Source: Fervidobacterium changbaicum
GTDB lineage: Bacteria > Thermotogota > Thermotogae > Thermotogales > Fervidobacteriaceae
DNA length: 64,000 nucleotides
Reading direction: 5' to 3'
Assembly (NCBI RefSeq): GCF_004117075.1
Contig: NZ_CP026721.1
Span: forward strand, 1,178,001 to 1,242,000
Shown: positions 1-64,000 of the stretch, one piece after another
Numbering within the stretch: position 1 is the stretch's first letter
How the letters are laid out: each line of letters starts with the position of its first letter
Notes under the pieces: model-generated
What the model saw: only the letters and a program-made list of their open reading frames with translations
Database searches by the model: none
What the model was told of the DNA's origin: nothing
Translations under genes and position numbers: made by a program

Positions 1-492
1 TTCTTCTGGAAAGCGTTCAACGAATTTCTTCACCAAATTGACTTTAGTGAGCAATTTGTCGTCCTCAAGGCTTTCTATCAATTCTACAGCTTCGTCTTTA
101 TCTTCAGGCAATTCTCCACCAGAAAGAGTTAAGAGGGCTTCTATTTGATTAAGGTATTCATCCATGTTTTCCGTTTCAAAATTGAAGTCATCTAAGACAA
201 GATTTTCCAAATCTATCGATGTCTCGTATATGATTTTTCTCAAGGCGATAATACTTCGGATAATTCTTTCGTATTCATTTTCTAAGTTTGTTTCGACAAT
301 TTCAGATTCTTCTAAGGCTATTACGTCATCCTCCAAAGGGATTTGAAGTAAGTACTCAACAAGTGCCACGTAGTCGCCTTTCGTCAAGTCGTGATATGTA
401 TCATGTCTTGTTTCTCGGATTGTACCTGAAATGATCTTGAACAGTGTCTTGGGTACTTCTCCTTTTCTAAAGATTACTCCCTCGACCTTCAT
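1..492 (-). CDS. Partial cyclic-nucleotide-binding-like regulator (C-terminus off window)
   Basis: Reads leftward from ATG at 492 and leaves the window, so only about 164 N-terminal residues are visible. A GAAGGTG ribosome site lies 5 nt before the start. The first ~65 residues have the pattern of a cNMP-binding beta-roll: GEVPKTLFKIISGTI, then a turn at LTKGDYVALVEYLL and a strand at DDVIALEESEIVE. The rest is acidic and probably helical. The protein at 7198-8412 has a similar opening, so both may belong to one family of cNMP-domain proteins with a helical middle. Ligand and targets are unknown. Confidence 0.6.
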   Translation of the reverse strand, partial: MKVEGVIFRKGEVPKTLFKIISGTIRETRHDTYHDLTKGDYVALVEYLLQIPLEDDVIALEESEIVETNLENEYERIIRSIIALRKIIYETSIDLENLVLDDFNFETENMDEYLNQIEALLTLSGGELPEDKDEAVELIESLEDDKLLTKVNLVKKFVERFPEE

Positions 493-543
493 CTTTTCAC
501 CTTCTTTGAAAAGATGTACGTGTTTTTAGTACTTTGGCATGCG

Positions 544-3156
544 CTATCCTCTCTTAATCTTTAGCTTCGGCTTCCTGTTACCTGACTTATCTTGTTTACT
601 TTCCTCAATAAGTTTGAACTCTTCATGGATTGTGCTAACCCTTGCGAGCTCTTTTTTCGATTCTTCCTCGGCTTTGTTGTCAACTCTCCTGAGGTTGAGT
701 AGGTAAGAAACGGCCAGCTCGTAATTGCGCATCATCATGTCTGTGAACATTTCATAAGTTTCCTTCTTGAACTCCAAAACAGGATCCTTTTGGCCGTAAC
801 TTCTTAATCTAACAGATTCCTTGACGTGTTCGACTTCTTCAAGATATTGTCTCCAATTCTCGTCTATGATCCTCAACACTATGAATTTTGCGACGTGTTC
901 AAAATCTTCTTCTCCGAATTCTTTTTTCTTCGATTCATAGGCTTGTTTGATGCGATTTATGAGTTCTTCCTTGAGCTTTTCTCTGTCGTCGTATTTTTCT
1001 ATAATTTCATCGACGTTCACATAGTCTTTTATTATGGCAAATGAGTCTTTAAGCCCTTCCTTGTTCCATTCAGGTGTTGAACAGAATTCCTCCAATCTTG
1101 ATTCTACAAAGTTTTCAATCGCCTCTTCCATGAAATGGTCAACGTTGTGCTGCAATATGTAATCTCTGTAGCCGTAGATTGCTCTTCTTTGTGTATCTAA
1201 GACGCTATCAAGTTCGAGCAGGAATTTACGCACTCCAAAGTTTATACCCTCGACCTTCTTTTGAACTTGCTCTATCAATTTGGTCAACAAAGGATGGTAT
1301 ATCGGCTGACCCGGTTCGATTTTCACCATGTCCATGACCTTTTGTATCCTGTCACCACCGAAGATTCTCATTAAGTCATCTTCAAGCGAGAGAAAGAATA
1401 TCGACTCCCCAGGGTCTCCCTGCCTACCTGACCTTCCGCGTAGTTGGTTGTCTATCCTTCTGCTCTCGTGCCTTTCTGTTCCTATAACCAACAATCCACC
1501 AAGCTCTTTAACACCAGGTCCGAGCTTGATGTCCGTTCCCCTACCAGCCATATTGGTGGCAATTGTGACCATGCCTTTTTGACCGGCTTGAGCTATAATC
1601 TGCGCTTCTTTTTCGTGGTACTTTGCATTCAAAACTTGGTGAGGAATTTTCTCTTTTTTGAGCATTTCACTGAGTCTTTCGCTTTTTTCTATGGACGTCG
1701 TTCCTACAAGAACAGGTTGCCCTTTCTCGTATCTTTTCTTTATCTCCTCAACAATTGCTTTGTATTTTTCTTCGACGGTCCTGTAAATTAAATCGTCCCT
1801 GTCTACCCTTATCATCGGCTTATGAGTCGGGATAACGACAACATCAAGCCCATATATTGCTTTGAATTCTTCTTCTTCCGTTTTAGCAGTTCCGGTCATA
1901 CCTGCGAGCTTTTCGTACATCCTGAAATAATTCTGATAAGTTATCGTAGCGTATGTTATGCTCTCCTCCTTTATTGGAACGCCTTCCTTTGCCTCTATTG
2001 CCTGATGCAATCCTCCACTGTAGCGCCTTCCAGGAAGAACACGACCTGTGAATTCGTCGACAATCAAGACCTGCCCGTTGTGAACTATGTAATCAACGTC
2101 CTTTTTGAACAAATGAATCGCTTTGAGTGAGTTTATTATGTGATAGATGCTGTTAACGTTTGCTGGATCGTATAAGTTATCAACGCCAAGTAACCTTTCA
2201 AGGTAATCTATGCCTTCGTCCGTTAAAATCACCGAACGATGTTCTTCATCTACTTTAAAGTGCTTGTCTTTCTCTAAACGTTTCGCAATTTGGTAGAATT
2301 GTTTGTAAACCGCTGCATTGTTCTTCGATGGACCACTGATGATGAGCGGTGTTCTTGCCTCATCTATTAGTATGCTGTCGACCTCGTCGACTATGGCATA
2401 AAAGTGCCCAGTTTGAACTTTGTCTTCTATCGATATAACCAGGTTGTCTCTGAGGTAATCGAATCCAAATTCCGAATTCGTTCCGTATGTTACATCGCAC
2501 CGGTAAGCTCCCTTTTTGCTCACCTCTATTACATCTACTTCGAACGCTTCGACGGCCTTTTTGACTTTTGCTTCGTCTGGTAAGAACTCCCCGTCGAAAT
2601 CGTCAGGCCAGACGCAATAATTTTCTTCAAGACCTTTCTGAGCTAACTCTGGGTTTTTCCAAACTACTTCATATGCCTTACCAGATGTTGTTATAACTCC
2701 CACCCTTAGACCGAGGGCCAGATATATCGGTCCCATCCACATGGCATCCCTTTTGGCAAGGTAGTCGTTCACCGTAACCATGTGGATGTTTCTGTTCATT
2801 AGGGAGTTCAATACAACAGGTAAGGTTGCAACCAAAGTCTTGCCTTCTCCAGTTTTCATCTCCGCAATTTTTCCTTTGTGGAGCACTATGCCACCAATTA
2901 ATTGAACATCGAAATGTCTCATTCCTACGGTTCTTCTCGCTACTTCTCTTGTAAAAGCAAAAATATCAACCAGATATTCGTCCAGTTCATCTAAGCTTTC
3001 CAACGTCCCCTTCTTTGATAAAACGTATTCTTGCATCTGCAGAAACGACATGTTCCGTACTTGTGGTTCGAGCTCGTTTATTTGCTCAACCAACTTCCTT
3101 GCCTTTCTTATTTCCATTTCGTTCTTATCAAACAACTTTTTCAAGCTTTTGAGCAT
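544..3156 (-). CDS. secA: Preprotein translocase ATPase SecA
   Basis: Motor of the Sec pathway, driving unfolded preproteins through SecYEG by ATP hydrolysis. The protein is about 870 residues. Walker A is at residues ~101-108 (KTGEGKT), followed by the [19 protein letters not shown] helicase region and the C-terminal [12 protein letters not shown] motif. An acidic insert of roughly 60 residues precedes the [15 protein letters not shown] segment. The C-terminus ends in a lysine-rich tail without the cysteine-rich zinc motif that binds SecB in many bacteria. I place the start at ATG 3156, with AGGAGGA upstream; the open frame extends further upstream but without a ribosome site. It lies downstream of the kor genes, separated by a terminator. 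Confidence 0.97.
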
Positions 3157-3224
3157 TTTCCAAGTCCTCCTACTATCCTTTTTGTTTATTAATTTTCGTC
3201 GGTTCAAGAATATTTTACCACAAG

Positions 3225-3263
3225 AAAAGAAAAAGGTCATCCTGCCGATTAGCAAGGATGACC
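3225..3263 (-). terminator. Rho-independent terminator of the oadB-korDA operon
   Basis: On the minus strand GGTCATCC and GGATGACC form a perfect 8-bp stem around a 13-nt loop, followed directly by TTTTTCTTTTC. It sits between the korA stop codon and the secA start, so it probably ends the upstream operon. Confidence 0.8.
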
Positions 3264-3279
3264 AGAAAGAAAACGTATA

Positions 3280-4449
3280 TTAGAAATCTATGCCTTCGAG
3301 GAGCATGTTATTAAGTTCGTTCAGTATTTCATGAGGTGCTATGAGCTCACCGCCAACCCTGCTGAGTAATCTCAATTTCGTGCCTGGCTTTATCAGTTTT
3401 ACAACTTCACTGGCGTACTGTCCTAAGTTCATCTCAGCAACCAAAACGTTTTGAACATTCGCGAGTTTCTTTCTCATCTTTTCTATAGGAATTGGCCATA
3501 TTGTTATTGGCCTAAGCAAGCCTACTTTTATTCCTTCCTTCCTTGCTATAAGCACAGCTTCCTTTGCCGACCTTGCAACTGAACCATAGGCAATTATTAC
3601 CGTCTCAGCATCGTCCGTCATGAATTCTTCGCACTCGGCTATTTTATCGATATGTAACTTAATCTTGTTAACAAGCCTTCTGATGAGTTTTTCAGCGGTT
3701 TCCGCCGTGGCCATTGGGAATCCTGATTCATCGTGAACCAAACCGGAGACGTGGAAGTGGGCCTTACCCATTTCTACGAGTGAAGGTGGAAGGTTCTCGG
3801 CATACTCACTTTCAGAAAATGGTACAAAAAGTTCTTCTTCCTCAAGTTCGCGGGATGAAAGCCTTTCAATTATTTCAATTTCACTATCTGGTGGTAGCAT
3901 AAAGTTTTCGTACATATGGCCAAGTACTTCATCCATCAAAAGTACCACAGGTGTTCTGTACTCTTCAGCTAAGTTGAAAGCTTTAATAGTGTACCTGTAA
4001 ACTTCCTCCACTGTCGAAGGATAAAGCGCTATAATCGCATGATCACCATGCGTTCCCCACCTTGCTTGCATTATATCACCTTGGGATGGTTTGGTGGGCA
4101 TACCAGTTGATGGCCCTCCGCGCATAACGTTAACAAAAACCGTCGGTGTTTCCGTCATTATCGCATAACCTATAGCTTCTTGCATGAGGCTAAAACCTGG
4201 TCCACTTGTTGCTGTCATAGACTTTACTCCCGCAAGCGATGCACCTATAATCGCAGCGGCACTCGCTATTTCATCTTCCATTTGTATGAAAACCCCTCCG
4301 ACTTTGGGAAGTTCTTTTGCCATCGTTTCGGCTATCTCAGAGGATGGAGTAATTGGATAACCAGCGTAAAAACGGCAGCCTGCCTTTATCGCACCATATG
4401 CGCAAGCTTCATTTCCTTGCCAAAACACCATCCTTGGATTCTTAGGCAT
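3280..4449 (-). CDS. korA: 2-oxoacid:ferredoxin oxidoreductase, alpha subunit
   Basis: Alpha subunit of a ferredoxin-dependent 2-oxoacid oxidoreductase (KorA/VorB type), which converts a 2-oxoacid and CoA to acyl-CoA, CO2 and reduced ferredoxin. Family hallmarks near the N-terminus are GNEACAYGAIKAGCRFYAGY, PITPSSEI, QMEDEIASAAA and TSGPGFSLMQEA. The start ATG at 4449 has GGCGGGTG six bases upstream and overlaps the end of korD; a GTG at 4458 is possible. The odd point is that the TPP-binding beta and the gamma subunit genes are absent: korD precedes it and secA follows. The exact substrate cannot be told from sequence. The beta and gamma subunits must come from another locus. Confidence 0.85.
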   Translation of the reverse strand: MPKNPRMVFWQGNEACAYGAIKAGCRFYAGYPITPSSEIAETMAKELPKVGGVFIQMEDEIASAAAIIGASLAGVKSMTATSGPGFSLMQEAIGYAIMTETPTVFVNVMRGGPSTGMPTKPSQGDIMQARWGTHGDHAIIALYPSTVEEVYRYTIKAFNLAEEYRTPVVLLMDEVLGHMYENFMLPPDSEIEIIERLSSRELEEEELFVPFSESEYAENLPPSLVEMGKAHFHVSGLVHDESGFPMATAETAEKLIRRLVNKIKLHIDKIAECEEFMTDDAETVIIAYGSVARSAKEAVLIARKEGIKVGLLRPITIWPIPIEKMRKKLANVQNVLVAEMNLGQYASEVVKLIKPGTKLRLLSRVGGELIAPHEILNELNNMLLEGIDF

Positions 4450-4675
4450 TTTCAACACCCGCCTTTTGTTCTTCTTTGATCTCGACGATATTTATAACAA
4501 AATCAGGACACAGATTCTCACACATCAAACATCCAATGCACGTACTGTGGTCGTAAACTGCTGGTTTATTAAGCTCACCCTGAACAATTGTCTTTGTGGG
4601 ACACACATGATAACAAATCCCACAAGCCTTACACCATTCGTACTTTATCTCAACTCTGTACTGCTTTTTAGCCAT
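4442..4675 (-). CDS. korD: Ferredoxin-type delta subunit of 2-oxoacid oxidoreductase
   Basis: Small (77 aa) protein with two 4Fe-4S motifs, CKACGICYHVCPTK near residue 15 and CIGCLMCENLCPD near residue 47. This is the usual form of the delta subunit that passes electrons from the catalytic subunits to free ferredoxin. It is followed at once by korA, with which it overlaps by 8 nt, and lies about 40 nt after oadB, so the three are probably cotranscribed. It could also act as a free ferredoxin, but its linkage to korA favours a subunit role. Confidence 0.85.
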   Translation of the reverse strand: MAKKQYRVEIKYEWCKACGICYHVCPTKTIVQGELNKPAVYDHSTCIGCLMCENLCPDFVINIVEIKEEQKAGVENA

Positions 4676-4712
4676 TTTCTTACCTCCCTAAAATCAGTTC
4701 TTCTTCGGACAA

Positions 4713-5864
4713 TTACTTGAAAATAGCCAGGAACACACCTGCAGCAACTGCTGATCCAATGACCCCGGCAACATTCGGTGACATAGCGTGCATGAGTATG
4801 AAGTTAGTTGGATCCTCTTCTTGAGCAAGTTTTTGAGCAACCCTTGCAGAATCAGGAACTGCAGAAACTCCCGCAGCACCAATAAGTGGGTTGACCTTGT
4901 TTTTTAAGAACAAATTCATGAACTTGGCAAATAGAATACCGCTTGAAAGAGCGGAGACAAATGCGAACGCTCCCATGCCAAATACAAGTAAAGATTGTGG
5001 TGTCAAAAAGATATCGGCCCTTGCCGAAGCTCCAACAGACAAGCATAGCAAGATAGTCACAGTGTCGAGTACGTACCTGCTCGCTGCTTCAACAAGGCGC
5101 TTCACATTGCCAACTTCCCTGAGAAGATTACCAAACATCAGTGGTCCAACCAACGTTAAAGATTGTGGAACCAAAAGTGCGGTAACAAGTGTCGTGATCA
5201 GCGAAAAGATGATCTTTTCGGTTCTGGTAACCTTTCTCGGCGGGTTCATTCGGATTAACCTTTCCTTTCTGGTTGTCAGAAGCTTAGATACAGGTGGTTG
5301 GAGTATTGGAATAAGCGCGATGTAAGAATATGCAGCGATTGCTATTATCGACAAAAGCTCTGGAGAGAATTTTGTGGAAACATAAATCGACGTTGGTCCG
5401 TCTGCACCTCCGATGATACCAATGGCCGCAGCTTGCTTTAAAGTAAATCCAAAAGCCCTTGCAAGCAAGAACGTTATGAATATTCCAATCTGAGCTGCTC
5501 CACCGAGGAATATGGTAATTGGATAAGATAACATGAACGAAAAATCCGTCAACGCACCGATACCAAGAAAGATTAATGGTGGGTAAATCCCTAAGTCAAG
5601 TCCTTTCTTTATGTAATACATAAATCCACCAGGAATGAACCGACCATCTGGAAACGTCTGCGGTGGGTTCAAGATACCTGTTGCAAGTGGTGGAATGTTG
5701 GAAAGAACGATACCAAAAGCGATAGGTATCAACAACAGTGGCTCGGCATCTTTTTTAACGGCAACGTATATCAGAACACCAGCAATGGCTATCATGAAGA
5801 TGTTGCCAAATGTCATTTGAGAAAACGCCATTGTTCTGATAAAAGCAAGAAACTCCTCCAGCAT
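4713..5864 (-). CDS. oadB: Sodium-pump decarboxylase beta subunit (OadB family), copy 1
   Basis: Integral membrane beta subunit of the biotin-dependent Na+-translocating decarboxylases (oxaloacetate, methylmalonyl-CoA or glutaconyl-CoA type). It takes CO2 off carboxybiotin and exports Na+. The family signature GIIGGADGPTSIY is at residues ~149-161 and NPLIGAAGVSAVPDSARV near 325-342. The start ATG at 5864 has AGGAGGCC eight bases upstream; 78 nt of further open frame lack a ribosome site. In place of the usual VSAVPM(A/S)ARV it has Asp at ~338. No alpha subunit is nearby. A second paralogue lies at 41655-42782. Operon with korD and korA. Confidence 0.9.
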   Translation of the reverse strand: MLEEFLAFIRTMAFSQMTFGNIFMIAIAGVLIYVAVKKDAEPLLLIPIAFGIVLSNIPPLATGILNPPQTFPDGRFIPGGFMYYIKKGLDLGIYPPLIFLGIGALTDFSFMLSYPITIFLGGAAQIGIFITFLLARAFGFTLKQAAAIGIIGGADGPTSIYVSTKFSPELLSIIAIAAYSYIALIPILQPPVSKLLTTRKERLIRMNPPRKVTRTEKIIFSLITTLVTALLVPQSLTLVGPLMFGNLLREVGNVKRLVEAASRYVLDTVTILLCLSVGASARADIFLTPQSLLVFGMGAFAFVSALSSGILFAKFMNLFLKNKVNPLIGAAGVSAVPDSARVAQKLAQEEDPTNFILMHAMSPNVAGVIGSAVAAGVFLAIFK

Positions 5865-5910
5865 TTGCTCTGGCCTCCTGGTTTTTATTTTGATATCTTT
5901 CTCAATATCC

Positions 5911-5939
5911 AGTATACTATCTTCGCAGAGACTTTTCAA
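5911..5939 (-). promoter_or_regulatory. Sigma70-type promoter for oadB-korDA
   Basis: On the minus strand TTGAAA (5939-5934) and TATACT (5916-5911) are separated by exactly 17 nt. The predicted start is about 40 nt before the oadB ATG at 5864. Confidence 0.7.
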
Positions 5940-5992
5940 CAAGAAACACGAAGAACAAAACTAAGTATATGGGAATATTTCATTGAATTGTC

Positions 5993-7156
5993 TCAAAATT
6001 CAAAGTTTAAGTTCTTCATTACCCCATCTTTCATCAGAAATTCACCTTTACTGATTACGCTCACGATTTCAAAACTCTGTTCGTCTACCAAAATAAAATC
6101 TGCATCCTGCCCCTTTGCTATTTTCCCCTTATTCAATTTGAAGACCCTTGCAGGATTCGTAGTTGAGATTTTGAGAACTTCCGCCAGTGGTAGACCTTTT
6201 TCCAGTACTTTGCGAATAGTGTACCAAACTGCACTGACACTCCCAACATCAAGTCCTACAAAGTTCCCATTATCATCGAACTTTGGAAGACTGCCTTGCC
6301 CATCTGAGGAGATAGTTACATTATCAAGTAACCCGTTTTCATATGCTTCGCATATTGCATCTATCGTGGTAAATTCAGCACGAACAAATTCAGCGTCTTT
6401 CGGCTGAAGCGCGGTTAGGTCGATTGTTCCACCCCGTTTAGCGAATTCAAGACCTTGTTCAAAAAGCTTCCTGCTTCTGCTCATGTGTGTAGGATACAGA
6501 TGTTGGATTGGGATTTCCGTTTTTTCTATGATATCGAACAGATATTCAATTCCTCTTTTGCCAGATCCGACATGGAAATTCACGATACCAGCTTTACCGG
6601 AAATCATCCCTCCAACCCTTATATCGGCAACGATTCTTAAAATTTCCTCAAGTGTCGGTTGGGAAGACCTGTGGTCAGATATGGCGATTTCGCCAACACC
6701 GATGACCTTGTCGATCAATACAATGTCCCTCATGATGCTTCCAGTGAACGTTACTGGAGGAACACGATAAGAGCCTGTGTATATGAAAGTGTTTAACCCT
6801 TCGCTTTCAAGAGATTTTGCTTTAGCGTACAGGTTCTCAAGACTTCTGGTAATACCATCGGTCCCAAGACATCCAACAACCGTTGTCACCCCGCTTCTTA
6901 TGCAGTCTGAAATTTTCAACTCTGGAGTTCTGGTTTCAAATCCCCCTTCTCCACCCCCGCCAGTTATGTGAACATGCGGATCGATAAGCCCGGGCAATAG
7001 CAAAAGTCCGTTGGCATCGTAAATTTCGTGCTCAAAAGGGAGAACTGAAGTATTCACACCTTCGCCCACGTGGATGACTTTATGGTAAAAAATGACGTCC
7101 TTTTTTCCAATATACTCAGGTGAAAATACTTTGGCGTTCTTTATAATTTTTATCAT
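5993..7156 (-). CDS. iadA: Isoaspartyl (beta-aspartyl) dipeptidase
   Basis: Amidohydrolase-superfamily enzyme that cleaves isoaspartyl dipeptides, products of damaged protein turnover. It is 387 aa, the usual length. The metal motif PGLIDPHVHITGGGGEGG is at residues ~55-72, GEIAISDHRSS is the substrate-loop signature of IadA, histidines in VNFHVGSGKRG and LYPTHMSRS match metal ligands, and SSDGQGSLPKFD carries the catalytic Asp. The sequence ends in an NPARVFKLNKG segment typical of amidohydrolases. It stands alone between oadB and a cNMP-domain regulator on the same strand. Confidence 0.93.
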   Translation of the reverse strand: MIKIIKNAKVFSPEYIGKKDVIFYHKVIHVGEGVNTSVLPFEHEIYDANGLLLLPGLIDPHVHITGGGGEGGFETRTPELKISDCIRSGVTTVVGCLGTDGITRSLENLYAKAKSLESEGLNTFIYTGSYRVPPVTFTGSIMRDIVLIDKVIGVGEIAISDHRSSQPTLEEILRIVADIRVGGMISGKAGIVNFHVGSGKRGIEYLFDIIEKTEIPIQHLYPTHMSRSRKLFEQGLEFAKRGGTIDLTALQPKDAEFVRAEFTTIDAICEAYENGLLDNVTISSDGQGSLPKFDDNGNFVGLDVGSVSAVWYTIRKVLEKGLPLAEVLKISTTNPARVFKLNKGKIAKGQDADFILVDEQSFEIVSVISKGEFLMKDGVMKNLNFEF

Positions 7157-7197
7157 TTCCTTCCTCCTTGAGTTTGCAACCAGAGTGAATGAGCTAC

Positions 7198-8412
7198 TTA
7201 AACACCGATCGAACCATCAATGCCTATCTTGTATCCCATTCTTTTTACTTCTTCGATTACTCGTTCAACATTTACGTCGACCAAATAAGCTATATCTCGC
7301 ACACTCACTTTTGCTTTACCAAAAATTGGTTTAAAATAATTTATCGCCATAATCGTTCTTTGGATCTGATTACTCTGACTCTTTATTTCCAACAGCTGTT
7401 TCACTTGCATTATACGTCTAAGCTGTGACTCACATATCTTCAAAATAAAACCGGGATTTGTTAAAGCCGCCTTTTCTATACTCTCAGTGCTAAGTGGTAT
7501 TATATCTGTTGGGGATATCGAATAAAGTGTTGCCATCCTTGTTTTCGAATTCATTATTGCGCCCTCTCCAACAAATTCACCAGGTCCTACTATACTCATC
7601 AAGACTTCCCTATCTTCAAAAAGCTTCACCGCCTTTAAATATCCCTTTAGAACAAGAAACGCCTCGGTAGCAACCTCACCCTCCAATGTTACAATCGTTT
7701 CGCTTGGAAGGTGCAATCCCGCTTTCATGTATATCTCCAGAATCTCTTGCTTCTCTCCACCTTTGTAAAAACTCGTTAAGTACAAATAAGACAGATGTTC
7801 GGAATAATCTTTTGGACTTAGGCGTCTAAAATGTACATCTGCCTTTTCAGGTTCTAAAATCATGCTCAACAATGTGTGCCATATCATTATTTCTTTTCTG
7901 AGCTCTTCGTTAATCGTTTGAGGCATGAGTTTTACAATTACATCGTATGCTTCTTTGTAGTAACCTGCTGCGTAAAGTGATTTGACTTGGAGCATATCTT
8001 GAAAAATACTGTCTGTAATTTTATAGGCCCCCGGATGCACTTTGTTAAAAAATCTCATCCTATCCGGTCCAACGTACGTTGGGATTTCTTGAGATTCTGT
8101 AAGCTCAGAATCGATTAGGAGTAACCTCGCAGCTACCGACGGAATTATGTTTTTTAAAGCTTTCCCTGTGTGCTCGAAGTTGTAAATCTCATCTGGCTTT
8201 ATAGCAAAAAGCGTTACTTCGCTTACCGAAACGACTTGCTCTTGTGATGGCAGGTTGAAAAGAGCCCATTCTCCAAGTGCCCCTGTTTCAATGCGCATTG
8301 TTCTATTAAAGAGCTTAGTTTCGACTATACCATCAATTAAGTAGTACAAATACCGGGGAACTTCCATATAATCGTAGATTTTCGTTCCCGCTGGGAGTAC
8401 GAAAGTCTCCAT
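7198..8412 (-). CDS. Protein with two cNMP-binding-like domains and a C-terminal helix-turn-helix-like end
   Basis: 404 aa. An N-terminal beta-roll (residues ~1-80, with LYYLIDGIVETKLFNR) and a second, better cNMP-binding domain (~230-330, with LEGEVATEAFLVLKGYLKAV and VGPGEFVGEGAIMNSKTRMA) flank a helical middle of about 140 residues that looks TPR-like. The C-terminal ~70 residues (VSVRDIAYLVDVNVERVIEE) resemble a Crp-type winged helix. It could be a transcription regulator, but the ligand and DNA site are unknown. The partial gene at 1-492 may be a paralogue. Cyclic nucleotide binding is inferred from fold pattern only. Confidence 0.65.
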   Translation of the reverse strand: METFVLPAGTKIYDYMEVPRYLYYLIDGIVETKLFNRTMRIETGALGEWALFNLPSQEQVVSVSEVTLFAIKPDEIYNFEHTGKALKNIIPSVAARLLLIDSELTESQEIPTYVGPDRMRFFNKVHPGAYKITDSIFQDMLQVKSLYAAGYYKEAYDVIVKLMPQTINEELRKEIMIWHTLLSMILEPEKADVHFRRLSPKDYSEHLSYLYLTSFYKGGEKQEILEIYMKAGLHLPSETIVTLEGEVATEAFLVLKGYLKAVKLFEDREVLMSIVGPGEFVGEGAIMNSKTRMATLYSISPTDIIPLSTESIEKAALTNPGFILKICESQLRRIMQVKQLLEIKSQSNQIQRTIMAINYFKPIFGKAKVSVRDIAYLVDVNVERVIEEVKRMGYKIGIDGSIGV

Positions 8413-8444
8413 GGTTCCATCTCCTCAGATAAAAAGGTTCAAAG

Positions 8445-8469
8445 AAAAACCGGGCACATTGTGCCCGGC
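8445..8469 (-). terminator. Terminator after kbl
   Basis: On the minus strand CCGGGCAC and GTGCCCGG form an 8-bp stem with a 3-nt loop, followed by TTTTT. It lies just after the kbl stop codon and ends the tdh-kbl operon. Confidence 0.88.
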
Positions 8470-8478
8470 TTAATTTTA

Positions 8479-9666
8479 TCATATAACGGCCAATTTCTTT
8501 CCGACTTTCTCAAATTTCTCAAGCGCAAAGTCAAGGTCTTCCTTCGAATGCACGGCGCTTATCATCACCCGTATCCTTGCCTTTCCTTTCGGAACGGTTG
8601 GATAACCTATCGCCTGTGCAAAGATACCTTCTTCGAAGAGTTCTTTACTGAACTGAGTTGCAACCTTCGCATCGTAAAGCATAACAGGTGTTATCGGCGT
8701 TTGGCTCACTCCAAGGTCGAAACCTAGCTTTTTCATCTCCGTTTTGAAATAATCTGCATTGTTCCAGAGCCTCTTAACCCTTTCATCGCTCTCTTGCAGT
8801 ATCCTGACAGCCTCAAGACAAGCTGCCACATCAGCAGGTGTGAGTCCTGTGCTGAAAAGGAATGGTCTTGCTTTTTGCTTCAGATATCTAACAAGCGTTT
8901 CACTACCTGCGATGTAACCTCCAAGCACACCAAATGCTTTAGAAAGCGTTCCTATTTCCATATCAACTTTCCCATGGAGTCCAAAGTGATCCACGATGCC
9001 TCTTCCAGCTCTACCAAGGACACCTTCCCCGTGCGCATCGTCAACCATGACAGCGGCACCGTATTGTTCTGCAAGGTTGACTATCTCTGGAAGCGGAGCG
9101 ATATCTCCATCCATACTGAAGACACCATCTGTTACTATTAGTATCCTTCTTGCTTTTTGGACATCCCTTGCTTCTTTGAGCCTTGCTTCCAATTCGTTCA
9201 TATCGTTGTGTTTATAAACGTACCTTTTCGCCTTTGAAAGTCGAACACCATCGATTATGCTTGCATGATTAAGCTCATCGGAAATAATGGCATCGTTCTC
9301 ATCACCAAAAATTGTTGGGATCGCTGCCTGATTTGCCACAAATCCTGACTGCAAGAAAATAGTAGCTTCAGCTCCCTTAAATTCGGCAAGTGCTTTCTCG
9401 AGTTCTTCGTGAATCTTCATCGTTCCTGCGATAGTTCGAACGGCTCCAGGTCCAACTCCCCATTCCTGAATCGCCTTTATCGCTGCTTGTTTGAGCCTTT
9501 CATCGTTAGCAAAACCAAGATAGTTGTTCGAGCAGAGGTTCAGCACTCGTTTACCATTGACAACGATCCATGCACCCTGTGGAGACTCAAGCGTGCGTAT
9601 ATTAATGTAAAGTCCTTCGTTCTTCAATGTTTCCATTTCGTCTTCTAAGATTTTGTAGTTAAACAT
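8479..9666 (-). CDS. kbl: Glycine C-acetyltransferase (2-amino-3-ketobutyrate CoA ligase)
   Basis: PLP enzyme that splits 2-amino-3-ketobutyrate with CoA into glycine and acetyl-CoA, the second step of threonine breakdown. 395 aa, the normal size of the alpha-oxoamine synthase family. The PLP lysine is expected at K243 in [13 protein letters not shown], and the cofactor-contacting Asp in [12 protein letters not shown] (~208-219). The N-terminal [14 protein letters not shown] motif is typical. It follows tdh by 30 nt on the same strand, which supports Kbl rather than BioF or serine palmitoyltransferase. A strong terminator follows. Confidence 0.95.
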
Positions 9667-9696
9667 AATCTCCCCCCTTTGAAAATCAGTTTTTAA

Positions 9697-10761
9697 TTAA
9701 TCCAGATTCAAAACAACTTTACCACATTGTTTGTTGAGCATGAGTTCGAAACCTTTTTCCCACTCGTTAAACGGAAGCACGTGAGTAACAACTTTTGAAA
9801 GGTCAACTTTCTTTGTTCGTAAAAGCTCATCAGCTATTCTCCATGTCTCGAACATCCTTCTACCTGTTATACCATAGACCGTAAGTCCTCTCATGGTGAT
9901 TAACGCGTCAAAATTAATATCGATCTTTCCACCGAATATACCAAGAACAGATACCTCTCCGCCCATCGTGACGCATTTTAAACCGTCCTCAAACGCTTTC
10001 CTGTTACCACTCATTTCGAGCAAAACGTCGACTCCATCGCCGAGTAGTTTATAAACTTCCTTGACCAAATCTTTTTCCGCAGGATTTATCACAACATCGG
10101 CACCGTTTTCTTGCGCCATTTCTATTCTCAGTGGGTCAACTTCCGAAACGATCACAGTACTTGCACCTGCAACTTTTGCCACTTGGATCGCCATCAAACC
10201 TATCGGGCCTGCACCGGTTATAAGTACCGTCTTTCCAAGTAAGTTTGTGACGGATGCCGTATGAATTGCGTTTCCGAACGGTTCCATAACAGAGGCGTAA
10301 TCCAATGGGATTTCGGGCGAGAATCTCCAAAGGACGGTTTCTGGGATGATAGCATATTCTGCGAAAATACCATTCGTATCAACACCCAAGATTTTTAGAT
10401 TCTTACACACGTGCATCCTTCCAGTTTTACATTGATAGCAGTGTTCACAAGGAATATGAGTTTCCGCTGCGACCAAATCACCAACCTTCACTTGAGTTAC
10501 AGCACTGCCAACTGCTACAACTTCACCTGCCATCTCGTGACCAGTGATGAGCGGTGGAATTATACGAGATTGTGACCATTCATCCCATTTGTATATGTGA
10601 ACATCAGTTCCACAAATTGAAGCACGTCTAACCTTAACAAGCACATCTCGAGGTCCCAAGTCTTCTTGAGTGGGCCTTTTGACCTGCTCCATCACCAAAC
10701 CAGGACCAGCTACCTTTTTCATTATCGCTCTCATTGTCCCATATGCTGTTTCTGTTCCCAA
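9697..10761 (-). CDS. tdh: L-threonine 3-dehydrogenase
   Basis: Zinc- and NAD-dependent medium-chain dehydrogenase that oxidises threonine to 2-amino-3-ketobutyrate. Catalytic zinc ligands are C50 (SICGTDVHIYKWDEW) and H75-E76 (ITGHEMAGE); structural zinc ligands are C105, C108, C111 and C119. The Rossmann motif GAGPIGLMAIQVAK binds NAD. The start is TTG at 10761, with AAAGGAGGCG about 6 nt upstream, and an ATG nine codons in is less well placed. Together with kbl it forms the threonine-to-glycine plus acetyl-CoA route. Confidence 0.95.
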   Translation of the reverse strand: MGTETAYGTMRAIMKKVAGPGLVMEQVKRPTQEDLGPRDVLVKVRRASICGTDVHIYKWDEWSQSRIIPPLITGHEMAGEVVAVGSAVTQVKVGDLVAAETHIPCEHCYQCKTGRMHVCKNLKILGVDTNGIFAEYAIIPETVLWRFSPEIPLDYASVMEPFGNAIHTASVTNLLGKTVLITGAGPIGLMAIQVAKVAGASTVIVSEVDPLRIEMAQENGADVVINPAEKDLVKEVYKLLGDGVDVLLEMSGNRKAFEDGLKCVTMGGEVSVLGIFGGKIDINFDALITMRGLTVYGITGRRMFETWRIADELLRTKKVDLSKVVTHVLPFNEWEKGFELMLNKQCGKVVLNLD

Positions 10762-10831
10762 GGCAATCGCCTCCTTTTGTCAGCTTCGTTAGATTTTTTG
10801 GACAAGTTGTTCTAATGCGCTGCACAATTCA

Positions 10832-10837
10832 ATTATA
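10832..10837 (-). promoter_or_regulatory. Putative -10 element of the tdh-kbl operon
   Basis: TATAAT on the minus strand, preceded by TTG (TTGTATAAT), about 70 nt before the tdh start. The -35 region (TTTCTT-like at 17 nt) is weak, so this is a moderate call. The remaining 10838-10994 stretch shows no gene. Confidence 0.45.
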
Positions 10838-10994
10838 CAACCAACCAAGAAACAAAGAAACTTCACCAAGCGATAATTTAACGAGCATACGAAAGAAAAA
10901 ACATTGGAAAAGTTCCTTATGTGGTAAAATTCACTTATTTTCTCAATAATGTTCGCTATGTGAAATTTAAAAGAAACTCTCAAAACTCCATGTT

Positions 10995-11684
10995 TCAATC
11001 GAATTCTGCATAATCCCTAACATATCTTTCATTCCTTATCGCTACTCTCTTGCCTTCCATCTCAATAATTCCAAGCCTTTCCAGTTCTATAAACACCCTC
11101 GAAAGTGCAGGTCTTGTTGCACCGAATTCTCTTGCCAATTCTTCCTTCGACATATACATGGTTACTGTGGAGGAATTCTGTTCATCCATTAGTCTAACAA
11201 GATATGAGCAGACTTTTTGAACGAGATTTTTCATCGTTATTTCGTAGAACCTATCGGTGATAAACACAAAAGCATCGCTAACATATTGCAGATAATTCCT
11301 TAGGAGCTTCTCGTTTTTCATAAGCAAGGAGACGAAAAAATCCTTTTCGACAGATAAAAACACAGAAGGCTTGACTGTTTCAACATCGACGGGATACTTG
11401 GCATCTGTAGAAAAGATAACAGCCGCTGCCAAGAGCTTTGGAGCGAACATGTGGTCAATCTGTAAAACGCGTCCTTCTGGGTTAGTGAACAGCCCAAATG
11501 CCTCGCCTTCCACTAAAAAGAGCAGTTCCTCACATGAATCTCCCCTGATTCTTACTAATTCTTTTGAATCATACCTCTCAACCCGAGCATTACGAACGAC
11601 CTCTTCTATACAGCTTTTCTCAACACCTTTGAATATCTCGCACGTTTGAAGAGCCTCAATGAAACGTTGATTCGAGCTACTCAT
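10995..11684 (-). CDS. hcpR: Crp/Fnr-family regulator, probably HcpR
   Basis: 229 aa with an N-terminal effector domain (~20-130; LVRIRGDSCEELLFLVEGEA) and a C-terminal winged helix (~170-220; SKEELAREFGATRPALSRVF is the recognition part). It has no N-terminal Cys cluster of Fnr type. It is divergent from hcp across 177 bp that hold a TGTAAC-N4-GTTAC palindrome. HcpR proteins are known to control hybrid cluster protein genes in response to nitrosative stress, so the gene pair and site suggest this role. Identity as HcpR is inferred from context. Confidence 0.8.
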   Translation of the reverse strand: MSSSNQRFIEALQTCEIFKGVEKSCIEEVVRNARVERYDSKELVRIRGDSCEELLFLVEGEAFGLFTNPEGRVLQIDHMFAPKLLAAAVIFSTDAKYPVDVETVKPSVFLSVEKDFFVSLLMKNEKLLRNYLQYVSDAFVFITDRFYEITMKNLVQKVCSYLVRLMDEQNSSTVTMYMSKEELAREFGATRPALSRVFIELERLGIIEMEGKRVAIRNERYVRDYAEFD

Positions 11685-11738
11685 CTCAATTCCCCCTTAG
11701 TGGATGAGTTTAAAGTAATTTTTTTGATTCTACATAAA

Positions 11739-11756
11739 TTGTAACATAGGTTACGG
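11739..11756 (+). promoter_or_regulatory. HcpR/Fnr-type operator for hcp
   Basis: TTGTAACATAGGTTACGG contains TGTAAC, 4 nt, then GTTACG: inverted half sites with one mismatch. Its centre lies at about 11747.5. A TATCAT -10 at 11777-11782 puts the start near 11789, so the site would be centred near -41.5, the class II activator position. Confidence 0.65.
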
Positions 11757-11776
11757 AAAAATTCTTTGGTTTCAGT

Positions 11777-11782
11777 TATCAT
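11777..11782 (+). promoter_or_regulatory. Putative hcp -10 element
   Basis: TATCAT with no good -35 element; the HcpR-like palindrome takes the -35 position. This fits an activator-dependent promoter about 75 nt before the hcp ATG. Confidence 0.45.
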
Positions 11783-11861
11783 ATACGCGGAAACAATAAG
11801 AAAAATTTCACAATGATTTTGAGAAACCACATACTAAAATTCTTTTTCAGGAGGTGTTACT

Positions 11862-13163
11862 ATGGCGTTGAACATGTTTTGTTATCAGTGTTCGCAAGCG
11901 ATGAAGGGAGAAGCTTGTACGATAACGGGTGTGTGTGGCAAAGAACCGACGGTCGCAAGATTGCAGGATAACCTGCAGTATATACTAAAAGGCATCTCTG
12001 CGTACTACTACCACGCACGAGAGCTGGGCTACAAAGACGAAGAAATCGCAGCATTCTTGGGTGAGGGACTGTATTCAACTCTTACAAACGTCAATTTCGA
12101 TGCACAAGAGTTTGTCAACCTAGCACTCAAGGCAGGTATGATGAACTTTAAAGTCATGCAGCTTTTGAAAAAAGCCCATATTGAAACGTACGGAGAACCA
12201 ACACCTGTTGAAGTAGAAACAGGAACGAAAGAAGGACACGCGATCATTGTGACAGGTCATAACCTAAAAGCCCTCGAAGAACTGCTCAAGCAAGTTGAAG
12301 GAACCGATGTCTATGTATACACTCACTCGGAAATGTTGCCAGCGCATGGTTACCCGGGACTAAGAAAGTACAAAAATCTCGCAGGAAACCTTGGCGCAGC
12401 TTGGTATGACCAAAGGGAACTGTTCGATAAGATTCCTGCAGCAATATTGGGAACAAGCAACTGTGTCTTGTTACCAAAAGAATCTTACAAAGACAGAATG
12501 TTCACAACTTCAATTGCAAGACTGCCCGGAGTAAAACACATTGAAGGCTATGATTATTCCGAAGTAATAGCCAAGGCAAAATCTCTGCCAAAACTTCCAG
12601 AACAACCTGGAAAATACAAATTAACGACCGGATACTCGGCAAGTGTGGTAAAATCACTTGCTGGCAAGATAAAAGAACTTGTCGAAGCTGGCAAGATTAA
12701 GCACTTCTTCGTTGTAGGTGGTTGCGATACACCAACCAAACGAGGTGTATACTACAGAGAATTCGTCCAAAAACTTCCAAGAGAAACCGTCGTCATTACT
12801 CTTGCATGTGGCAAGTTCAGAATTAACGACTTGCAGCTTGGAGATATCGAAGGTATACCAAGGCTCATAGATGTTGGTCAGTGCAACGACACGATAGTGG
12901 CACTTGAAATCGCCATGGCACTTTCCGAAACTTTCGGTGTACCGGTTGCAGAATTACCACTGACGCTTGTGCTCACATGGATGGAACAGAAAGCGGTTGC
13001 AATACTTTGGACGCTGCTTGCACTTGGATTGAAAGGCATATACATTGGTCCAGTGCTACCAGCTTGGGTGAATGATGATATTTTAAAGGTTCTTGTAAAC
13101 AACTATGGTATAAAGCTGATAGGAGAGCCGGAGGAGGATATAAAAGCTATCTTGAAAAACTAA
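11862..13163 (+). CDS. hcp: Hybrid cluster protein (class III)
   Basis: Fe-S protein of the Hcp/hydroxylamine reductase family, now mostly linked to NO detoxification and S-nitrosylation. 433 aa, the short class III form lacking the extra helical insert of longer Hcps. The N-terminal cysteines C7, C10, C19 and C25 (CYQC, then CTITGVC) bind the cubane. Hybrid-cluster ligands appear in GHNLKAL, SNCVLLP, VGGCDTP and ACGKFRIND, with Glu in [10 protein letters not shown]. An AGGAGGTG site lies 6 nt before ATG. The divergent regulator and operator indicate stress-induced expression. Confidence 0.95.
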
Positions 13164-13187
13164 AAGATAACCACACTATCAGAAAAC

Positions 13188-13220
13188 AAACGCTGGGCAT
13201 CATGCGCCCAGCGTTTCTTG
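13188..13220 (+). terminator. Terminator after hcp
   Basis: AAACGCTGGGC and GCCCAGCGTTT form an 11-bp perfect stem with a 7-nt loop, followed by a short T-rich tract. The AT flanks allow it to work in both directions. Confidence 0.82.
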
Positions 13221-13294
13221 TTTCAAGACTCAAAACTTATCAAGTTTGAAAATTTCCTCTACTGACAATGGAATTATAAAGTTCTTGGATAAAT

Positions 13295-15352
13295 CTATAA
13301 GTGTAAATAACGAACTACTCCATTTGCGAATGTGCACAAAACGTTATTCTCAAAAGGCAAAAGGCTCGTTAGATACCCTGTTCCAGCAAAAATCATATCG
13401 TAATTTCCCGAGTCCAAATCAACAAAAGCTACCTCCCCACGGTCCGTTCCTAAAACAAGTTGTTTTTGGTCGAGAATTATCGGATCTGCTACCATTGTTG
13501 AGGAATTCAACTTGACGTTCCAAATGATTTTTCCGGTTTTTGCCCCTATTTTGTATACTTCACCGTTCATTGTTGTGACATAAACAAAATCACCCTGACG
13601 TTTCACAGAAGAGTATCCAACACCTGGTATTTTCAAGCTCCAAATTTTTCCTTTGGTTTGAACATCCATCGCATTGACTGTCCCTTCTATGTTTGCATAT
13701 ATCAGCAAATTCCCAACAATTGCAGGTATTGAACTGCCAGATGTGTAGTAACTTTTTCCAACTTCAAATTGGTCAATTAATTTTCCATCCTCGCTAACTA
13801 TGTAAATCTTACCGTCCCAAGATGGTTGATAGTATTTACCGTTTTCAAAAAGCGGCTGAATTTCAAGCAAGCCCTTCAAATCATGTTTTGCTATCACCGT
13901 TAAATCGGTAGCTTTCAGTATGTAAAAATACTTACCTGCGCAAACAGCAAGTGTTGAATTTCCTTTTTTAATTGCATGTATTGGTTCGGATAATTTTACC
14001 TGCTTAAGCAAATTTCCATTTACATCAAACAGATATAAATTTCCATCCAAAGCGCCTAAGACAAAATTACCAGAAATAGTCTCTATATTTGCCACAACAG
14101 AACCTATTTTTTTCTTCCAAAAGGCTTTTCCATCTTTTAAAAAAACTACGTTGCCAGAGTAGTCGGCAATAACAAAGCCACCTTCCAAAACTGCAGGCTT
14201 TGAGTAGATTGTATCTTCCAGTTGGAACGACCAACCTTTTTGTTGTTGTTCAAGTACAAAGAACTTTTGAAAAACTCCTTCTTTACCTATTAAGGAAACT
14301 CTCAGCAGTACTGAAATATCAACCTTTGGAAGGTTGTTAAGAGTAACTTCGTACGTTGAAGGTTTCTCAGAAGTATTTTGAAGTGCACGTTCGTGTATCA
14401 CTTTACCGTTTGCTATTATCCTTATCCTTTCTGCGCCAACACCCTCTACTTTTATCTTAACTGTGCCATCCGCATTTTTTACGAGTGTTATAGTTCCGTT
14501 TACCAACTGTCTTTTCTGTTTTTTGAGAGGAACACTTTTGAGTATTTCAAAACCATCCGTACTTACATCATACTTCCATAAGTAAGCTTGCTCGTTATCC
14601 CAGCTTAAAACAGTCATATAACCATCTTTCGCAGCACCCACGGTCTGAAACCAAGCCCAGTTATAGAATCCCGAGTGGTCGTATTTGTGAACATGTCCAG
14701 ACAACACAAGCGGAACATCATAATCTGGAAGCATCTCTAAAACCTTCCAACCATCATCGGTGTAATTATTAGGTCCACCAAATGGATGGTGAGACAGCAA
14801 AATTACCTGCTTACCTTTGGATTTAGACCTCTCCAGCTCTTGTTTCAACCATTTCAACTGAATTTCCCCGATATGACCCACGTGTTGGAAGAGCATCGTT
14901 GTACCGATACCTATGACGACAAAATCACCAACTTCGTAAGTGAATGTTTCATAGAGCCCTGCTGAATTGTTGATATCCAACCTCTTCGTCTTTCTTATCT
15001 GATAACTCCACCGCACATCGTGGTTACCCAAAATGTACCTGTACGGAATCTTTGCACGTTCCAGAATGAGCAGCGTTTCGTGCAACTTATTGAACTCTTC
15101 ATCACTTCCTATTTCGGTGAGGTCACCCAAAAGAAAGACTGCCTGTGGTTTTATTTCAGCAATTTCGCCTAATAATTTCTCAACTGTTTTTGATTTGTAC
15201 GGATAGTGTAAGTCTGTTAGTAAAGCAATATATCCGTTGTGGAAGGTGAATGGATATGCTTGGTTGGTTTGAGCAATGGAAAGCGATTGGAGTACTAATA
15301 AGACAGATATGAACACGAAAACCAATGAAAACCGAACGAAACGTCTTTTCAC
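13295..15352 (-). CDS. Secreted metallophosphoesterase fused to a PQQ-type beta-propeller
   Basis: 685 aa. Residues 1-28 form a signal peptide (KRRF, hydrophobic core, SIAQ). A calcineurin-like phosphoesterase domain (~40-265) has all metal motifs: DLHYP (47-51), GDLTE (76-80), GNHD (109-112), SHHP and SGHVHKYD. A linker of ~100 residues with a beta-sandwich look follows, then repeats of about 40 residues with GKIYIVSEDGKLI and GKIIWNVKL patterns, typical of PQQ/pyrrolo-quinoline propeller blades. It probably hydrolyses a phosphoester outside the cell, with the propeller binding a ligand or the envelope. Substrate is unknown. Confidence 0.8.
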   Translation of the reverse strand: MKRRFVRFSLVFVFISVLLVLQSLSIAQTNQAYPFTFHNGYIALLTDLHYPYKSKTVEKLLGEIAEIKPQAVFLLGDLTEIGSDEEFNKLHETLLILERAKIPYRYILGNHDVRWSYQIRKTKRLDINNSAGLYETFTYEVGDFVVIGIGTTMLFQHVGHIGEIQLKWLKQELERSKSKGKQVILLSHHPFGGPNNYTDDGWKVLEMLPDYDVPLVLSGHVHKYDHSGFYNWAWFQTVGAAKDGYMTVLSWDNEQAYLWKYDVSTDGFEILKSVPLKKQKRQLVNGTITLVKNADGTVKIKVEGVGAERIRIIANGKVIHERALQNTSEKPSTYEVTLNNLPKVDISVLLRVSLIGKEGVFQKFFVLEQQQKGWSFQLEDTIYSKPAVLEGGFVIADYSGNVVFLKDGKAFWKKKIGSVVANIETISGNFVLGALDGNLYLFDVNGNLLKQVKLSEPIHAIKKGNSTLAVCAGKYFYILKATDLTVIAKHDLKGLLEIQPLFENGKYYQPSWDGKIYIVSEDGKLIDQFEVGKSYYTSGSSIPAIVGNLLIYANIEGTVNAMDVQTKGKIWSLKIPGVGYSSVKRQGDFVYVTTMNGEVYKIGAKTGKIIWNVKLNSSTMVADPIILDQKQLVLGTDRGEVAFVDLDSGNYDMIFAGTGYLTSLLPFENNVLCTFANGVVRYLHL

Positions 15353-15399
15353 ACTTTGACCTCCTACATACTTTTGATTTCTATCTCATGTCCATTTTC

Positions 15400-15428
15400 A
15401 AAAAACTCCCGCCAAAAAGCGGGAGTTC
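15400..15428 (-). terminator. Terminator after the small winged-helix gene
   Basis: On the minus strand ACTCCCGC and GCGGGAGT form an 8-bp stem with a 6-nt loop, followed by TTTTTTG. It lies between the stop codon at 15437 and the phosphoesterase start at 15352. Confidence 0.82.
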
Positions 15429-15436
15429 AATTCGTG

Positions 15437-15616
15437 TTATTTTTTTGCCTGGTAGTAGCACCTTTTAGGCGATTCTATCTTTCCTTCTTCTTTGAGTGCT
15501 TTTATGGCTTTGTCCACTTCTTCTTTGGAAAGCCCAGCCTTTTCGGCGATATCTCCCGGTCTCAGTGGTTTGTCTGACTCTAAAAGAACTTTGAAAACAA
15601 GTTCCTTTTTATCCAT
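15437..15616 (-). CDS. Small winged-helix protein (59 aa)
   Basis: ATG at 15616 with AAGGGGG upstream; 59 codons ending in TAA at 15437, followed by a strong terminator, so it is a complete monocistronic gene. The sequence DIAEKAGLSKEEVDKAIKAL followed by EEGKIESPKRCYYQA is a helix-turn-helix plus wing of MarR or ArsR style, covering almost the whole protein. It has no effector domain. It probably binds DNA as a small regulator or chromatin-like protein. Function is inferred only from the fold; the divergent neighbour at 15721 may be a target. Confidence 0.7.
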   Translation of the reverse strand: MDKKELVFKVLLESDKPLRPGDIAEKAGLSKEEVDKAIKALKEEGKIESPKRCYYQAKK

Positions 15617-15677
15617 ACAACTTCCCCCTTTCTTGTTCCAAAAGTAAACGAAGTTCGACAGTGTTTATAGTTATCCG

Positions 15678-15696
15678 TGGTATAATAATTATACCA
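15678..15696. promoter_or_regulatory. Palindromic divergent promoter core
   Basis: TGGTATAATAATTATACCA is a perfect 9-1-9 inverted repeat. Each arm carries an extended -10 element (TGGTATAAT), one reading right toward the gene at 15721 and the other left toward the gene at 15616. The -35 regions are weak on both sides. Confidence 0.6.
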
Positions 15697-15720
15697 TAAA
15701 TAATCGAGAGAGGTGAAAGT

Positions 15721-16683
15721 ATGCCAAACAACATATCATATGCAAGACCGACAATAATTGTAAGCAGGTGTTTTTTTGAACACACAAGATACGACGGTGG
15801 AATTATTTCGAGCGATGTTGTAAAAAAACTCGAAAGTTATTGCGATTTTGTCCGGGTGTGTCCTGAGGTGGAAATAGGTCTGCCAATTCCAAGGGAACCC
15901 ATAGATGTTTTTCTAATAAACAACGAGCTTAAACTCCTAAACAAATCTAGAACGGAAGACCTCACAGAGAAAATGCTCTCTTTTGCTAATAATTATGCCG
16001 ACCATATTCCAGACAACATCGATGGAATGATCTTAAAGTCTAAATCTCCGTCTTGTGCTTTGAACGATGCAAAGTTGTATGGCGAAAATGGTAGGGTCAT
16101 TTCAAAAACGCCTGGGCTCTTTGCTAAGGTGATGTTGGAGAGGTTCCCATATCTTGCCATCGAAAGTGAAATGAGACTTACAAACGATAAATTGAGGTTT
16201 GAATTCTTTACATTTATATTTACGTACGCAATGTTCAGAGGTGTCAAAACGAAAAGGGAGCTTGTTGAGTTCCATTCGAAGAATAAATTTCTGCTCTTGG
16301 CAAAGAACGAAAAGGTTATGAGAGATATGGGAAAACTGGTAGCGCAAAAGGGATTCGACGATTCAACAAAAAAAGCGTACGGACAACTTCTCGTCAAAGC
16401 CCTAAAAACACCTGTAAAGAAGTCAAAGATGATAAATACTCTGTTGCACCTGTACGGGTATTTCAAAGACAAATTGTCAGCGCAAGAAAAGGCTTACTTT
16501 ATGGATTTGGTTGAGGACTACAGAAACGGCGTTGTGAATTTGCAAACAGTTCTTGCCATTCTAAAATCCTGGGCAATCAGGTATTCGATAGAGTACGTCT
16601 TAGACCAAACTCTTTTCGAACCCTACCCCAAGGAATTGGACCATTTGAAAAACGAAAGAGATGTAACAGAAAGAACAGAGTAA
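15721..16683 (+). CDS. DUF523-DUF1722 protein (YbgA-like)
   Basis: 320 aa. The N-terminal ~155 residues are DUF523: VSRCFFEHTRYDGGI, then CPEVEIGLPIPREP and LKSKSPSC, with three conserved cysteines. DUF523 members include the Fe-S thiouracil desulfidase TudS. The C-terminal ~120 residues (FHSKNKFLLLAKNEK onward) are DUF1722. The fusion is known in many bacteria. A sulfur-removal role on a thiolated base is plausible but unproven for this protein. An AGAGAGGTGA ribosome site precedes the ATG, and the stop overlaps the next start as TAATG, so the two genes are translationally coupled. Confidence 0.85.
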   Translation: MPNNISYARPTIIVSRCFFEHTRYDGGIISSDVVKKLESYCDFVRVCPEVEIGLPIPREPIDVFLINNELKLLNKSRTEDLTEKMLSFANNYADHIPDNIDGMILKSKSPSCALNDAKLYGENGRVISKTPGLFAKVMLERFPYLAIESEMRLTNDKLRFEFFTFIFTYAMFRGVKTKRELVEFHSKNKFLLLAKNEKVMRDMGKLVAQKGFDDSTKKAYGQLLVKALKTPVKKSKMINTLLHLYGYFKDKLSAQEKAYFMDLVEDYRNGVVNLQTVLAILKSWAIRYSIEYVLDQTLFEPYPKELDHLKNERDVTERTE

Positions 16684-17576
16684 TGACAAGGCATATAAGC
16701 ATCGAGTCGAAAATCGCTTACCAACTGCTTAAGTTTATTAATTTTTCAAAAATTGTAGAAGTCAAAATGCTCAAGGATACTTTCAACAAATCTCCCGCTC
16801 TTCCGGGATATTCTTTGTGCAACAAAGTGGAAGTTCATTCTTTCCAGACCTTAGGAAGAAGTGTTTGGGAAATTACACCAAAAACTGCAAATTCAAGCAC
16901 AACTATTTTGTTCCTCCACGGAGGAGCGTATATATCAAACTTAACAAAAATGCACTGGAAGTTTGTCGAAAAGCTTATCGAGTGCACATCTGCAACGGTG
17001 TACGTACCAGATTATCCCCTTGCCCCAGAATACATATGGAAAGACACGTATATGTTCTTGGACGAGTTATATACTTTGCTCCTTGAAAAACACGGTGAGA
17101 GAAATATCGTTTTTATGGGTGATTCGGCAGGTGGAGGGTTAGCGTTAGGTTTTACGCTAAAACTACGTGACGAAAGTAAAAGATTGCCAGATCACGTTGT
17201 TCTTTTCTCTGCTTGGCTGGATTTGAGTTTGAGCAATCCGGAACTGGAGCAATATGAGAAGAGGGATGTGATGCTAACCGTTAAAGGTTTAAAGGCTGCT
17301 GCGCAAAGGTATGCAGGTAACGAGGATGCTAATTTGAAAGACCCTCGTCTTAGTCCTATCTACGGTGATTTTTCAAACCTTTGTCAAATAACTGTTTTCA
17401 CCGGAACTAACGATTTGTTGCATCCGGATTCGAAAAAATTAAGGGAGGTCTGTGAAGTACACAACCTCCCGCTTAATTATTTCGAGTATCCAACCATGTT
17501 CTACGATTGGGTAATTTTTACGTTCTTGCCAGAGTCAAAAGATGCACTCAAGAAAATTCGAAAAATTCTAAGATGA
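16683..17576 (+). CDS. Alpha/beta hydrolase, hormone-sensitive-lipase family, altered triad
   Basis: 297 aa. The oxyanion motif HGG is at residues 79-81 and the nucleophile in GDSAGGG (S148), as in HSL-type esterases; the acid is in GTNDLLHPD (D244). In the C-terminal region where the family has a catalytic His (usually G-M-x-H-x-W before x-x-L-P-E) this protein reads TMFYDWVIFTFLPES, with Tyr274 in the His position (TAC; one base from CAC). So either the enzyme is weak or inactive, or its chemistry differs. It overlaps the upstream gene by one base and is probably cotranscribed. Substrate unknown. Confidence 0.8.
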   Translation: MTRHISIESKIAYQLLKFINFSKIVEVKMLKDTFNKSPALPGYSLCNKVEVHSFQTLGRSVWEITPKTANSSTTILFLHGGAYISNLTKMHWKFVEKLIECTSATVYVPDYPLAPEYIWKDTYMFLDELYTLLLEKHGERNIVFMGDSAGGGLALGFTLKLRDESKRLPDHVVLFSAWLDLSLSNPELEQYEKRDVMLTVKGLKAAAQRYAGNEDANLKDPRLSPIYGDFSNLCQITVFTGTNDLLHPDSKKLREVCEVHNLPLNYFEYPTMFYDWVIFTFLPESKDALKKIRKILR

Positions 17577-17581
17577 GTAGA

Positions 17582-18835
17582 TTAGTAATTGTTCCAGACG
17601 TATCTTATTATCTCATCTTGGTATTGCATAGCCATGTACGTTGGAATTATAAAGTTATTAACCATGATTGTAAACGCCACTTTCCGACCTGTCTTTGTGA
17701 CCATCACTCCCGCTATGTTCGAAACTTTCTGCAGAGTGCCCGTTTTGGCATAAAGTGTTATATCACCAAGTCTTTTTTCCATAGTGCCCTCTTTTCCCGA
17801 ACTTGCTAACGTTGATATAAATCCATTAAAACCTCCGTGGGTTTTGTAAGCATAGACCAACACCTGGGTAATCATGTAAGGGGTTGCAAGGTTATAGGTT
17901 GATAATCCAGAGCCGTCGTTAAGCTTGAATGGATAATACTCTCCAAAGAGCTTTTTGTAAAAATCGTTCATAACTTTAAGTGAGTTATATATACTACCAA
18001 AACCGTAAACTCTCAGTCCTACAGTTCTCAGTATCTGTTCTGCATACGAGTTACTACTGTATTTGTTCGCCACCGAGATGAGATTCTTTAAAGGGGCAGA
18101 CTTGATCACTATGAACTCTCTGTAGTCACTTGTTAGTTTACCTATCTTGACCGTACCTTTAACGTTGATACCATAGCTGCTGAGTATCTGTTTAATATGA
18201 AAGCCAAAGTTCAAAGCTACAGCAGTTGTATCGTATGGATTAAAATTGTTAGGATTTTCTTTAAGTATCAAGGCATCAACGCTTGGATTTTTATAATCCC
18301 ATTCCCAACCGATACCCCATCTTTCATTGGAGAAGAAAGAATTGTCGATTACTATGTTACCTTCTATCTCCCTTACGCCTTCAATGACAAATTTTTTGAG
18401 GTTCGCTTTGAGCGTATCGACGCTCATCGAAGGGTCACCGTTACCTTTGATGACAATGTTGCCTCGAACTGTCGGAGATATGTTACCGCGAGGAACGTAC
18501 ACCGTTGTAGTGTAGCGAAAATCAGGCCCAAGCACTTCCCACGCAACGAGCGTGGAGAAGATTTTTGTCAATGAAGCGGGAACAAAGAGACTGTGTTCGT
18601 TGTACCGAACAAGTGTATTTCCATTGTCTACATCAACAAAATACACACCAACAAATCCACCCTGTGGTGCCTTCGAGGTTATGATGGAGTAAACGTCTTG
18701 AGCCAATATTACGGAAGGATAAATGATAAAAATAATGGATGTGAAAAATACCAGCGAAAGATAGAAAAAATTATTTTGAGAGTATTTCAATCTTCTTGAT
18801 TCTTTACTCAACGATCTGATGTATGCTCTGAACAC
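17582..18835 (-). CDS. dacB: D-alanyl-D-alanine carboxypeptidase/endopeptidase (PBP4, peptidase S13)
   Basis: 417 aa. A basic N-terminus with a hydrophobic stretch at ~23-45 forms a signal peptide or anchor. Penicillin-binding motifs are SLTK (S88-K91), the SSN triad in KYSSNSYAEQ, and KTG in YAKTGTLQ, the S13 family order. It trims peptidoglycan stem peptides or cleaves cross-links in the periplasm. It overlaps the end of birA by 32 nt; the start is uncertain since no clear ribosome site precedes ATG 18835 and TTG codons inside are possible. Its gene converges with the esterase gene, 5 nt apart. Confidence 0.9.
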   Translation of the reverse strand: MFRAYIRSLSKESRRLKYSQNNFFYLSLVFFTSIIFIIYPSVILAQDVYSIITSKAPQGGFVGVYFVDVDNGNTLVRYNEHSLFVPASLTKIFSTLVAWEVLGPDFRYTTTVYVPRGNISPTVRGNIVIKGNGDPSMSVDTLKANLKKFVIEGVREIEGNIVIDNSFFSNERWGIGWEWDYKNPSVDALILKENPNNFNPYDTTAVALNFGFHIKQILSSYGINVKGTVKIGKLTSDYREFIVIKSAPLKNLISVANKYSSNSYAEQILRTVGLRVYGFGSIYNSLKVMNDFYKKLFGEYYPFKLNDGSGLSTYNLATPYMITQVLVYAYKTHGGFNGFISTLASSGKEGTMEKRLGDITLYAKTGTLQKVSNIAGVMVTKTGRKVAFTIMVNNFIIPTYMAMQYQDEIIRYVWNNY

Positions 18836-19517
18836 CTATTACTTTGCCTCCCACATCAATGTACAACGTATCATCACCGATTTTCAAAACTGTTCCTTCA
18901 ACAATTTGATCGTCCACTTTTACTTTAAGCTTATCTCCTTCTTTGGGAACTAAGTATTTCTTCCAAAGTTTTGTGATATTTTCCGTTTCATTTCTGTATG
19001 TTATCAGTAGATTCCATGCGTGTTTGTTTACAGTATCAAGTAGGTAAGTGATTTTCACCTTTTTCTTGAGGATATCTTTCAAAGAAATCGCTATATCTTT
19101 TAAATCCTCAGGAATATCGTTGTTTACATTTATACCTATGCCTACGATAATAGCAATTACCCTGTCGTTGACAGAAACAGCCTCGGAAAGTATACCCGCA
19201 ACCTTTTTTCCGTTGTAGTATATATCGTTCGGCCATTTTATGTACGCCTTCACTTTCAGCTTTCTCAGAACTTCCACAATTGCTATAGAGAATATCTTCG
19301 TGTAGACGTGGAGATTCAGGTGCACCTTTGGTTTAAAGAGCACTGAGTACCACAGTCCACCTTCTGGGGAATACCAAGTCCTTCCCATTCTGCCTTTGCC
19401 AGCTGTCTGTTTTATCGCAACAACTATAGCTCCGTCGTGGAAAGATTTGTAGTTCCTTTTCAAGAACTCGTTTGTACTGTCGACTTCATATAGTACTTCT
19501 ATCTCCTCACCTATCAT
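18804..19517 (-). CDS. birA: Biotin--[carboxylase] ligase
   Basis: 237 aa, the short form without an N-terminal DNA-binding domain, so it is an enzyme only. The biotinyl-adenylate loop is GKGRMGRTWYSPEGGLWYSV (~41-60), the lysine is in KWPNDIYYNGKKVAGIL, and the C-terminal SH3-like domain follows (~190-237). It attaches biotin to carrier domains, which the Na+-pump decarboxylases served by the two OadB proteins in this window need. It is followed by dacB with overlapping ends, and murJ lies just upstream, so the three are likely cotranscribed. Confidence 0.94.
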   Translation of the reverse strand: MIGEEIEVLYEVDSTNEFLKRNYKSFHDGAIVVAIKQTAGKGRMGRTWYSPEGGLWYSVLFKPKVHLNLHVYTKIFSIAIVEVLRKLKVKAYIKWPNDIYYNGKKVAGILSEAVSVNDRVIAIIVGIGINVNNDIPEDLKDIAISLKDILKKKVKITYLLDTVNKHAWNLLITYRNETENITKLWKKYLVPKEGDKLKVKVDDQIVEGTVLKIGDDTLYIDVGGKVIGVQSIHQIVE

Positions 19518-19566
19518 CTCACTATCCAGCTCCCCTTGAGTATTTTTTCAATCTGCTGCCAGTAAC

Positions 19567-21000
19567 TCACGTTCTTCTCTTCAAAAAATCCTTCAACCTG
19601 TGTCTCAAAAAGATTGCTGAAAAGAGCAAGTAAACCAATGCGCCGAAGATTGTTGATGGGATCACCCATATGCGTCTTTGTGAAATACTCGAAAAGTAGT
19701 ACGTTGATATACCCATCAGAAGAGAAGACAAAATAATGTATAAATCATCCTTTTCAAAAAGTTTCTTGTTCTCTTCCTTTGCAAGAAGATACAAAAACCC
19801 GATAATTCCCGCAACGCTAGTAGCTAATGCGACACCTACGGGTCCGTACTTTAAACCAACAAGAAGGTCCATCACCACGTTGGTAAGAGCCACTATTGTT
19901 GTCGCTTTCAGCGGTGTTTTCATGTCCTTCATCGCATGACGTGCGCGAGCCATTGTTGAGTACATACCGTAAAACGGCAGACCAACAACGTACGCATTTA
20001 GCACCTGCGCGGTGATTCTTGTATCTTTGGCCGTAAATCGCCCATACTCGTAGAATAATCTAAGGATCGGTTCATCAAGAACCAAAAGACCAACAGCTGC
20101 GGGAACTGTAAAAAAGAGCGTTGAAGTTATTCCACTCCTTAAGTGTTTGCTGTAGTTTTGCCTATCGTTACTGATTGTGGAGAGTATAACTGTCGCCACA
20201 GCCACTCCGAATAAACCGTATGGTAGCATGTAAAACCTTGATGCGTACTGAAGGTACGAAACGCCACCGCCAAGTCCTTTGCTGTAATAAGATACTACGT
20301 TCGTGTCAACTATACTATTAATCTGAGAAATGGACATTGCAAGGAAACTGGGCCAGAATAACCTTAGAAAATCACGTGTGTACCTAAATGTGAAACGAAG
20401 CTTGTGCCTTTTCAGTGGATATGCCAGTGCCAAAAACGCTGCCGCTTCCCCTATTAAAAAACCCCAGGTGGGTCCGTAGATACCCAAACCCGGGATGAGC
20501 ATGAAGACTATTATTACAATGTTCGGAATAATCGGTGTCAGTGCTGGGTAAAAGAATTTGCCACGCGTGTTCTCGATTGAGTACGTTATAGCCCACCAGA
20601 ATATGAAGAGGATCGAAGGTGCCGTTATTCTTGTTAAAGTACGGATTAGTTCCTTAGTCTGTGGTGCAGCGCCTGAGCTGAACAGATATATAACGATATC
20701 GGGAAATATCACGACCACTAAGACTATAATCGCTAAAACTACAGTAAAACTTGTTAGAACCGATGACAAGAACTCATCCTTATCCTCTGATTCACTGTAG
20801 AGCGGTACGAACGCGGAAGTCATTGCACCTTCACCAAAAACCCTTCTTAAGAAAAACGGGAACAAGATGGCTACGAAGTAAGCATCAGCTTGCCAAGATG
20901 TTCCAAACTTGGAAGCCATGAGCATGTCTCGAACAAGGCCTAAAACCCTTGATAGGAACGTTGCTATAGCGAATGCAAGACTACTTAGCATCACACTCAA
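19567..21000 (-). CDS. murJ: Lipid II flippase MurJ
   Basis: 477 aa polytopic membrane protein of the MviN/MurJ branch of the MOP superfamily, which moves lipid II across the membrane for peptidoglycan synthesis. The N-terminal signature SRVLGLVRDMLMASKFG, the FRRVFGEGAMTSAFVPLYSE-like loop and about 14 hydrophobic helices support this. The start is probably TTG at 21000 (GGAGG lies ~11 nt upstream); the GTG or ATG two and three codons later are alternatives. It sits between rny and birA on the same strand. Confidence 0.93.
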   Translation of the reverse strand: MSVMLSSLAFAIATFLSRVLGLVRDMLMASKFGTSWQADAYFVAILFPFFLRRVFGEGAMTSAFVPLYSESEDKDEFLSSVLTSFTVVLAIIVLVVVIFPDIVIYLFSSGAAPQTKELIRTLTRITAPSILFIFWWAITYSIENTRGKFFYPALTPIIPNIVIIVFMLIPGLGIYGPTWGFLIGEAAAFLALAYPLKRHKLRFTFRYTRDFLRLFWPSFLAMSISQINSIVDTNVVSYYSKGLGGGVSYLQYASRFYMLPYGLFGVAVATVILSTISNDRQNYSKHLRSGITSTLFFTVPAAVGLLVLDEPILRLFYEYGRFTAKDTRITAQVLNAYVVGLPFYGMYSTMARARHAMKDMKTPLKATTIVALTNVVMDLLVGLKYGPVGVALATSVAGIIGFLYLLAKEENKKLFEKDDLYIILSSLLMGISTYYFSSISQRRIWVIPSTIFGALVYLLFSAIFLRHRLKDFLKRRT

Positions 21001-21038
21001 TTTTCAACCAACCTCCAGAAGCAAAGCTAAATTCTGGT

Positions 21039-22592
21039 TTACTTAGCGTAAGAGATAGAGCGCTTTTCTCTTATCACAACCACCTTCAGTACACCTGGAT
21101 ACTGCAGTTCGTTTTCAATCCTCATTGCAATGTCGTGCGCCAATTTTTCAATCGTTGCATCGTCTGTTTTTTCCGGCTGGACGATAACTCTGATCTCCCT
21201 ACCAGCTTGGATCGCGTATGCATTTTCAACGTACTTGTAGCTCTTTGCTATCTCTTCGAGTTTCATCAACCTTTTAATGTAGCTTTCCACATCTTCTCTT
21301 CTTGCACCAGGTCTTGCAGCAGAGATAGCATCCGCTGCGGTAACTATCGCCGCCTCTGGTGTAATTGGCTCTTCTTCTCCGTGGTGTGCCATTATCATGT
21401 TGATAATTTCATCGGATTCACCGTATCTCTTTAAAATTTCCGCACCAATTACTGTATGTGAGCCTTCAACTTCATGATCAAGAGCCTTACCTATGTCATG
21501 CAACAGTCCTCCACGTTTGGCCTTATCCACATTCAAACCAAGCTCAGCGGCAAGCAAACCTGCAATTTGAGCAACCTCAATTGAGTGATTTAAGACATTC
21601 TGTCCGTAACTTGTCCTGAATTTTAACCTACCGAGTAACTTGATGACTTCTGGATGCAGTCCTCCGACACCAACCGTAATCACCGCTTCTTGACCCGCTT
21701 CTTTAATTTCTTTTTCAACTTCTGCTTTCGCCTTCTCGTACATTTCTTCTATTCTAGCAGGGTGAATTCTTCCATCTTGCACCAATCTTTCTATAGTCCT
21801 TCTTGCGATTTCTCTTCTCAATGGGTTAAACGAACTTAAAGTCACCATTTCAGGAGTATCGTCAATGATGAGATCTACACCTGTTATCTTTTCAAATGTT
21901 CTGATATTCCTACCTTCTCTTCCTATTAACCGACCTTTCATATCGTCGTTAGGTAAAGCAACGGTGCTGATAGTGACCTCACCGGTGTATTCAGGAGCGT
22001 ACCTTTGTATAGCATCCGCTATAACCTTTTTTGCGTACTTTTCAGCATCTTCTTCGTACCTTGCCTTAATTTGGACAAAAACCTTTGCAATTTCATGTTC
22101 GTATTTTTCCCTGGCTTCTTGGAGCACGATCTCTCTGGCTTGCTCGTGTGTAAGCCCTGCGAGTTTGGTAAACTTATCTTGAATTTCCTTTTCTTTTGCT
22201 TCAATTTCTTTCGCTTTTGCTTCCAGCTCTATCTTTAAGTTTTCAACGAAACTTTCACGCTTATCGAGCATCTCTTCACGCTTACTTAATAATTCCTCAC
22301 GCTTTAAAATCCTTTCCTCGAGTTGCTTTATTTCTTCTTCTCTTCTTTTTCTTTCTTTTTCTATCTCTTCGCGAATCTGATGCGCTTCTTCACGCGCTTC
22401 GATAATCATTCTTTTCTTTATCTCAGCTGCTTCTTTTTCAGCGTTCTTTATTATACTTTCGGCATCTTCTTTGGCAGCTTTGAGCTTCTTTTCAATCTCT
22501 TCCTGTGCCTTTTTTCTACCAACCGTGCTACCAAGGTAGAATCCCAATGCTATACCTGCTATCGCTAAGACTATGTATATCAAAATCTCCAT
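21039..22592 (-). CDS. rny: Ribonuclease Y
   Basis: About 517 aa membrane-anchored endoribonuclease that starts mRNA decay. An N-terminal transmembrane helix (~4-24) is followed by a long charged coiled coil (~28-170, many EEI/KRR repeats), a KH domain (GRLIGREGRNIRTFEKITG), and an HD domain with HSIEVAQIAG and LLHDIGKALDHE, whose His-Asp pair binds metal. The ATG at 22592 shares one base with the recX stop (TAATG) and has GGAGG 9 nt upstream, so its translation is coupled to recX. Confidence 0.96.
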   Translation of the reverse strand: MEILIYIVLAIAGIALGFYLGSTVGRKKAQEEIEKKLKAAKEDAESIIKNAEKEAAEIKKRMIIEAREEAHQIREEIEKERKRREEEIKQLEERILKREELLSKREEMLDKRESFVENLKIELEAKAKEIEAKEKEIQDKFTKLAGLTHEQAREIVLQEAREKYEHEIAKVFVQIKARYEEDAEKYAKKVIADAIQRYAPEYTGEVTISTVALPNDDMKGRLIGREGRNIRTFEKITGVDLIIDDTPEMVTLSSFNPLRREIARRTIERLVQDGRIHPARIEEMYEKAKAEVEKEIKEAGQEAVITVGVGGLHPEVIKLLGRLKFRTSYGQNVLNHSIEVAQIAGLLAAELGLNVDKAKRGGLLHDIGKALDHEVEGSHTVIGAEILKRYGESDEIINMIMAHHGEEEPITPEAAIVTAADAISAARPGARREDVESYIKRLMKLEEIAKSYKYVENAYAIQAGREIRVIVQPEKTDDATIEKLAHDIAMRIENELQYPGVLKVVVIREKRSISYAK

Positions 22593-23110
22593 TACCAATC
22601 ACCTCCGAAACCATTTCTGTATAGTTTTTCTCGCTTTTTGTGTTCGTCTAAACCTTTAGTTAGTTTTTCAATTATCTCCTGGATGTCTACCTCTTCAAGG
22701 ACTTTCTTTATAGCATCTTCTATGATATATTCATCCACATGTAGTTGCCTGAGTTCGTAACGTATTCTAAAAGGGCCCTTGTAGTGGATCACCAAGCTGT
22801 CATAAGCGTAAAGGTACGCAAATTTTTCATCATCTATGAAACCCTTTTCTTTAAGTTTTTCTATTGTTTGACTTATAACGTCTTCTGAAAATCCTTCCCT
22901 TCTAAGCCTGTTTTCTACTTCCCACTGAGACCTAGCCCTGAATTTAATAAATCTCAGCGCAACGGTAAGTGGATCATAGTTTGCTCTCTTTTTCGAGCCT
23001 CCTTTATGGGTATATTGATTTTGATTTTCTAATCCCTCGCCGTAGACATCGGATCTATCAAACTCGTCAAATTTTTCAAATTTATATTTACTTTGTCGCT
23101 TTCTCCGCAT
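22592..23110 (-). CDS. recX: RecX regulator of RecA
   Basis: 172 aa. The N-terminal ~45 residues are polar and low-complexity; the remainder holds the three-helix RecX repeats: [36 protein letters not shown] and [18 protein letters not shown]. RecX binds in the groove of RecA filaments and limits recombinase activity. It overlaps the recA gene by 23 nt and precedes rny with a one-base overlap. This recA-recX order is the common arrangement and supports the call. Confidence 0.92.
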
Positions 23111-24158
23111 TCTTCGTTCCTTCTGTAAGTTCTGTTTCTTCAGCTACTGGTTTAGAAAAGTATTTTTCACGGATCCGTTTTTCGATCTCATCTGCTATTT
23201 CCGGATGTTCAACAAGATAGCTCACAGCATTTGTCTTTCCTTGTCCGAGCGAATGCTCTTTTCCATCAAGAGCTTCGTATGTAAACCAACTACCGCGCCT
23301 GTCTATGAGCCCTTCATTAACTGCGATGTTGAATAGTTCGTTTTCACGAACGATACCTTTTCCATAGATTATATCCACAGTCGTTGTTTTAAATGGAGGC
23401 GCGACTTTGTTCTTAACAAATTTAATCGTTATTTCGTTCCCTATGTGCTCGTTACCTTCTACTATCTTTCCGGAAGATCTGACTTCCATTCTCATCGTCG
23501 CGTAGAACTTTAATGCGACTCCTCCAGTTGTTGTTTCCGGGTTTCCGTACATAACGCCTATTTTCATACGCGTTTGGTTGATGAAAATAACTACGGTTTT
23601 GGATTTGTTGACATTACCTGCGAGCTTTCTCAGTGCCTGTGACATCAACCTTGCTTGGAGACCTATTTGTGCATCTCCCATCGCTCCTTCTATTTCAGCA
23701 CGCGGTACAAGTGCAGCAACGGAGTCTATAACTATGAGGTCCACCGCGTTACTCCTAACAAGTTCGTCGACTATATCGAGTGCTTGTTCACCGTAGTCCG
23801 GTTGAGAAATCAGAAGTTCGGAAAGGTTTATTCCGAGGTTTCTTGCGTAATTCAAATCGAGCGCGTGTTCTGCATCGACAAATGCTGCAATGCCTCCTTG
23901 TTTTTGGACGGAAGCAATCGCATGTAGTGCTATCGTGGTTTTACCACTTGATTCCGGACCATATATTTCTATAATCCTTCCACGTGGGTATCCACCAACA
24001 CCAGAAGCGATATCGATAGCGAGTGACCCACTGGGAACAACTTCTATGCTCTGGACGAGGTTTTCATCGCCCAGAATCATTATGGAGCCCTTACCGTACT
24101 GCTTTTCAATTTTGCTAATGGCCTTCTTAAGTACATCTTTTTTCATTTCATCTGACAT
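23088..24158 (-). CDS. recA: Recombinase RecA
   Basis: 356 aa ATP-dependent strand-exchange protein. Walker [10 protein letters not shown] (~65-73), [18 protein letters not shown] (Walker B and L1), and [16 protein letters not shown] (L2) are intact, as is the MAW-type EIYGPESS region. The C-terminal tail is only weakly acidic and ends ATK. It overlaps the upstream thpR by 11 nt and the downstream recX by 23 nt, so it lies inside a tight multi-gene transcript. I did not see an SOS box, because no promoter lies directly upstream. Confidence 0.98.
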
Positions 24159-24720
24159 TCTTCATCAAACCTCCCTCAAATTTCAGTTTATATACCCATT
24201 TGTAAATGGGACCCTGTGGTGTTAATGTAGAGCTGTAAATGGTTACCCCGTCAACTACGAGTGTTATCTTCGGCGTTTGGATATCTTCAACGAGCTTCTC
24301 CCAATCGTTCGGATATTCCTTTACCCTGCCCAACGTAACGTGTGGAACAAAGTTCCCTTGTTCATCGTATTTGATCTTGTTCTTGTTGAGTTCAGACTTC
24401 ATTTCAAGGAACAACCTCTGCAAAGACTTCGTGGGTTCAAGCTTCAAAAACAGCACCCTCGGTGAATGTTTGAATTTAAAATAACCAAAACCTGACAAAC
24501 TCGTGCTAAACGAAGGAAAACCTTGTAACCTTTTTTGAAGTGCGTGGGCCATTGAATCAACAGCCTTTTCATCCATCTCTCCAAGGAAAAATAATGTTAG
24601 ATGAAGATTTTCTGGTTTTGTCCACGTGGCTTTGAATCCTATAGAAGCGAGTTTGTCAATGATTTCCTGTCCTACTTCTCGTATCTCCGGATTTATGTCT
24701 ATAGCTATGAACGTCCTCAC
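24148..24720 (-). CDS. thpR: RNA 2',3'-cyclic phosphodiesterase (ThpR/LigT)
   Basis: About 190 aa 2H phosphoesterase. The two HxT motifs are HLTLFFLG (~40) and HVTLGR (~126), at the expected spacing. Members hydrolyse 2',3'-cyclic phosphate ends of RNA and can join tRNA halves in vitro. The start is GTG at 24720, with GGAGGGG six bases upstream; an in-frame TTG at 24735 overlaps that ribosome site and is unlikely. It precedes recA, an arrangement also common in other bacteria. Confidence 0.9.
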
Positions 24721-24773
24721 AGTAGACCCCTCCAAGTTTCTAAATAAGTATGTGGACCTTTTTCAAAACACAC

Positions 24774-25358
24774 TCATCGGTTCAGATATTCTCGGTTCTG
24801 GTAGGTATAGAGCACACCAGATATTACGGTAACAAAAGCTACGAAGTATATCAAAATCGTATTTGCCTTATCAAGCAGACGTTCCAGTTGAAAAAAACTC
24901 AGCTTTTCTAAGAAAAGACTTATTGCCAAAATCATCTGAGAGACCGTTTTCATCTTTCCAAATATGTTTGCAGCTATGATGTTCCCAGCCTCCGATGCAA
25001 TCATACGCACCATACTAACCAAGGTGTCACGGAAAACCAAAATAACAACTAACCAGCCTGGAAGCATTCCAACCTCTACAAAAACAACAAAAATCGATGT
25101 TATCAAAATCTTATCGCTCATTTGATCGAGCACCTTGCCAAGCTTTGTGACTTGCCCCAACTTTCTAGCGAAGTAACCGTCTATATAATCACTGAGAGCA
25201 GCGAGTAGAAAGAGCAAAAAAGCCCAAATGTAGTTATCCAGGTACATTAAAAGTACGATTGGAATTGTTGAAAGAATTCTCAACCAGCTTATCGTGTTTG
25301 GCAAATTAAAAATAACGTTGCCGTGTGCATTTTTTGAATCCTTTTGAGAAGTACTCAA
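24774..25358 (-). CDS. pgsA: CDP-diacylglycerol-glycerol-3-phosphate 3-phosphatidyltransferase
   Basis: 194 aa membrane enzyme of the CDP-alcohol phosphotransferase family, making phosphatidylglycerol phosphate. The family motif is SDYIDGYFARKLGQVTKLGK followed by VLDQMSDK (about residues 56-83), with all Asp residues of the D-G-x2-A-R-x8-G-x3-D-x3-D pattern. Hydrophobic helices follow. It overlaps rimO by 4 nt (ATGA). Phosphatidylglycerol synthesis is the most likely job given the sequence N-terminal FNLPNTISWLRI, but another head group cannot be excluded. Confidence 0.9.
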   Translation of the reverse strand: MSTSQKDSKNAHGNVIFNLPNTISWLRILSTIPIVLLMYLDNYIWAFLLFLLAALSDYIDGYFARKLGQVTKLGKVLDQMSDKILITSIFVVFVEVGMLPGWLVVILVFRDTLVSMVRMIASEAGNIIAANIFGKMKTVSQMILAISLFLEKLSFFQLERLLDKANTILIYFVAFVTVISGVLYTYQNREYLNR

Positions 25359-26650
25359 ACCAGTTCTCCCTCCAGGTCGTATGTATCAGCTTCTGTAATT
25401 TTCACTTTCACAAACCCTTTCTTGTTGCTGCCTTTGAAAAAGACGTTACCATCGATTTCGGGAGCATCCATGTACCCACGTCCTATAAGCACGCCACTTG
25501 CTTCTTCATCAATTAACACATTGATAACTTTTCCCACGTACCTTTGATTTCTAAGCAGCGAAATCTCCGCTTGTGCTTCCATTAGTTGGTCCAACCTTTT
25601 TTGAGCCGTTGAAAGTCGAACTTTGTGCGACAATTTGTACGATGGTGCATCTTCTTCGTCTGAGTAGATAAAGGCCCCGAGCTTGTCAAATTCAATACGC
25701 CTTATGAACTCCAGAAGTTCCTCAAAATCCTTGGCCGTTTCTCCGGGAAAACCTATAATTATCGACGTTCTAAGCACAGCTTCAGGGTACATTTCCCTAA
25801 TTTTCTCAAACAATCTCTCGAGTTCTTCAGGTGTTTTCGTTCTGTTCATCAGTTTTAAAATCTTCGCACTACCGTGTTGGACTGGGATGTCGAAATACTT
25901 GAGTACTTTTTCATGAGAAAACCCAGCAAGGATTTCGTCCGTTACGTGATCTGGGTGCATGTACATAACCCTGATCCAAAATTCTCCAGGTACTTCGTTT
26001 AACCTCTTGAGTAACTCTGGAAGCATGGGCTTCCCGTACAGATCAACCCCGTATCCCGTTGTATCCTGTGCTACCAAGATAATCTCTTTCTTACCTTCTG
26101 AAACCAAGTATTCAACCTCTCTGACTATGTCTTCAATTTTTCTGCTTACAAAACCCCCCTTGAATTTTGGTATGGTACAAAACGTACATGCACGATCACA
26201 ACCATCGGCTATCTTTACGTACGCGTACGGAAGGTCGTCATCAACCCTTCCCTCAAAATCGTATACCGCTATAGGATCCGTTATGTACTTTTTTGTTTTT
26301 TCTAGGTTATCTGCCAGAACCTTGGGTGGCAAAACTCCAAACCATCCGTCAACTTCCGGAATTTCCACTGGCAAATCTTTAGGGTACCTTTGAACCAGAC
26401 ATCCAGTAACAAAGATTTTGAAATCCTTCCCTTCTTTCTCAAGCTTCTTTTTGTGCTCAACAAACTCCAAAACCGTATCAATCGACTCTTGTTTGGCATC
26501 TAATATAAACCCACACGTATCAACAACTACTCCGTCTGCTTCATCTAAATCATCCACAATTTCGTGTCCAAGTTGTCGAATGTGGTGCTTGAACAACGAA
26601 AAATCTGCCTCATTCTTGGGACATCCCAAAACAACGATGTATAACTTCAA
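25355..26650 (-). CDS. rimO: Ribosomal protein S12 methylthiotransferase RimO
   Basis: 431 aa radical SAM enzyme that adds a methylthio group to the conserved Asp of ribosomal protein S12. The N-terminal UPF0004 cysteines are C10, C46 and C84; the radical SAM cluster is C151, C155 and C158 (CDRACTFC). A C-terminal TRAM domain (~365-431) follows. Starting with KLYIVVLGCPKNEAD and the motif CDRACTFCTIPKFKGGFVSR points to RimO rather than MiaB or MtaB. It overlaps both neighbours by 4 nt, a sign of coupled translation. Confidence 0.95.
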   Translation of the reverse strand: MKLYIVVLGCPKNEADFSLFKHHIRQLGHEIVDDLDEADGVVVDTCGFILDAKQESIDTVLEFVEHKKKLEKEGKDFKIFVTGCLVQRYPKDLPVEIPEVDGWFGVLPPKVLADNLEKTKKYITDPIAVYDFEGRVDDDLPYAYVKIADGCDRACTFCTIPKFKGGFVSRKIEDIVREVEYLVSEGKKEIILVAQDTTGYGVDLYGKPMLPELLKRLNEVPGEFWIRVMYMHPDHVTDEILAGFSHEKVLKYFDIPVQHGSAKILKLMNRTKTPEELERLFEKIREMYPEAVLRTSIIIGFPGETAKDFEELLEFIRRIEFDKLGAFIYSDEEDAPSYKLSHKVRLSTAQKRLDQLMEAQAEISLLRNQRYVGKVINVLIDEEASGVLIGRGYMDAPEIDGNVFFKGSNKKGFVKVKITEADTYDLEGELV

Positions 26651-27243
26651 GAATTCCGCCCTCCTCGTTCCTTACATTCTTTACCTCGAACAGTTCGCAT
26701 GATGCTTTTTAGGTATTCCTTCCTTTTCTCTAAATACAGGTCTCTAATTTTTGAAAGTTCCGCTTTGTAGACCTCTTCTTTGTAATTCGGGTAAGTAAAA
26801 TCATAGTCTTTCCACTTACCGTTTATGTACATTAATGTTGGTTCTGCGTATATCCCTTGACCTATATATATCCTGTGAGGCCACATTTTGGTGGTTGCCA
26901 AAACGAACTGCATATGGTGGATATAGCCAGGGTCGAGGTTGAACCTCCTGTTCCCTTCCACTGCATGCTTAGCTTCCAATTCGTTTGTTTTAACCTTTAT
27001 CGAAGCCAGCAGTGATGGATGAATCAACCTCTCAAAGCTGATTAACCTCCCTGTTATTCCGGAGCCCATTTCTTCGTTGTAATAGAGCGTATATTTCTCA
27101 AAGTCCAGCTCCGGGCTGATGTAGTCTATCGGTCCGAAAAGTGCTATCAAATCCGGTTTCACAACTTCAAACCAATAATCAAGCTGAGCAGAAAAAATAA
27201 ATATAACTAAATTAACCGGTTCGACAATTTTCACTTTTCCCAT
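26647..27243 (-). CDS. DUF4416 family protein
   Basis: 198 aa. Family marks of DUF4416 are the LYYNEEMGSGITGRLISFERL segment near 55-75 (with fold-conserved YYNEEMG), NLDPGYIHHMQFVLATTK in the centre and GQGIYAEPTLMYINGKW, then TYPNY. No known activity; the family is common in thermophilic anaerobes. The start is taken at ATG 27243, with GGTGGAAG upstream, which overlaps the previous gene by 13 nt; it also overlaps rimO by 4 nt. The linkage to rimO suggests a housekeeping role, but no function should be assigned. Confidence 0.8.
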   Translation of the reverse strand: MGKVKIVEPVNLVIFIFSAQLDYWFEVVKPDLIALFGPIDYISPELDFEKYTLYYNEEMGSGITGRLISFERLIHPSLLASIKVKTNELEAKHAVEGNRRFNLDPGYIHHMQFVLATTKMWPHRIYIGQGIYAEPTLMYINGKWKDYDFTYPNYKEEVYKAELSKIRDLYLEKRKEYLKSIMRTVRGKECKERGGRNS

Positions 27244-27518
27244 ATAACTTCCACCTCGAAGCACGGTATTTTAACAACCTTTACCCGATTACCGTAAAGT
27301 CGTAGGACACTTTCCCCAAAAACAACGTATCTACCAACGTCTAAAGGTCGCTGATTGTTGTAAACAGATCCGTTAAGCACATAATTCCCCCTTAAACCTT
27401 CTATCGTTACAAGGGGGGCATTCTTTATTGCTTTCACATATTTATAGGTGAATAACAACATCAAAACACTCAGCAGTGTCATACCATAGAACAAGATTCT
27501 TATAAACTTTTTAGACAT
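27231..27518 (-). CDS. Hypothetical single-pass membrane protein
   Basis: 95 aa. One transmembrane helix at about residues 7-27 (ILFYGMTLLSVLMLLFTYKY) with a basic N-terminus, then a beta-rich domain (VTIEGLRGNYVLNGSVYNNQ; YVVFGESVLRLYG) that lies outside the membrane by the positive-inside rule. The core vaguely recalls a small FHA-like fold (arginine and asparagine turns, LRGNYVLNG) but this is weak. It is the first gene of the rimO-pgsA-recA-type transcript and adjoins the putative oriC. I do not recognise its function. Confidence 0.6.
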   Translation of the reverse strand: MSKKFIRILFYGMTLLSVLMLLFTYKYVKAIKNAPLVTIEGLRGNYVLNGSVYNNQRPLDVGRYVVFGESVLRLYGNRVKVVKIPCFEVEVIWEK

Positions 27519-27918
27519 ATTTTCACCTTTCGATTATCAGTTACCTGACAAAAATCTTAACTATCAAACCAGATTAATTATACAATAAAATTTCGAAAAA
27601 TGAACACCAAAAGTTTTGTAACCTAGCCCCATCATGTCGAATTAATTTTCTACTTAGAAAATCAAATCGACAGCTCTAGTTTGTAGCTCCACAAGATATG
27701 TAAACTGTACCGAAATATCCGTCTCTACATACCAAATATTGGCTTGCCGGATGTACAGATAAGATTGAACTTCCAACCATCAAGTGAACCGCCTTTGTTT
27801 ACATCATTTATCATCACAACTTTTTTAGCCAAAACTAACAGCCCGCGCAAGAAAAAACATAGCAAATTTTCATACTACATATTGTTCGTGGTAAAAACTC
27901 GACCACAACTTATTGATT
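27519..27918. other. Gene-free left flank of the putative origin
   Basis: No open frame of useful length and no RNA gene recognised. A minus-strand TATAAT at 27582-27577, with TTG before it, may drive the gene starting at 27518. The rest is AT-rich with scattered pyrimidine runs. Confidence 0.5.
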
Positions 27919-28345
27919 AGTGGTAAGTTTTTGGTAAGTTTCTGGTAAGTTTTTACCGCCTCTGGTAAGTTTTTTACCACTGTATCTTGTAGAAAACAAA
28001 TTTAGCTATCTACTTATAGATTATTGAGAACCGTTCGCAATAAGAAACTTACCAAATTTACCAATAGTGAAAAATTTCACAGCTTTTAGGCTTACCTAAT
28101 TGTACTTATCCCTTTTATCCATCGGTGTTAGAAAAACTTACCACCTTTTTAGCTGCATGAATTCTAATTTTTTTGAAAAAACTTACCAGGGTGGTAAGTT
28201 GTAACAAAAAGGTGGTAAGTTGTAATATACGTCTATAAGATTCATAAACACAACGTTTTTGTGTTAAATCCATGTAAACTTACCAAATTTACCACCCCTA
28301 TAATATAATACTACTACTAAATACTTTAACGTTATATATATACCT
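27919..28345. other. Candidate chromosomal replication origin (oriC)
   Basis: About twelve copies of a DnaA-box-like word. The full 12-mer AAACTTACCACC is at 28134-28145; near copies on the plus strand start at 28045, 28179, 28276 and 28285 and on the minus strand at 27919, 27932, 27943, 27963, 28190, 28211 and 28361 (just outside). The Thermotoga maritima DnaA box is AAACCTACCACC, one base different. To the right lie CCCC, a CTACTACTA run (28311-28319, complementary strand 3'-GAT repeats as in DnaA-trios) and an AT-rich stretch to 28345. No dnaA gene is in the window, which is usual where origin and dnaA are apart. Confidence 0.8.
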
Positions 28346-28423
28346 ATCGTTAAGGTATGGGGTGGTAAATATCCAAGTTAGTGTAATCACAAAAATGGAC
28401 TCTTCGAAATATAAAACGTAAAC

Positions 28424-28477
28424 AAAAACGGCCAGGATAGAATTATCTTTGGAAATTCAAAAAACTATCCCGGCCGT
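28424..28477 (-). terminator. Terminator after the nhaC remnant
   Basis: On the minus strand a 13-bp stem (28477-28465 with 28440-28428; one G-U pair) with a 24-nt loop is followed by TTTTTG. It lies ~30 nt after the nhaC stop codon. Confidence 0.75.
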
Positions 28478-28505
28478 GTTAATAGAAGACTAACTTCAAA
28501 CAGCC

Positions 28506-29180
28506 CTACGATCCTGCATACGTTTTCTCAGAGAACTGATATCTTCTAAGAGAATAAACATGGAGTACTCTTGCCAAGGCAATTATCAATACAAGACCGA
28601 TGAAGATCAGTACAAAGGGTGATATCTTAAAAGACCCGTAGAGAATGAACATTATTAAGCTTACGAAAGCTGTGAAAACTGCATATGGCAACTGTGTGTT
28701 AACATGATCCATATGATCGCAGCTGGCAAATGTGGAAGATAGTACTGTCGTATCGGATATAGGTGAACAGTGATCACCAAAGATTGAACCTGCAAAGACT
28801 ACACCAGACATTACCGTTACAGACAACCAAGCGTCTCCCGCAAGCTTGTAGGCAATAGGAATAGCTATCGGCGTTAGAATAGCCATAGTTCCCCACGAAG
28901 TACCCGTAGCAAATGAAATGAGAGCCCCGACTATGAAAATTATTCCAGGAACTAATGAAAAAGATGTTCCTTCTTTTATTGAAGATACCACAAATCCTGA
29001 AAGATCAACATCTTTGGTCACGCTGCCGATAGACCACGCAAGGACAAGAATAGTACAAGTAAGAAGCATTAGTTTAAATCCATCAACAATTGTTTTAAAA
29101 GTCTCTGAGATGTCCATGAGTTTGAAACTAATAGGATGATTTGCAATACAAAAAGCGAAAAGTAAACCGATAGAAGGTAT
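28506..29180 (-). pseudogene. nhaC: 5'-truncated NhaC-family Na+/H+ antiporter
   Basis: Only the C-terminal ~220 residues of an antiporter normally about 450-520 aa long remain. Recognisable parts are LAWSIGSVTKD, GIIFIVGALISFATGTSWGT (with TGTSWGTMAILTPIAIPIAY) and GSIFGDHCSPISDTTVLSS, which are the core of this family. In-frame homology continues upstream of ATG 29117 to about 29180 (IPSIGLLFAFCIA), but is then cut by the end of the neighbouring gene at 29201. ATG 29117 has no ribosome site. The N-terminal half is missing, so this is most likely a decayed remnant, with its terminator still in place. Confidence 0.8.
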
Positions 29181-29200
29181 ATGATGGAAAGAATTCTTAA

Positions 29201-29950
29201 TTACTTTCCTTTTGAAAGGTTTTCCAGGAATTTCTCTATAAAAGTGTTCATGTTTTCATAATGCGTTCCACCCCAGTACACTTTCCCGCATTTGGAACAT
29301 TTTGCGAATTTATCATAATTTTCCTTAACTTTCTCAGGTAATTGATCGAGTATAACACTCTTTGAAACACTTATAAGTTCACCGTTACACTCCATGCACC
29401 TTGTGAAGGGTCTAAACCACCTTTGAAGGCCGTATCTAAGTGTTACTTCTCTCAGTTGTTCCTCAGGTTTATCAGATCTTACAACATAACCGTAGACAAC
29501 TTCACTCTTTTTCAGCATACCTCTGTCGCGTGTCAGTATAATGAGATTCTCACTCACCGCTTTTTGAACGATCATCTCATCTTCCACGATGCCGTACTCT
29601 GCACTTATCCCTAACATCCTTAGAAGCCTTGCAAGTTTTCCAAGGTGGATATCCAAGATGAACTTCGGAACGCCTGCGTACTTGGGAGTTAAAACGTACT
29701 CTTTAGGTATGTCTAAATTGCACTCAGGATAAACAAAGTACGTATCGCCATTTTCAACGATCCTGTCAAAGCGAACAAAGTCTTTGCGCAGGGTTATAAA
29801 ATACACCTCGGTGTGCGGAACACCGAGGCGTTCTATACAATCTTTGATTGTTTGGTTAATCCCAGCATCAATTTTTACATATCTGTCTCCAACTAAGTCA
29901 ACTAAACTACCAAAGAATCTAATAGTTATTCTGACTTCGGCTTTATTCAT
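29201..29950 (-). CDS. Mut7-C domain protein with N-terminal ubiquitin-like domain
   Basis: 249 aa. Residues 1-80 look like a ThiS/MoaD-type ubiquitin fold (ITIRFFGSLVDLVG at the start). The Mut7-C PIN-like nuclease domain follows: FILDIHLGKLARLLRMLGI (97-115), ILTRDRGM (138-145) and a zinc ribbon with C185, C188, C218 and C221. This domain pair (COG1656) is known in bacteria and archaea, and is predicted to be an RNase; no bacterial substrate is known to me. It follows purA closely, so the two may share a transcript. Confidence 0.85.
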   Translation of the reverse strand: MNKAEVRITIRFFGSLVDLVGDRYVKIDAGINQTIKDCIERLGVPHTEVYFITLRKDFVRFDRIVENGDTYFVYPECNLDIPKEYVLTPKYAGVPKFILDIHLGKLARLLRMLGISAEYGIVEDEMIVQKAVSENLIILTRDRGMLKKSEVVYGYVVRSDKPEEQLREVTLRYGLQRWFRPFTRCMECNGELISVSKSVILDQLPEKVKENYDKFAKCSKCGKVYWGGTHYENMNTFIEKFLENLSKGK

Positions 29951-29991
29951 CTTATCATTCTCACCAAAAATTCCTCTGTTATTTATCTTTG

Positions 29992-31212
29992 CTATCCAAG
30001 TTCCACAATATCGCTGACAAGTGCACCAGTGGATATGTAGGTTATCTTTCTTCCAGTTTCCGATTCGATGAAGTTGACGAATTTTTCAAAATTCTTATCA
30101 TCTAAACTCTTCCAGCCAGGAAATTCTAAGTATTCTACATGCACTTTATTAAGCATGTCTAATTCGTAAGGCGCTTCCACACTCTTTCCCATTTTTCCTC
30201 CGATTTTGTATCTGATGCCTATTTTTATTTTTTCCATCCCAGATAGAACATCCGCTTTGGTCATTATCATTTCATAGCAATCGGAAATTTCGATAGCGTA
30301 CTTGAGAAGCGGTAAATCCAACCATCCACATCTTCTTGGCCTTCCAGTTGTTGCACCGTATTCTTTTCCAGCTTTTCTCAGTTCTTCTGCTTCTTGACCG
30401 AATAGTTCGGTTGGGAAGGGACCTTCTCCGACTCTTGTGAGATATGCCTTGAAAACACCTATGCGTTTGTCAATTTTCACCGGATACCCTAATCCAGCTT
30501 CAACTCCGGTCACGTTACAGTAAGTACCCGTAACGTACGGATAACTTCCCATGTCGACATCAAGCAAAACACCTTGAGTGCCTTCAAACAGAATATTTGA
30601 ATTGTTTAACTCGAGCTTAATTTCAAGAGGAGAAACAACGTAGTTTTTGAGTTTTTCGTACTCTTCAAAAACGCAATTATAATCGCTCCATTCTATCGAG
30701 TAGAGATTTTTGTAGAGCTCGCTGATGAATTGCAATTTTTCAAGGGCAACATCTTTATCTTTCAAATCAACAAGCCTTAGCCCGATTCTGTGAACCTTGT
30801 CAGCGTAGGCAGGTCCTATTCCTCTTTTCGTTGTTCCAACGGCCTTACTACCCTTCGAAAGTTCAAACTTTTCGTCAAGTAGCTTGTGAACCGGTAAAAC
30901 GACGTGCGCTAAACTGGAAATCTTTATTCTTTCTGAGATATCAAAACCTATCTTCTTCAACTCATCGATTTCGTCGTTTAAGACTTTTAAATCCACAACC
31001 ACTCCGTTTGCGATGTATCCTTTAGTCTTAGTTCTTACATCAAAAGATGGAACTAAGTGGTGAACTAATTTAAAGTCACCGTATTCGACGGTGTGACCCG
31101 CATTGCTACCTCCACTGTATCGAACGACGTAATCGTAATCTTTGGAAAGGTAAGTCGTAACTTTTCCCTTTCCTTCGTCCCCCCACTGAAGACCGAAGCA
31201 AACTGCTTTCAT
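29992..31212 (-). CDS. purA: Adenylosuccinate synthetase
   Basis: 406 aa, slightly shorter than the usual ~430. It joins IMP and aspartate using GTP, the first step to AMP. The P-loop is [11 protein letters not shown] at the N-terminus, and [45 protein letters not shown] and [12 protein letters not shown] are the conserved active-site stretches. A good AGGAG ribosome site lies ahead of the ATG at 31212. It reads toward the putative origin, against the likely rightward fork, as do its two neighbours. Confidence 0.96.
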
Positions 31213-31262
31213 GATTTTTCATCTCCTCTTTTGGAAAATTTTAAAACTGCGAAATTCTGAGC

Positions 31263-31538
31263 TCAGAACTCAACATGGAAATCTTTGTATTCCTGCGGTG
31301 GTAAGTCTTGTTCGTCGTAATCAGACACATAACTCCAACCGTTTCCTTCCATTATTCTTCTGAAAAGTTCGGACAGTTGTTCTTGATTACCTCCAGCAAC
31401 GATAGTCACACTACCATCCATCTCGTTTTTCACATATCCTTTAACCCCTATTGCTCGTGCAACATTTTTAACAAAGTGCCTGAATCCTACTCCCTGTACA
31501 ACGCCTCGTACGTTCCACTTCTTCCACTTAACTTCCAT
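31263..31538 (-). CDS. acyP: Acylphosphatase
   Basis: 91 aa, the normal size. Hydrolyses the carboxyl-phosphate bond of acylphosphates. The phosphate-binding loop with its catalytic Arg is RGVVQGVGFRHFV, and the catalytic Asn is in GYVKNEMDGSVTIVAGG. The conserved C-terminal PPQEYKDFHVEF end is present. It precedes purA on the same strand by 50 nt. The physiological substrate is not known for most members. Confidence 0.92.
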   Translation of the reverse strand: MEVKWKKWNVRGVVQGVGFRHFVKNVARAIGVKGYVKNEMDGSVTIVAGGNQEQLSELFRRIMEGNGWSYVSDYDEQDLPPQEYKDFHVEF

Positions 31539-31639
31539 ACTTTCGACTCACCACCCTAAGTATCTTCGGTGACTTTAGACCTAAAGATAATTTTTCAAAA
31601 CACGCTTTTTTTATAGCACAATTTTTCAAAAATTCAATC

Positions 31640-31667
31640 TTGAAATCTGGAGGTTTTCGTGTATAAT
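31640..31667 (+). promoter_or_regulatory. Promoter of the methionine operon leader
   Basis: TTGAAA at 31640-31645 and TATAAT at 31662-31667, 16 nt apart. The predicted start is near 31674, giving a leader RNA of about 235 nt before the lysC ATG. Confidence 0.75.
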
Positions 31668-31712
31668 TTTTGCCAAAGAAAATCATTAGTCGAGAGGAGA
31701 AATTTAATAAGA

Positions 31713-31820
31713 ATGGGAAAAACGAGAAGAAATAACTCAATTTTTAATATTAAGCTTATAAATTCAATAAATATGATGGCTATGATGATGTGGCGTACCG
31801 ACCGTCCGGTATGCCCGTAG
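31713..31820 (+). CDS. Methionine-rich leader peptide of the lysC operon
   Basis: 35 codons from ATG 31713 to TAG 31818. GAGGAG lies upstream, though at a long 13-nt spacing. The C-terminal part reads MMAMMMWRTDRPVCP, with five Met codons in six positions (31773-31790) just before an RNA hairpin. This is the layout of amino-acid attenuation control: ribosome stalling at Met codons would decide between antiterminator and terminator. Because it lies in front of methionine biosynthesis genes, Met is the natural signal. A shorter frame from ATG 31773 has no ribosome site. Too short for sequence-family support, so the case rests on layout. Confidence 0.72.
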   Translation: MGKTRRNNSIFNIKLINSINMMAMMMWRTDRPVCP

Positions 31821-31875
31821 TTTGCTGGAAAGAAAACGGGACGGTCGGGTGAGAGAATCACCCGACCGTTTTTTT
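31792..31875 (+). promoter_or_regulatory. Transcription attenuator with alternative hairpins
   Basis: Three RNA structures compete. (1) Protector: 31792-31800 with 31107+700, that is 31807-31815, a 9-bp stem with one G-U pair and loop ACCGTC. (2) Antiterminator: 31798-31807 (CCGACCGTCC) pairs over 10 bp with 31839-31848 (GGACGGTCGG). (3) Terminator: 31841-31851 (ACGGTCGGGTG) pairs over 11 bp with 31859-31869, followed by seven Ts (31869-31875). Pairs 2 and 3 are mutually exclusive. Confidence 0.85.
31841..31875 (+). terminator. Intrinsic terminator of the lysC leader
   Basis: Perfect 11-bp GC-rich stem (ACGGTCGGGTG with its complement), 7-nt loop AGAGAAT, then TTTTTTT. It lies 35 nt before the lysC start and would stop the operon unless the antiterminator forms. 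Confidence 0.92.
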
Positions 31876-31909
31876 ATAACCAGAATTTATTCTCAAAGGA
31901 GGCGGTTCC

Positions 31910-33298
31910 ATGAGAGAGAATGAAGGATTCGTTGTGGTTAAGTTTGGTGGTTCAAATTTCAAAAGTCCAGAAGGATATGAAGACGTGATAGCGAAGATTA
32001 ATGAGATACTCAGGTCGGAAAAAGGAAAGACTTTAGTGGTAGTTGTCAGTGCTGCTTACGGTATTACAGATAAACTGATAGGTGCTGTTAATAATTTCAA
32101 AAGCATAGATATCCACAATTTCTTGAGAGAAATATACAACTTGCACGCTTCTATTTTAGAGTCTAACGACAGTACAAATCTAACAGAATTGAGTGAGTTA
32201 GAAAGCAAGGTCTTTGAACTGGAGAAAGTATTTGATGCTTTGAAATTGCTCGGAAAAGTGCCTGATTTTGCAAGGGATTTGATAGTTAGCTATGGTGAGC
32301 GGCTTAATGCGTTTGTATTGCACACCTTGTTGAGAAGAAGAGGACTGAGCTTTGAGCTGAGGCGTCCGGAAGAATGGATAATTACAGACGGAAAGTTTGG
32401 AAATGCATCGGTGCTTCTTGAGTCAACTAAGGAATTGTTTGAGAAGAGGCCTAACGAATGGAAGAGTAATCATTCCATAATTCCCGGATTTTACGGTGCG
32501 TCCAAGGAAAGAGATATAACCCTTCTGGGGCGTGGAGGTAGCGATTATACAGCCACGGTTCTGGCATATGCGTTAAATGCCGAGTACGTTGTTCTTTTCA
32601 AAGATGTCAACGGATTTCTCAGTGGTGACCCGAAGATTGTCGAAAATCCTGTGTTACTTGAGAAACTCAGCTATGATGAGATAGAAGAGCTTTCATACTT
32701 TGGAGCGAAAATAGTTCATCCAAACGCAGTTGATCCACTCAAGAACCGTTCAATACCACTTTACGTTTGCAGCTTTTCAGGAAATTTTAGTCTGGAAAAT
32801 TGTACGGAGATTTCTGCAGAAAAACATCGCACAGAGAAATGTGTGAAGAGTGTTTCGTTCACCGAAGATATAGCGATTGTTCAATTCTTCGGCGCAAATT
32901 TGGGGCGTGTACCTGGTGTTTTAGGCGAGATTGCAAAGAGTATCGCTCAAGCCGGTCTGAACATTAAGTTCGTTGTCACTTCACAAACGGCGATAAACTT
33001 AATAGTTTCTAAAAAAGACCTTCCCGAAGTTCTTCGAGTCTCGGAGATGCTCAGACTTAAGGAAATAGAAGATATCTCTTATCGAACGGACAAGGCACTT
33101 GTTGCCGTAGTGGGTTACGGTTTACTAGATACGCACGGCATTGCAGCAAAGGTGTTTGGGGCATTGGCTAAGAGTGAGATAAACGTTGATATGATTTCTG
33201 CAGGTGCATCGGAGGTTTCAATGTATTTCTTGGTTGATTCGCAGAACGTGAAGATGGCTGTTAAGCAAGTTCACAAAGCACTTTTTGAGGAAGCTTAA
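31910..33298 (+). CDS. lysC: Aspartate kinase
   Basis: 462 aa monofunctional aspartokinase, first step from aspartate to Lys, Thr and Met. The nucleotide-binding N-terminus is VVKFGGSNF (usually KFGGTS), the substrate loop RGGSDYTATVLAYAL, and KDVNGFLSGDPKIVENPVLL is the family signature. Two ACT domains (~325-462) follow, a likely site of feedback inhibition. An AAGGAGGCGG ribosome site precedes ATG. It is the first gene after the Met-leader attenuator, and DUF39, COG2122 and metF genes follow with short gaps, so here it probably serves methionine synthesis. Confidence 0.95.
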   Translation: MRENEGFVVVKFGGSNFKSPEGYEDVIAKINEILRSEKGKTLVVVVSAAYGITDKLIGAVNNFKSIDIHNFLREIYNLHASILESNDSTNLTELSELESKVFELEKVFDALKLLGKVPDFARDLIVSYGERLNAFVLHTLLRRRGLSFELRRPEEWIITDGKFGNASVLLESTKELFEKRPNEWKSNHSIIPGFYGASKERDITLLGRGGSDYTATVLAYALNAEYVVLFKDVNGFLSGDPKIVENPVLLEKLSYDEIEELSYFGAKIVHPNAVDPLKNRSIPLYVCSFSGNFSLENCTEISAEKHRTEKCVKSVSFTEDIAIVQFFGANLGRVPGVLGEIAKSIAQAGLNIKFVVTSQTAINLIVSKKDLPEVLRVSEMLRLKEIEDISYRTDKALVAVVGYGLLDTHGIAAKVFGALAKSEINVDMISAGASEVSMYFLVDSQNVKMAVKQVHKALFEEA

Positions 33299-33322
33299 AA
33301 AGTAGAAATGGGGGTGGTTGAT

Positions 33323-34738
33323 TTGGAAAATTTGAGGACGATTGAGGAAATTAACAAGAAGATTGAAAGAGGAGAGGCTGTGGTTCTAACTGCAGAAGAA
33401 GTTGTAAGAATGGCAAAAGAAGAAGGGGTTAAAGAAGTTGCAAGGAAAGTGGATGTGGTAACAACAGGAACATTTGCCCCCATGTGTTCCAGCGGAGCGT
33501 TTATAAACTTTGGACATACGATGCCTGCTATGCGTATGGAAAAAATAAAGCTGGCTGGTGTAGAAGTGTATGGTGGACTTGCCGCTGTTGACGGGTTCAT
33601 AGGTGCGACTCAGGAGTCGGATTTTGATAAGACATTTGGTGGTGGGCACGTAATTGAAATGTTGATAAGAGGGGAAGACCTATTGCTTGAAGCGTATGGA
33701 AAAGGTACGGATTGTTATCCGGGCAAGAATTTTAGAGGGTACATCAATAAGGATATGATCAACGATTTCTTCCTTTTTAATCCGAGAAACGCTTACCAAA
33801 ACTACGCAGCAGCTACTAACAGCTCTGGTAAAGTGCTTTATACATACATGGGCAAGTTGTTACCAAACTACGGGAATGTGAACTACTCAACTTCCGGAGA
33901 ACTCAGTCCATTGCTCAAGGACCCGAAGATGAAGACGATAGGTATAGGAACAAGGATATTTCTCGGCGGAGGAGTTGGATACGTTTCCTGGTACGGAACA
34001 CAGTTTAGATCCAACGTTCGAGAAAATGACAATGGTGTCCCTCTTGCTCCAGCTCGCACACTTGCATTGATAGGAGACGCTAAGAAGATGGAACCGAGAT
34101 TTGTGAAAGGTGCGTATTTTAAAAACTACGGGGTGACACTATTTGTTGGTGTAGGAGTACCTATACCTGTTCTTAACGAGGAGATAGCGTTCTACGTCAG
34201 TCTTTCCAATGAGGAAATTCACACGGAGATTAAAGATTATGCGAAGTTAGAGAAACCTACCGTTGGAGTAGCGAGCTATGCACAACTGAGGTCAGGAAAG
34301 GTTAAAATCAACGGGAAAGAGGTTAGAACAACTTCCCTTTCCAGTTTACAAAAGGCAAGAGAAATAGCAAACATTCTGAAAGAGTGGATATTGGCTGGCA
34401 GGTTCTTCTTGACAAATCCGGCGGCTATGCTCGATGAGGAACGGACTTTGAAAAGCCTTTCTAAAGTTACTCAAATCGCTCTTCAATCGGAGGATGAAAA
34501 GGTTGAGTACGTTAGAGGAACGTCGCACCCAAAGGAGAAACTCAGCGAACACAAAGAATGTGTCAACTGTGGTGCGTGTATTTCAGTATGCAACTATGGA
34601 GCTCTTTACTGGGACGAAGACAAAGTTAAATTTGATGAGTCAAAGTGTGTGTACTGTATGCTCTGCACCGATACCTGTCCTGTTGGTTTGAGACTCCCAG
34701 ATGAAAAATCAGACTTGAAGTTTGAAATGCCATATTGA
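33323..34738 (+). CDS. DUF39-ferredoxin fusion, L-aspartate semialdehyde sulfurtransferase (homocysteine synthesis)
   Basis: About 471 aa. The DUF39 domain (~1-380) has VVTTGTFAPMCSSGAFINFG with a conserved Cys near 55, and GKGTDCYPG with another Cys, the kind of residues that carry persulfide. The C-terminal ~65 residues are a two-cluster ferredoxin, CVNCGACISVCNYGAL and CVYCMLCTDTCPVGL. In methanogens DUF39 and a ferredoxin-type partner make homocysteine directly from aspartate semialdehyde and sulfide; here both are one protein. The start is TTG at 33323 with GGGGGTGG five bases upstream; the ATG at 33308 overlaps that site. Role inferred from family and operon. Confidence 0.83.
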   Translation: MENLRTIEEINKKIERGEAVVLTAEEVVRMAKEEGVKEVARKVDVVTTGTFAPMCSSGAFINFGHTMPAMRMEKIKLAGVEVYGGLAAVDGFIGATQESDFDKTFGGGHVIEMLIRGEDLLLEAYGKGTDCYPGKNFRGYINKDMINDFFLFNPRNAYQNYAAATNSSGKVLYTYMGKLLPNYGNVNYSTSGELSPLLKDPKMKTIGIGTRIFLGGGVGYVSWYGTQFRSNVRENDNGVPLAPARTLALIGDAKKMEPRFVKGAYFKNYGVTLFVGVGVPIPVLNEEIAFYVSLSNEEIHTEIKDYAKLEKPTVGVASYAQLRSGKVKINGKEVRTTSLSSLQKAREIANILKEWILAGRFFLTNPAAMLDEERTLKSLSKVTQIALQSEDEKVEYVRGTSHPKEKLSEHKECVNCGACISVCNYGALYWDEDKVKFDESKCVYCMLCTDTCPVGLRLPDEKSDLKFEMPY

Positions 34739-34776
34739 TGTTGAGGACTTTTAATTTTGCGAGCGGGGGACATACG

Positions 34777-35604
34777 ATGAAGCAGAATGACTACAACCGA
34801 TGTGGAAGACAATACAACGGGTATGGCGAACGTTTCGATATTTTACTTAGCCAAAGAAAGCTCAACGTCGTGAAAAGATTTTACAGAGATTATTATTCTG
34901 AAAACTTTGATAGATTTTACGTGCGTTACAAATACACCGATTTAGCAATTGCAACTGATAAGTTTACACTGGAAATGCTTGATGGTGTCTACGATTTAGT
35001 TAAAAAGCACTACGAAGAACTTGAAGAATTAAGAGCGATAAGCAAGGAATTCTTCGAATCTTTTAAGCCTGTAGATATCGTTGCTTTAAATATTCCAGAT
35101 ATTGCCCGTTCCATGTGCGAAGCTACGAAATTGGCAGAAGTTGGTCCTATGGCCGCAGTTGCCGGTGCGTTTGCAGAATCTGTAGGAAATTATCTTCTAA
35201 ACCTGCACCACTGCGAGGAAGTCATTGTCGAAAACGGGGGAGATATTTACATAAACGTGCGCAGGCCGGTAAACGTTGGCATCTTCGCAAATTTTGAGAG
35301 CGAATTCAACAAGCTTTCCATAGCTTTGGAACCGGGCGAATACGGTGTGTGCACGTCATCTGGGAAGATAGGACATTCGATTAGTTTCGGAAATGCCGAT
35401 GCTGCGTGTGTGATTGCCAAAAGTAGCACGTATGCCGATGCGTTTGCAACAAAATACGGGAATTTGATAAAAAGCGAGGATGACCTTGAAAAAGTCTTAG
35501 AATTTGTGAGGAAAGACGTTGATAGAGAACGTTACATACTTGGTGTGTTGTTTGTTGTTGACAAGAAATTGTTTGCTTATGGAAACGTAAAGCTTTCAAT
35601 TTAA
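34777..35604 (+). CDS. UPF0280/COG2122 protein, homocysteine pathway partner
   Basis: About 275 aa. It has the ApbE-like UPF0280 core: ARSMCEATKLAEVGPMAAVAG, FAESVGNYLL, EVIVENGGDIYI and a SFGNADAACVIA motif near 205-220. COG2122 members are genetically tied to the DUF39 homocysteine route in Methanosarcina and sit beside DUF39 genes elsewhere. The start ATG at 34777 has GCGGGGG six bases upstream; upstream ATGs at 34735 lack a site. Placed between the DUF39 gene and metF, it probably supports sulfur transfer or flavin/Fe-S steps, but the biochemical role is not settled. Confidence 0.8.
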   Translation: MKQNDYNRCGRQYNGYGERFDILLSQRKLNVVKRFYRDYYSENFDRFYVRYKYTDLAIATDKFTLEMLDGVYDLVKKHYEELEELRAISKEFFESFKPVDIVALNIPDIARSMCEATKLAEVGPMAAVAGAFAESVGNYLLNLHHCEEVIVENGGDIYINVRRPVNVGIFANFESEFNKLSIALEPGEYGVCTSSGKIGHSISFGNADAACVIAKSSTYADAFATKYGNLIKSEDDLEKVLEFVRKDVDRERYILGVLFVVDKKLFAYGNVKLSI

Positions 35605-35636
35605 AACTGTAAGTGTGAGAAATGGAGGTGGGGAAG

Positions 35637-36578
35637 TTGAAGGTTTCTGAAATAGTCAAAGAAAAGAGAATCATATCGATAGAAATAATACCACCAAAGC
35701 GTGGGGAAAATGTTGAGAACATCTACAAGAGCTTGGATAAGCTCATGAAATACGATATCTCTTTCATAAACATAACAAGACATCCTGTGGCGGTGGACTA
35801 CATTGAGCACGAAGATAGGATAATCAAAGTGCAGAAGGTCAAAAGGCCTGGAACGATCGGTTTGACTGCAGCACTTATGAATAGGTACAAAATCGATGTC
35901 GTTCCACATCTTGTATGTGTTGGAATGAATAAATTTGAAATGGAAGATACCTTGATCGACCTTGATATAATGGGCGTAGATAATGTGTTTGTTATTCGCG
36001 GGGAAACCGACCAAAACAACGGAAGTTATACGAAAGGAGATTACAGATACGCAGTTGACTTGGTGCAGCAGATAAGGGATTTGAACAGCGGAAAGTACTT
36101 GTACACGAAAGCGAAACCTACGAATTTTTGTATCGGTGTGGCAGGTTATCCGGAAAAGCACTACGAATCACCGAATGCAGAGACCGATTTGAAATTCCTC
36201 AAACAAAAAGTGGATGCTGGTGCAGACTATATTATCACTCAGATGGTCTTCGATGCAGAAGTCTATAGAAGCTTCGTTGAACGTTGCAGAATGGTGGGGA
36301 TAGATGTTCCAATAATTCCAGGAATTAAACCTGTTGTTAGCAAAAGCTCTGTCTTCAACATCCCGAAGAAGTTTTTCGTAAACATACCTCAAAAATTGGT
36401 TGAGGCAATTGATAATGCAAAAACAAAAGAAGAAGAGTTTAGAATAGGGATAAGTTTCACAGTAGAACTTGTTGAAAAGCTTATCGAGTACGGAGCACCC
36501 GGAATACATGTTTTTACGATGGGGCGCGGTGAGGAAAGTTGTGAGGTGATTAAGTTCGCACAAAGTATAATTAAGTGA
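35637..36578 (+). CDS. metF: Methylenetetrahydrofolate reductase
   Basis: 313 aa TIM-barrel flavoenzyme giving 5-methyl-THF, the methyl donor for homocysteine methylation. N-terminal IISIEIIPPKRGENVENIY holds the catalytic Glu, SFINITRHPVAVDYIE matches the substrate loop, and NVFVIRGETDQ and KVDAGADYIITQMVFDAE are conserved. The start is TTG 35637 with GGAGGTG six bases upstream; ATG 35622 lies inside the ribosome site. It is the last gene of the Met operon; homocysteine methyltransferase is not in the window. Confidence 0.93.
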   Translation: MKVSEIVKEKRIISIEIIPPKRGENVENIYKSLDKLMKYDISFINITRHPVAVDYIEHEDRIIKVQKVKRPGTIGLTAALMNRYKIDVVPHLVCVGMNKFEMEDTLIDLDIMGVDNVFVIRGETDQNNGSYTKGDYRYAVDLVQQIRDLNSGKYLYTKAKPTNFCIGVAGYPEKHYESPNAETDLKFLKQKVDAGADYIITQMVFDAEVYRSFVERCRMVGIDVPIIPGIKPVVSKSSVFNIPKKFFVNIPQKLVEAIDNAKTKEEEFRIGISFTVELVEKLIEYGAPGIHVFTMGRGEESCEVIKFAQSIIK

Positions 36579-36675
36579 GAATTAGGAAAAATAAGAAACA
36601 CCGATGGTTTGTCCGATGCTTATCTTTTTCAGCAAGAAAATAGGGTAAAATGTGATAGATTTATAAAAAACTTTG

Positions 36676-36708
36676 CTGTAGAATTTTCGTAGAATGAGAT
36701 TTCTACAG
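36676..36708 (+). promoter_or_regulatory. Hairpin ahead of the cysteine desulfidase gene
   Basis: CTGTAGAA (36676-36683) and TTCTACAG (36701-36708) pair over 8 bp; a second GTAGAA at 36689-36694 could pair with the same 3' arm. Two alternative 5' arms are unusual. No clear terminator follows. It may be an operator or RNA switch element. Confidence 0.4.
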
Positions 36709-36731
36709 ATTTTCAAAAGGTGGTGTTCAAT

Positions 36732-37970
36732 GTGGCAGTATTTGAAGAACCAATCGCAGTAGGGAAGATTAGAAAAATAATCAGGGATATATTTTTCGAT
36801 AATGTGAAACTTTCGTACGGTTGCACAGAGCCGGTAGCTGTCGGGCTTTCTGTGGCCATTGCGAAGGATTATCTAAAAGGGGAACTGAATAGGATAGAGA
36901 TTTTGATGGATAGAAATACCTACAAGAACGGTTTAGAGGTTGGTATCCCGGGAACGCATCTGCACGGTTTTGAAATTGCAGCCGCGCTGGCGTATTTGAT
37001 TGGCAAATCCGAGTTCGGATTAGAGGTTTTCAAAAATGTCACTGGTGAGATAGTTTCTAAAGCTTACGAGATGAAGGATAAAGTCAGCGTGAAATACGAA
37101 AACGAGATACGTTTGCATATTAAAACAAAAGTTGTAGGAGATAACGAGGTACTTGTGGAGATAACAGATAGTCATGATAACGTGAGCAGAATAGTTGTTG
37201 ACGGGAATGAAATACTGAACACACAATCGAGCGTGAATTTTAAAAAAGAAGGAGCAAAAGCTGTCACACTCAATGAGATATTTGATTATGTTCAAAAACC
37301 TGATGAAGATGTTTTGGAACTTGTCAGGAAGGCGACTGAATATAACATAGAGATTTCAGAAATTGGATTGAATACGGATGGGAATTTCGGGAGAGTCTTA
37401 GATGGTATACCGCGGTATGTTGCCGCAGGTGTCGATCAGCGAATGAGTGGAGCACTACTCCCTGTCATGACGGTGGCTGGTAGTGGTAATCAGGGTATTT
37501 CTTGTATCGTACCAGTATCGAAAGTTGCAGATGATCTTGGCGTATCGCAGGAAAAGAAAGAAAAAGCGGTTTTACTGAGTATACTTGTAACGATTTATGT
37601 GAAGGCTTATACGGGTACGTTAACTCCAATATGCGGGGCTGGTAGTATAGCTTCAGCAGGTGCATCAGCTGGAATTGTATTCTTGAACGATGGTAGCTAT
37701 GAGCAGATTAAGAATGCCATCAACAACGTACTTGCTACGTTGTTTGGTATGACGTGTGATGGAGCGAAAAGAAGCTGTTCATTAAAAGCAAGTATTGGCA
37801 CCCAGATGGCACTGAATTCAGCTAAGCTGGCTTTAAATGGTACAAATATCCCTTGCGGAAATGGATTTGCCGCAAGGGATGTGGAGGAAACGATAAGAAG
37901 ACTCGAAGTACTTACAAATTCGTTGAGAAACTTCGATGAGGATGTCATAAATTTCATCGGACATTGCTGA
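36732..37970 (+). CDS. cyuA: L-cysteine desulfidase / serine dehydratase alpha-like (UPF0597, CyuA)
   Basis: 412 aa. Fe-S enzyme of the CyuA/MJ1025 family, which breaks cysteine into pyruvate, ammonia and sulfide. Cysteines for a 4Fe-4S cluster are in KLSYGCTEPVAV (~31), TPICGAGSIAS, GMTCDGAKRSC and NIPCGNGFAARD. The start is GTG 36732 with AAGGTGG 8 nt upstream; two GTGs further up overlap that site. It lies 150 nt after metF; whether it belongs to the Met operon is unclear. Sulfide made here could feed the DUF39 enzyme, an attractive but untested link. Confidence 0.88.
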   Translation: MAVFEEPIAVGKIRKIIRDIFFDNVKLSYGCTEPVAVGLSVAIAKDYLKGELNRIEILMDRNTYKNGLEVGIPGTHLHGFEIAAALAYLIGKSEFGLEVFKNVTGEIVSKAYEMKDKVSVKYENEIRLHIKTKVVGDNEVLVEITDSHDNVSRIVVDGNEILNTQSSVNFKKEGAKAVTLNEIFDYVQKPDEDVLELVRKATEYNIEISEIGLNTDGNFGRVLDGIPRYVAAGVDQRMSGALLPVMTVAGSGNQGISCIVPVSKVADDLGVSQEKKEKAVLLSILVTIYVKAYTGTLTPICGAGSIASAGASAGIVFLNDGSYEQIKNAINNVLATLFGMTCDGAKRSCSLKASIGTQMALNSAKLALNGTNIPCGNGFAARDVEETIRRLEVLTNSLRNFDEDVINFIGHC

Positions 37971-37982
37971 ACTTTGAATTTT

Positions 37983-40900
37983 TCAGCTTTTGAACTTTTC
38001 TTCGAATAATCTTTCAACAAAGGCGATTTCTTGAGAAAGCTTTTCGACTTGTTCAAGGTAATTGAATTCAGCATTTTTATCACGTGCAGCGTATTCGATA
38101 GCCTTTGCGAGTTCTCCTATTTCTGCAAAGCCAAGTGAACGTGCGGCACCTTTGATGCTGTGAGCTTCTCGTTGGATGGTTTCAAAATCTCCCATGGATA
38201 ATGCTGAGATAATTTTGCTTAGTGAATCTTTCGAAGAGGTTACAAACATCGCAAGCAGTTCTTTTTCGAATTCTGGAGTTAAACCGTATTCTTTTTCAGC
38301 TGTTGCTAGCTCTTCCTTTAGTTTTGCTATATGTGATCCGATTGTATCTTGTGTTATATCTTGCCTTTTTTCAGCTTTTTTACCTTCAGTTTCGACCGAA
38401 ACAGCTTGGTCACCGCTTTTTAAAGTTTCTGAGTCCTCTGGTTTTTCAACTAAATGGCCACAGTACGTTTCAAGAACACTCTCTATTTCTTCAAGCTTTA
38501 TCGGTTTGACGACATAATCGTTCATTCCAGCTGCGAGGACTTCATCTTTTATATTCTTCATTGCATGTGCAGTTAGAGCCACTATTGGAACTTTCAGGTT
38601 AAACTGCCTTATCCGTTTAGTAGCTTCTATACCATCCATTTCCGGCATAAGTATGTCCATAAAGATCAAGTCGTAATTGTTTTTCAAAGCCTTCTCCATA
38701 GCTTCCTTTCCATTAAAAGCAAATTCAGGTTCTATACCGAACTTTTTGAGTACCTCTGTCATGAGTAGTCTGTTTACCTCGAAACCTTCTGCGATCAAGA
38801 CTTTTGCTTTGTATTTTTTAATTTCAGAAGGTTTCTTTCTCTCTTTAGCTGGAACTTTTGAACACTTTTTTAATTTGAGTGTGAAATAGAAATTGCTCCC
38901 TTTTCCTTCTTCACTCTCGACGTTGATCTTTGAATCCATCAGTTCTACAAGTTGTTTGCTAATAGAAAGTCCCAGCCCAGTTCCTCCGTACTTTCTTGTA
39001 ATTGAAACATCTGACTGCTCAAAGGGTTCGAATATCTTTTCGAGCTTTTCTTTTGGAATACCTATTCCCGTATCTTTTACCGAGAACTTTATGTACTGGT
39101 AGTCGTCATCTTCTCCCACTTTTTCTATACGAACGGATACTAACCCTCCTGCAGGTGTGAATTTGATGGCGTTGTTGATCAAGTTGAACAACACTTGTTG
39201 GAGTCTAACACTGTCGAAAATTAAACAATCAGAGATACTTTGGTCTATGTAAATTTCGTAATCAACGTTTTTCTCTTTTGCTTTTGCTTCGTATAACATG
39301 AGCGAACTTTGGAGTTCGGCTTTAAGGTTCGACTCGATGAATTCAAGTTGTAATCTTCCACTTTCGATCTTCGCTAGGTCCAGTATGTCATTGATCACTC
39401 CAAGCAAAACTTCTGTTGATTTTAGTATCGTTGAGAGGTATTTTCTTTGTTTTTCATCAAGTTCGGTTTCTGCAAGAAGGTTGGCGAATCCAACTATACC
39501 GTTTAAAGGGGTTCTAATTTCATGGCTCATGTTTGCAAGGAAATTGCTCTTTGCTACACTTGCCTCCTCTGCTAATTTTTTTGCGAGTATCAGTTCTTGT
39601 TCGTACCGTTTCTTTGATTCGATGTTGGCGATGAGAGAAGCCAAGAGTGTGAAAATATTCTTTTCAACCGGGTGCCAAGCTCTCCTTTCTTTAAGAGCGG
39701 CACTTACAAAACCAATAACTTCGTTTTCCAGTTTTATTGGAGTAATAAGTGCCGAATAATTTTCCCCAAGAAGGCTTAGAATTAGCTGGTTCTGCGTGCT
39801 TTGTTTTGTTATTACAAATTGTTTACCTCTCATGAGATTATCGAGCTCGGGACCTCTTACTTTTTGAAGATCAATCTCAACTTTGGAAGATTCATTTGGA
39901 TTAGATGAGTAGAACCAGGGATTGATAGAAGTGAATGAATCTTTGTCTTTAACAAACTTGTAGACTCTCATTCTTGATACATTGAGTTCTTTTGCAACAA
40001 GTTCTATGGCCCTTGAAATTTCCTCATCAAGCTTTTCAACTGGTAAATTTATAAAGTTTATAGCCAGGTTTACAATTATCTGTTGGTATTTTGCAAGTTT
40101 TCTTATTACCTCTTGCGCAACTTTTTGTTTGGTGATGTCTTTTTGTATCGACAGTATTCCCTTTCTCCCGTTTGGCAGAATGATACTTGTTTCGTAAAGT
40201 TCTATGTATTTGATCTCACCGCGTTTCCCGACGTTTCTCACCGTATGAATCAATTTTTTTCCTGAAAGTATTTCCTGGATATTTTTTCTGACTCTTTCAG
40301 TGTCTTCTTTTGGGGCAAGGATCGTAACATTCCGACCTATAAGTTCTTCCTTAGTCTTCCCGTTTATCTTACAGAATTCGGGATTAACATCGATGATATT
40401 ACCTTCCTCGTCTTCTAAGAGTATGCCGACGGGGGCAAATTCGAATAGTGTTTTGTAGCGTTCATTTTCAATCATCCTGGCTCGTTCCGAGAGTTTTATG
40501 TCTGTTATGTCATGGAAAAATACCACAGTACCATTCTTTTTTCCGTTCTTGCTAACCAGTGGGCTTGTCCATATTTCAAAATAGTGGCCAAACCTTTCAA
40601 TAACACCTTGCCCTTTTTCAATAGTTCCAATGCATTCTTCGCTTAGAATATTCTGAGCAGGTTTGTACAGTACATCAATATTCCCAAGAAAGTCCTTTGC
40701 ATATCTTTTGAAATTTTCATTTGCGCTGACTATGTATCCTTCTTTATCAAGAACAACTATCAAGTCTCTTGAAGATTCGTATACTATGCTTTTTACTTCG
40801 TTTTCTAAGTCAAACCCGTGCAATCTTTGGGCTTCAAAAAGTATTATGATTATACTTACCATCAATCCGAAAGGTAACAAGTCAATTGGCAAATTAAAGA

Positions 40901-41483
40901 TAATGTACACAGCACTTGCCATAACAGGTATTACAACCGCAGCTAACAGATGTAAGATTGTAATCTTGCGAAAGATAGTTCTGTATTTATGCGCTATTCT
41001 TAGAATGATGTAATAAGCAGCAAATGAGACTACGTAACTATATAAAATATGTAAGTAATACAGAGGTCCTCTTATTATGTACTTGTCTTCGACAAGATAT
41101 GCCTTTAAGAACAAGTGATGTAAATTGTTTGTCCAAACAGATAATGTTGTTGTTATTGGAATTATAAGTAAAAGTATAACTTTCCTCTTTGAAATCTTTA
41201 TACCTGCAAAGCTTGAAACAAAGAAATACCATAGCACAGGCAAGTATGGAATTGCGAAGTATTGTATTTTGTACCAAAAGAACGCTTGATCGAAGTTGTT
41301 AGACAGTATGTTCAGTAGTTCCATTGCGTATCCAAAAGAGTAAAACCCCACGGTGAAAGATGCGATGGCCCCGGTAATTGAGATTGACTTATTACGGTAC
41401 TTTAAAAAAACTGCTATAGTCTGCAGTGATATTATCGAGTTGTACAAAAGGAGGAAAATATAGGTTGTTGAAACATTAAGCAT
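37983..41483 (-). CDS. Membrane hybrid histidine kinase (7TM-PAS-PAS-GAF-HisKA-HATPase-REC-HPt)
   Basis: About 1166 aa. Seven hydrophobic segments (~10-220) match the histidine-kinase 7TM sensor. PAS domains lie at ~230-335 and ~340-455, a GAF domain at ~480-625, HisKA at ~640-705 with phospho-His 654 (NMSHEIRTPLNG), HATPase with INNAIKFTPAGG, DTGIGIPKEK and GGTGLGLSI. The receiver has Asp 943 (IFMDILMPEMDG) and Lys in VVKPI; its acidic pair reads AEGFEVN in place of AEDNEVN. An HPt domain at the end has His 1108 (REAHSIKGAARSL). The start ATG 41483 has GGAG 10 nt upstream. No cognate regulator is adjacent. Confidence 0.93.
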   Translation of the reverse strand: MLNVSTTYIFLLLYNSIISLQTIAVFLKYRNKSISITGAIASFTVGFYSFGYAMELLNILSNNFDQAFFWYKIQYFAIPYLPVLWYFFVSSFAGIKISKRKVILLLIIPITTTLSVWTNNLHHLFLKAYLVEDKYIIRGPLYYLHILYSYVVSFAAYYIILRIAHKYRTIFRKITILHLLAAVVIPVMASAVYIIFNLPIDLLPFGLMVSIIIILFEAQRLHGFDLENEVKSIVYESSRDLIVVLDKEGYIVSANENFKRYAKDFLGNIDVLYKPAQNILSEECIGTIEKGQGVIERFGHYFEIWTSPLVSKNGKKNGTVVFFHDITDIKLSERARMIENERYKTLFEFAPVGILLEDEEGNIIDVNPEFCKINGKTKEELIGRNVTILAPKEDTERVRKNIQEILSGKKLIHTVRNVGKRGEIKYIELYETSIILPNGRKGILSIQKDITKQKVAQEVIRKLAKYQQIIVNLAINFINLPVEKLDEEISRAIELVAKELNVSRMRVYKFVKDKDSFTSINPWFYSSNPNESSKVEIDLQKVRGPELDNLMRGKQFVITKQSTQNQLILSLLGENYSALITPIKLENEVIGFVSAALKERRAWHPVEKNIFTLLASLIANIESKKRYEQELILAKKLAEEASVAKSNFLANMSHEIRTPLNGIVGFANLLAETELDEKQRKYLSTILKSTEVLLGVINDILDLAKIESGRLQLEFIESNLKAELQSSLMLYEAKAKEKNVDYEIYIDQSISDCLIFDSVRLQQVLFNLINNAIKFTPAGGLVSVRIEKVGEDDDYQYIKFSVKDTGIGIPKEKLEKIFEPFEQSDVSITRKYGGTGLGLSISKQLVELMDSKINVESEEGKGSNFYFTLKLKKCSKVPAKERKKPSEIKKYKAKVLIAEGFEVNRLLMTEVLKKFGIEPEFAFNGKEAMEKALKNNYDLIFMDILMPEMDGIEATKRIRQFNLKVPIVALTAHAMKNIKDEVLAAGMNDYVVKPIKLEEIESVLETYCGHLVEKPEDSETLKSGDQAVSVETEGKKAEKRQDITQDTIGSHIAKLKEELATAEKEYGLTPEFEKELLAMFVTSSKDSLSKIISALSMGDFETIQREAHSIKGAARSLGFAEIGELAKAIEYAARDKNAEFNYLEQVEKLSQEIAFVERLFEEKFKS

Positions 41484-41654
41484 AACAATCACGCTCCAGA
41501 TTTAAATATGTTCCGATTGACAATTTTTTTAAATCGATGAATTTATGAAAAAAATGATGTTACAAGAAAGCAAAATTACCATTTTTAGCTTTCACAATGC
41601 TAAAATATTAAAGTAGCAATGACATTACACAGAAGCCCTTTGGAGGTGTTTGCG

Positions 41655-42782
41655 TTGCAAGAGCTCTTAAATGGAGTACTCGCTTTGAACTTTGGAAATG
41701 TTACAATGGTAGCAATAGGGCTCTTTCTAATTTATCTCGCCATCTCTAAGGAATACGAACCTGCGCTCTTAGTCCCCATTGGTTTTTCTACGATATTAGT
41801 AAATATTCCGTTTTCCTCCGCTATAGATCAGTGGATAGATGGTGTTCTGCACCGTGGTGTTTTAAACGTATTTTTCGACATAGGTATTATAACAGAAATT
41901 TTTCCATTATTGATATTCATTGCAGTTGGTGCGATGATTGATTTTGGGCCACTGCTCGAGCATCCAATTATGTTCCTTTTTGGTGCAGCTGCTCAATTTG
42001 GTATATTTGCTACGATGGTTGTTGCGACGCTTTTGGGGTTCGATATCAAGCAAGCCGCTTCGATAGGGATAATAGGTGCTGCGGATGGTCCTACCTCGAT
42101 ATACGTTGCTGGAAGATTTGCAAAAGAATTGCTTGGCCCTATCTCGGTTGCTGCTTATTCTTACATGTCGCTTGTGCCTATAATTCAACCACCAGTCATA
42201 AAAGCTTTAACCACCAAGGAAGAAAGAAAGATAAAAATGTCTCCGAAAAGTCTTAGGATAAGCAAAAGAGTCAAGATAGTCTTTCCTATATTGGTTACCA
42301 TTGTTGCAAGTTTGATAGCTCCAAGTGCTGCGGCACTAATTGGTTTTTTGATGTTTGGTAATTTGTTAAGAGAATGTGGCGTGTTGAATTCCATCGCAAA
42401 AACAGCTCAAACAGAACTGGCGAACATTGTTACTATCTTTCTTGGATTATCTATAGGTTCTACAATGACGGCAGACAAATTTCTCAAACCTCAAACACTT
42501 TACATAATGCTTCTTGGTATCGTGGCTTTTGTCTTTGATACGGCTGGTGGAGTTCTTTTTGCAAAGTTTCTCAATCTCTTTCTTAAAAACAAGATTAATC
42601 CAATGCTTGGAGCAGCTGGAATTTCTGCTTTTCCAATGTCTGCGAGAGTCATTCATCAACTCGGTAGAAAAGAGGACCCGACAAATTACCTTTTGATGTA
42701 TGCAGTTGGTGCAAACGTTGCTGGTCAGATAGGGTCCGTCTTGGCCGGTGGAATACTGATTGCACTGGTAAGCAATTTGTGA
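41655..42782 (+). CDS. oadB: Sodium-pump decarboxylase beta subunit (OadB family), copy 2
   Basis: 375 aa, multi-helix paralogue of the protein at 4713-5864. GIIGAADGPTSIYVAG and NPMLGAAGISAFPMSARVIHQ carry the conserved Asp, Asn, Ser and Arg; here Met precedes the SARV motif as in typical family members, unlike copy 1. TTG 41655 is the likely start, with GGAGGTG 6 nt upstream; the ATG at 41619 overlaps the ribosome site only upstream. It is followed after 35 nt by an oadG-like gene, so this copy is the more likely partner of a complete pump. The alpha and biotin-carrier subunits lie elsewhere. Confidence 0.9.
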   Translation: MQELLNGVLALNFGNVTMVAIGLFLIYLAISKEYEPALLVPIGFSTILVNIPFSSAIDQWIDGVLHRGVLNVFFDIGIITEIFPLLIFIAVGAMIDFGPLLEHPIMFLFGAAAQFGIFATMVVATLLGFDIKQAASIGIIGAADGPTSIYVAGRFAKELLGPISVAAYSYMSLVPIIQPPVIKALTTKEERKIKMSPKSLRISKRVKIVFPILVTIVASLIAPSAAALIGFLMFGNLLRECGVLNSIAKTAQTELANIVTIFLGLSIGSTMTADKFLKPQTLYIMLLGIVAFVFDTAGGVLFAKFLNLFLKNKINPMLGAAGISAFPMSARVIHQLGRKEDPTNYLLMYAVGANVAGQIGSVLAGGILIALVSNL

Positions 42783-42817
42783 AAACTTTTAGTCGATAAG
42801 TGACGGGAGATGAGAGT

Positions 42818-42985
42818 ATGGTGAATGAGAATTTCTTGACAGCGATAAGGGTCGGTATTACGGGTTACCTGTCACTCATAGCTGTACTCATTTTATTCTA
42901 TTTTCTAATAATCTCGTTTGTTAATTTTTTCGCGGAGAGTGATAAGAATGGCTCGAAAAAAGGAAACAAGAGAGCTGAAGAATGA
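42818..42985 (+). CDS. Small membrane protein, OadG-like gamma subunit
   Basis: 55 aa. One transmembrane helix at about residues 15-37 (SLIAVLILFYFLIISFVNFF) with a charged, lysine-rich C-terminal tail. That shape and its place right after oadB fit the gamma subunit of Na+-pump decarboxylases, which anchors the complex. GGGAGATGAG lies before ATG 42818; the GTG at 42800 is less likely. It overlaps the next gene by 38 nt. The tail lacks the histidine-rich end of enterobacterial OadG, so assignment rests on size and position. Confidence 0.65.
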   Translation: MVNENFLTAIRVGITGYLSLIAVLILFYFLIISFVNFFAESDKNGSKKGNKRAEE

Positions 42986-44015
42986 AATCAATAATACGTA
43001 CTTGCTTTTTAGTCAGTATCTGATGGATACGATTAGAGATAGATCGACTCCGCTAAAGAAAAGGGACTTTGAGCGACTTCTTAAAATAGCCGTTGATAAT
43101 CTCAGCTTTGTCCACAGTGGAAGCGTCCTATGGCAGGACAGCGATGGAAGATTTTTCTATTTGGCTGCTTATAACCATGATTACGATATTCTAAAAAACG
43201 TCACATTCGCTCCACATGAGATGGTCATGAGAAGATTTAAGCACGTCTACGTGATCAAACGTAGAAGTGTTGATATCATTAAGGAACTTGCAAGGAAATT
43301 AAACGAAAATGAGAAGCACATTCAAGAAAAGGCTCAAAGCATAGATAATATAAAGGCTTTCATTTCCATTCCCATTAGATCTCAAAGGAAAATTGTTGGT
43401 TTCTTTAATTTGGACACCTGGGATCACGAAAATATATTTGCGGAAACTGGATTTGAAAGTGTTGCCGAGTTGATGGGCAACTTACTCTCCATCGTTGTTG
43501 AGCGATTTGAATTAATTGATATGGTAAAAGAGAAGAACTCTGAACTTGAAAAGATCAACCTTTTCGATAAACTGACTTATCTTCCCAACTTGAAATTTCT
43601 ATCGCAGTACTTCGAAAAATACTCGGAAATAACAAAACGTCTCCCTACGAAGTTGTACCTGGTGTATATAGATATAAAGGAATTCGAGAAGATTAACAGA
43701 ATGTATGGATACGAATTTGGAGACGATTTGATTCTTAAATTGTCGAAAATAATCACAAAATCTTGTAGGAAAAGTGACATAGTTGGGAGAACAAATGGCG
43801 ATGAATTTATAATACTAACACTTTCCAAAGAGAACCCCAAATCACTGATCAAAAGAATTCAGGAGAAAGTATCAGGTTTCGCTACGAAATCTGGTCTGAA
43901 TATCGAAATCCAAATAAGCACAGTTGAATATGGAACAGATGGTAAAGACTTCAATACATTAATTTCAAAAGCTCAAGAAAAAATTTACGAGAAAAGGGTT
44001 TTTGCTACGTATTGA
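42948..44015 (+). CDS. GAF-GGDEF protein with a variant NGDEF motif
   Basis: 355 aa. A GAF-like domain (~35-180; AFISIPIRSQRKIVGFFNLD is typical) is followed by a GGDEF domain (~205-350). The signature reads IVGRTNGDEFIILT, with Asn in place of the first Gly of GGDEF. The N-terminal metal Asp (VYIDIKEFEKIN) and the GDDLILKLSKI segment are present. It may make cyclic di-GMP or act as a GTP-binding sensor; variants at this position exist in active enzymes. GGAGAGTG precedes ATG 42948. It overlaps the oadG-like gene. Confidence 0.83.
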   Translation: MARKKETRELKNEINNTYLLFSQYLMDTIRDRSTPLKKRDFERLLKIAVDNLSFVHSGSVLWQDSDGRFFYLAAYNHDYDILKNVTFAPHEMVMRRFKHVYVIKRRSVDIIKELARKLNENEKHIQEKAQSIDNIKAFISIPIRSQRKIVGFFNLDTWDHENIFAETGFESVAELMGNLLSIVVERFELIDMVKEKNSELEKINLFDKLTYLPNLKFLSQYFEKYSEITKRLPTKLYLVYIDIKEFEKINRMYGYEFGDDLILKLSKIITKSCRKSDIVGRTNGDEFIILTLSKENPKSLIKRIQEKVSGFATKSGLNIEIQISTVEYGTDGKDFNTLISKAQEKIYEKRVFATY

Positions 44016-44046
44016 TTTGCTAAGCGTATAAAACGGAGGTGAAAAA

Positions 44047-44697
44047 ATGAACGAAAAAGATAAAATAAACAAAAAAGGTCACAGTTTGCAAAATTCTGAA
44101 CATTTCGAACATTATTACGTTGAAGAACCTCAAACTCCTTTAAAAGTTAGAGAGGTACAACTTAAACTGAAGAGCGGGCACATATACACGTTTAAAAGTC
44201 CCTCAGGGGTTTATTCTTTTGGAGATGTCGATAAAGCGACCCAGATACTCATTAATCACCACGCTCCAGTAAGTGGGAAGGTTTTAGACATAGGTTGCGG
44301 ATATGGGGTGATAGGCATTGTTCTTAAAAAGGAAAATCCTCAAATAGAAATATTCATGTCGGATATTAACAAAAGGGCGGTTGAATTTGCGAAGATAAAC
44401 GCCAAAGACAACAATATAGATGCAGATATACGACATGGAAGTCTGTACGAACCATGGTCTGGGATGGTTTTTGATCACATAATCGCTAACCCACCGATTG
44501 TCGCTGGTAAGAAGGTGTGGATGGATCTTGTTTCTGGAGCATATGAACATCTAAAACCCGGAGGGACACTCCAGTTGGTTGCCTATCACAACAAAGGAGG
44601 AGAAAGGATTAGAAACTACATGAAAGATATTTTTGGAAATGCTGAGGATATTTGGAAGGAAGGCGGGATTCGGATTTATTTATCAAGGAAAGAATAA
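44047..44697 (+). CDS. Class I SAM methyltransferase, RsmC-like
   Basis: 216 aa. The SAM motif VLDIGCGYGVIGIVL (~79-93) and the NPP motif IIANPPIVAGKK (~145) define the methyltransferase-small (MTS) family, whose best known members methylate guanine N2 in 16S rRNA (RsmC). The N-terminal ~60 residues contain a short LKLKSGHIYTFKSPSGVYSF segment as in single-domain RsmC forms. A good GGAGGTG site precedes ATG. The exact target RNA or protein cannot be told. It lies between the GGDEF and ECF ATPase genes. Confidence 0.85.
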   Translation: MNEKDKINKKGHSLQNSEHFEHYYVEEPQTPLKVREVQLKLKSGHIYTFKSPSGVYSFGDVDKATQILINHHAPVSGKVLDIGCGYGVIGIVLKKENPQIEIFMSDINKRAVEFAKINAKDNNIDADIRHGSLYEPWSGMVFDHIIANPPIVAGKKVWMDLVSGAYEHLKPGGTLQLVAYHNKGGERIRNYMKDIFGNAEDIWKEGGIRIYLSRKE

Positions 44698-44744
44698 AAT
44701 CTGGAAGTCGGTAATAAAGCTTGCGAATTGGTGAGTGGACAAAG

Positions 44745-45437
44745 ATGTTGATAGAGTTAAAGGAAGTCTCTGTGATTTTCGAAGAGAGTACGGATATTGA
44801 AAGAGTAGCTCTCAGAGAAATAAATCTTTCTTTTTCATCAAACGAGAGCATTTTACTTGTTGGAAACACTGGTTCCGGTAAAACAACGTTGATTTATCTG
44901 ATAGACCTACTAATAAAACCCTCTAGAGGTTCTTTATCCTATGATGGTAAAGACCCTTTTTTGTATCCTTACGAATATCGTAAGAAGTTCGGAGTAGCAT
45001 TTCAGATACCAGAACGTCAATTCTTCAGTGAAATGGTGGAGCAAGAGCTCACATACGCTGCAAAGAATTTTCAAGTCCCGTTTACTCAAAACGATATTGA
45101 AGAAGTTCTTGAGCTCGTTGGTTTGAGAAAAAGTGTCCTCAAAGAATCACCCTTTCGGTTATCTGGCGGAGAGCAACGAAAGGTGGCTATTGCTTCTATT
45201 TTGTTGCATAAACCTGAGTTTCTCATCTTCGATGAACCAACTGCAGGATTGGACCTCCAAGGCGTGCTTTCGGTTAGAGAAATACTTAAGAAATTTAAGC
45301 AAAATGGAAAGGGATTCCTTATAGCTACGCATGAGCCCGAGCTCTTCGAAGATCTATGTGACAGAAAGGTCTTCTTGCACAAGGGCACGATTTTCGAAGA
45401 TTTGCGTTTATCCACAATCCGTGCGAAAGGTTGGTGA
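44745..45437 (+). CDS. ABC ATPase, energy-coupling-factor (EcfA) type
   Basis: 230 aa. Walker A is GNTGSGKTT (~33-41), the Q-loop AFQIPERQFF, the signature LSGGEQRKVAIASI and Walker B FLIFDEPTAGLD, with the switch His in IATHEPELF. The QxPExQ form is typical of the EcfA ATPases that power vitamin and metal uptake. The start ATG 44745 has GGTGAG 9 nt upstream. There is no second ATPase or EcfT gene beside it; the S component at 63537 could be a client. The last ~20 residues overlap nothing; pilC starts 6 nt later. Confidence 0.85.
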   Translation: MLIELKEVSVIFEESTDIERVALREINLSFSSNESILLVGNTGSGKTTLIYLIDLLIKPSRGSLSYDGKDPFLYPYEYRKKFGVAFQIPERQFFSEMVEQELTYAAKNFQVPFTQNDIEEVLELVGLRKSVLKESPFRLSGGEQRKVAIASILLHKPEFLIFDEPTAGLDLQGVLSVREILKKFKQNGKGFLIATHEPELFEDLCDRKVFLHKGTIFEDLRLSTIRAKGW

Positions 45438-45443
45438 GTTGAT

Positions 45444-46685
45444 TTGGTTTATCAATATAAAGGCATAGACCGAAGCGGTAGAAAATTGAAAGGAATTGTC
45501 CAAGCTGATAATATAAAGGAAGCACTTGATAGGCTCAAGGAGCAGGGGATACTGGTTACAGATATTGTTGAAAAGGCTGAAAAGGGTCAGAAAAGCTCAA
45601 GCGTACGCACAGTTCAACCTGGGCGTAATGTTCCGAAAAAGAAAACGGTTTTTCAGGTAAGGTTGAAAGATATAGTTCTTTTTGCAAGACAGTTGGAAAC
45701 TATGATTTCCGCTGGTTTGAGACTCGTTGATGCGATAATGACTTTATCAGAACAAGAAGTGTTTTCAAGGAAGTTTCGAAACATACTTAAAGAAATTGCT
45801 TCCGACATGAAAGGTGGTATGTCGTTTTCTGACGCCCTTGAAAGGCAGGGAGTATTTGATTCGATATTTGTAAACATGGTCCGCGCTGGTGAAGAGGGCG
45901 GTGTACTGGACGTAACGATGAAAAAAATTGCGAATTACTACGAGGGTATCAATAGATTAAGAGAGCAGGTAAAATCATCGATGGCTTATCCTATGTTTAT
46001 TCTCGGGTTTGCAGTCGCAGTTGTTATTGTGATTTCTGTATTTATTTTACCAAAGCTTATCTCTGTCTTTGGTGCAACACCTCAAGGTGGAGTATTGGGA
46101 ATGCTTATGAAACTGAACTATATTTTCACTAAGAAATGGTACATACTTCTGCCTATTGTTATTGGAATCGGTGTCGGATTGAAATTTTTCTTAGATACTG
46201 TGTACGGTGCGTACGTTAAGGAATTCATTGGAGGATTAATTCCGCCTATTAGGAAGTTAAGGCTCAAAATGGCCAACGAACGATTTACAAGGACACTTGG
46301 GGTTCTCATTGGTAGCGGTGTTCCAATGGTTAATGCTTTGGATATGGCTGCAAAAGCTTCAAATAATCCCAGGTTTTTAGCGATTATTTCGAAAGTTATT
46401 GATGAAGTCAAAGCTGGTAGTAGTCTAAAAGAGAGTCTTAAAAGGGCAGGTATTTTTCCACAGATAGTGTACGAAATGGTTGGAACGGGCGAGCAAACTG
46501 GTAAGTTAGATGTTGTCATGGAAAAAGTTGCTGATTTTTACGAAGAAGAGATATTGGCAGATACAAAAAAGCTTGTTAACCTTATCGAGCCTATGATGAT
46601 CGCATTTGTTGGTTTGTTTATCGCATTTATTGCTTTTACAATGTACTCAACGATATTCCAGATGCAGGGGCAGTTTGGTAGGTAG
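45444..46685 (+). CDS. pilC: Type IV pilus / type II secretion inner-membrane platform protein
   Basis: 413 aa PilC/GspF-family protein. Residues ~1-70 form the usual N-terminal Y-Q-Y-x-G-x-D-x-x-G motif (VYQYKGIDRSGRKLKGIV) and a Pro/Lys-rich linker; two T2SSF domains follow (FARQLETMISAGLRLVDAIM and FTRTLGVLIGSGVPMVNALD), each with transmembrane helices. The start is TTG 45444, with GGTGA 6 nt upstream. It heads a run of pilus-assembly genes to 54302. The assembly ATPases PilB/PilT are not here. Confidence 0.93.
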   Translation: MVYQYKGIDRSGRKLKGIVQADNIKEALDRLKEQGILVTDIVEKAEKGQKSSSVRTVQPGRNVPKKKTVFQVRLKDIVLFARQLETMISAGLRLVDAIMTLSEQEVFSRKFRNILKEIASDMKGGMSFSDALERQGVFDSIFVNMVRAGEEGGVLDVTMKKIANYYEGINRLREQVKSSMAYPMFILGFAVAVVIVISVFILPKLISVFGATPQGGVLGMLMKLNYIFTKKWYILLPIVIGIGVGLKFFLDTVYGAYVKEFIGGLIPPIRKLRLKMANERFTRTLGVLIGSGVPMVNALDMAAKASNNPRFLAIISKVIDEVKAGSSLKESLKRAGIFPQIVYEMVGTGEQTGKLDVVMEKVADFYEEEILADTKKLVNLIEPMMIAFVGLFIAFIAFTMYSTIFQMQGQFGR

Positions 46686-46709
46686 AATTTGCTGGTAAGG
46701 TGATTAAGT

Positions 46710-47042
46710 TTGAACCTTATCGAGTTAATGGTTGTTCTGCTAATCTTAAGTTTGGTTTTTGTTGCTCTTTCAGTCAGTATCTCAAAAATGGCAGACGTTG
46801 ATTTAAATAAAGAGTATGTAGAAACGGCGATCTATGCTGGTCTGTGGAAATCCCAGCTGTATAAAGATTACAAGGGAAGCTATTGCCGAGTCGCCACGAT
46901 TAATATGATGGAGTTTTACAGAGTTTCAGAGAACAGCCTTTCTGGGATCGTGGTTGACTCTTTCAGGTGGGTAAAAGGTGGTAAATACTCAGGAGTAGCT
47001 GTTGAGCCTATAATTATTAAAATTTCAGGAGGTGCAAAGTAA
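46710..47042 (+). CDS. Type IV pilin-like protein that lacks a leader peptide
   Basis: 110 aa. The first 20 residues after the start (NLIELMVVLLILSLVFVAL) match the conserved N-terminal helix of mature pilins and pseudopilins, with Glu at position 5. The start is TTG 46710, with AAGGTG about 7 nt upstream, and an in-frame stop (TGA) lies at 46701-46703, so there is no room for a leader or a prepilin peptidase site; Met sits where mature Phe1 would be. The rest is a small globular domain. It is probably a minor pilin of this machine or a precursor-free variant. Confidence 0.7.
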   Translation: MNLIELMVVLLILSLVFVALSVSISKMADVDLNKEYVETAIYAGLWKSQLYKDYKGSYCRVATINMMEFYRVSENSLSGIVVDSFRWVKGGKYSGVAVEPIIIKISGGAK

Positions 47043-47044
47043 TT

Positions 47045-47965
47045 TTGGGCATTCTTTCGAACAGAGTAGTGGCTTATAGTCTGAACGACGGGCAAATTAA
47101 CACTGCAGTTGCAAAATACCGCGGAGGTAAGCTTAGAATAAAAAGCTATTATCCACAGTTCATTCTACCTGATCCAGAAGATATAACAGTCGTAAATGTG
47201 CCGTGGGATATTATACAAATGATATTCTTAGAATTACCACCGACGAAGAAAGAAAAGGACCGTATCAGAGCTGCTGAATTAGAAATCAGGAGAATTTACA
47301 ACCTTAGTGAAGATTTGATCGTGTCGTGCATTCCTTCACTCTTTGGAAAGTGTTTGACCTTCTTTTTGAAAAGGACAGATTTCTTCAGGTACCTCAGTTC
47401 GTACAATATTGATTTCATACCTGATGTCGCTTATCCAAATATCATTGCCGAGCTGTTGATTGCCAAGAAGCTTCCGGGTAGATGGATTTACATTGTGCTC
47501 AGTGAGTACAGCTCTGGTATAGTGATTATGAACGGCGAGAATATTCTGAACGTTAGGATGATTGATTTTTCGTTGAACGAAGTGAACCACTTGATTAAAG
47601 AAGAAACAGGGTTTGAACTTTTTGAAATTGAAAACAGTGGTAACGAAGAACTGATAGGATACGCTAAAAGGATAGTAGGAAGCATAATTTACGACATATT
47701 GGCGATAATAAACAGAGAAGTGATAATCACAATCAATACAACGGAACTGGAAAAGCTTAGTTTAGAAATGATCGACGGAATTTCATTGGTATGTCGATCG
47801 ACCGTTCTCAAAGAGGCGCTTTTATCTACTAACTCGGATTTCAAGTCAAAACTCTCTGAGGCTGTATTTTCATTCCGGCCACATGCAGAGCTAACCATAG
47901 CAGACCTTGGCCTTCTATACAGGGGGGGATTAGAACTTGGAAAGGTTAAATCTATCACCTGGTAG
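47045..47965 (+). CDS. pilM: PilM-like protein (actin-like ATPase fold)
   Basis: 306 aa. Assigned mainly by position: it lies ahead of PilN- and PilO-like membrane proteins, as in type IV pilus operons (or GspL in type II secretion). It has no transmembrane segment. GELEIRRIYNLSEDLIVSCIP-like and DVAYPNIIAELLIA segments resemble PilM but the ATP-binding motifs are weak. The start is TTG 47045, with AGGAGGTG about 10 nt upstream. It overlaps the next gene by 29 nt. A divergent PilM is my best reading; GspL-cytoplasmic domain is the alternative. Confidence 0.6.
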   Translation: MGILSNRVVAYSLNDGQINTAVAKYRGGKLRIKSYYPQFILPDPEDITVVNVPWDIIQMIFLELPPTKKEKDRIRAAELEIRRIYNLSEDLIVSCIPSLFGKCLTFFLKRTDFFRYLSSYNIDFIPDVAYPNIIAELLIAKKLPGRWIYIVLSEYSSGIVIMNGENILNVRMIDFSLNEVNHLIKEETGFELFEIENSGNEELIGYAKRIVGSIIYDILAIINREVIITINTTELEKLSLEMIDGISLVCRSTVLKEALLSTNSDFKSKLSEAVFSFRPHAELTIADLGLLYRGGLELGKVKSITW

Positions 47966-48497
47966 GAAGAGAGTTTTGAAATTAAGTTCTTTTCTTGTAC
48001 TCTTGGTAATATCGCTCGTGCCTTCTATTTCGTTCTTTTCAGCCTCATATTTTCTTAAGGAGCAAAAAGTTTCAAAGTTGTTAGTTAATTACCCCGAGGT
48101 TTTTAACAATCTCTCAACTGCGGATTTGAAAAGCTTAGATACCCAAGTAGAGAATCTACTATCCTCTTTAAAAAGCAAGGAATCTCAACTAAGAACCGTG
48201 AATGAGGGAATCAGAAGTTATATAATTGAAAAGTACAAAGATACGTACTTCCTGCGCAGGTTTTTGAAGTATGTATCATCAAGCACAAATAGCTACTTTT
48301 TAACAGGGGTGCTTTACGACGGGCAAAAATTTTACTTGGAGTTCTATGAATACGGTACGGAAACCCAAATCAGTACCTCAACGGTTTACAATGACTTGGG
48401 AAGATTCTACAAAGATGTAAATGTCTCTTTAATGGAACAGAGAAACTTTCTGGGAGATTTAAAGTACTACCACTATATCTGGGAGGGTATGAAATGA
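47937..48497 (+). CDS. pilN: PilN-like inner-membrane protein
   Basis: 186 aa. One transmembrane helix at ~14-38 (VLKLSSFLVLLVISLVPSIS) after a basic start with LNLSPGRKRVLK, then a coiled region (ENLLSSLKSKESQL) and a small alpha/beta domain. This is the PilN layout (N-terminal INLLP-like peptide for PilM binding, here LNLSP). The start is TTG 47937, with AGGGGGGAT 8 nt upstream, inside the end of the pilM-like gene. The stop overlaps the next start as ATGA. Confidence 0.65.
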   Translation: MERLNLSPGRKRVLKLSSFLVLLVISLVPSISFFSASYFLKEQKVSKLLVNYPEVFNNLSTADLKSLDTQVENLLSSLKSKESQLRTVNEGIRSYIIEKYKDTYFLRRFLKYVSSSTNSYFLTGVLYDGQKFYLEFYEYGTETQISTSTVYNDLGRFYKDVNVSLMEQRNFLGDLKYYHYIWEGMK

Positions 48498-48892
48498 TAC
48501 TGATACCACGAAAAGTGGCGGTAACTATTTCCATTCTTACGCTAATCCTGTCACTTGCTGGTAGCTTTCTTTATTTTTCCAACAAAACATATTCGTATAT
48601 TTCTAAGCTTGAACAGAAGTTTTCTGAAATAAGAAATGTATACCGCACAGTATCGCAATTGGAAGAACAGGGTAAACAGCTAGAAAAAGTCAGATCGCTA
48701 ATTTACAATATCCAAGGGACCTTTGCTGATGACGAAATGACTTCCGCTGAACTTAAAGCTAAGCTGGAGGAACTTCTTTCTGAGAAGGTGCTGGCAATAG
48801 ATTACTTGGTTATAAAGTCATCTTTCAATGAACCATTAGCATTTAAAAAGACTGCTGTGAAATATACATTGATCATTCGTAGTTCCGAGTAA
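48494..48892 (+). CDS. PilO/GspM-like inner-membrane protein
   Basis: 132 aa. One transmembrane helix at ~8-30 (VAVTISILTLILSLAGSFLYF) then a predicted coiled coil (~35-70) and a short ferredoxin-like domain. Size and position after the PilN-like gene fit PilO or GspM, but sequence identity to known members is not visible to me. ATG 48494 overlaps the previous stop codon (TGA), so translation is coupled. It would form part of the periplasmic alignment complex. Confidence 0.55.
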   Translation: MILIPRKVAVTISILTLILSLAGSFLYFSNKTYSYISKLEQKFSEIRNVYRTVSQLEEQGKQLEKVRSLIYNIQGTFADDEMTSAELKAKLEELLSEKVLAIDYLVIKSSFNEPLAFKKTAVKYTLIIRSSE

Positions 48893-48920
48893 GAGCAGGA
48901 AATGAGGGTGGGGAGAATAG

Positions 48921-49562
48921 ATGGCATTGAATAAGAGGACTATAATACTTCTTGTATTAGCTGTGGCTATATGGGGCATTGCTATCGTTGTTTTGTATAT
49001 AAATTACGGGCCAAAAAAGTCCAGTCCACAACCATCGTCTGGATCTTTAAATCAAGCGACACAACAGGCGATTTCTCAGACAAACTTATCTAATTCAACG
49101 AGTAATAATGCAGCCAGTAGTCAGAACTCCGGTGATATTTCTTCGGCGCGTGAAACTACTTCAGCAACTATGAGTTTTCCCAGCCAAACGAATTTAAGTA
49201 TTACAGAGCTAGCTTCACTAGTTGAATACAAGGTAAACGTTCCAAACGTTTTTGAACCATACTTTGTGGATCTTGTAAGTTTGCTCAGTGGAGTTGCTGG
49301 AGATCTAGAATCCAAAAGTTCTTCAGTGTTCATTGAAGACATAACTTCAGATAACATTCAGTATCACGGTTACTTGGAAATCAGAGATGGAAAATCGAAA
49401 ATAACTAAATTGTATCTTACGTTGAATGGTGAAACTAGATCTTGGCTTAGCGATGAGTTGATCGATGCAAAATACAAGGTTATATACATCGGTAGCAAGC
49501 ATTTGGTTGTTTTGGATACAACAGATGGTAAAATAAAAAAGATAGGAGTTAGCAAAGAATAA
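48921..49562 (+). CDS. PilP/GspC-like membrane-anchored linker protein
   Basis: 213 aa. One transmembrane helix at ~8-28 is followed by a Ser/Thr/Gln/Asn-rich low-complexity linker (~32-90) and a C-terminal beta domain (~110-213; GYLEIRDGKSKITKLYLTLN, VVLDTTDGKIKKIGV). This layout matches PilP or GspC proteins, which join the inner membrane complex to the secretin. ATG 48921 has GGGTGGGGAG upstream. Gene order just before the secretin supports the call. Confidence 0.6.
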   Translation: MALNKRTIILLVLAVAIWGIAIVVLYINYGPKKSSPQPSSGSLNQATQQAISQTNLSNSTSNNAASSQNSGDISSARETTSATMSFPSQTNLSITELASLVEYKVNVPNVFEPYFVDLVSLLSGVAGDLESKSSSVFIEDITSDNIQYHGYLEIRDGKSKITKLYLTLNGETRSWLSDELIDAKYKVIYIGSKHLVVLDTTDGKIKKIGVSKE

Positions 49563-49589
49563 TTTTTGATCAATAGGGGGGATAAAGCT

Positions 49590-52500
49590 TTGAAGAGATT
49601 GCAGACTTCCTCAATTCTAATTACTGTTTTTCTTTTTTTTCTTTTCTCAAGTTCCTTTGCAGAACTTACAGACCTTACATATGTTAAGACCTCAAGTGAG
49701 ATAGTGGTCATAGCGTCCTTCACAAAATCCCCGACGGTTCAGTACTATTCAAAAAACGGAAGTAAGACCGTCCATTTCTTAGTGGTAAATGATACATGCA
49801 TAAGTCCTATTTATCTACCTGTGAATGCAGAAACAGTCGAAGGTGTCCAAGTGATACCGTTTCGTGGTGCTTTAAATATTTTTGTGTACACAATTACCCC
49901 CGTTAGTGCAACGTACAATGTTACGGGATCAAAATTGTATATTAGATTACCTTTAAGTACTTCCACAAAAAGAATGACAGCGAATTTTACAAACCTTAAG
50001 AGCGAAGTTGCTTTCAAAGATTTGGCGGAATTCTTTGGGATAAATCTTGTCTTGTACGATAGCGCTAAGGGAAAATTTGTAAATACAAAGGCCAACAACT
50101 CGAGCATAGAACAAATTTTGAGAAATCTCCTGACTCTTACAGGTTTGTCTTATGCTTACGCTGAAGATCAAACTTTGTATATTGGGGCTCAGGAAGATAT
50201 TGAACGAACCTTTGCACTTAACTTCCAGATTCCTGGTGGCAAGGTGTCTGTTGAAGAGTTAAGTAAGATGTTTGTGGAAAGTATATATGTCCAACCTATG
50301 TCGGATAAATCTAAGTTATTTACATATGGTGGGGTTAATCAATACAAAATACTCGCATCAGCTATAGGCTTAGCTGCAAGTGAACTAACTAAGAAAACAG
50401 AACCCAAACTTCCGTGGTATTACATAGATTATTCATCTGACGACAAAGAACTCGAAGAATTCTTGTCAAAACTGAGAAAAATCTACGACTTTGATTTTGT
50501 TATCCTCCCGGAGATAAAGAAAGTTGCCCTTTCAGGGGTCGATTGGGACAAAGCCGAGGAAATGATAAGAACACTGAAACCTGCACGAAATCCAACACTA
50601 GAAACACAATACAAGACGTTTATTTCTGAGTATCCTCAGCGCGTTGCTGAATTCCTCAGATTACTTTACAAAGATGTGGGTATCCAAGTTATTGGAGATA
50701 AACTTTATGTTCCTGCTGATTATGAAAGCGTAGTAAAAAGCTTTCTTCAAGACCCAGTTATTTCACAACCTTGGAAGGTTACACTAACAGATGTGCCGGA
50801 AGAGCTTGTAAAAACCACTTTGAGTTATTTAGACATACCGGAAGTTGATTACATTCTCAAGTCGTACGATAACACCGTATATGTAACTTTATTTGTCAGC
50901 GAGAAAAAATATAAGGAATTTCTTGAACTTGTAAATTTAATGGGAACTACAACCGCAACGGTTAAGGTCGATGATGTTTTTTTGAAAGCCTTTAATGTAA
51001 ATGTATTACAAAGTTTCTCGGATGGTTCAAAGCTCGTTAAAGGGAAGATAAAGGAGATAGAACGGTTAAAAAAAGCAGTAGAAGAAAATTTAACGACAGT
51101 AATTTTAAAGGCAGACCCGTCTGATCCTTCAAAAGATGTAATGGAAAAACTTACAGGGTACACGGTGGGTCTCTCTACCGATGGATATTGGATCTTTACA
51201 GTGCCAAAGCAGGAAGCTTCAAAAGTTCAAGAAAAGGTTAAAAACATCAGGGAAGGTTTTGGTAAGAACATAATTATCCTAAGCGGTAAATACGATGAAA
51301 ATGCGTTTGAAGTTGTAAAGAAGCTTTATGGAGTTGAGGTTTACGAACTCTCAAACGCATTACTTATCTATGGTTCCCAAGCACTTAGTGCAAAGCAATT
51401 TTTAGAAAACTTGACAGTTGAAAACTTCATAGTTCCTGTTCAGATTTCACTTTCTACTTCCCACATCGATTATGTCAAAAAGGTTTACAACGCTGATGTG
51501 ACATACTTCCAAGATCTTGGAAAAGCAGTGGTATCTGGGCTTACGGAAAATGCGCTAAGGGCTGCTGCATACTTGAAATCACTTAGCCTCCAGTCTGACT
51601 TGGTATCCCTAAATCTTTCCGGCACTTTGAAAAAGGAAGATTTGGAAAAGCTGAGTACAATTATGGGGTTGAACGTTAAAGTGGAGATAGTTGGTGATAC
51701 CGCTTATCTGAAAGGGAGTAAAGAAGAAATAGAAAAACTAATCAAAGAAATTAACAGGCTGACCAAGTCACCGGAGATGAAATACGAAGTTCTTAGTTAC
51801 GATGACAGTTTAGATGAAGTCTTGAAAAAACTCTATGGTGTACAAACTTACAAAACGAAATTCGGATACATAGTCTACGGAACTCAGGAGCAGATACAAA
51901 ATGTAAAAACTTTCCTTGGTCAGATAAGGGTAGACGAAGAGGTCAGAGTGGTTACAACCAGTGTAGAGGAAAACTACATAAGGATGATAAAAGAGATTTT
52001 CGATAGCACGGTGAAACACTACAAGATAGGTGATAATCTGTACTTAATCGGTAAAAAGGAGAGCCTTGATAAAATTCAAAAAGAGATAGCCATTTTCGAT
52101 GAAGAGAAAGGCTCGATGGTTATAGATACGCTAAGAGTTAGTGGTAACGTGAAGACTGAAGATATGACCAAGCTTCGTGACTTGCTTGGCTTGAAAGCAG
52201 AAGCAATCCAAGTCGGTGACATTGTTTATTTAAAAGGCAAGAAAGAAGAAGTAGCCAAATTGAAATCGGAGTTAGAAAGACTCTCTCAATATCCTGAACT
52301 CAAGTACGAGTTGTTGAATTACGACGATGCTTTGGACAACATTATAAAAGAGTTGTACGGCGTTAAAACCTATAAAGTCAAAGCTGGTTATATAGTCTAC
52401 GGAACTAAAGAACAGATTGCAAGTGTGAAGAGCTTTGTGAGTGGTTTCTCGACGCAGCTTGAGTTAAGGTCTTTAACAACGAAACTTGAACCAAAGGATA

Positions 52501-54302
52501 TTGAGACGATCATTTCAGTTTACGATGCAGATGTTAAATATTACAAGGTTGGTGATAAAGTATATTTGATAGGTAAAAAGGAGAGCCTTGATAATATAGA
52601 AAAGGAGATAATGCAGTTCAATATTGATAGTGAGTACAACGTCATAAATGGTAAATTGCTGATAGAAGTTTCAAACAAGAATTTAGCGGAAATAATAATG
52701 AAGGTAAGTAACATATTGAAAGAACAAGTTATTTTGGCTGACGAACTAAAAACCAACGTTACTTTGAGATTGTTAGTACCAGATTTTAAAAGCTTTTTGG
52801 AGTACTTACAAACGTTTGGTGTTAGCTATAAACAAACAGATGAGGTTTACTTGATTTATTCAAATCTTCCTCAACAAACATCTGTTCGAGAGCAACAAGC
52901 AGTATCTCAACTTGCACAGCCGGGAGAAGTTGTAGTTAAAGAAGGACTAATAACTATCAACGCTTCGAACAAAGATGTAACTGATATAGTTTCTCAAGTA
53001 CTCTCCAAGCTTGGAAAATCTTACAAAATCGATAATGTTCAAGCAAGGATATTCTCTGTGAGTTTGAATAACATAGACTACGAAACTTTTAAGGATGTCT
53101 TTTCAGAATGGGTTAGTTTCAGAGAAATTGGTAATGTGGTGTACGTCTCAAAACCTGTTGCGAAGAGTGATTCAAAAGTTGCGGTAAGGGATGGAAAAAT
53201 TAGCGTGAAAATAGATAACGAACCGTTGGGTAGTGTTATTAGGTCTGTTTTTGAAAGCTTCGGATACTCTGTAATCTTCGCAAAACCGATAACTACTACT
53301 GCAACAATGTCGATTTCAAACATTGATTTTGACACATTCACTTCCATACTCTTAAATTACGGCGTTGCTTTAAAGAAATCCGGAAATGTTTACGTCGTAG
53401 ATACTACGCCCGAAGCCACTAAGACGAAGACCACATATACGTTCAACGTCACACGCGGAGCTGATAGGGTTAAACAACTCATAGAGTTCTACGGAGGAAA
53501 AGCTTTGGTGAATACAGACGCTGGAATAATAATTGCCTACGATCTGGATCCGAAAAACGTTGACGATATCAGGAACGTTATAGAAAAAGTTTCCAAAGTG
53601 AGGGTTGTTTCTATCGAAGCGAAAGTCGTCGACGAAGCTTTGTTGAACAGTCTTGGATTTGATATCACAACGATTTTGAGCTCAGCTGATTACGTATCGA
53701 TAGGAACAGGAGGACTTAGCTTGAAATTCAAGATCGTCGACTTTTTGGATTTGCAGGCTCTTTGGAACAAAATAGTTGACGAAGCTCAGATTCAAATCAA
53801 AACATCGGGCAGTAACGTGCAGATCCCATATGGGACATATGGAACGGGCAAACTCTTAGCAAGTCCTAACATAATAGCCAAGAGTGGTGAGCAAGCAAGA
53901 ATATTTATAGGTGATTCCATACCCGTAATAGTAAGTCAGCAAGGTCAACAAAGCGTGACTTACCTGGAAGCTGGTATAGAACTCAAAATAACTCCTAGCG
54001 TGAACCTTGATGATACAATAGATCTCGACTTGTTTACCTCTGTAGGAAACTTCGATTACTCTGTAGTCATCAGCGGGCTACCAAAACAGAACAAGAGAGA
54101 AGCATCAACTAAAATCACACTAAAAGATGGTCAAACGCTTATCCTTGGTGGCCTTGCCCGAGAGGAAATAAGCAAATCGGAGTGGAAAATCCCGATACTC
54201 GGTGACCTGCCTATTATCGGGTGGCTTTTCAAAGGTACGCAGGAAAAAATAGAGCAAAGGAACATTGTGATCTTCCTAACAGCTAAGATAATAGAACAAT
54301 AA
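49590..54302 (+). CDS. Giant secretin (PilQ/GspD-like) with tandem duplicated domains
   Basis: 1570 aa, about two to three times normal secretin length. TTG 49590, with AGGGGGGAT 5 nt upstream, gives a signal peptide (~1-25, ending SSSFA). The C-terminal ~235 residues form the secretin core (SIEAKVVDEALLNSLGFD; GEQARIFIGDSIPVIV; KDGQTLILGGLAREEISKSE; IPILGDLPIIGWLF). Between them lie many N-type domains; two ~173-residue blocks (~676-848 and ~849-1020) are clear tandem copies, each with KYE(V/L)L-YDD...YIVYGT and YLIGKKESLD. It makes an outer-envelope pore for pili or secretion. Confidence 0.92.
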   Translation: MKRLQTSSILITVFLFFLFSSSFAELTDLTYVKTSSEIVVIASFTKSPTVQYYSKNGSKTVHFLVVNDTCISPIYLPVNAETVEGVQVIPFRGALNIFVYTITPVSATYNVTGSKLYIRLPLSTSTKRMTANFTNLKSEVAFKDLAEFFGINLVLYDSAKGKFVNTKANNSSIEQILRNLLTLTGLSYAYAEDQTLYIGAQEDIERTFALNFQIPGGKVSVEELSKMFVESIYVQPMSDKSKLFTYGGVNQYKILASAIGLAASELTKKTEPKLPWYYIDYSSDDKELEEFLSKLRKIYDFDFVILPEIKKVALSGVDWDKAEEMIRTLKPARNPTLETQYKTFISEYPQRVAEFLRLLYKDVGIQVIGDKLYVPADYESVVKSFLQDPVISQPWKVTLTDVPEELVKTTLSYLDIPEVDYILKSYDNTVYVTLFVSEKKYKEFLELVNLMGTTTATVKVDDVFLKAFNVNVLQSFSDGSKLVKGKIKEIERLKKAVEENLTTVILKADPSDPSKDVMEKLTGYTVGLSTDGYWIFTVPKQEASKVQEKVKNIREGFGKNIIILSGKYDENAFEVVKKLYGVEVYELSNALLIYGSQALSAKQFLENLTVENFIVPVQISLSTSHIDYVKKVYNADVTYFQDLGKAVVSGLTENALRAAAYLKSLSLQSDLVSLNLSGTLKKEDLEKLSTIMGLNVKVEIVGDTAYLKGSKEEIEKLIKEINRLTKSPEMKYEVLSYDDSLDEVLKKLYGVQTYKTKFGYIVYGTQEQIQNVKTFLGQIRVDEEVRVVTTSVEENYIRMIKEIFDSTVKHYKIGDNLYLIGKKESLDKIQKEIAIFDEEKGSMVIDTLRVSGNVKTEDMTKLRDLLGLKAEAIQVGDIVYLKGKKEEVAKLKSELERLSQYPELKYELLNYDDALDNIIKELYGVKTYKVKAGYIVYGTKEQIASVKSFVSGFSTQLELRSLTTKLEPKDIETIISVYDADVKYYKVGDKVYLIGKKESLDNIEKEIMQFNIDSEYNVINGKLLIEVSNKNLAEIIMKVSNILKEQVILADELKTNVTLRLLVPDFKSFLEYLQTFGVSYKQTDEVYLIYSNLPQQTSVREQQAVSQLAQPGEVVVKEGLITINASNKDVTDIVSQVLSKLGKSYKIDNVQARIFSVSLNNIDYETFKDVFSEWVSFREIGNVVYVSKPVAKSDSKVAVRDGKISVKIDNEPLGSVIRSVFESFGYSVIFAKPITTTATMSISNIDFDTFTSILLNYGVALKKSGNVYVVDTTPEATKTKTTYTFNVTRGADRVKQLIEFYGGKALVNTDAGIIIAYDLDPKNVDDIRNVIEKVSKVRVVSIEAKVVDEALLNSLGFDITTILSSADYVSIGTGGLSLKFKIVDFLDLQALWNKIVDEAQIQIKTSGSNVQIPYGTYGTGKLLASPNIIAKSGEQARIFIGDSIPVIVSQQGQQSVTYLEAGIELKITPSVNLDDTIDLDLFTSVGNFDYSVVISGLPKQNKREASTKITLKDGQTLILGGLAREEISKSEWKIPILGDLPIIGWLFKGTQEKIEQRNIVIFLTAKIIEQ

Positions 54303-54317
54303 CTAAAAAAGACTTTC

Positions 54318-54351
54318 AAAGCGCCGGTAAAAAACATCCGGCGCTTTCTTA
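54318..54351 (+). terminator. Terminator after the pilus operon
   Basis: AAAGCGCCGG and CCGGCGCTTT form a 10-bp stem with a 10-nt A-rich loop, followed by CTTAAT. It lies 16 nt after the secretin stop. Confidence 0.8.
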
Positions 54352-54381
54352 ATGAAAAAAGCCTATTTGAAAGAAAAATTG

Positions 54382-54390
54382 TGGTATACT
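54382..54390 (+). promoter_or_regulatory. Extended -10 promoter for the MEMO gene
   Basis: TGGTATACT (TGn plus TATACT) with no well spaced -35; a TTGAAA is present but only 12 nt upstream. The MEMO-family ATG is at 54441. Confidence 0.45.
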
Positions 54391-54440
54391 ATAAGCGAGT
54401 GGCTTTTCAATTAAGTTTACTCGAAAGTAAGGTGACTGAA

Positions 54441-55241
54441 ATGAACAGAAGACCAGTGGTTGCTGGAAAGTTTTATCCGGGAACTCCGAACCAACTAGCT
54501 AGTGTATGCGAAGCTTTTGTAGGTAATGAAAAACCAAAGAATTACCTGAGCCAACCCATAGGTCTTATTTTGCCACATGCAGGTTATGTATACAGTGGGA
54601 AAACCGCAGGATTAGGCATTAGGAGAGCAATTGAATTTGGAAGGCCGCGAAATATCATCATTCTTGGTCCGAACCATACAGGTTATGGCGCTGCTGTTTC
54701 CGTTTGGCGAGAGGGTGAATGGTATGTTCCAAATGGAAGTGTCAAAATAAGCACCGAAATTGCGGATGAGATAATAGATGGTAAGTTAATTTCTGATGAT
54801 GAAGCTGCACATCTCTATGAGCACTCTATCGAGGTTCAGCTACCTTTGTTGATCCATGCATTTGGAGAATTTCAATTCGCTCCAATCTGCATGATGGACC
54901 AACGGCTTTCTACAGCGCGTTATGTTGCGGAAAGAATAAGAAAAATTTTAGAAAAATACCCGGACACGATAGTTGTTGCTTCGTCTGACTTCAATCATTA
55001 CGACCCGCACGAAATAACGATAAAAAAAGACGAAATTGCCATCCAGCGAATTCTTGCGAATGACTTGGAAGGTCTCTACGAAGACCTGAGGAAATACGAC
55101 ATAACCATGTGCGGTCCCGGACCTGTTGCGGTTGTAAGAAGCTTGTTTAACCATGCAGAGCTTGTCTATCACACTACAAGTGCAGAATTCTCACAAGATT
55201 ACTCCTATACAGTGGGGTATGTTTCTTTCATTCTGTGGTAG
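54441..55241 (+). CDS. MEMO-family protein (AmmeMemoRadiSam system protein B)
   Basis: 266 aa. Family motifs are RRPVVAGKFYPGTPNQL at the start, ILPHAGYVYSGKTAG (~44), LGPNHTGYG, HSIEVQLPLL and SSDFNHYDPHEIT; the His and Asp residues are the metal-binding set of MEMO1/LigB-type folds. In bacteria it is often next to AMMECR1 and radical SAM genes; here it is alone, with only mscL (converging) and the secretin nearby. Function is unknown, possibly redox or metal-related. AAGGTGA precedes ATG 54441. Confidence 0.9.
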   Translation: MNRRPVVAGKFYPGTPNQLASVCEAFVGNEKPKNYLSQPIGLILPHAGYVYSGKTAGLGIRRAIEFGRPRNIIILGPNHTGYGAAVSVWREGEWYVPNGSVKISTEIADEIIDGKLISDDEAAHLYEHSIEVQLPLLIHAFGEFQFAPICMMDQRLSTARYVAERIRKILEKYPDTIVVASSDFNHYDPHEITIKKDEIAIQRILANDLEGLYEDLRKYDITMCGPGPVAVVRSLFNHAELVYHTTSAEFSQDYSYTVGYVSFILW

Positions 55242-55275
55242 GCATTGTGGTTAAATTAACAACTAACAGAAAAAC

Positions 55276-55302
55276 AAAAGCCCCGAGTCATTCGGGGCTT
55301 TT
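55276..55302. terminator. Bidirectional terminator between the MEMO gene and mscL
   Basis: AAAAGCCCCGA and TCGGGGCTTTT form an 11-bp stem with a 5-nt loop, with A-runs before and T-runs after the stem, so it can serve both converging genes. Confidence 0.88.
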
Positions 55303-55323
55303 CGTGTATTTTAGAGCAAATGC

Positions 55324-55680
55324 TTAGTCTTTTTTCACCTTTTCTTCTATCTTTTTTGCTGCCAATTCGGCAGCTACTTTTGCTTTTTCAGCAGCTTTGT
55401 TCATCGCTTTTACCAGTGTGAAAACAATCCAAGCAACTATAAGAAAATCTATCGCAGCGGAGAGAACCTTTCCCCAGTAAATGCCATGCCACTGAATTTC
55501 CTGAATACTTCCGAGTTTCATTCTGCTGAGTACCGGCTGAAGAATAGCCGGAGTAATAAGGTCGTTAACAAGGGATGAAACAAGTTGGTTGAGTTTCCCA
55601 CCGATAATAATTGCGACAGCAAGACCAATTACGTTGTACTGTTTTAAGAAATCAGTGAACTCCTTGAAAAACTTCTTCAT
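55324..55680 (-). CDS. mscL: Large-conductance mechanosensitive channel
   Basis: 118 aa. Two transmembrane helices: ~17-40 with the family pattern NVIGLAVAIIIGGKLNQLVSSLVND and ~68-92 (AAIDFLIVAWIVFTLVKA), then a charged C-terminal helix. The canonical GNVVDLAVGVIIG is only partly kept, so this is a divergent member. It opens under membrane tension during hypo-osmotic shock. It ends facing the MEMO gene at a shared terminator and lies after the suf operon by ~50 nt. Confidence 0.88.
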   Translation of the reverse strand: MKKFFKEFTDFLKQYNVIGLAVAIIIGGKLNQLVSSLVNDLITPAILQPVLSRMKLGSIQEIQWHGIYWGKVLSAAIDFLIVAWIVFTLVKAMNKAAEKAKVAAELAAKKIEEKVKKD

Positions 55681-55731
55681 CCATCTCCACCTCCAGTGTT
55701 TTTTAGAATGAGTATTAACTGAACACTTTGT

Positions 55732-56139
55732 TTATTCATTCTTTAAAGCAATCTCCAGGGTTTTCCATGGAAGTAGAAAGCATTTAACCCTCATTGGATA
55801 ATTCTTCACATCGTAAAAATTTATGATAGGTCCAAGAACATTCTCATCAAATTCTTTTCCAAGCATCATATTCTCTGCGTTTTTCATCATTTCAAGTGCT
55901 TCTTGTTTTGTTTTTCCAATGATTTGTTCTATCATCACGTTTGTTGATGCCTGACTTATCGCACAACCGTGCCCTTCAAATTTCACATCGACGATCTTGT
56001 CACCATCAAAAAGAAAATAAAGCGTTACTTCATCACCGCAGGAAAGATTTTTACCTTCCTCGACCTTGTGAGCGTTTTCTATCTTTCCATGAAATTTCTT
56101 TAGTTTTGAATAGTCCATTATGAATTCAGAGTATATCAT
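55732..56139 (-). CDS. sufU: SufU, Fe-S cluster assembly / SufS sulfur acceptor
   Basis: 135 aa. Ligand residues C34 and D36 (NLSCGDE), C59 (GHGCAISQAS) and C120 (RVKCFLLPW) match the zinc-binding set of SufU. It takes sulfur from SufS and passes it to SufBCD. ATG 56139 overlaps the sufS stop as ATGA and has GGAGGTG 6 nt before it; the in-frame GTG at 56148 is inside that ribosome site. Last gene of the suf operon. Confidence 0.95.
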   Translation of the reverse strand: MIYSEFIMDYSKLKKFHGKIENAHKVEEGKNLSCGDEVTLYFLFDGDKIVDVKFEGHGCAISQASTNVMIEQIIGKTKQEALEMMKNAENMMLGKEFDENVLGPIINFYDVKNYPMRVKCFLLPWKTLEIALKNE

Positions 56140-57401
56140 TCGAACCACCTCCGGATGTATTTTAACCCTTCTATTAAGACATCTATATCTTCTTTCGTGT
56201 TGTATAGATAAACGCTCGCTCTAACTGTTGAGTTAGGAAAATCTATCTTTGATCCTTTCGCTAAGACGCCCATTAGCGGTTGTGCACAATGGTGCCCGCT
56301 TCTTGTGGCTACACCAAAATTCTCATCGAGTATGTGTGAAACATCATGCGGATGCACACCTTTCACATTAAATGATACCAAAGATTTGTGAGAAGAATCA
56401 ATTGGTCCGTAGATTTCCACAAAATCAAGTTCCATCATCTTTTCTAACAGGTAATTTGATAACTCTTCAACGTGCTCTTCTACCTTCTCAAATCCGATAC
56501 TTTCCAGATAATCTATCGTATAACCAAGCCCAACGGCACCTGTGATGTGTTGAGTACCGGCTTCGAATCTGTACGGTAGAACATTGAATGTAACATCTTC
56601 AAATGTAACTTTATCTATCATCTCTCCGCCGTACAAAAACGGCTCAAGCTGTTCAAGAAGTGCCTTTTTTCCATACAGAACACCTATTCCCGTCGGGCCA
56701 AGCATTTTGTGGCCTGAAAACACGAGAAAATCAACATCGAACTTTTTGACATCAACTTTTTTATGTGGTACAAGCTGAGCACCGTCAACTATCAAGGTTG
56801 CATTTTTGAAAGTCTCTCTTATCAACTCTATAGGCATCTCTTGACCTGTAACATTTGACTGTCCTGTAATTGAAACAACTTTTGGGTTTGGAATAGATTC
56901 TTTAGTTTTCAAAATTGATTCATTTGTGATAACCCCTTTTTCATCTGCCGTTATGTAAGCTACTTTAAAGCCGTAGAATTTTGAGAGTCTCACCCAAGGT
57001 ACGAGATTCGCATGGTGTTCTACTTGCGAGATTAATACAGTATCTTCCGTTTTCAAAATCCCGCTTTTCACGAGCGAGTTCACTAAGAAATTTATTCCCA
57101 TAGTTGTTCCACTTGTGAAGATGATTTCTTCGGAACTTGCGTTCAAAAAATTGGCCACTTTTTCCCTTGCTTGTTCGTACGCGACTGTTGCCTCACCTGC
57201 GAGTGTGTGAACAGCTCTGTGGATGTTGGAATAATGATAAAGGTAAAAATCCGTCATCTTTTCGATGACGGATTTGCATTTGAGCGTGCTTGCTGCATTA
57301 TCTAAATAAACTAACCTCTTGCCGTTGATATTTCTTTTAAGTGCAGGAAAATCGTTCAGTATATTTGAAAACTCCTCATCCGAGAACACCGTTGAGCGCA
57401 T
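56136..57401 (-). CDS. sufS: Cysteine desulfurase SufS
   Basis: 421 aa PLP enzyme that removes sulfur from cysteine for Fe-S clusters. The PLP lysine is K232 in FSGHKMLGPTGIG, the active-site Cys C372 in ATRSGHHCAQPLM (the short loop of group II enzymes), and the N-terminal YLDNAASTLK and TSGTTMGIN motifs are intact. The start ATG 57401 has GAAGGGG 9 nt upstream and overlaps the sufD end by 26 nt; an ATG at 57440 has no site. Operon with sufC, B, D and U. Confidence 0.95.
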   Translation of the reverse strand: MRSTVFSDEEFSNILNDFPALKRNINGKRLVYLDNAASTLKCKSVIEKMTDFYLYHYSNIHRAVHTLAGEATVAYEQAREKVANFLNASSEEIIFTSGTTMGINFLVNSLVKSGILKTEDTVLISQVEHHANLVPWVRLSKFYGFKVAYITADEKGVITNESILKTKESIPNPKVVSITGQSNVTGQEMPIELIRETFKNATLIVDGAQLVPHKKVDVKKFDVDFLVFSGHKMLGPTGIGVLYGKKALLEQLEPFLYGGEMIDKVTFEDVTFNVLPYRFEAGTQHITGAVGLGYTIDYLESIGFEKVEEHVEELSNYLLEKMMELDFVEIYGPIDSSHKSLVSFNVKGVHPHDVSHILDENFGVATRSGHHCAQPLMGVLAKGSKIDFPNSTVRASVYLYNTKEDIDVLIEGLKYIRRWFE

Positions 57402-58518
57402 TCTCAACAACCCCTTCCAGATTGTATCGTTTGAGTTCATCTTTCAGTGTCTCAAAGACCCCGCGTACAATCATCTTCTGCGCATCTTCTCTTGGTATAC
57501 CCCTGCTCATCAGATAAAATACCATGTTCTCATCTATCGGTGAGCTACTTGCGGCATGTGATGCAACAACATCGTTTTCGTCGACCATAAGACTTGGTAT
57601 CGCTTCAACTTTAGCCTTTAGAGAGACCAAAGTTGCATGGTTGCTTTGGTGTGCTTCGACTTCTTTCGCACCGCTGATGATATCCATTATGCCTCTGAAT
57701 ACTACTTTAGATTCATCAGAGAGTACACCTTTTGCATCGACATTTCCGTAACTGTTTGGTTTGTAGAATCTCATGAGATAGAGTATGTCTATAATCGTTT
57801 TCCTGCTTCCAAGATAATAAGGACGCACATCGGCGTAGGCATTTTCACCACTTATTCTCACACTTACGTATCCAGCATTTATTTTACCACCGAAATAGAA
57901 ATCTTTGACTACGGTTTTTGAATTATCTTCGACATCTATGAAAACATTTGAAATAAGTAAACTGTCATCTTTGCTTCCTAAGTAAAGATTGTAAAGATTA
58001 AACTTCGCACCCTTTCTGACTTTCACTCTGAGATTGCCTACAAAGAAAGGTTTTTCGACAATTCTTACAAGATTAAGTTCCCCGCTTCGCACGTCGATCA
58101 ACATATTATCGTACTGGGTGATGTCGTTGACTATCAATGTGGTGTCATCTTTGACAGTTACGTAGTCCCCACTCGAAGAGAAAACGTCGGCAAGTAGAAC
58201 AAATTTTCTATCTGCTCCTTCAAAATCCAGAGATTCGAGTAAATTCAAACCATCGATATCGAGAGATTCTAAACCTTTGTATGGCAAGACGTTTGGTAAA
58301 GAAATGCTCTTTAAACCCGTTCTCTTCCACATGGGAAATTTGTACGTAAGGTATTCGGAAAGCCTTTTTATCCTCCATTCATCGAGTAGATTATTTCCGC
58401 TGGGTTTGAAGTCTTCCACATTGTAGTCTTGTGCATCTATCGTTTTTCTCTGGGGGACAATCGCCCGTAAGTTTTGATGTTCCAGTCTCAAAGTCTTTTC
58501 TATTTTCGTTATGCTCAT
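57376..58518 (-). CDS. sufD: Fe-S cluster scaffold subunit SufD
   Basis: 380 aa. Homologous to SufB in its C-terminal half (right-handed parallel beta-helix) with the conserved end: SHAASSSPIDENMVFYLMSRG and PREDAQKMIVRGVFE. It lacks SufB Fe-S residues. With SufB and SufC it forms the scaffold on which clusters are built. The start ATG 58518 has AGGGTGG 8 nt upstream; GTG codons before it overlap that site. It lies 18 nt after sufB. Confidence 0.95.
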   Translation of the reverse strand: MSITKIEKTLRLEHQNLRAIVPQRKTIDAQDYNVEDFKPSGNNLLDEWRIKRLSEYLTYKFPMWKRTGLKSISLPNVLPYKGLESLDIDGLNLLESLDFEGADRKFVLLADVFSSSGDYVTVKDDTTLIVNDITQYDNMLIDVRSGELNLVRIVEKPFFVGNLRVKVRKGAKFNLYNLYLGSKDDSLLISNVFIDVEDNSKTVVKDFYFGGKINAGYVSVRISGENAYADVRPYYLGSRKTIIDILYLMRFYKPNSYGNVDAKGVLSDESKVVFRGIMDIISGAKEVEAHQSNHATLVSLKAKVEAIPSLMVDENDVVASHAASSSPIDENMVFYLMSRGIPREDAQKMIVRGVFETLKDELKRYNLEGVVENALNGVLG

Positions 58519-58535
58519 ACTGCTCACCACCCTGA

Positions 58536-59945
58536 TTAGCCTATCGAAGACTCAATTTCCATATCCACGAGCCTGTTCAATTCTATTGCATATTCAAACG
58601 GAAGTTCCTGAACAACTGGTTGGATGAAGCCTTTGACGATAAGCCCTTTAGCTTCTAATTCACTTAATCCTCTGCTCATGAGGTAGAAGATCTGCTCATC
58701 TTTAATTCTTCCTATCTTTGCTTCATGCCCAACATCTGAATCCGTGTTGTACACTTCAATTATCGGGACGGTGTCGCTTTTTGATTTATTGTCAATCATA
58801 AGCCCTGTACAACTCACACTTGCTTTTGAGCCTTTTGCACTCTCCATTATCTTGAGTAATCCTCTGTAGAACGACCAGCCACCACCTATACTGATACTTC
58901 TTGCATCCACCGTAGAACGCGTGTTCTTACCTATGTGTATCACCTTAGAACCAGTATCGATATGCTGTCCTGGTCCTGCAAATGAAATCGATACATTTTC
59001 TGAAACGGAGTTGTCTCCTTTAAGTATCGTTGCAGGGTACACCATCGTCTTGTAACTACCGAAAGAGCCTGAGACCCAAGTCATAACGGCGTCTTCTTCA
59101 GCTATTGCGCGTTTGATTTCAAGATTGAACATGTTCTTGCTCCAATTTTGCATTGTAAGGTACTTCATCTTTGCGCCCTTCTTGACGTAAACTTCAACGG
59201 TTCCAACATGTAAGTTCACAACATCGTATTTAGGTGCCGTACAGCCTTCGATGTACGTTACCTCACTACCTTCATCCGCTATTATTATCGTATGTTCAAA
59301 CTGCCCACCACCAGGATTACCAAAAAGAAAGTAAGATTGGAGTGGTAGTGGTACTTTAACACCTTTAGGTACATAGAGGAACGTACCGCCGCTCCAAAGT
59401 GCACCGTGAAGTGCCGCGTACTTGTTGTCAGTTGGCGGAACGAGCTTCATGAAATATTCCTTAACGAGGTCAGGATATTCCCTAACAGCGGTTTCAATGT
59501 CTGTAAATATAACTCCAATCTTCTTCAGTTCTTCCTTGATGTTTTTGTATATCATCTCGGAGTCGAATTGAGCACCAACGCCTGCTAAATATTTCCTTTC
59601 CGCTTCTGGTATTCCGAGTTTATCAAACGCTTGTTTAATTTCTTCAGGGACTTCCTCCCAAGTGGTAGTCTTTTTAGCATTTGGTTTGACATACGGAACT
59701 ATTTTTGACAAATCGAGCTCATCCCTGGTAACGCCCCAGTCTGGTTCGTGCCATTTTTCGAATATTTCGAACGATTTAATTCTGTGCTCTGTCATCCATG
59801 CTGGTTCATTTTTAGCCTCGGAGATTTCGTATATGAGCTTTCTATTCAAGCCAGCTGGCAGCTTTATCGCCGGCTGGACATTTACCTTTATCTGGAAATC
59901 TTCTTTTTTCTTTAGTTCATACAAAAGTTCATGGAGGTCACTCAT
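58536..59945 (-). CDS. sufB: Fe-S cluster scaffold subunit SufB
   Basis: 469 aa, the usual length. Hallmarks are IPEAERKYLAGVGAQFDSEM, HGALWSGGTFLYVPKGV, VTYIEGCTAPKY (conserved Cys), and the C-terminal DVGHEAKIGRIKDEQIFYLM with the conserved catalytic Glu and His, then SRGLSELEAKGLI. It carries the nascent cluster within SufBC2D. It lies 12 nt after sufC and 18 nt before sufD, all on the minus strand. Confidence 0.97.
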   Translation of the reverse strand: MSDLHELLYELKKKEDFQIKVNVQPAIKLPAGLNRKLIYEISEAKNEPAWMTEHRIKSFEIFEKWHEPDWGVTRDELDLSKIVPYVKPNAKKTTTWEEVPEEIKQAFDKLGIPEAERKYLAGVGAQFDSEMIYKNIKEELKKIGVIFTDIETAVREYPDLVKEYFMKLVPPTDNKYAALHGALWSGGTFLYVPKGVKVPLPLQSYFLFGNPGGGQFEHTIIIADEGSEVTYIEGCTAPKYDVVNLHVGTVEVYVKKGAKMKYLTMQNWSKNMFNLEIKRAIAEEDAVMTWVSGSFGSYKTMVYPATILKGDNSVSENVSISFAGPGQHIDTGSKVIHIGKNTRSTVDARSISIGGGWSFYRGLLKIMESAKGSKASVSCTGLMIDNKSKSDTVPIIEVYNTDSDVGHEAKIGRIKDEQIFYLMSRGLSELEAKGLIVKGFIQPVVQELPFEYAIELNRLVDMEIESSIG

Positions 59946-59957
59946 CTTTATCCCTCC

Positions 59958-60719
59958 TCATTTAGATGAATTGGCATCTGCAGTGCCGTTTACTATCGCG
60001 TATCCTGTTTTTTCTACCTCGTAAGCTAAGGACTTATCACCTGTTAAAGCAACCTTTCCATCGACGTACACATGCACTTTGTCAACATCTATGTAGTTGA
60101 GGATCCTCGCATAGTGTGTGATTATCAGCAGAGATGTTCCTTCGGCTCTGAGCTTGTTGATCTGTTCTGCGACAATTCTCAGAGCATCAACATCAAGCCC
60201 TGAGTCTATCTCGTCTAAAATTAAGAGCTTGGGCTTCAAAAACCTTGCTTGAAGAATCTCACCCTTCTTTCTCTCTCCACCAGAAAAGCCAAGGTTAACA
60301 AACCTTTCTAAAAACTCCGTTGGGAGTCCAACTTCATTTAAAAGCCCCTTCATCTCTTTATCAAGTTGGAAGAACGTTTTATCTTCCCCGTGCAGTTTGC
60401 GGTAAGCAATCAAAAGCAGTTGGTCAAGTTTGACACCCTCAATTTCATATGGATTTTGGAACGTCATCATGATGCCTTTCTGGGCTCTTTCGTCAGTTCT
60501 TAAATCCAGTATCGACTCTCCTTCAAACAATATATCTCCAGAAACTACTTCGTACTTTGGATTTCCCATAATCACGTTTGCCAGTGTTGATTTACCAGAT
60601 CCATTTGGCCCCATTATCGCATGAACTTCTCCTCGTCCTATTTCCAAGTTCACACCTTTAAGTATAATCTTTTCTTCTTCTCTCAACTTAGCCACCAAAT
60701 CTTTCACTTGTAAGAGCAT
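59958..60719 (-). CDS. sufC: ABC-type ATPase SufC
   Basis: 253 aa. Walker A GPNGSGKSTL (~36-45), Q-loop TFQNPYEIEGVKLDQ, signature LGFSGGERKKGEIL and Walker B LLILDEIDSGLDVDAL, with the IITHYARIL switch. It is the ATPase that drives SufBD conformational change in cluster assembly. ATG 60719 has GGAGGTG 5-7 nt before it. First gene of the suf operon, directly after the promoter at 60772-60799. Confidence 0.96.
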   Translation of the reverse strand: MLLQVKDLVAKLREEEKIILKGVNLEIGRGEVHAIMGPNGSGKSTLANVIMGNPKYEVVSGDILFEGESILDLRTDERAQKGIMMTFQNPYEIEGVKLDQLLLIAYRKLHGEDKTFFQLDKEMKGLLNEVGLPTEFLERFVNLGFSGGERKKGEILQARFLKPKLLILDEIDSGLDVDALRIVAEQINKLRAEGTSLLIITHYARILNYIDVDKVHVYVDGKVALTGDKSLAYEVEKTGYAIVNGTADANSSK

Positions 60720-60771
60720 AATCACACCTCCGAAAATTATCTAATATTATCTACTTAGTTTTTCCTAATTT

Positions 60772-60799
60772 ATTATACCATATGGTATTGAGTTGTAAA
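60772..60799 (-). promoter_or_regulatory. suf operon promoter
   Basis: Minus strand: TTTACA (60799-60794) and TATAAT (60777-60772), 16 nt apart, with TGG before the -10 (extended -10). A 14-bp palindrome lies across the spacer and -10. Confidence 0.65.
60775..60788. promoter_or_regulatory. Palindrome overlapping the suf promoter, possible operator
   Basis: ATACCATATGGTAT is a perfect 14-bp inverted repeat between the -35 and -10 of the suf promoter and covering part of the -10. Position suits a repressor such as an IscR-like or SufR-like protein, but no such gene is visible here. Part of the symmetry could simply reflect the TGGTAT extended -10. Confidence 0.45.
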
Positions 60800-60817
60800 G
60801 TAGATTTTGTACAAATT

Positions 60818-60846
60818 TTGAAACAGAAGCTGGAGTGTGGTATAAT
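60818..60846 (+). promoter_or_regulatory. Restriction-modification promoter
   Basis: TTGAAA (60818-60823), 17-nt spacer, TATAAT (60841-60846), with TGG before the -10. Start near 60853, giving a short leader of about 23 nt to GTG 60876. Confidence 0.82.
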
Positions 60847-60875
60847 TAGAAAAGAGTTTTTCTACGCTCTGTTTC

Positions 60876-62126
60876 GTGATTTCACTAAGCACTAACTTAA
60901 ATGACCTAATTTGTACTCTTTTGTTGCTATTTCATCAGTCTTATACTTGTGAAGAGGATTTTCTCTTCTTTTTCAAAAGCTATTTCGATGGGCTTACGGG
61001 AATTTATAGTTTATCAGAGTTGATAGGAAGAAAAATTCAGAAGGGTTGTGAGAAATTGGTTAGAGAACAATTTTTATGGAACAAGGATGCAGAAAGGAAA
61101 TTTTTCGAAAACTATATCACACAAATTGAGCATCAGATTAAAAAATATAAAAACCAAAAAGATACCAACTTAGAAAAATTAAGAGAAAAACTTCTGAAAA
61201 AGATATTTTACAAAGATGAAGAACAAAACACATACTATGCATTTTGGCCTAAAACTGGAAATGTTCAAAAAGGAAATACCGTCGTTCAAGGGAGAAACAG
61301 TTTAATAGGAAACTACACTGAGGAATGGACCAAAAATCTTTTAGAAATGGTTTTAGGAGATATCGCAAAGGAAAGTAATTATAAGGAACCTTTCCGTGTT
61401 GTTCGCAATGTTGTGTGTGAAGATTTGGGACTTAGTAAAGACTCGCCAGCGGATATTGTCCTGACTATATCGACAGAAGCAAAAAATACGGATCGAAAAA
61501 CCAAAACAAAGGCTGTAGAACTAAAACCTGAAGAAATTTTGGTCATATTCGAAGTTAAAATGTCAATAGTTTGGAATTGGAAGTATTCACCTAACGGTGT
61601 ATTGGATTGTATAGGAGATTTTACAAAGCATCAAGGAAATCCTGGTCTTCTAAGATCGGATACGGTGTTAAAAGCTGTAGGGAAATGTATTATGATGAGG
61701 GTGAATAATCCGGGGAAACGTAGTGTACCAATAGTTGTGCTTGGAAACACCCCGATCACGAGGAACTATGAAAGAACAGTTGATAACCTTAAAAACCTTG
61801 GTTTTATTCAGGGATTTTATTCGCTAAATCCTAAACCTTTTGATGCGGGAAACGAAAAGTTATCAGACCATTATCTTATGGAAAGCTCAGATGAAGGTTT
61901 TATCACAGTACAAAACTACGCAGTATTGAAGGATCTGATTACGAAATTAATCAACACTTCCCTAAAGGACGAAAAGATTTTCTTCTCTAGTTGGAAGAGT
62001 ACGGATGAACTTGGAAAAATAATAAAAGACTCGTGTGGTAAAATATTAAAGGATAGATATACGAAAGAGGACTATAGAAAAATTGCTGAGCTGTTTTTAA
62101 TGTACGTAAAGGATGGTGTAATTTGA
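60876..62126 (+). CDS. Type II restriction endonuclease (PD-(D/E)XK)
   Basis: 416 aa. A PD-(D/E)XK core is visible: SPADIVLT (D193) and ILVIFEVKMS (E226, K228). The partner cytosine methyltransferase follows after one base, which fixes the call as the restriction gene of an R-M pair. The start is GTG 60876 by frame, with no ribosome site, so a later start is possible. Recognition sequence unknown. Codon usage is richer in A/T than in neighbouring suf genes, as is common in acquired R-M systems. Confidence 0.8.
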   Translation: MISLSTNLNDLICTLLLLFHQSYTCEEDFLFFFKSYFDGLTGIYSLSELIGRKIQKGCEKLVREQFLWNKDAERKFFENYITQIEHQIKKYKNQKDTNLEKLREKLLKKIFYKDEEQNTYYAFWPKTGNVQKGNTVVQGRNSLIGNYTEEWTKNLLEMVLGDIAKESNYKEPFRVVRNVVCEDLGLSKDSPADIVLTISTEAKNTDRKTKTKAVELKPEEILVIFEVKMSIVWNWKYSPNGVLDCIGDFTKHQGNPGLLRSDTVLKAVGKCIMMRVNNPGKRSVPIVVLGNTPITRNYERTVDNLKNLGFIQGFYSLNPKPFDAGNEKLSDHYLMESSDEGFITVQNYAVLKDLITKLINTSLKDEKIFFSSWKSTDELGKIIKDSCGKILKDRYTKEDYRKIAELFLMYVKDGVI

Positions 62127-62127
62127 C

Positions 62128-63042
62128 ATGGCCAGTAGAAAAATTGGCACAGTTACAAGTGCGTTTGGTGCACCAAGTAGGATTAACCATGACTCCTCGC
62201 CTTTCTATAGCAGAAATCTTTATTCAAATCTTCCTAAGGAGCAAAATCTAAGTTACGTAGAGACACCTTTACCGGACGAAGTAATTAATAAAATAATTCT
62301 GAAAAGTAGCGAAAATATGGAAGAACTTCCAGATAACAGTATTCACCTGATGGTCACTTCTCCTCCTTACAATGTTGGTAAGGAATACGACGAAGATTTA
62401 ACTCTCAATGAGTACAGAGATTTTTTAAAAAGAGTTTGGAGAGAAGTGTATCGTGTCCTTGTACCAGGAGGTAGGGCTTGCATAAACTTAGCAAACTTGG
62501 GAAGAAAACCATATATTCCATTGCATGTGTATGTTATTGAAGATATGTTAGAAGTTGGATTTTTAATGAGAGGAGAAGTTGTTTGGAACAAAGGTGCAAC
62601 TGCCAGTTCCTCTACAGCGTGGGGAAGTTGGATGTCGGCCAGTAATCCAAGCCTAAGAGATGTACATGAATACATCCTAATCTTCTCAAAGGGAACGTTT
62701 ACAAGAAAAAATCCGAAGGGTCGAAAAAGTACCATATCCAAAGAAGAGTTTCTGGAGTTTACAAAAAGTATCTGGACATTTCCAGCTGAGTCTGCAAAAA
62801 AGATAGGACATCCCGCACCGTTTCCTGTAGAACTTCCCTACCGTTGTATTCAGCTTTATACTTTTGAAGGTGAGGTCGTCTTAGATCCTTTTATGGGTAG
62901 CGGACAAACTGCGATTGCAGCATTGATGACAGGAAGAAATTATGTTGGATATGAGATTAATGAAGAATATTTAAACTTGGCAAATAGAAGAATCTATGAT
63001 TTTCTTCAGAAAAAGAATACCAAAACACTCTTCGATATTTGA
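62128..63042 (+). CDS. DNA (cytosine-N4)-methyltransferase of a type II R-M system
   Basis: 304 aa. Catalytic motif IV is SPPY (78-81) and the SAM-binding motif I DPFMGSGQT (253-261) lies downstream of it, the beta-class order. SPPY is the usual sequence in N4-cytosine enzymes; N6-adenine ones have DPPY or NPPY. GHPAPFPVELPYRCIQLYT is typical just before motif I. The gene starts at ATG 62128, one base after the endonuclease stop. It protects host DNA from the linked endonuclease. Confidence 0.92.
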   Translation: MASRKIGTVTSAFGAPSRINHDSSPFYSRNLYSNLPKEQNLSYVETPLPDEVINKIILKSSENMEELPDNSIHLMVTSPPYNVGKEYDEDLTLNEYRDFLKRVWREVYRVLVPGGRACINLANLGRKPYIPLHVYVIEDMLEVGFLMRGEVVWNKGATASSSTAWGSWMSASNPSLRDVHEYILIFSKGTFTRKNPKGRKSTISKEEFLEFTKSIWTFPAESAKKIGHPAPFPVELPYRCIQLYTFEGEVVLDPFMGSGQTAIAALMTGRNYVGYEINEEYLNLANRRIYDFLQKKNTKTLFDI

Positions 63043-63121
63043 GTAAACACTTTAACGATGTGACAAATGATGCTTTTTATAAAGAGTGTTGTATTGTGAT
63101 TTTCTCTTTGTACGTACCAAC

Positions 63122-63130
63122 TGGTATAAT
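63122..63130 (+). promoter_or_regulatory. Extended -10 promoter element, possible small RNA start
   Basis: TGGTATAAT on the plus strand; -35 weak (TTCTCT at 17 nt). Transcription would start near 63137 and end at the terminator about 65 nt on. Confidence 0.45.
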
Positions 63131-63167
63131 GTATGAGGTGTGGGGTTGTAGATACTTAACAGACAAA

Positions 63168-63200
63168 AAATGCTGAGCAAGTGGTCGCTCAGCATTTTTT
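63168..63200 (+). terminator. Intrinsic terminator
   Basis: AAATGCTGAGC and GCTCAGCATTT form an 11-bp perfect stem around an 8-nt loop, followed by TTT. It ends either the R-M transcript or a short RNA from 63137. Confidence 0.88.
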
Positions 63201-63536
63201 CCATTTTTTCTCGTTCCCTTTTATATCCTTAGTTGACATTCCCAATTTCAAGGGGAATGGTATCCTTATCAGTTCGAGTTTGCCTTCTATGGAAATTTGT
63301 TTACTCCATAAAAGTGGCATTTAACAACTTAGAAACTTGAGTTTAGTGTCCAAAATGCATGTCTTTCGCTTCCATAGGAGAGAAGCTTGCGGGTTTGTCA
63401 GGTACTGTTACGTTTGTTTCAGTTTAAGATAACTCAAACCGGGAAATTTTATGGGGATCCATGTTACAATATATATGAGACTAAAGTTTAAGGTTTTCTA
63501 TAATTTTCAAGACTCTTAAGTTGGGGGGATGTTATT

Positions 63537-64000
63537 ATGGCAAGGTCTTCAAGACTCACAACGATGATAGTTGTCCTGATTCCTGTAGCGGTAGGCATCA
63601 ACTATGCGGGTAAATTTTTTGCGGAGGCTTTGAAACTACCGCTGTGGTTGGACTCTATAGGTACGGTACTTGCGGCCATGCTTGCTGGTCCAGTCGTTGG
63701 TGGACTTAGCGGGGCAATCAACAATATCATCTACGGTTTGACAGCTGGACCTATATCGTTCATCTACGCACTTACAAGCATAGGTATAGGTGTGGCTGCT
63801 GGATTACTTTATAAAGCAAAGATGTTCGAAAACGCATTTAGAGCTTTCCTGAGCGGTTTGATCATAGCCGTTGTGGCGACGGTTATCTCTGTACCTCTGA
63901 ACGTTATTTTCTGGGAAGGTCAGACGGGAAATGTCTGGGGAGATGCACTTTTCGCATTCCTGAGGTCCAAGAATGTAGGTGTTTGGTTGGCTTCTTTCTT
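63537..64000 (+). CDS. ECF transporter S component (partial, runs off window)
   Basis: ATG 63537, with GGGGGG 5 nt upstream, and the frame stays open to the window end, giving the first ~154 residues. Hydrophobic helices: VVLIPVAVGINYAGKFFAE, SIGTVLAAMLAGPVVGGL, ISFIYALTSIGIGVAAGLLY and FLSGLIIAVVATVISVPLN. The pattern INYxG...LPLWLDSIGTVLAAMLAGPVVGGL(S)G is that of membrane substrate-binding (S) components of energy-coupling factor importers. The substrate cannot be read from the sequence. An EcfA-like ATPase is at 44745-45437. A TGTTACAAT promoter lies ~70 nt upstream. Confidence 0.75.
   Translation, partial: MARSSRLTTMIVVLIPVAVGINYAGKFFAEALKLPLWLDSIGTVLAAMLAGPVVGGLSGAINNIIYGLTAGPISFIYALTSIGIGVAAGLLYKAKMFENAFRAFLSGLIIAVVATVISVPLNVIFWEGQTGNVWGDALFAFLRSKNVGVWLASF

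Follow-up and report, generated by a model that had tools for sequence, protein, structure and literature searches.

The region upstream of lysC in the window (the whole 64,000-nt stretch of Fervidobacterium changbaicum DNA that was analysed) in all probability encodes a ribosome-mediated transcription attenuator reading charged elongator tRNA-Met; judged from the sequence and its comparison with relatives, we put the probability of this reading at roughly 0.92. The genes behind the leader, lysC-DUF39-COG2122-metF, are a methionine operon with an aspartate kinase at its head, and their order is preserved throughout the relatives (for the name COG2122 of the homocysteine-pathway protein see PMC5764234). 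The sequence elements of the leader, their positions, their covariation and their recurrence before operons for Met synthesis and uptake can be read directly from the genomes. Apart from the pause site, every hallmark of ribosome-mediated attenuation that can be looked for in sequence is present. The features are compiled in Table 1. The gene upstream of the leader region runs in the divergent direction. At the other end, no + strand terminator was found in the 142-nt gap before the SDH_alpha gene, which is possibly the last gene of the operon; its product is perhaps a cysteine desulfidase supplying sulfide. A metH gene exists in this genus apart from the operon, and our detector found no leader there.

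Table 1. Features of the attenuator and of the genes behind it (positions in the window).
Feature	Position	Strand	Basis
Sigma-70-type promoter	31640..31667	+	Consensus scan; identical promoter and spacing in a close relative (L061)
Leader ribosome binding site AGGAG	31695..31699	+	Sequence
Leader peptide ORF MGKTRRNNSIFNIKLINSINMMAMMMWRTDRPVCP	31713..31820	+	ORF; orthologous leaders in relatives
Control codons ATG ATG GCT ATG ATG ATG	31773..31790	+	Sequence; Met cluster kept in 44/44 leaders
Protector (1:2) hairpin, 9 bp	31792..31815	+	Folding and helix search; relatives
Antiterminator 5' arm CCGACCGTCC	31798..31807	+	Pair counts: all cells paired (100%), double changes in 3 pairs
Candidate RNA polymerase pause site CGTAGTTTGCT/GGAAAG	31816..31832	+	Sequence comparison; inference
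Antiterminator 3' arm GGACGGTCGG, overlapping the terminator 5' arm	31839..31848	+	Pair counts in relatives
Intrinsic terminator hairpin, 12 bp, loop 5	31841..31869	+	Helix search; comparison of terminator helix in relatives
Terminator U-run	31869..31875	+	Sequence
lysC, aspartate kinase	31910..33298	+	Pfam AA_kinase and ACT; NCBIfam aspartate kinase
DUF39/HcyBio homocysteine biosynthesis protein, C-terminal ferredoxin domain	33308..34738	+	Pfam HcyBio, E 1e-144
COG2122-type homocysteine-pathway protein	34735..35604	+	NCBIfam PRK04334 group; COG2122 name after the preliminary description and PMC5764234
metF, methylenetetrahydrofolate reductase	35622..36578	+	Pfam MTHFR
SDH_alpha family (serine dehydratase alpha-family) protein	36720..37970	+	Pfam; gap sequence; adjacency in L061-L065

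The best promoter-like match between 30 and 38 kb of the window is TTGAAA-16-TATAAT (31640–31667), which agrees with the consensus at 11 of 12 positions. Between it and lysC lies a short translatable ORF with a ribosome site, running over 35 codons from ATG 31713 to TAG 31818–31820, with the C-terminal end MMAMMMWRTDRPVCP. An alternative in-frame GTG start at 31659 falls inside the promoter, 5' of any transcription start, therefore ATG 31713 stands as the start of the leader. The distance from AGGAG to this ATG is long (13 nt); L061, a close relative, has the same distance and L062 almost the same. Within the control block, five out of six codons specify Met (31773, 31776, 31782, 31785 and 31788). 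The promoter, the 35-codon leader with its five Met codons and the 13-nt gap had all been claimed in the preliminary description and were borne out.

The protector hairpin starts one base past the last Met codon and pairs 31792–31800 with 31807–31815; its arms show GGCGUACC/GGUAUGCC as against GGUGUACC/GGUACACC in relatives. The 5' arm of the antiterminator is a repeat of the 3' arm of the terminator, whose stem (31841–31852 with 31858–31869) and U-run stand ahead of the first gene. The previously described 9-bp protector was recovered, and the 10-bp antiterminator (31798–31807 with 31839–31848) as well as its overlap with the terminator (31841–31848) proved exact. For the terminator, the location, the overlap and the T-run to 31875 were right, but the stem of 11 bp became one of 12 bp upon recounting. 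Compared with its shuffles, the RNA of 31773–31875 has a much more stable fold (z = -5.6), and the longer leader RNA gives z = -4.4. Not one out of 2000 dinucleotide shuffles of 31674–31890 contained a comparably strong terminator, let alone the full set. One could still think of a plain terminator belonging to the upstream region, or of a constitutive partial terminator, next to a fortuitous Met-rich ORF, as the region is indeed rich in terminators. Yet the upstream gene is divergent, the set was never reproduced by shuffles, and the combination of Met cluster, antiterminator and terminator is found 44 times, nearly always before Met genes, so that we regard such a coincidence as hardly conceivable.

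The helices also hold in relatives. In alignment A3, 10 of 10 antiterminator pairs are kept in all eight relatives (100% of cells paired), and the three variable pairs show double changes (U-A/C-G, U-A/C-G and C-G/G-C). These amount to 10 double-change cells against 4.0 in shuffles, a value not reached in any of 500 shuffles, and antiterminator helices slid out of register pair in at most 53% of the cells. In a second group (alignment A4) the antiterminator is again 100% paired, with one double change. The column 33/75/103, which joins the antiterminator and the 3' arm of the terminator, changes three ways, from U33-A75-U103 to C33-G75-C103, and this is what a three-way switch predicts. In another relative (L080) the antiterminator comprises 18 bp of quite different sequence. 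Antiterminator and terminator, which exclude each other, thus have support from covariation: the pairing of the one was held through double changes, and the other changes in step. With all elements in place and covariation found, the layout of ribosome-stalling attenuation of the thr, his and trp type, as proposed for this leader before, is well supported.

In the attenuator as we envisage it, RNA polymerase would start near 31674 and be followed along the leader by a ribosome making the 35-codon peptide. With ample methionyl-tRNA, this ribosome would reach the stop codon at 31818 and cover the antiterminator 5' arm; the terminator (31841–31869) would form and transcription end near 31875. Under a shortage of methionyl-tRNA, the ribosome would instead stall within the Met block (31773–31790) and cover the 5' arm of the protector, which would leave 31798–31807 free to pair with 31839–31848. 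The antiterminator formed in this way would block the terminator, lysC-DUF39-COG2122-metF would be transcribed, and homocysteine and methionine would be made. From the arrangement of the elements we infer the translation of the leader, the stalling and the polarity of the response.

Folding is consistent with these steps. We assumed a ribosome to reach about 12 nt beyond where the A-site codon starts, removed the RNA under the stalled ribosome and ended the transcript directly behind the 5' arm of the terminator. The antiterminator was then the best structure when the stall was at Met 1, 3 or 4; with the ribosome at the stop codon there was only the terminator and nothing competing. Given this footprint, a stalled ribosome would open the protector and spare the antiterminator arm, except that a ribosome held at the fifth Met codon would reach over the initial three bases of that arm. 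The position of the protector close to the stall codons had been considered a weak point, but it turns out to be the right geometry, since a stall at Met 3 or 4 frees the antiterminator arm. In the nearest eight genomes the protector begins at, or about 1 base past, the last Met codon and the antiterminator arm 7 bases past it; in most other leaders this arm begins, by eye, about 5 to 8 bases past the cluster. In equilibrium folding of the full-length RNA, the terminator always wins; hence, antitermination must be kinetic and occur during transcription, as in known attenuators. At intermediate length and with no ribosome the antiterminator beats the protector in folding, so that the state without translation may leak. 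Furthermore, Met starvation lowers fMet-tRNA and hence should also lower initiation on the leader. An attenuator that reads Met is thus expected to respond in a middle range of shortage only, which may be the cause of its rarity. A sensor built on the initiating amino acid may then be self-limiting: on at moderate shortage of methionyl-tRNA and off again when initiation fails.

Met-codon leaders of this layout were found 44 times, in 43 out of 103 Thermotogota genomes and in nine families. They were obtained by three routes: upstream of DUF39 genes, with a covariance model (R1) built from eight Met leaders of this first route, and with a further covariance model (R2). Among matches of R1 and R2 with E above about 1e-4 we kept only those showing a Met leader, because in 39 genomes of other phyla R2 gave only plain terminators. 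Four R1 matches (G000:1022968, G006:1736180, G069:185305 and G013:C2) were discarded as ordinary terminators. All 44 leaders hold 2 to 5 Met within the first eight codons from the start of the cluster, nine of them two only (M-I-M). The start codon is in frame, with one leader lacking an assigned start, and a ribosome binding site is recognisable in nearly all of them. This cluster of end-product codons is thus conserved in relatives, over nine families, as the idea of a Met-codon leader had implied.

The Met cluster reads MMAMMMWRTDR (L061, L062, L064), MMAMMMWCTDR (L063), MMAMMMRCTDR (L065) or MMPMMMWCTDR (L066, L067) in the nearest genomes and MMIMCG or MMIMRG in a related group (L081, L083-L085). 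Among more distant families it takes the forms MMNTMMMRMM, MMMRWKAPG, MMMCGDA, MNMWMCG and MMMRHTPP; the flanking residues vary, and the Met cluster is kept. This pattern bears on the idea of a nascent-peptide arrest, in which the leader peptide, while in the ribosome tunnel, would respond to free Met or SAM and not to tRNA charging. The conserved MMAMMMW(R/C)TDR of the closest group would suit it, but from family to family there is free variation on either side of the Met block, with the residues behind it following the RNA helices; moreover, if high SAM caused the arrest, Met synthesis would be expressed more rather than less. We therefore consider peptide arrest very unlikely. In many leaders the Met block contains ATG ATA ATG, with an Ile AUA between two Met codons (L073, L076-L078, L081, L083-L085, L091, L259, L260).

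The attenuator precedes different operons in different families. In family f2 a leader with MAMIMC, MIMC or MIMR stands ahead of a longer operon beginning with metH parts, and R2 added a metF-metH operon (L262). In genomes of f9 and f11, found with R1, the leader is located ahead of a three-gene operon, metQNI, coding for an NlpA lipoprotein, an ABC ATPase with NIL domain and a permease; an operon with this lipoprotein and NIL domain is one for methionine import. These metQNI leaders occur in genera which do not have the lysC-DUF39-COG2122-metF operon. Since the same leader precedes these transporters, methionine, and not lysine or threonine, is supported as the signal, in line with the preliminary description and with the conserved Met clusters. 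The contexts are nearly always Met genes, the exceptions being three uncharacterised genes and one orphan. The former are located in three f3 genomes, where R2 matched Met leaders; the one at L260:1510-2153 (also L264 and L254, apparently Thermotoga) contains ..SDMIMCTT.. and a 13-bp antiterminator and is followed by a gene for a lone 171-aa protein with no Pfam match. The orphan leader MMMRWKAPGSCPP (L261:1511-2166, genome G064) has a terminator, and the next gene on the same strand is argS about 600 nt further on, with a tRNA gene on the opposite strand in between. In genome G008 (L062:9117-10540) a transposase-like gene of 405 aa, by eye of IS110 type (FVGIDISKHKF), has been placed between the intact attenuator and lysC and hence separates the operon from its leader.

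Thermotogota DNA amounting to 593 kb was scanned for each of the 20 amino acids with a detector for the combination of leader, antiterminator and terminator. It returned 16 matches for Met, every one of them in front of a lysC/DUF39 operon. No other residue gave more than three, and part of these were the same leaders scored under a different residue. Within the same 593 kb, 23 of 53 strong terminators have an antiterminator-like upstream repeat with a score of 20 or more, and these belong to Met leaders in 19 cases and to a Trp leader in four. As a control, the detector recovered thrL of E. coli and missed hisL; thus it is not exhaustive. Among 80 DUF39 loci, nearly all from other phyla and one from Mesoaciditogaceae, it found no Met leader upstream of DUF39 outside the Thermotogota.

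Methionine and lysine genes are often under the control of riboswitches or T-boxes, and three related genomes do carry a SAM-I riboswitch before lysC-DUF39. We also weighed the possibility that the small ORF happens to overlap a T-box or a metabolite riboswitch (for SAM or lysine) that would sense SAM, Met or tRNA directly, without translation. Rfam models gave no match at gathering score in the window and only chance matches at relaxed thresholds, with neither SAM-I nor lysine riboswitch nor T-box among these. The RNA 5' of the Met block is unconserved, but reading frame, start codon and Met codons are conserved, and SAM-I, where present, is a separate upstream element. Such an element is therefore highly improbable, even more so than peptide arrest. 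The separate arrangement is seen in genome G100 (L088:7593-7782, minus strand), in which a Met-leader attenuator comes directly after a SAM-I riboswitch (86 bits with the Rfam model) that has a terminator to itself, so that switches for SAM and for Met-tRNA stand in series ahead of lysC-DUF39. In genome G093 (L092:10459-10805) lysC is preceded by a SAM-I riboswitch and, behind this, a leader with the C-terminal end KKVLIIGIT and a terminator; codons for Ile/Thr may here have replaced those for Met as control codons.

Classical attenuation covers Thr, His, Trp, Leu, Ile/Val and Phe; for methionine, the usual sensors are SAM riboswitches, T-boxes or MetJ. With the thr, his, trp, leu, ilv and phe attenuators of Proteobacteria the Thermotogota leader has in common the end-product codons in the leader peptide, the order and overlap of protector, antiterminator and terminator, and the U-run. 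It differs from them in its specificity for Met, which is also the initiating amino acid, in its occurrence in another phylum with no sequence relation and no Rfam match (the covariance models of the his, thr, trp and leu leader families found nothing in the window), and in controlling DUF39-type homocysteine synthesis and metQNI. The SAM-I riboswitch (S-box) and the Met-specific T-box likewise control this pathway through premature termination, but they sense SAM or uncharged tRNA directly, without translation, and are unmatched in the window.

In the literature open to searching we found no earlier description of a clear phylum-wide Met attenuator. According to the available parts of PMC8079986, a metL leader has been proposed ahead of metNIQ in Streptomyces lividans TK24. 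It resembles the Thermotogota leader as a proposed Met-dependent leader peptide before a Met importer; in contrast, it is leaderless, has two scattered internal Met codons and, per its authors, no typical intrinsic terminator. Those parts of the article yielded no comparative evidence for metL, a weak proposal of a Met leader as far as they go. The cysteine-codon uORFC-8-2 before cysS in Rhodobacterales, as presented in the main text of PMC8632094, is likewise an attenuator for a non-classical amino acid, but for another one and in another phylum; that survey included a Thermotogae genome, and a term search of its main text found no Thermotogae leader. According to a survey of RNA motif regulons, the attenuators in Rfam are only those for His, Leu, Thr and Trp, with Ile/Val and Phe characterised elsewhere, and amino acid attenuators may stem from gamma-proteobacteria with very few transfers (PMC3766115). 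Our findings argue that the Thermotogota hold many attenuators of their own.

A Met-codon attenuator in nine families of a deep-branching thermophilic phylum would widen the known range of the mechanism, imply that close coupling of transcription and translation works in these thermophiles, and link the DUF39 homocysteine pathway to methionine by regulation. It raises the question of how the amino acid that starts every protein can serve as a starvation signal. As a tentative wider picture, which is possible but on which we would not insist, Thermotogota may possess an ancient, phylum-wide and self-limiting leader-peptide control of Met synthesis and uptake, stacked with SAM-I into a two-signal gate in some genera, with a pause possibly converged on the his pause of E. 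coli. Concerning the latter, CGTAGTTTGCT/GGAAAG is located 11 nt past the protector, and in about 11 of 17 leaders a pyrimidine-G occurs 11–12 nt past it. The hisL leader of E. coli has CGATGTGTGCT/GGAAGA, the site of the well-known his pause, and TGTGCT/GGAAGA there and TTTGCT/GGAAAG in the window are alike, both 11 nt past the first hairpin. This resemblance suggests a possible polymerase pause in our leader.

Leaders for two other amino acids were seen in Thermotogota. On the minus strand of L069 near 3191 (also in L070, L072 and L074) the leader MKAIAVRTRFGEFAYAYWWFRGRPSSGIPPKPLGT, with Trp-Trp and an antiterminator/terminator pair, precedes a gene that looks like one for an ABC substrate-binding protein (TrpX-like by eye) and is likely a Trp attenuator. 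In genome G051 (L226, minus strand, about 2372-2560) the leader MNNRIFSTLKWHHHHSNIYKSAPPDVLSLL contains four His codons; it has a terminator, stands ahead of a HisZ-like gene and hisG and is likely a His attenuator. Both share the build of the Met leader.
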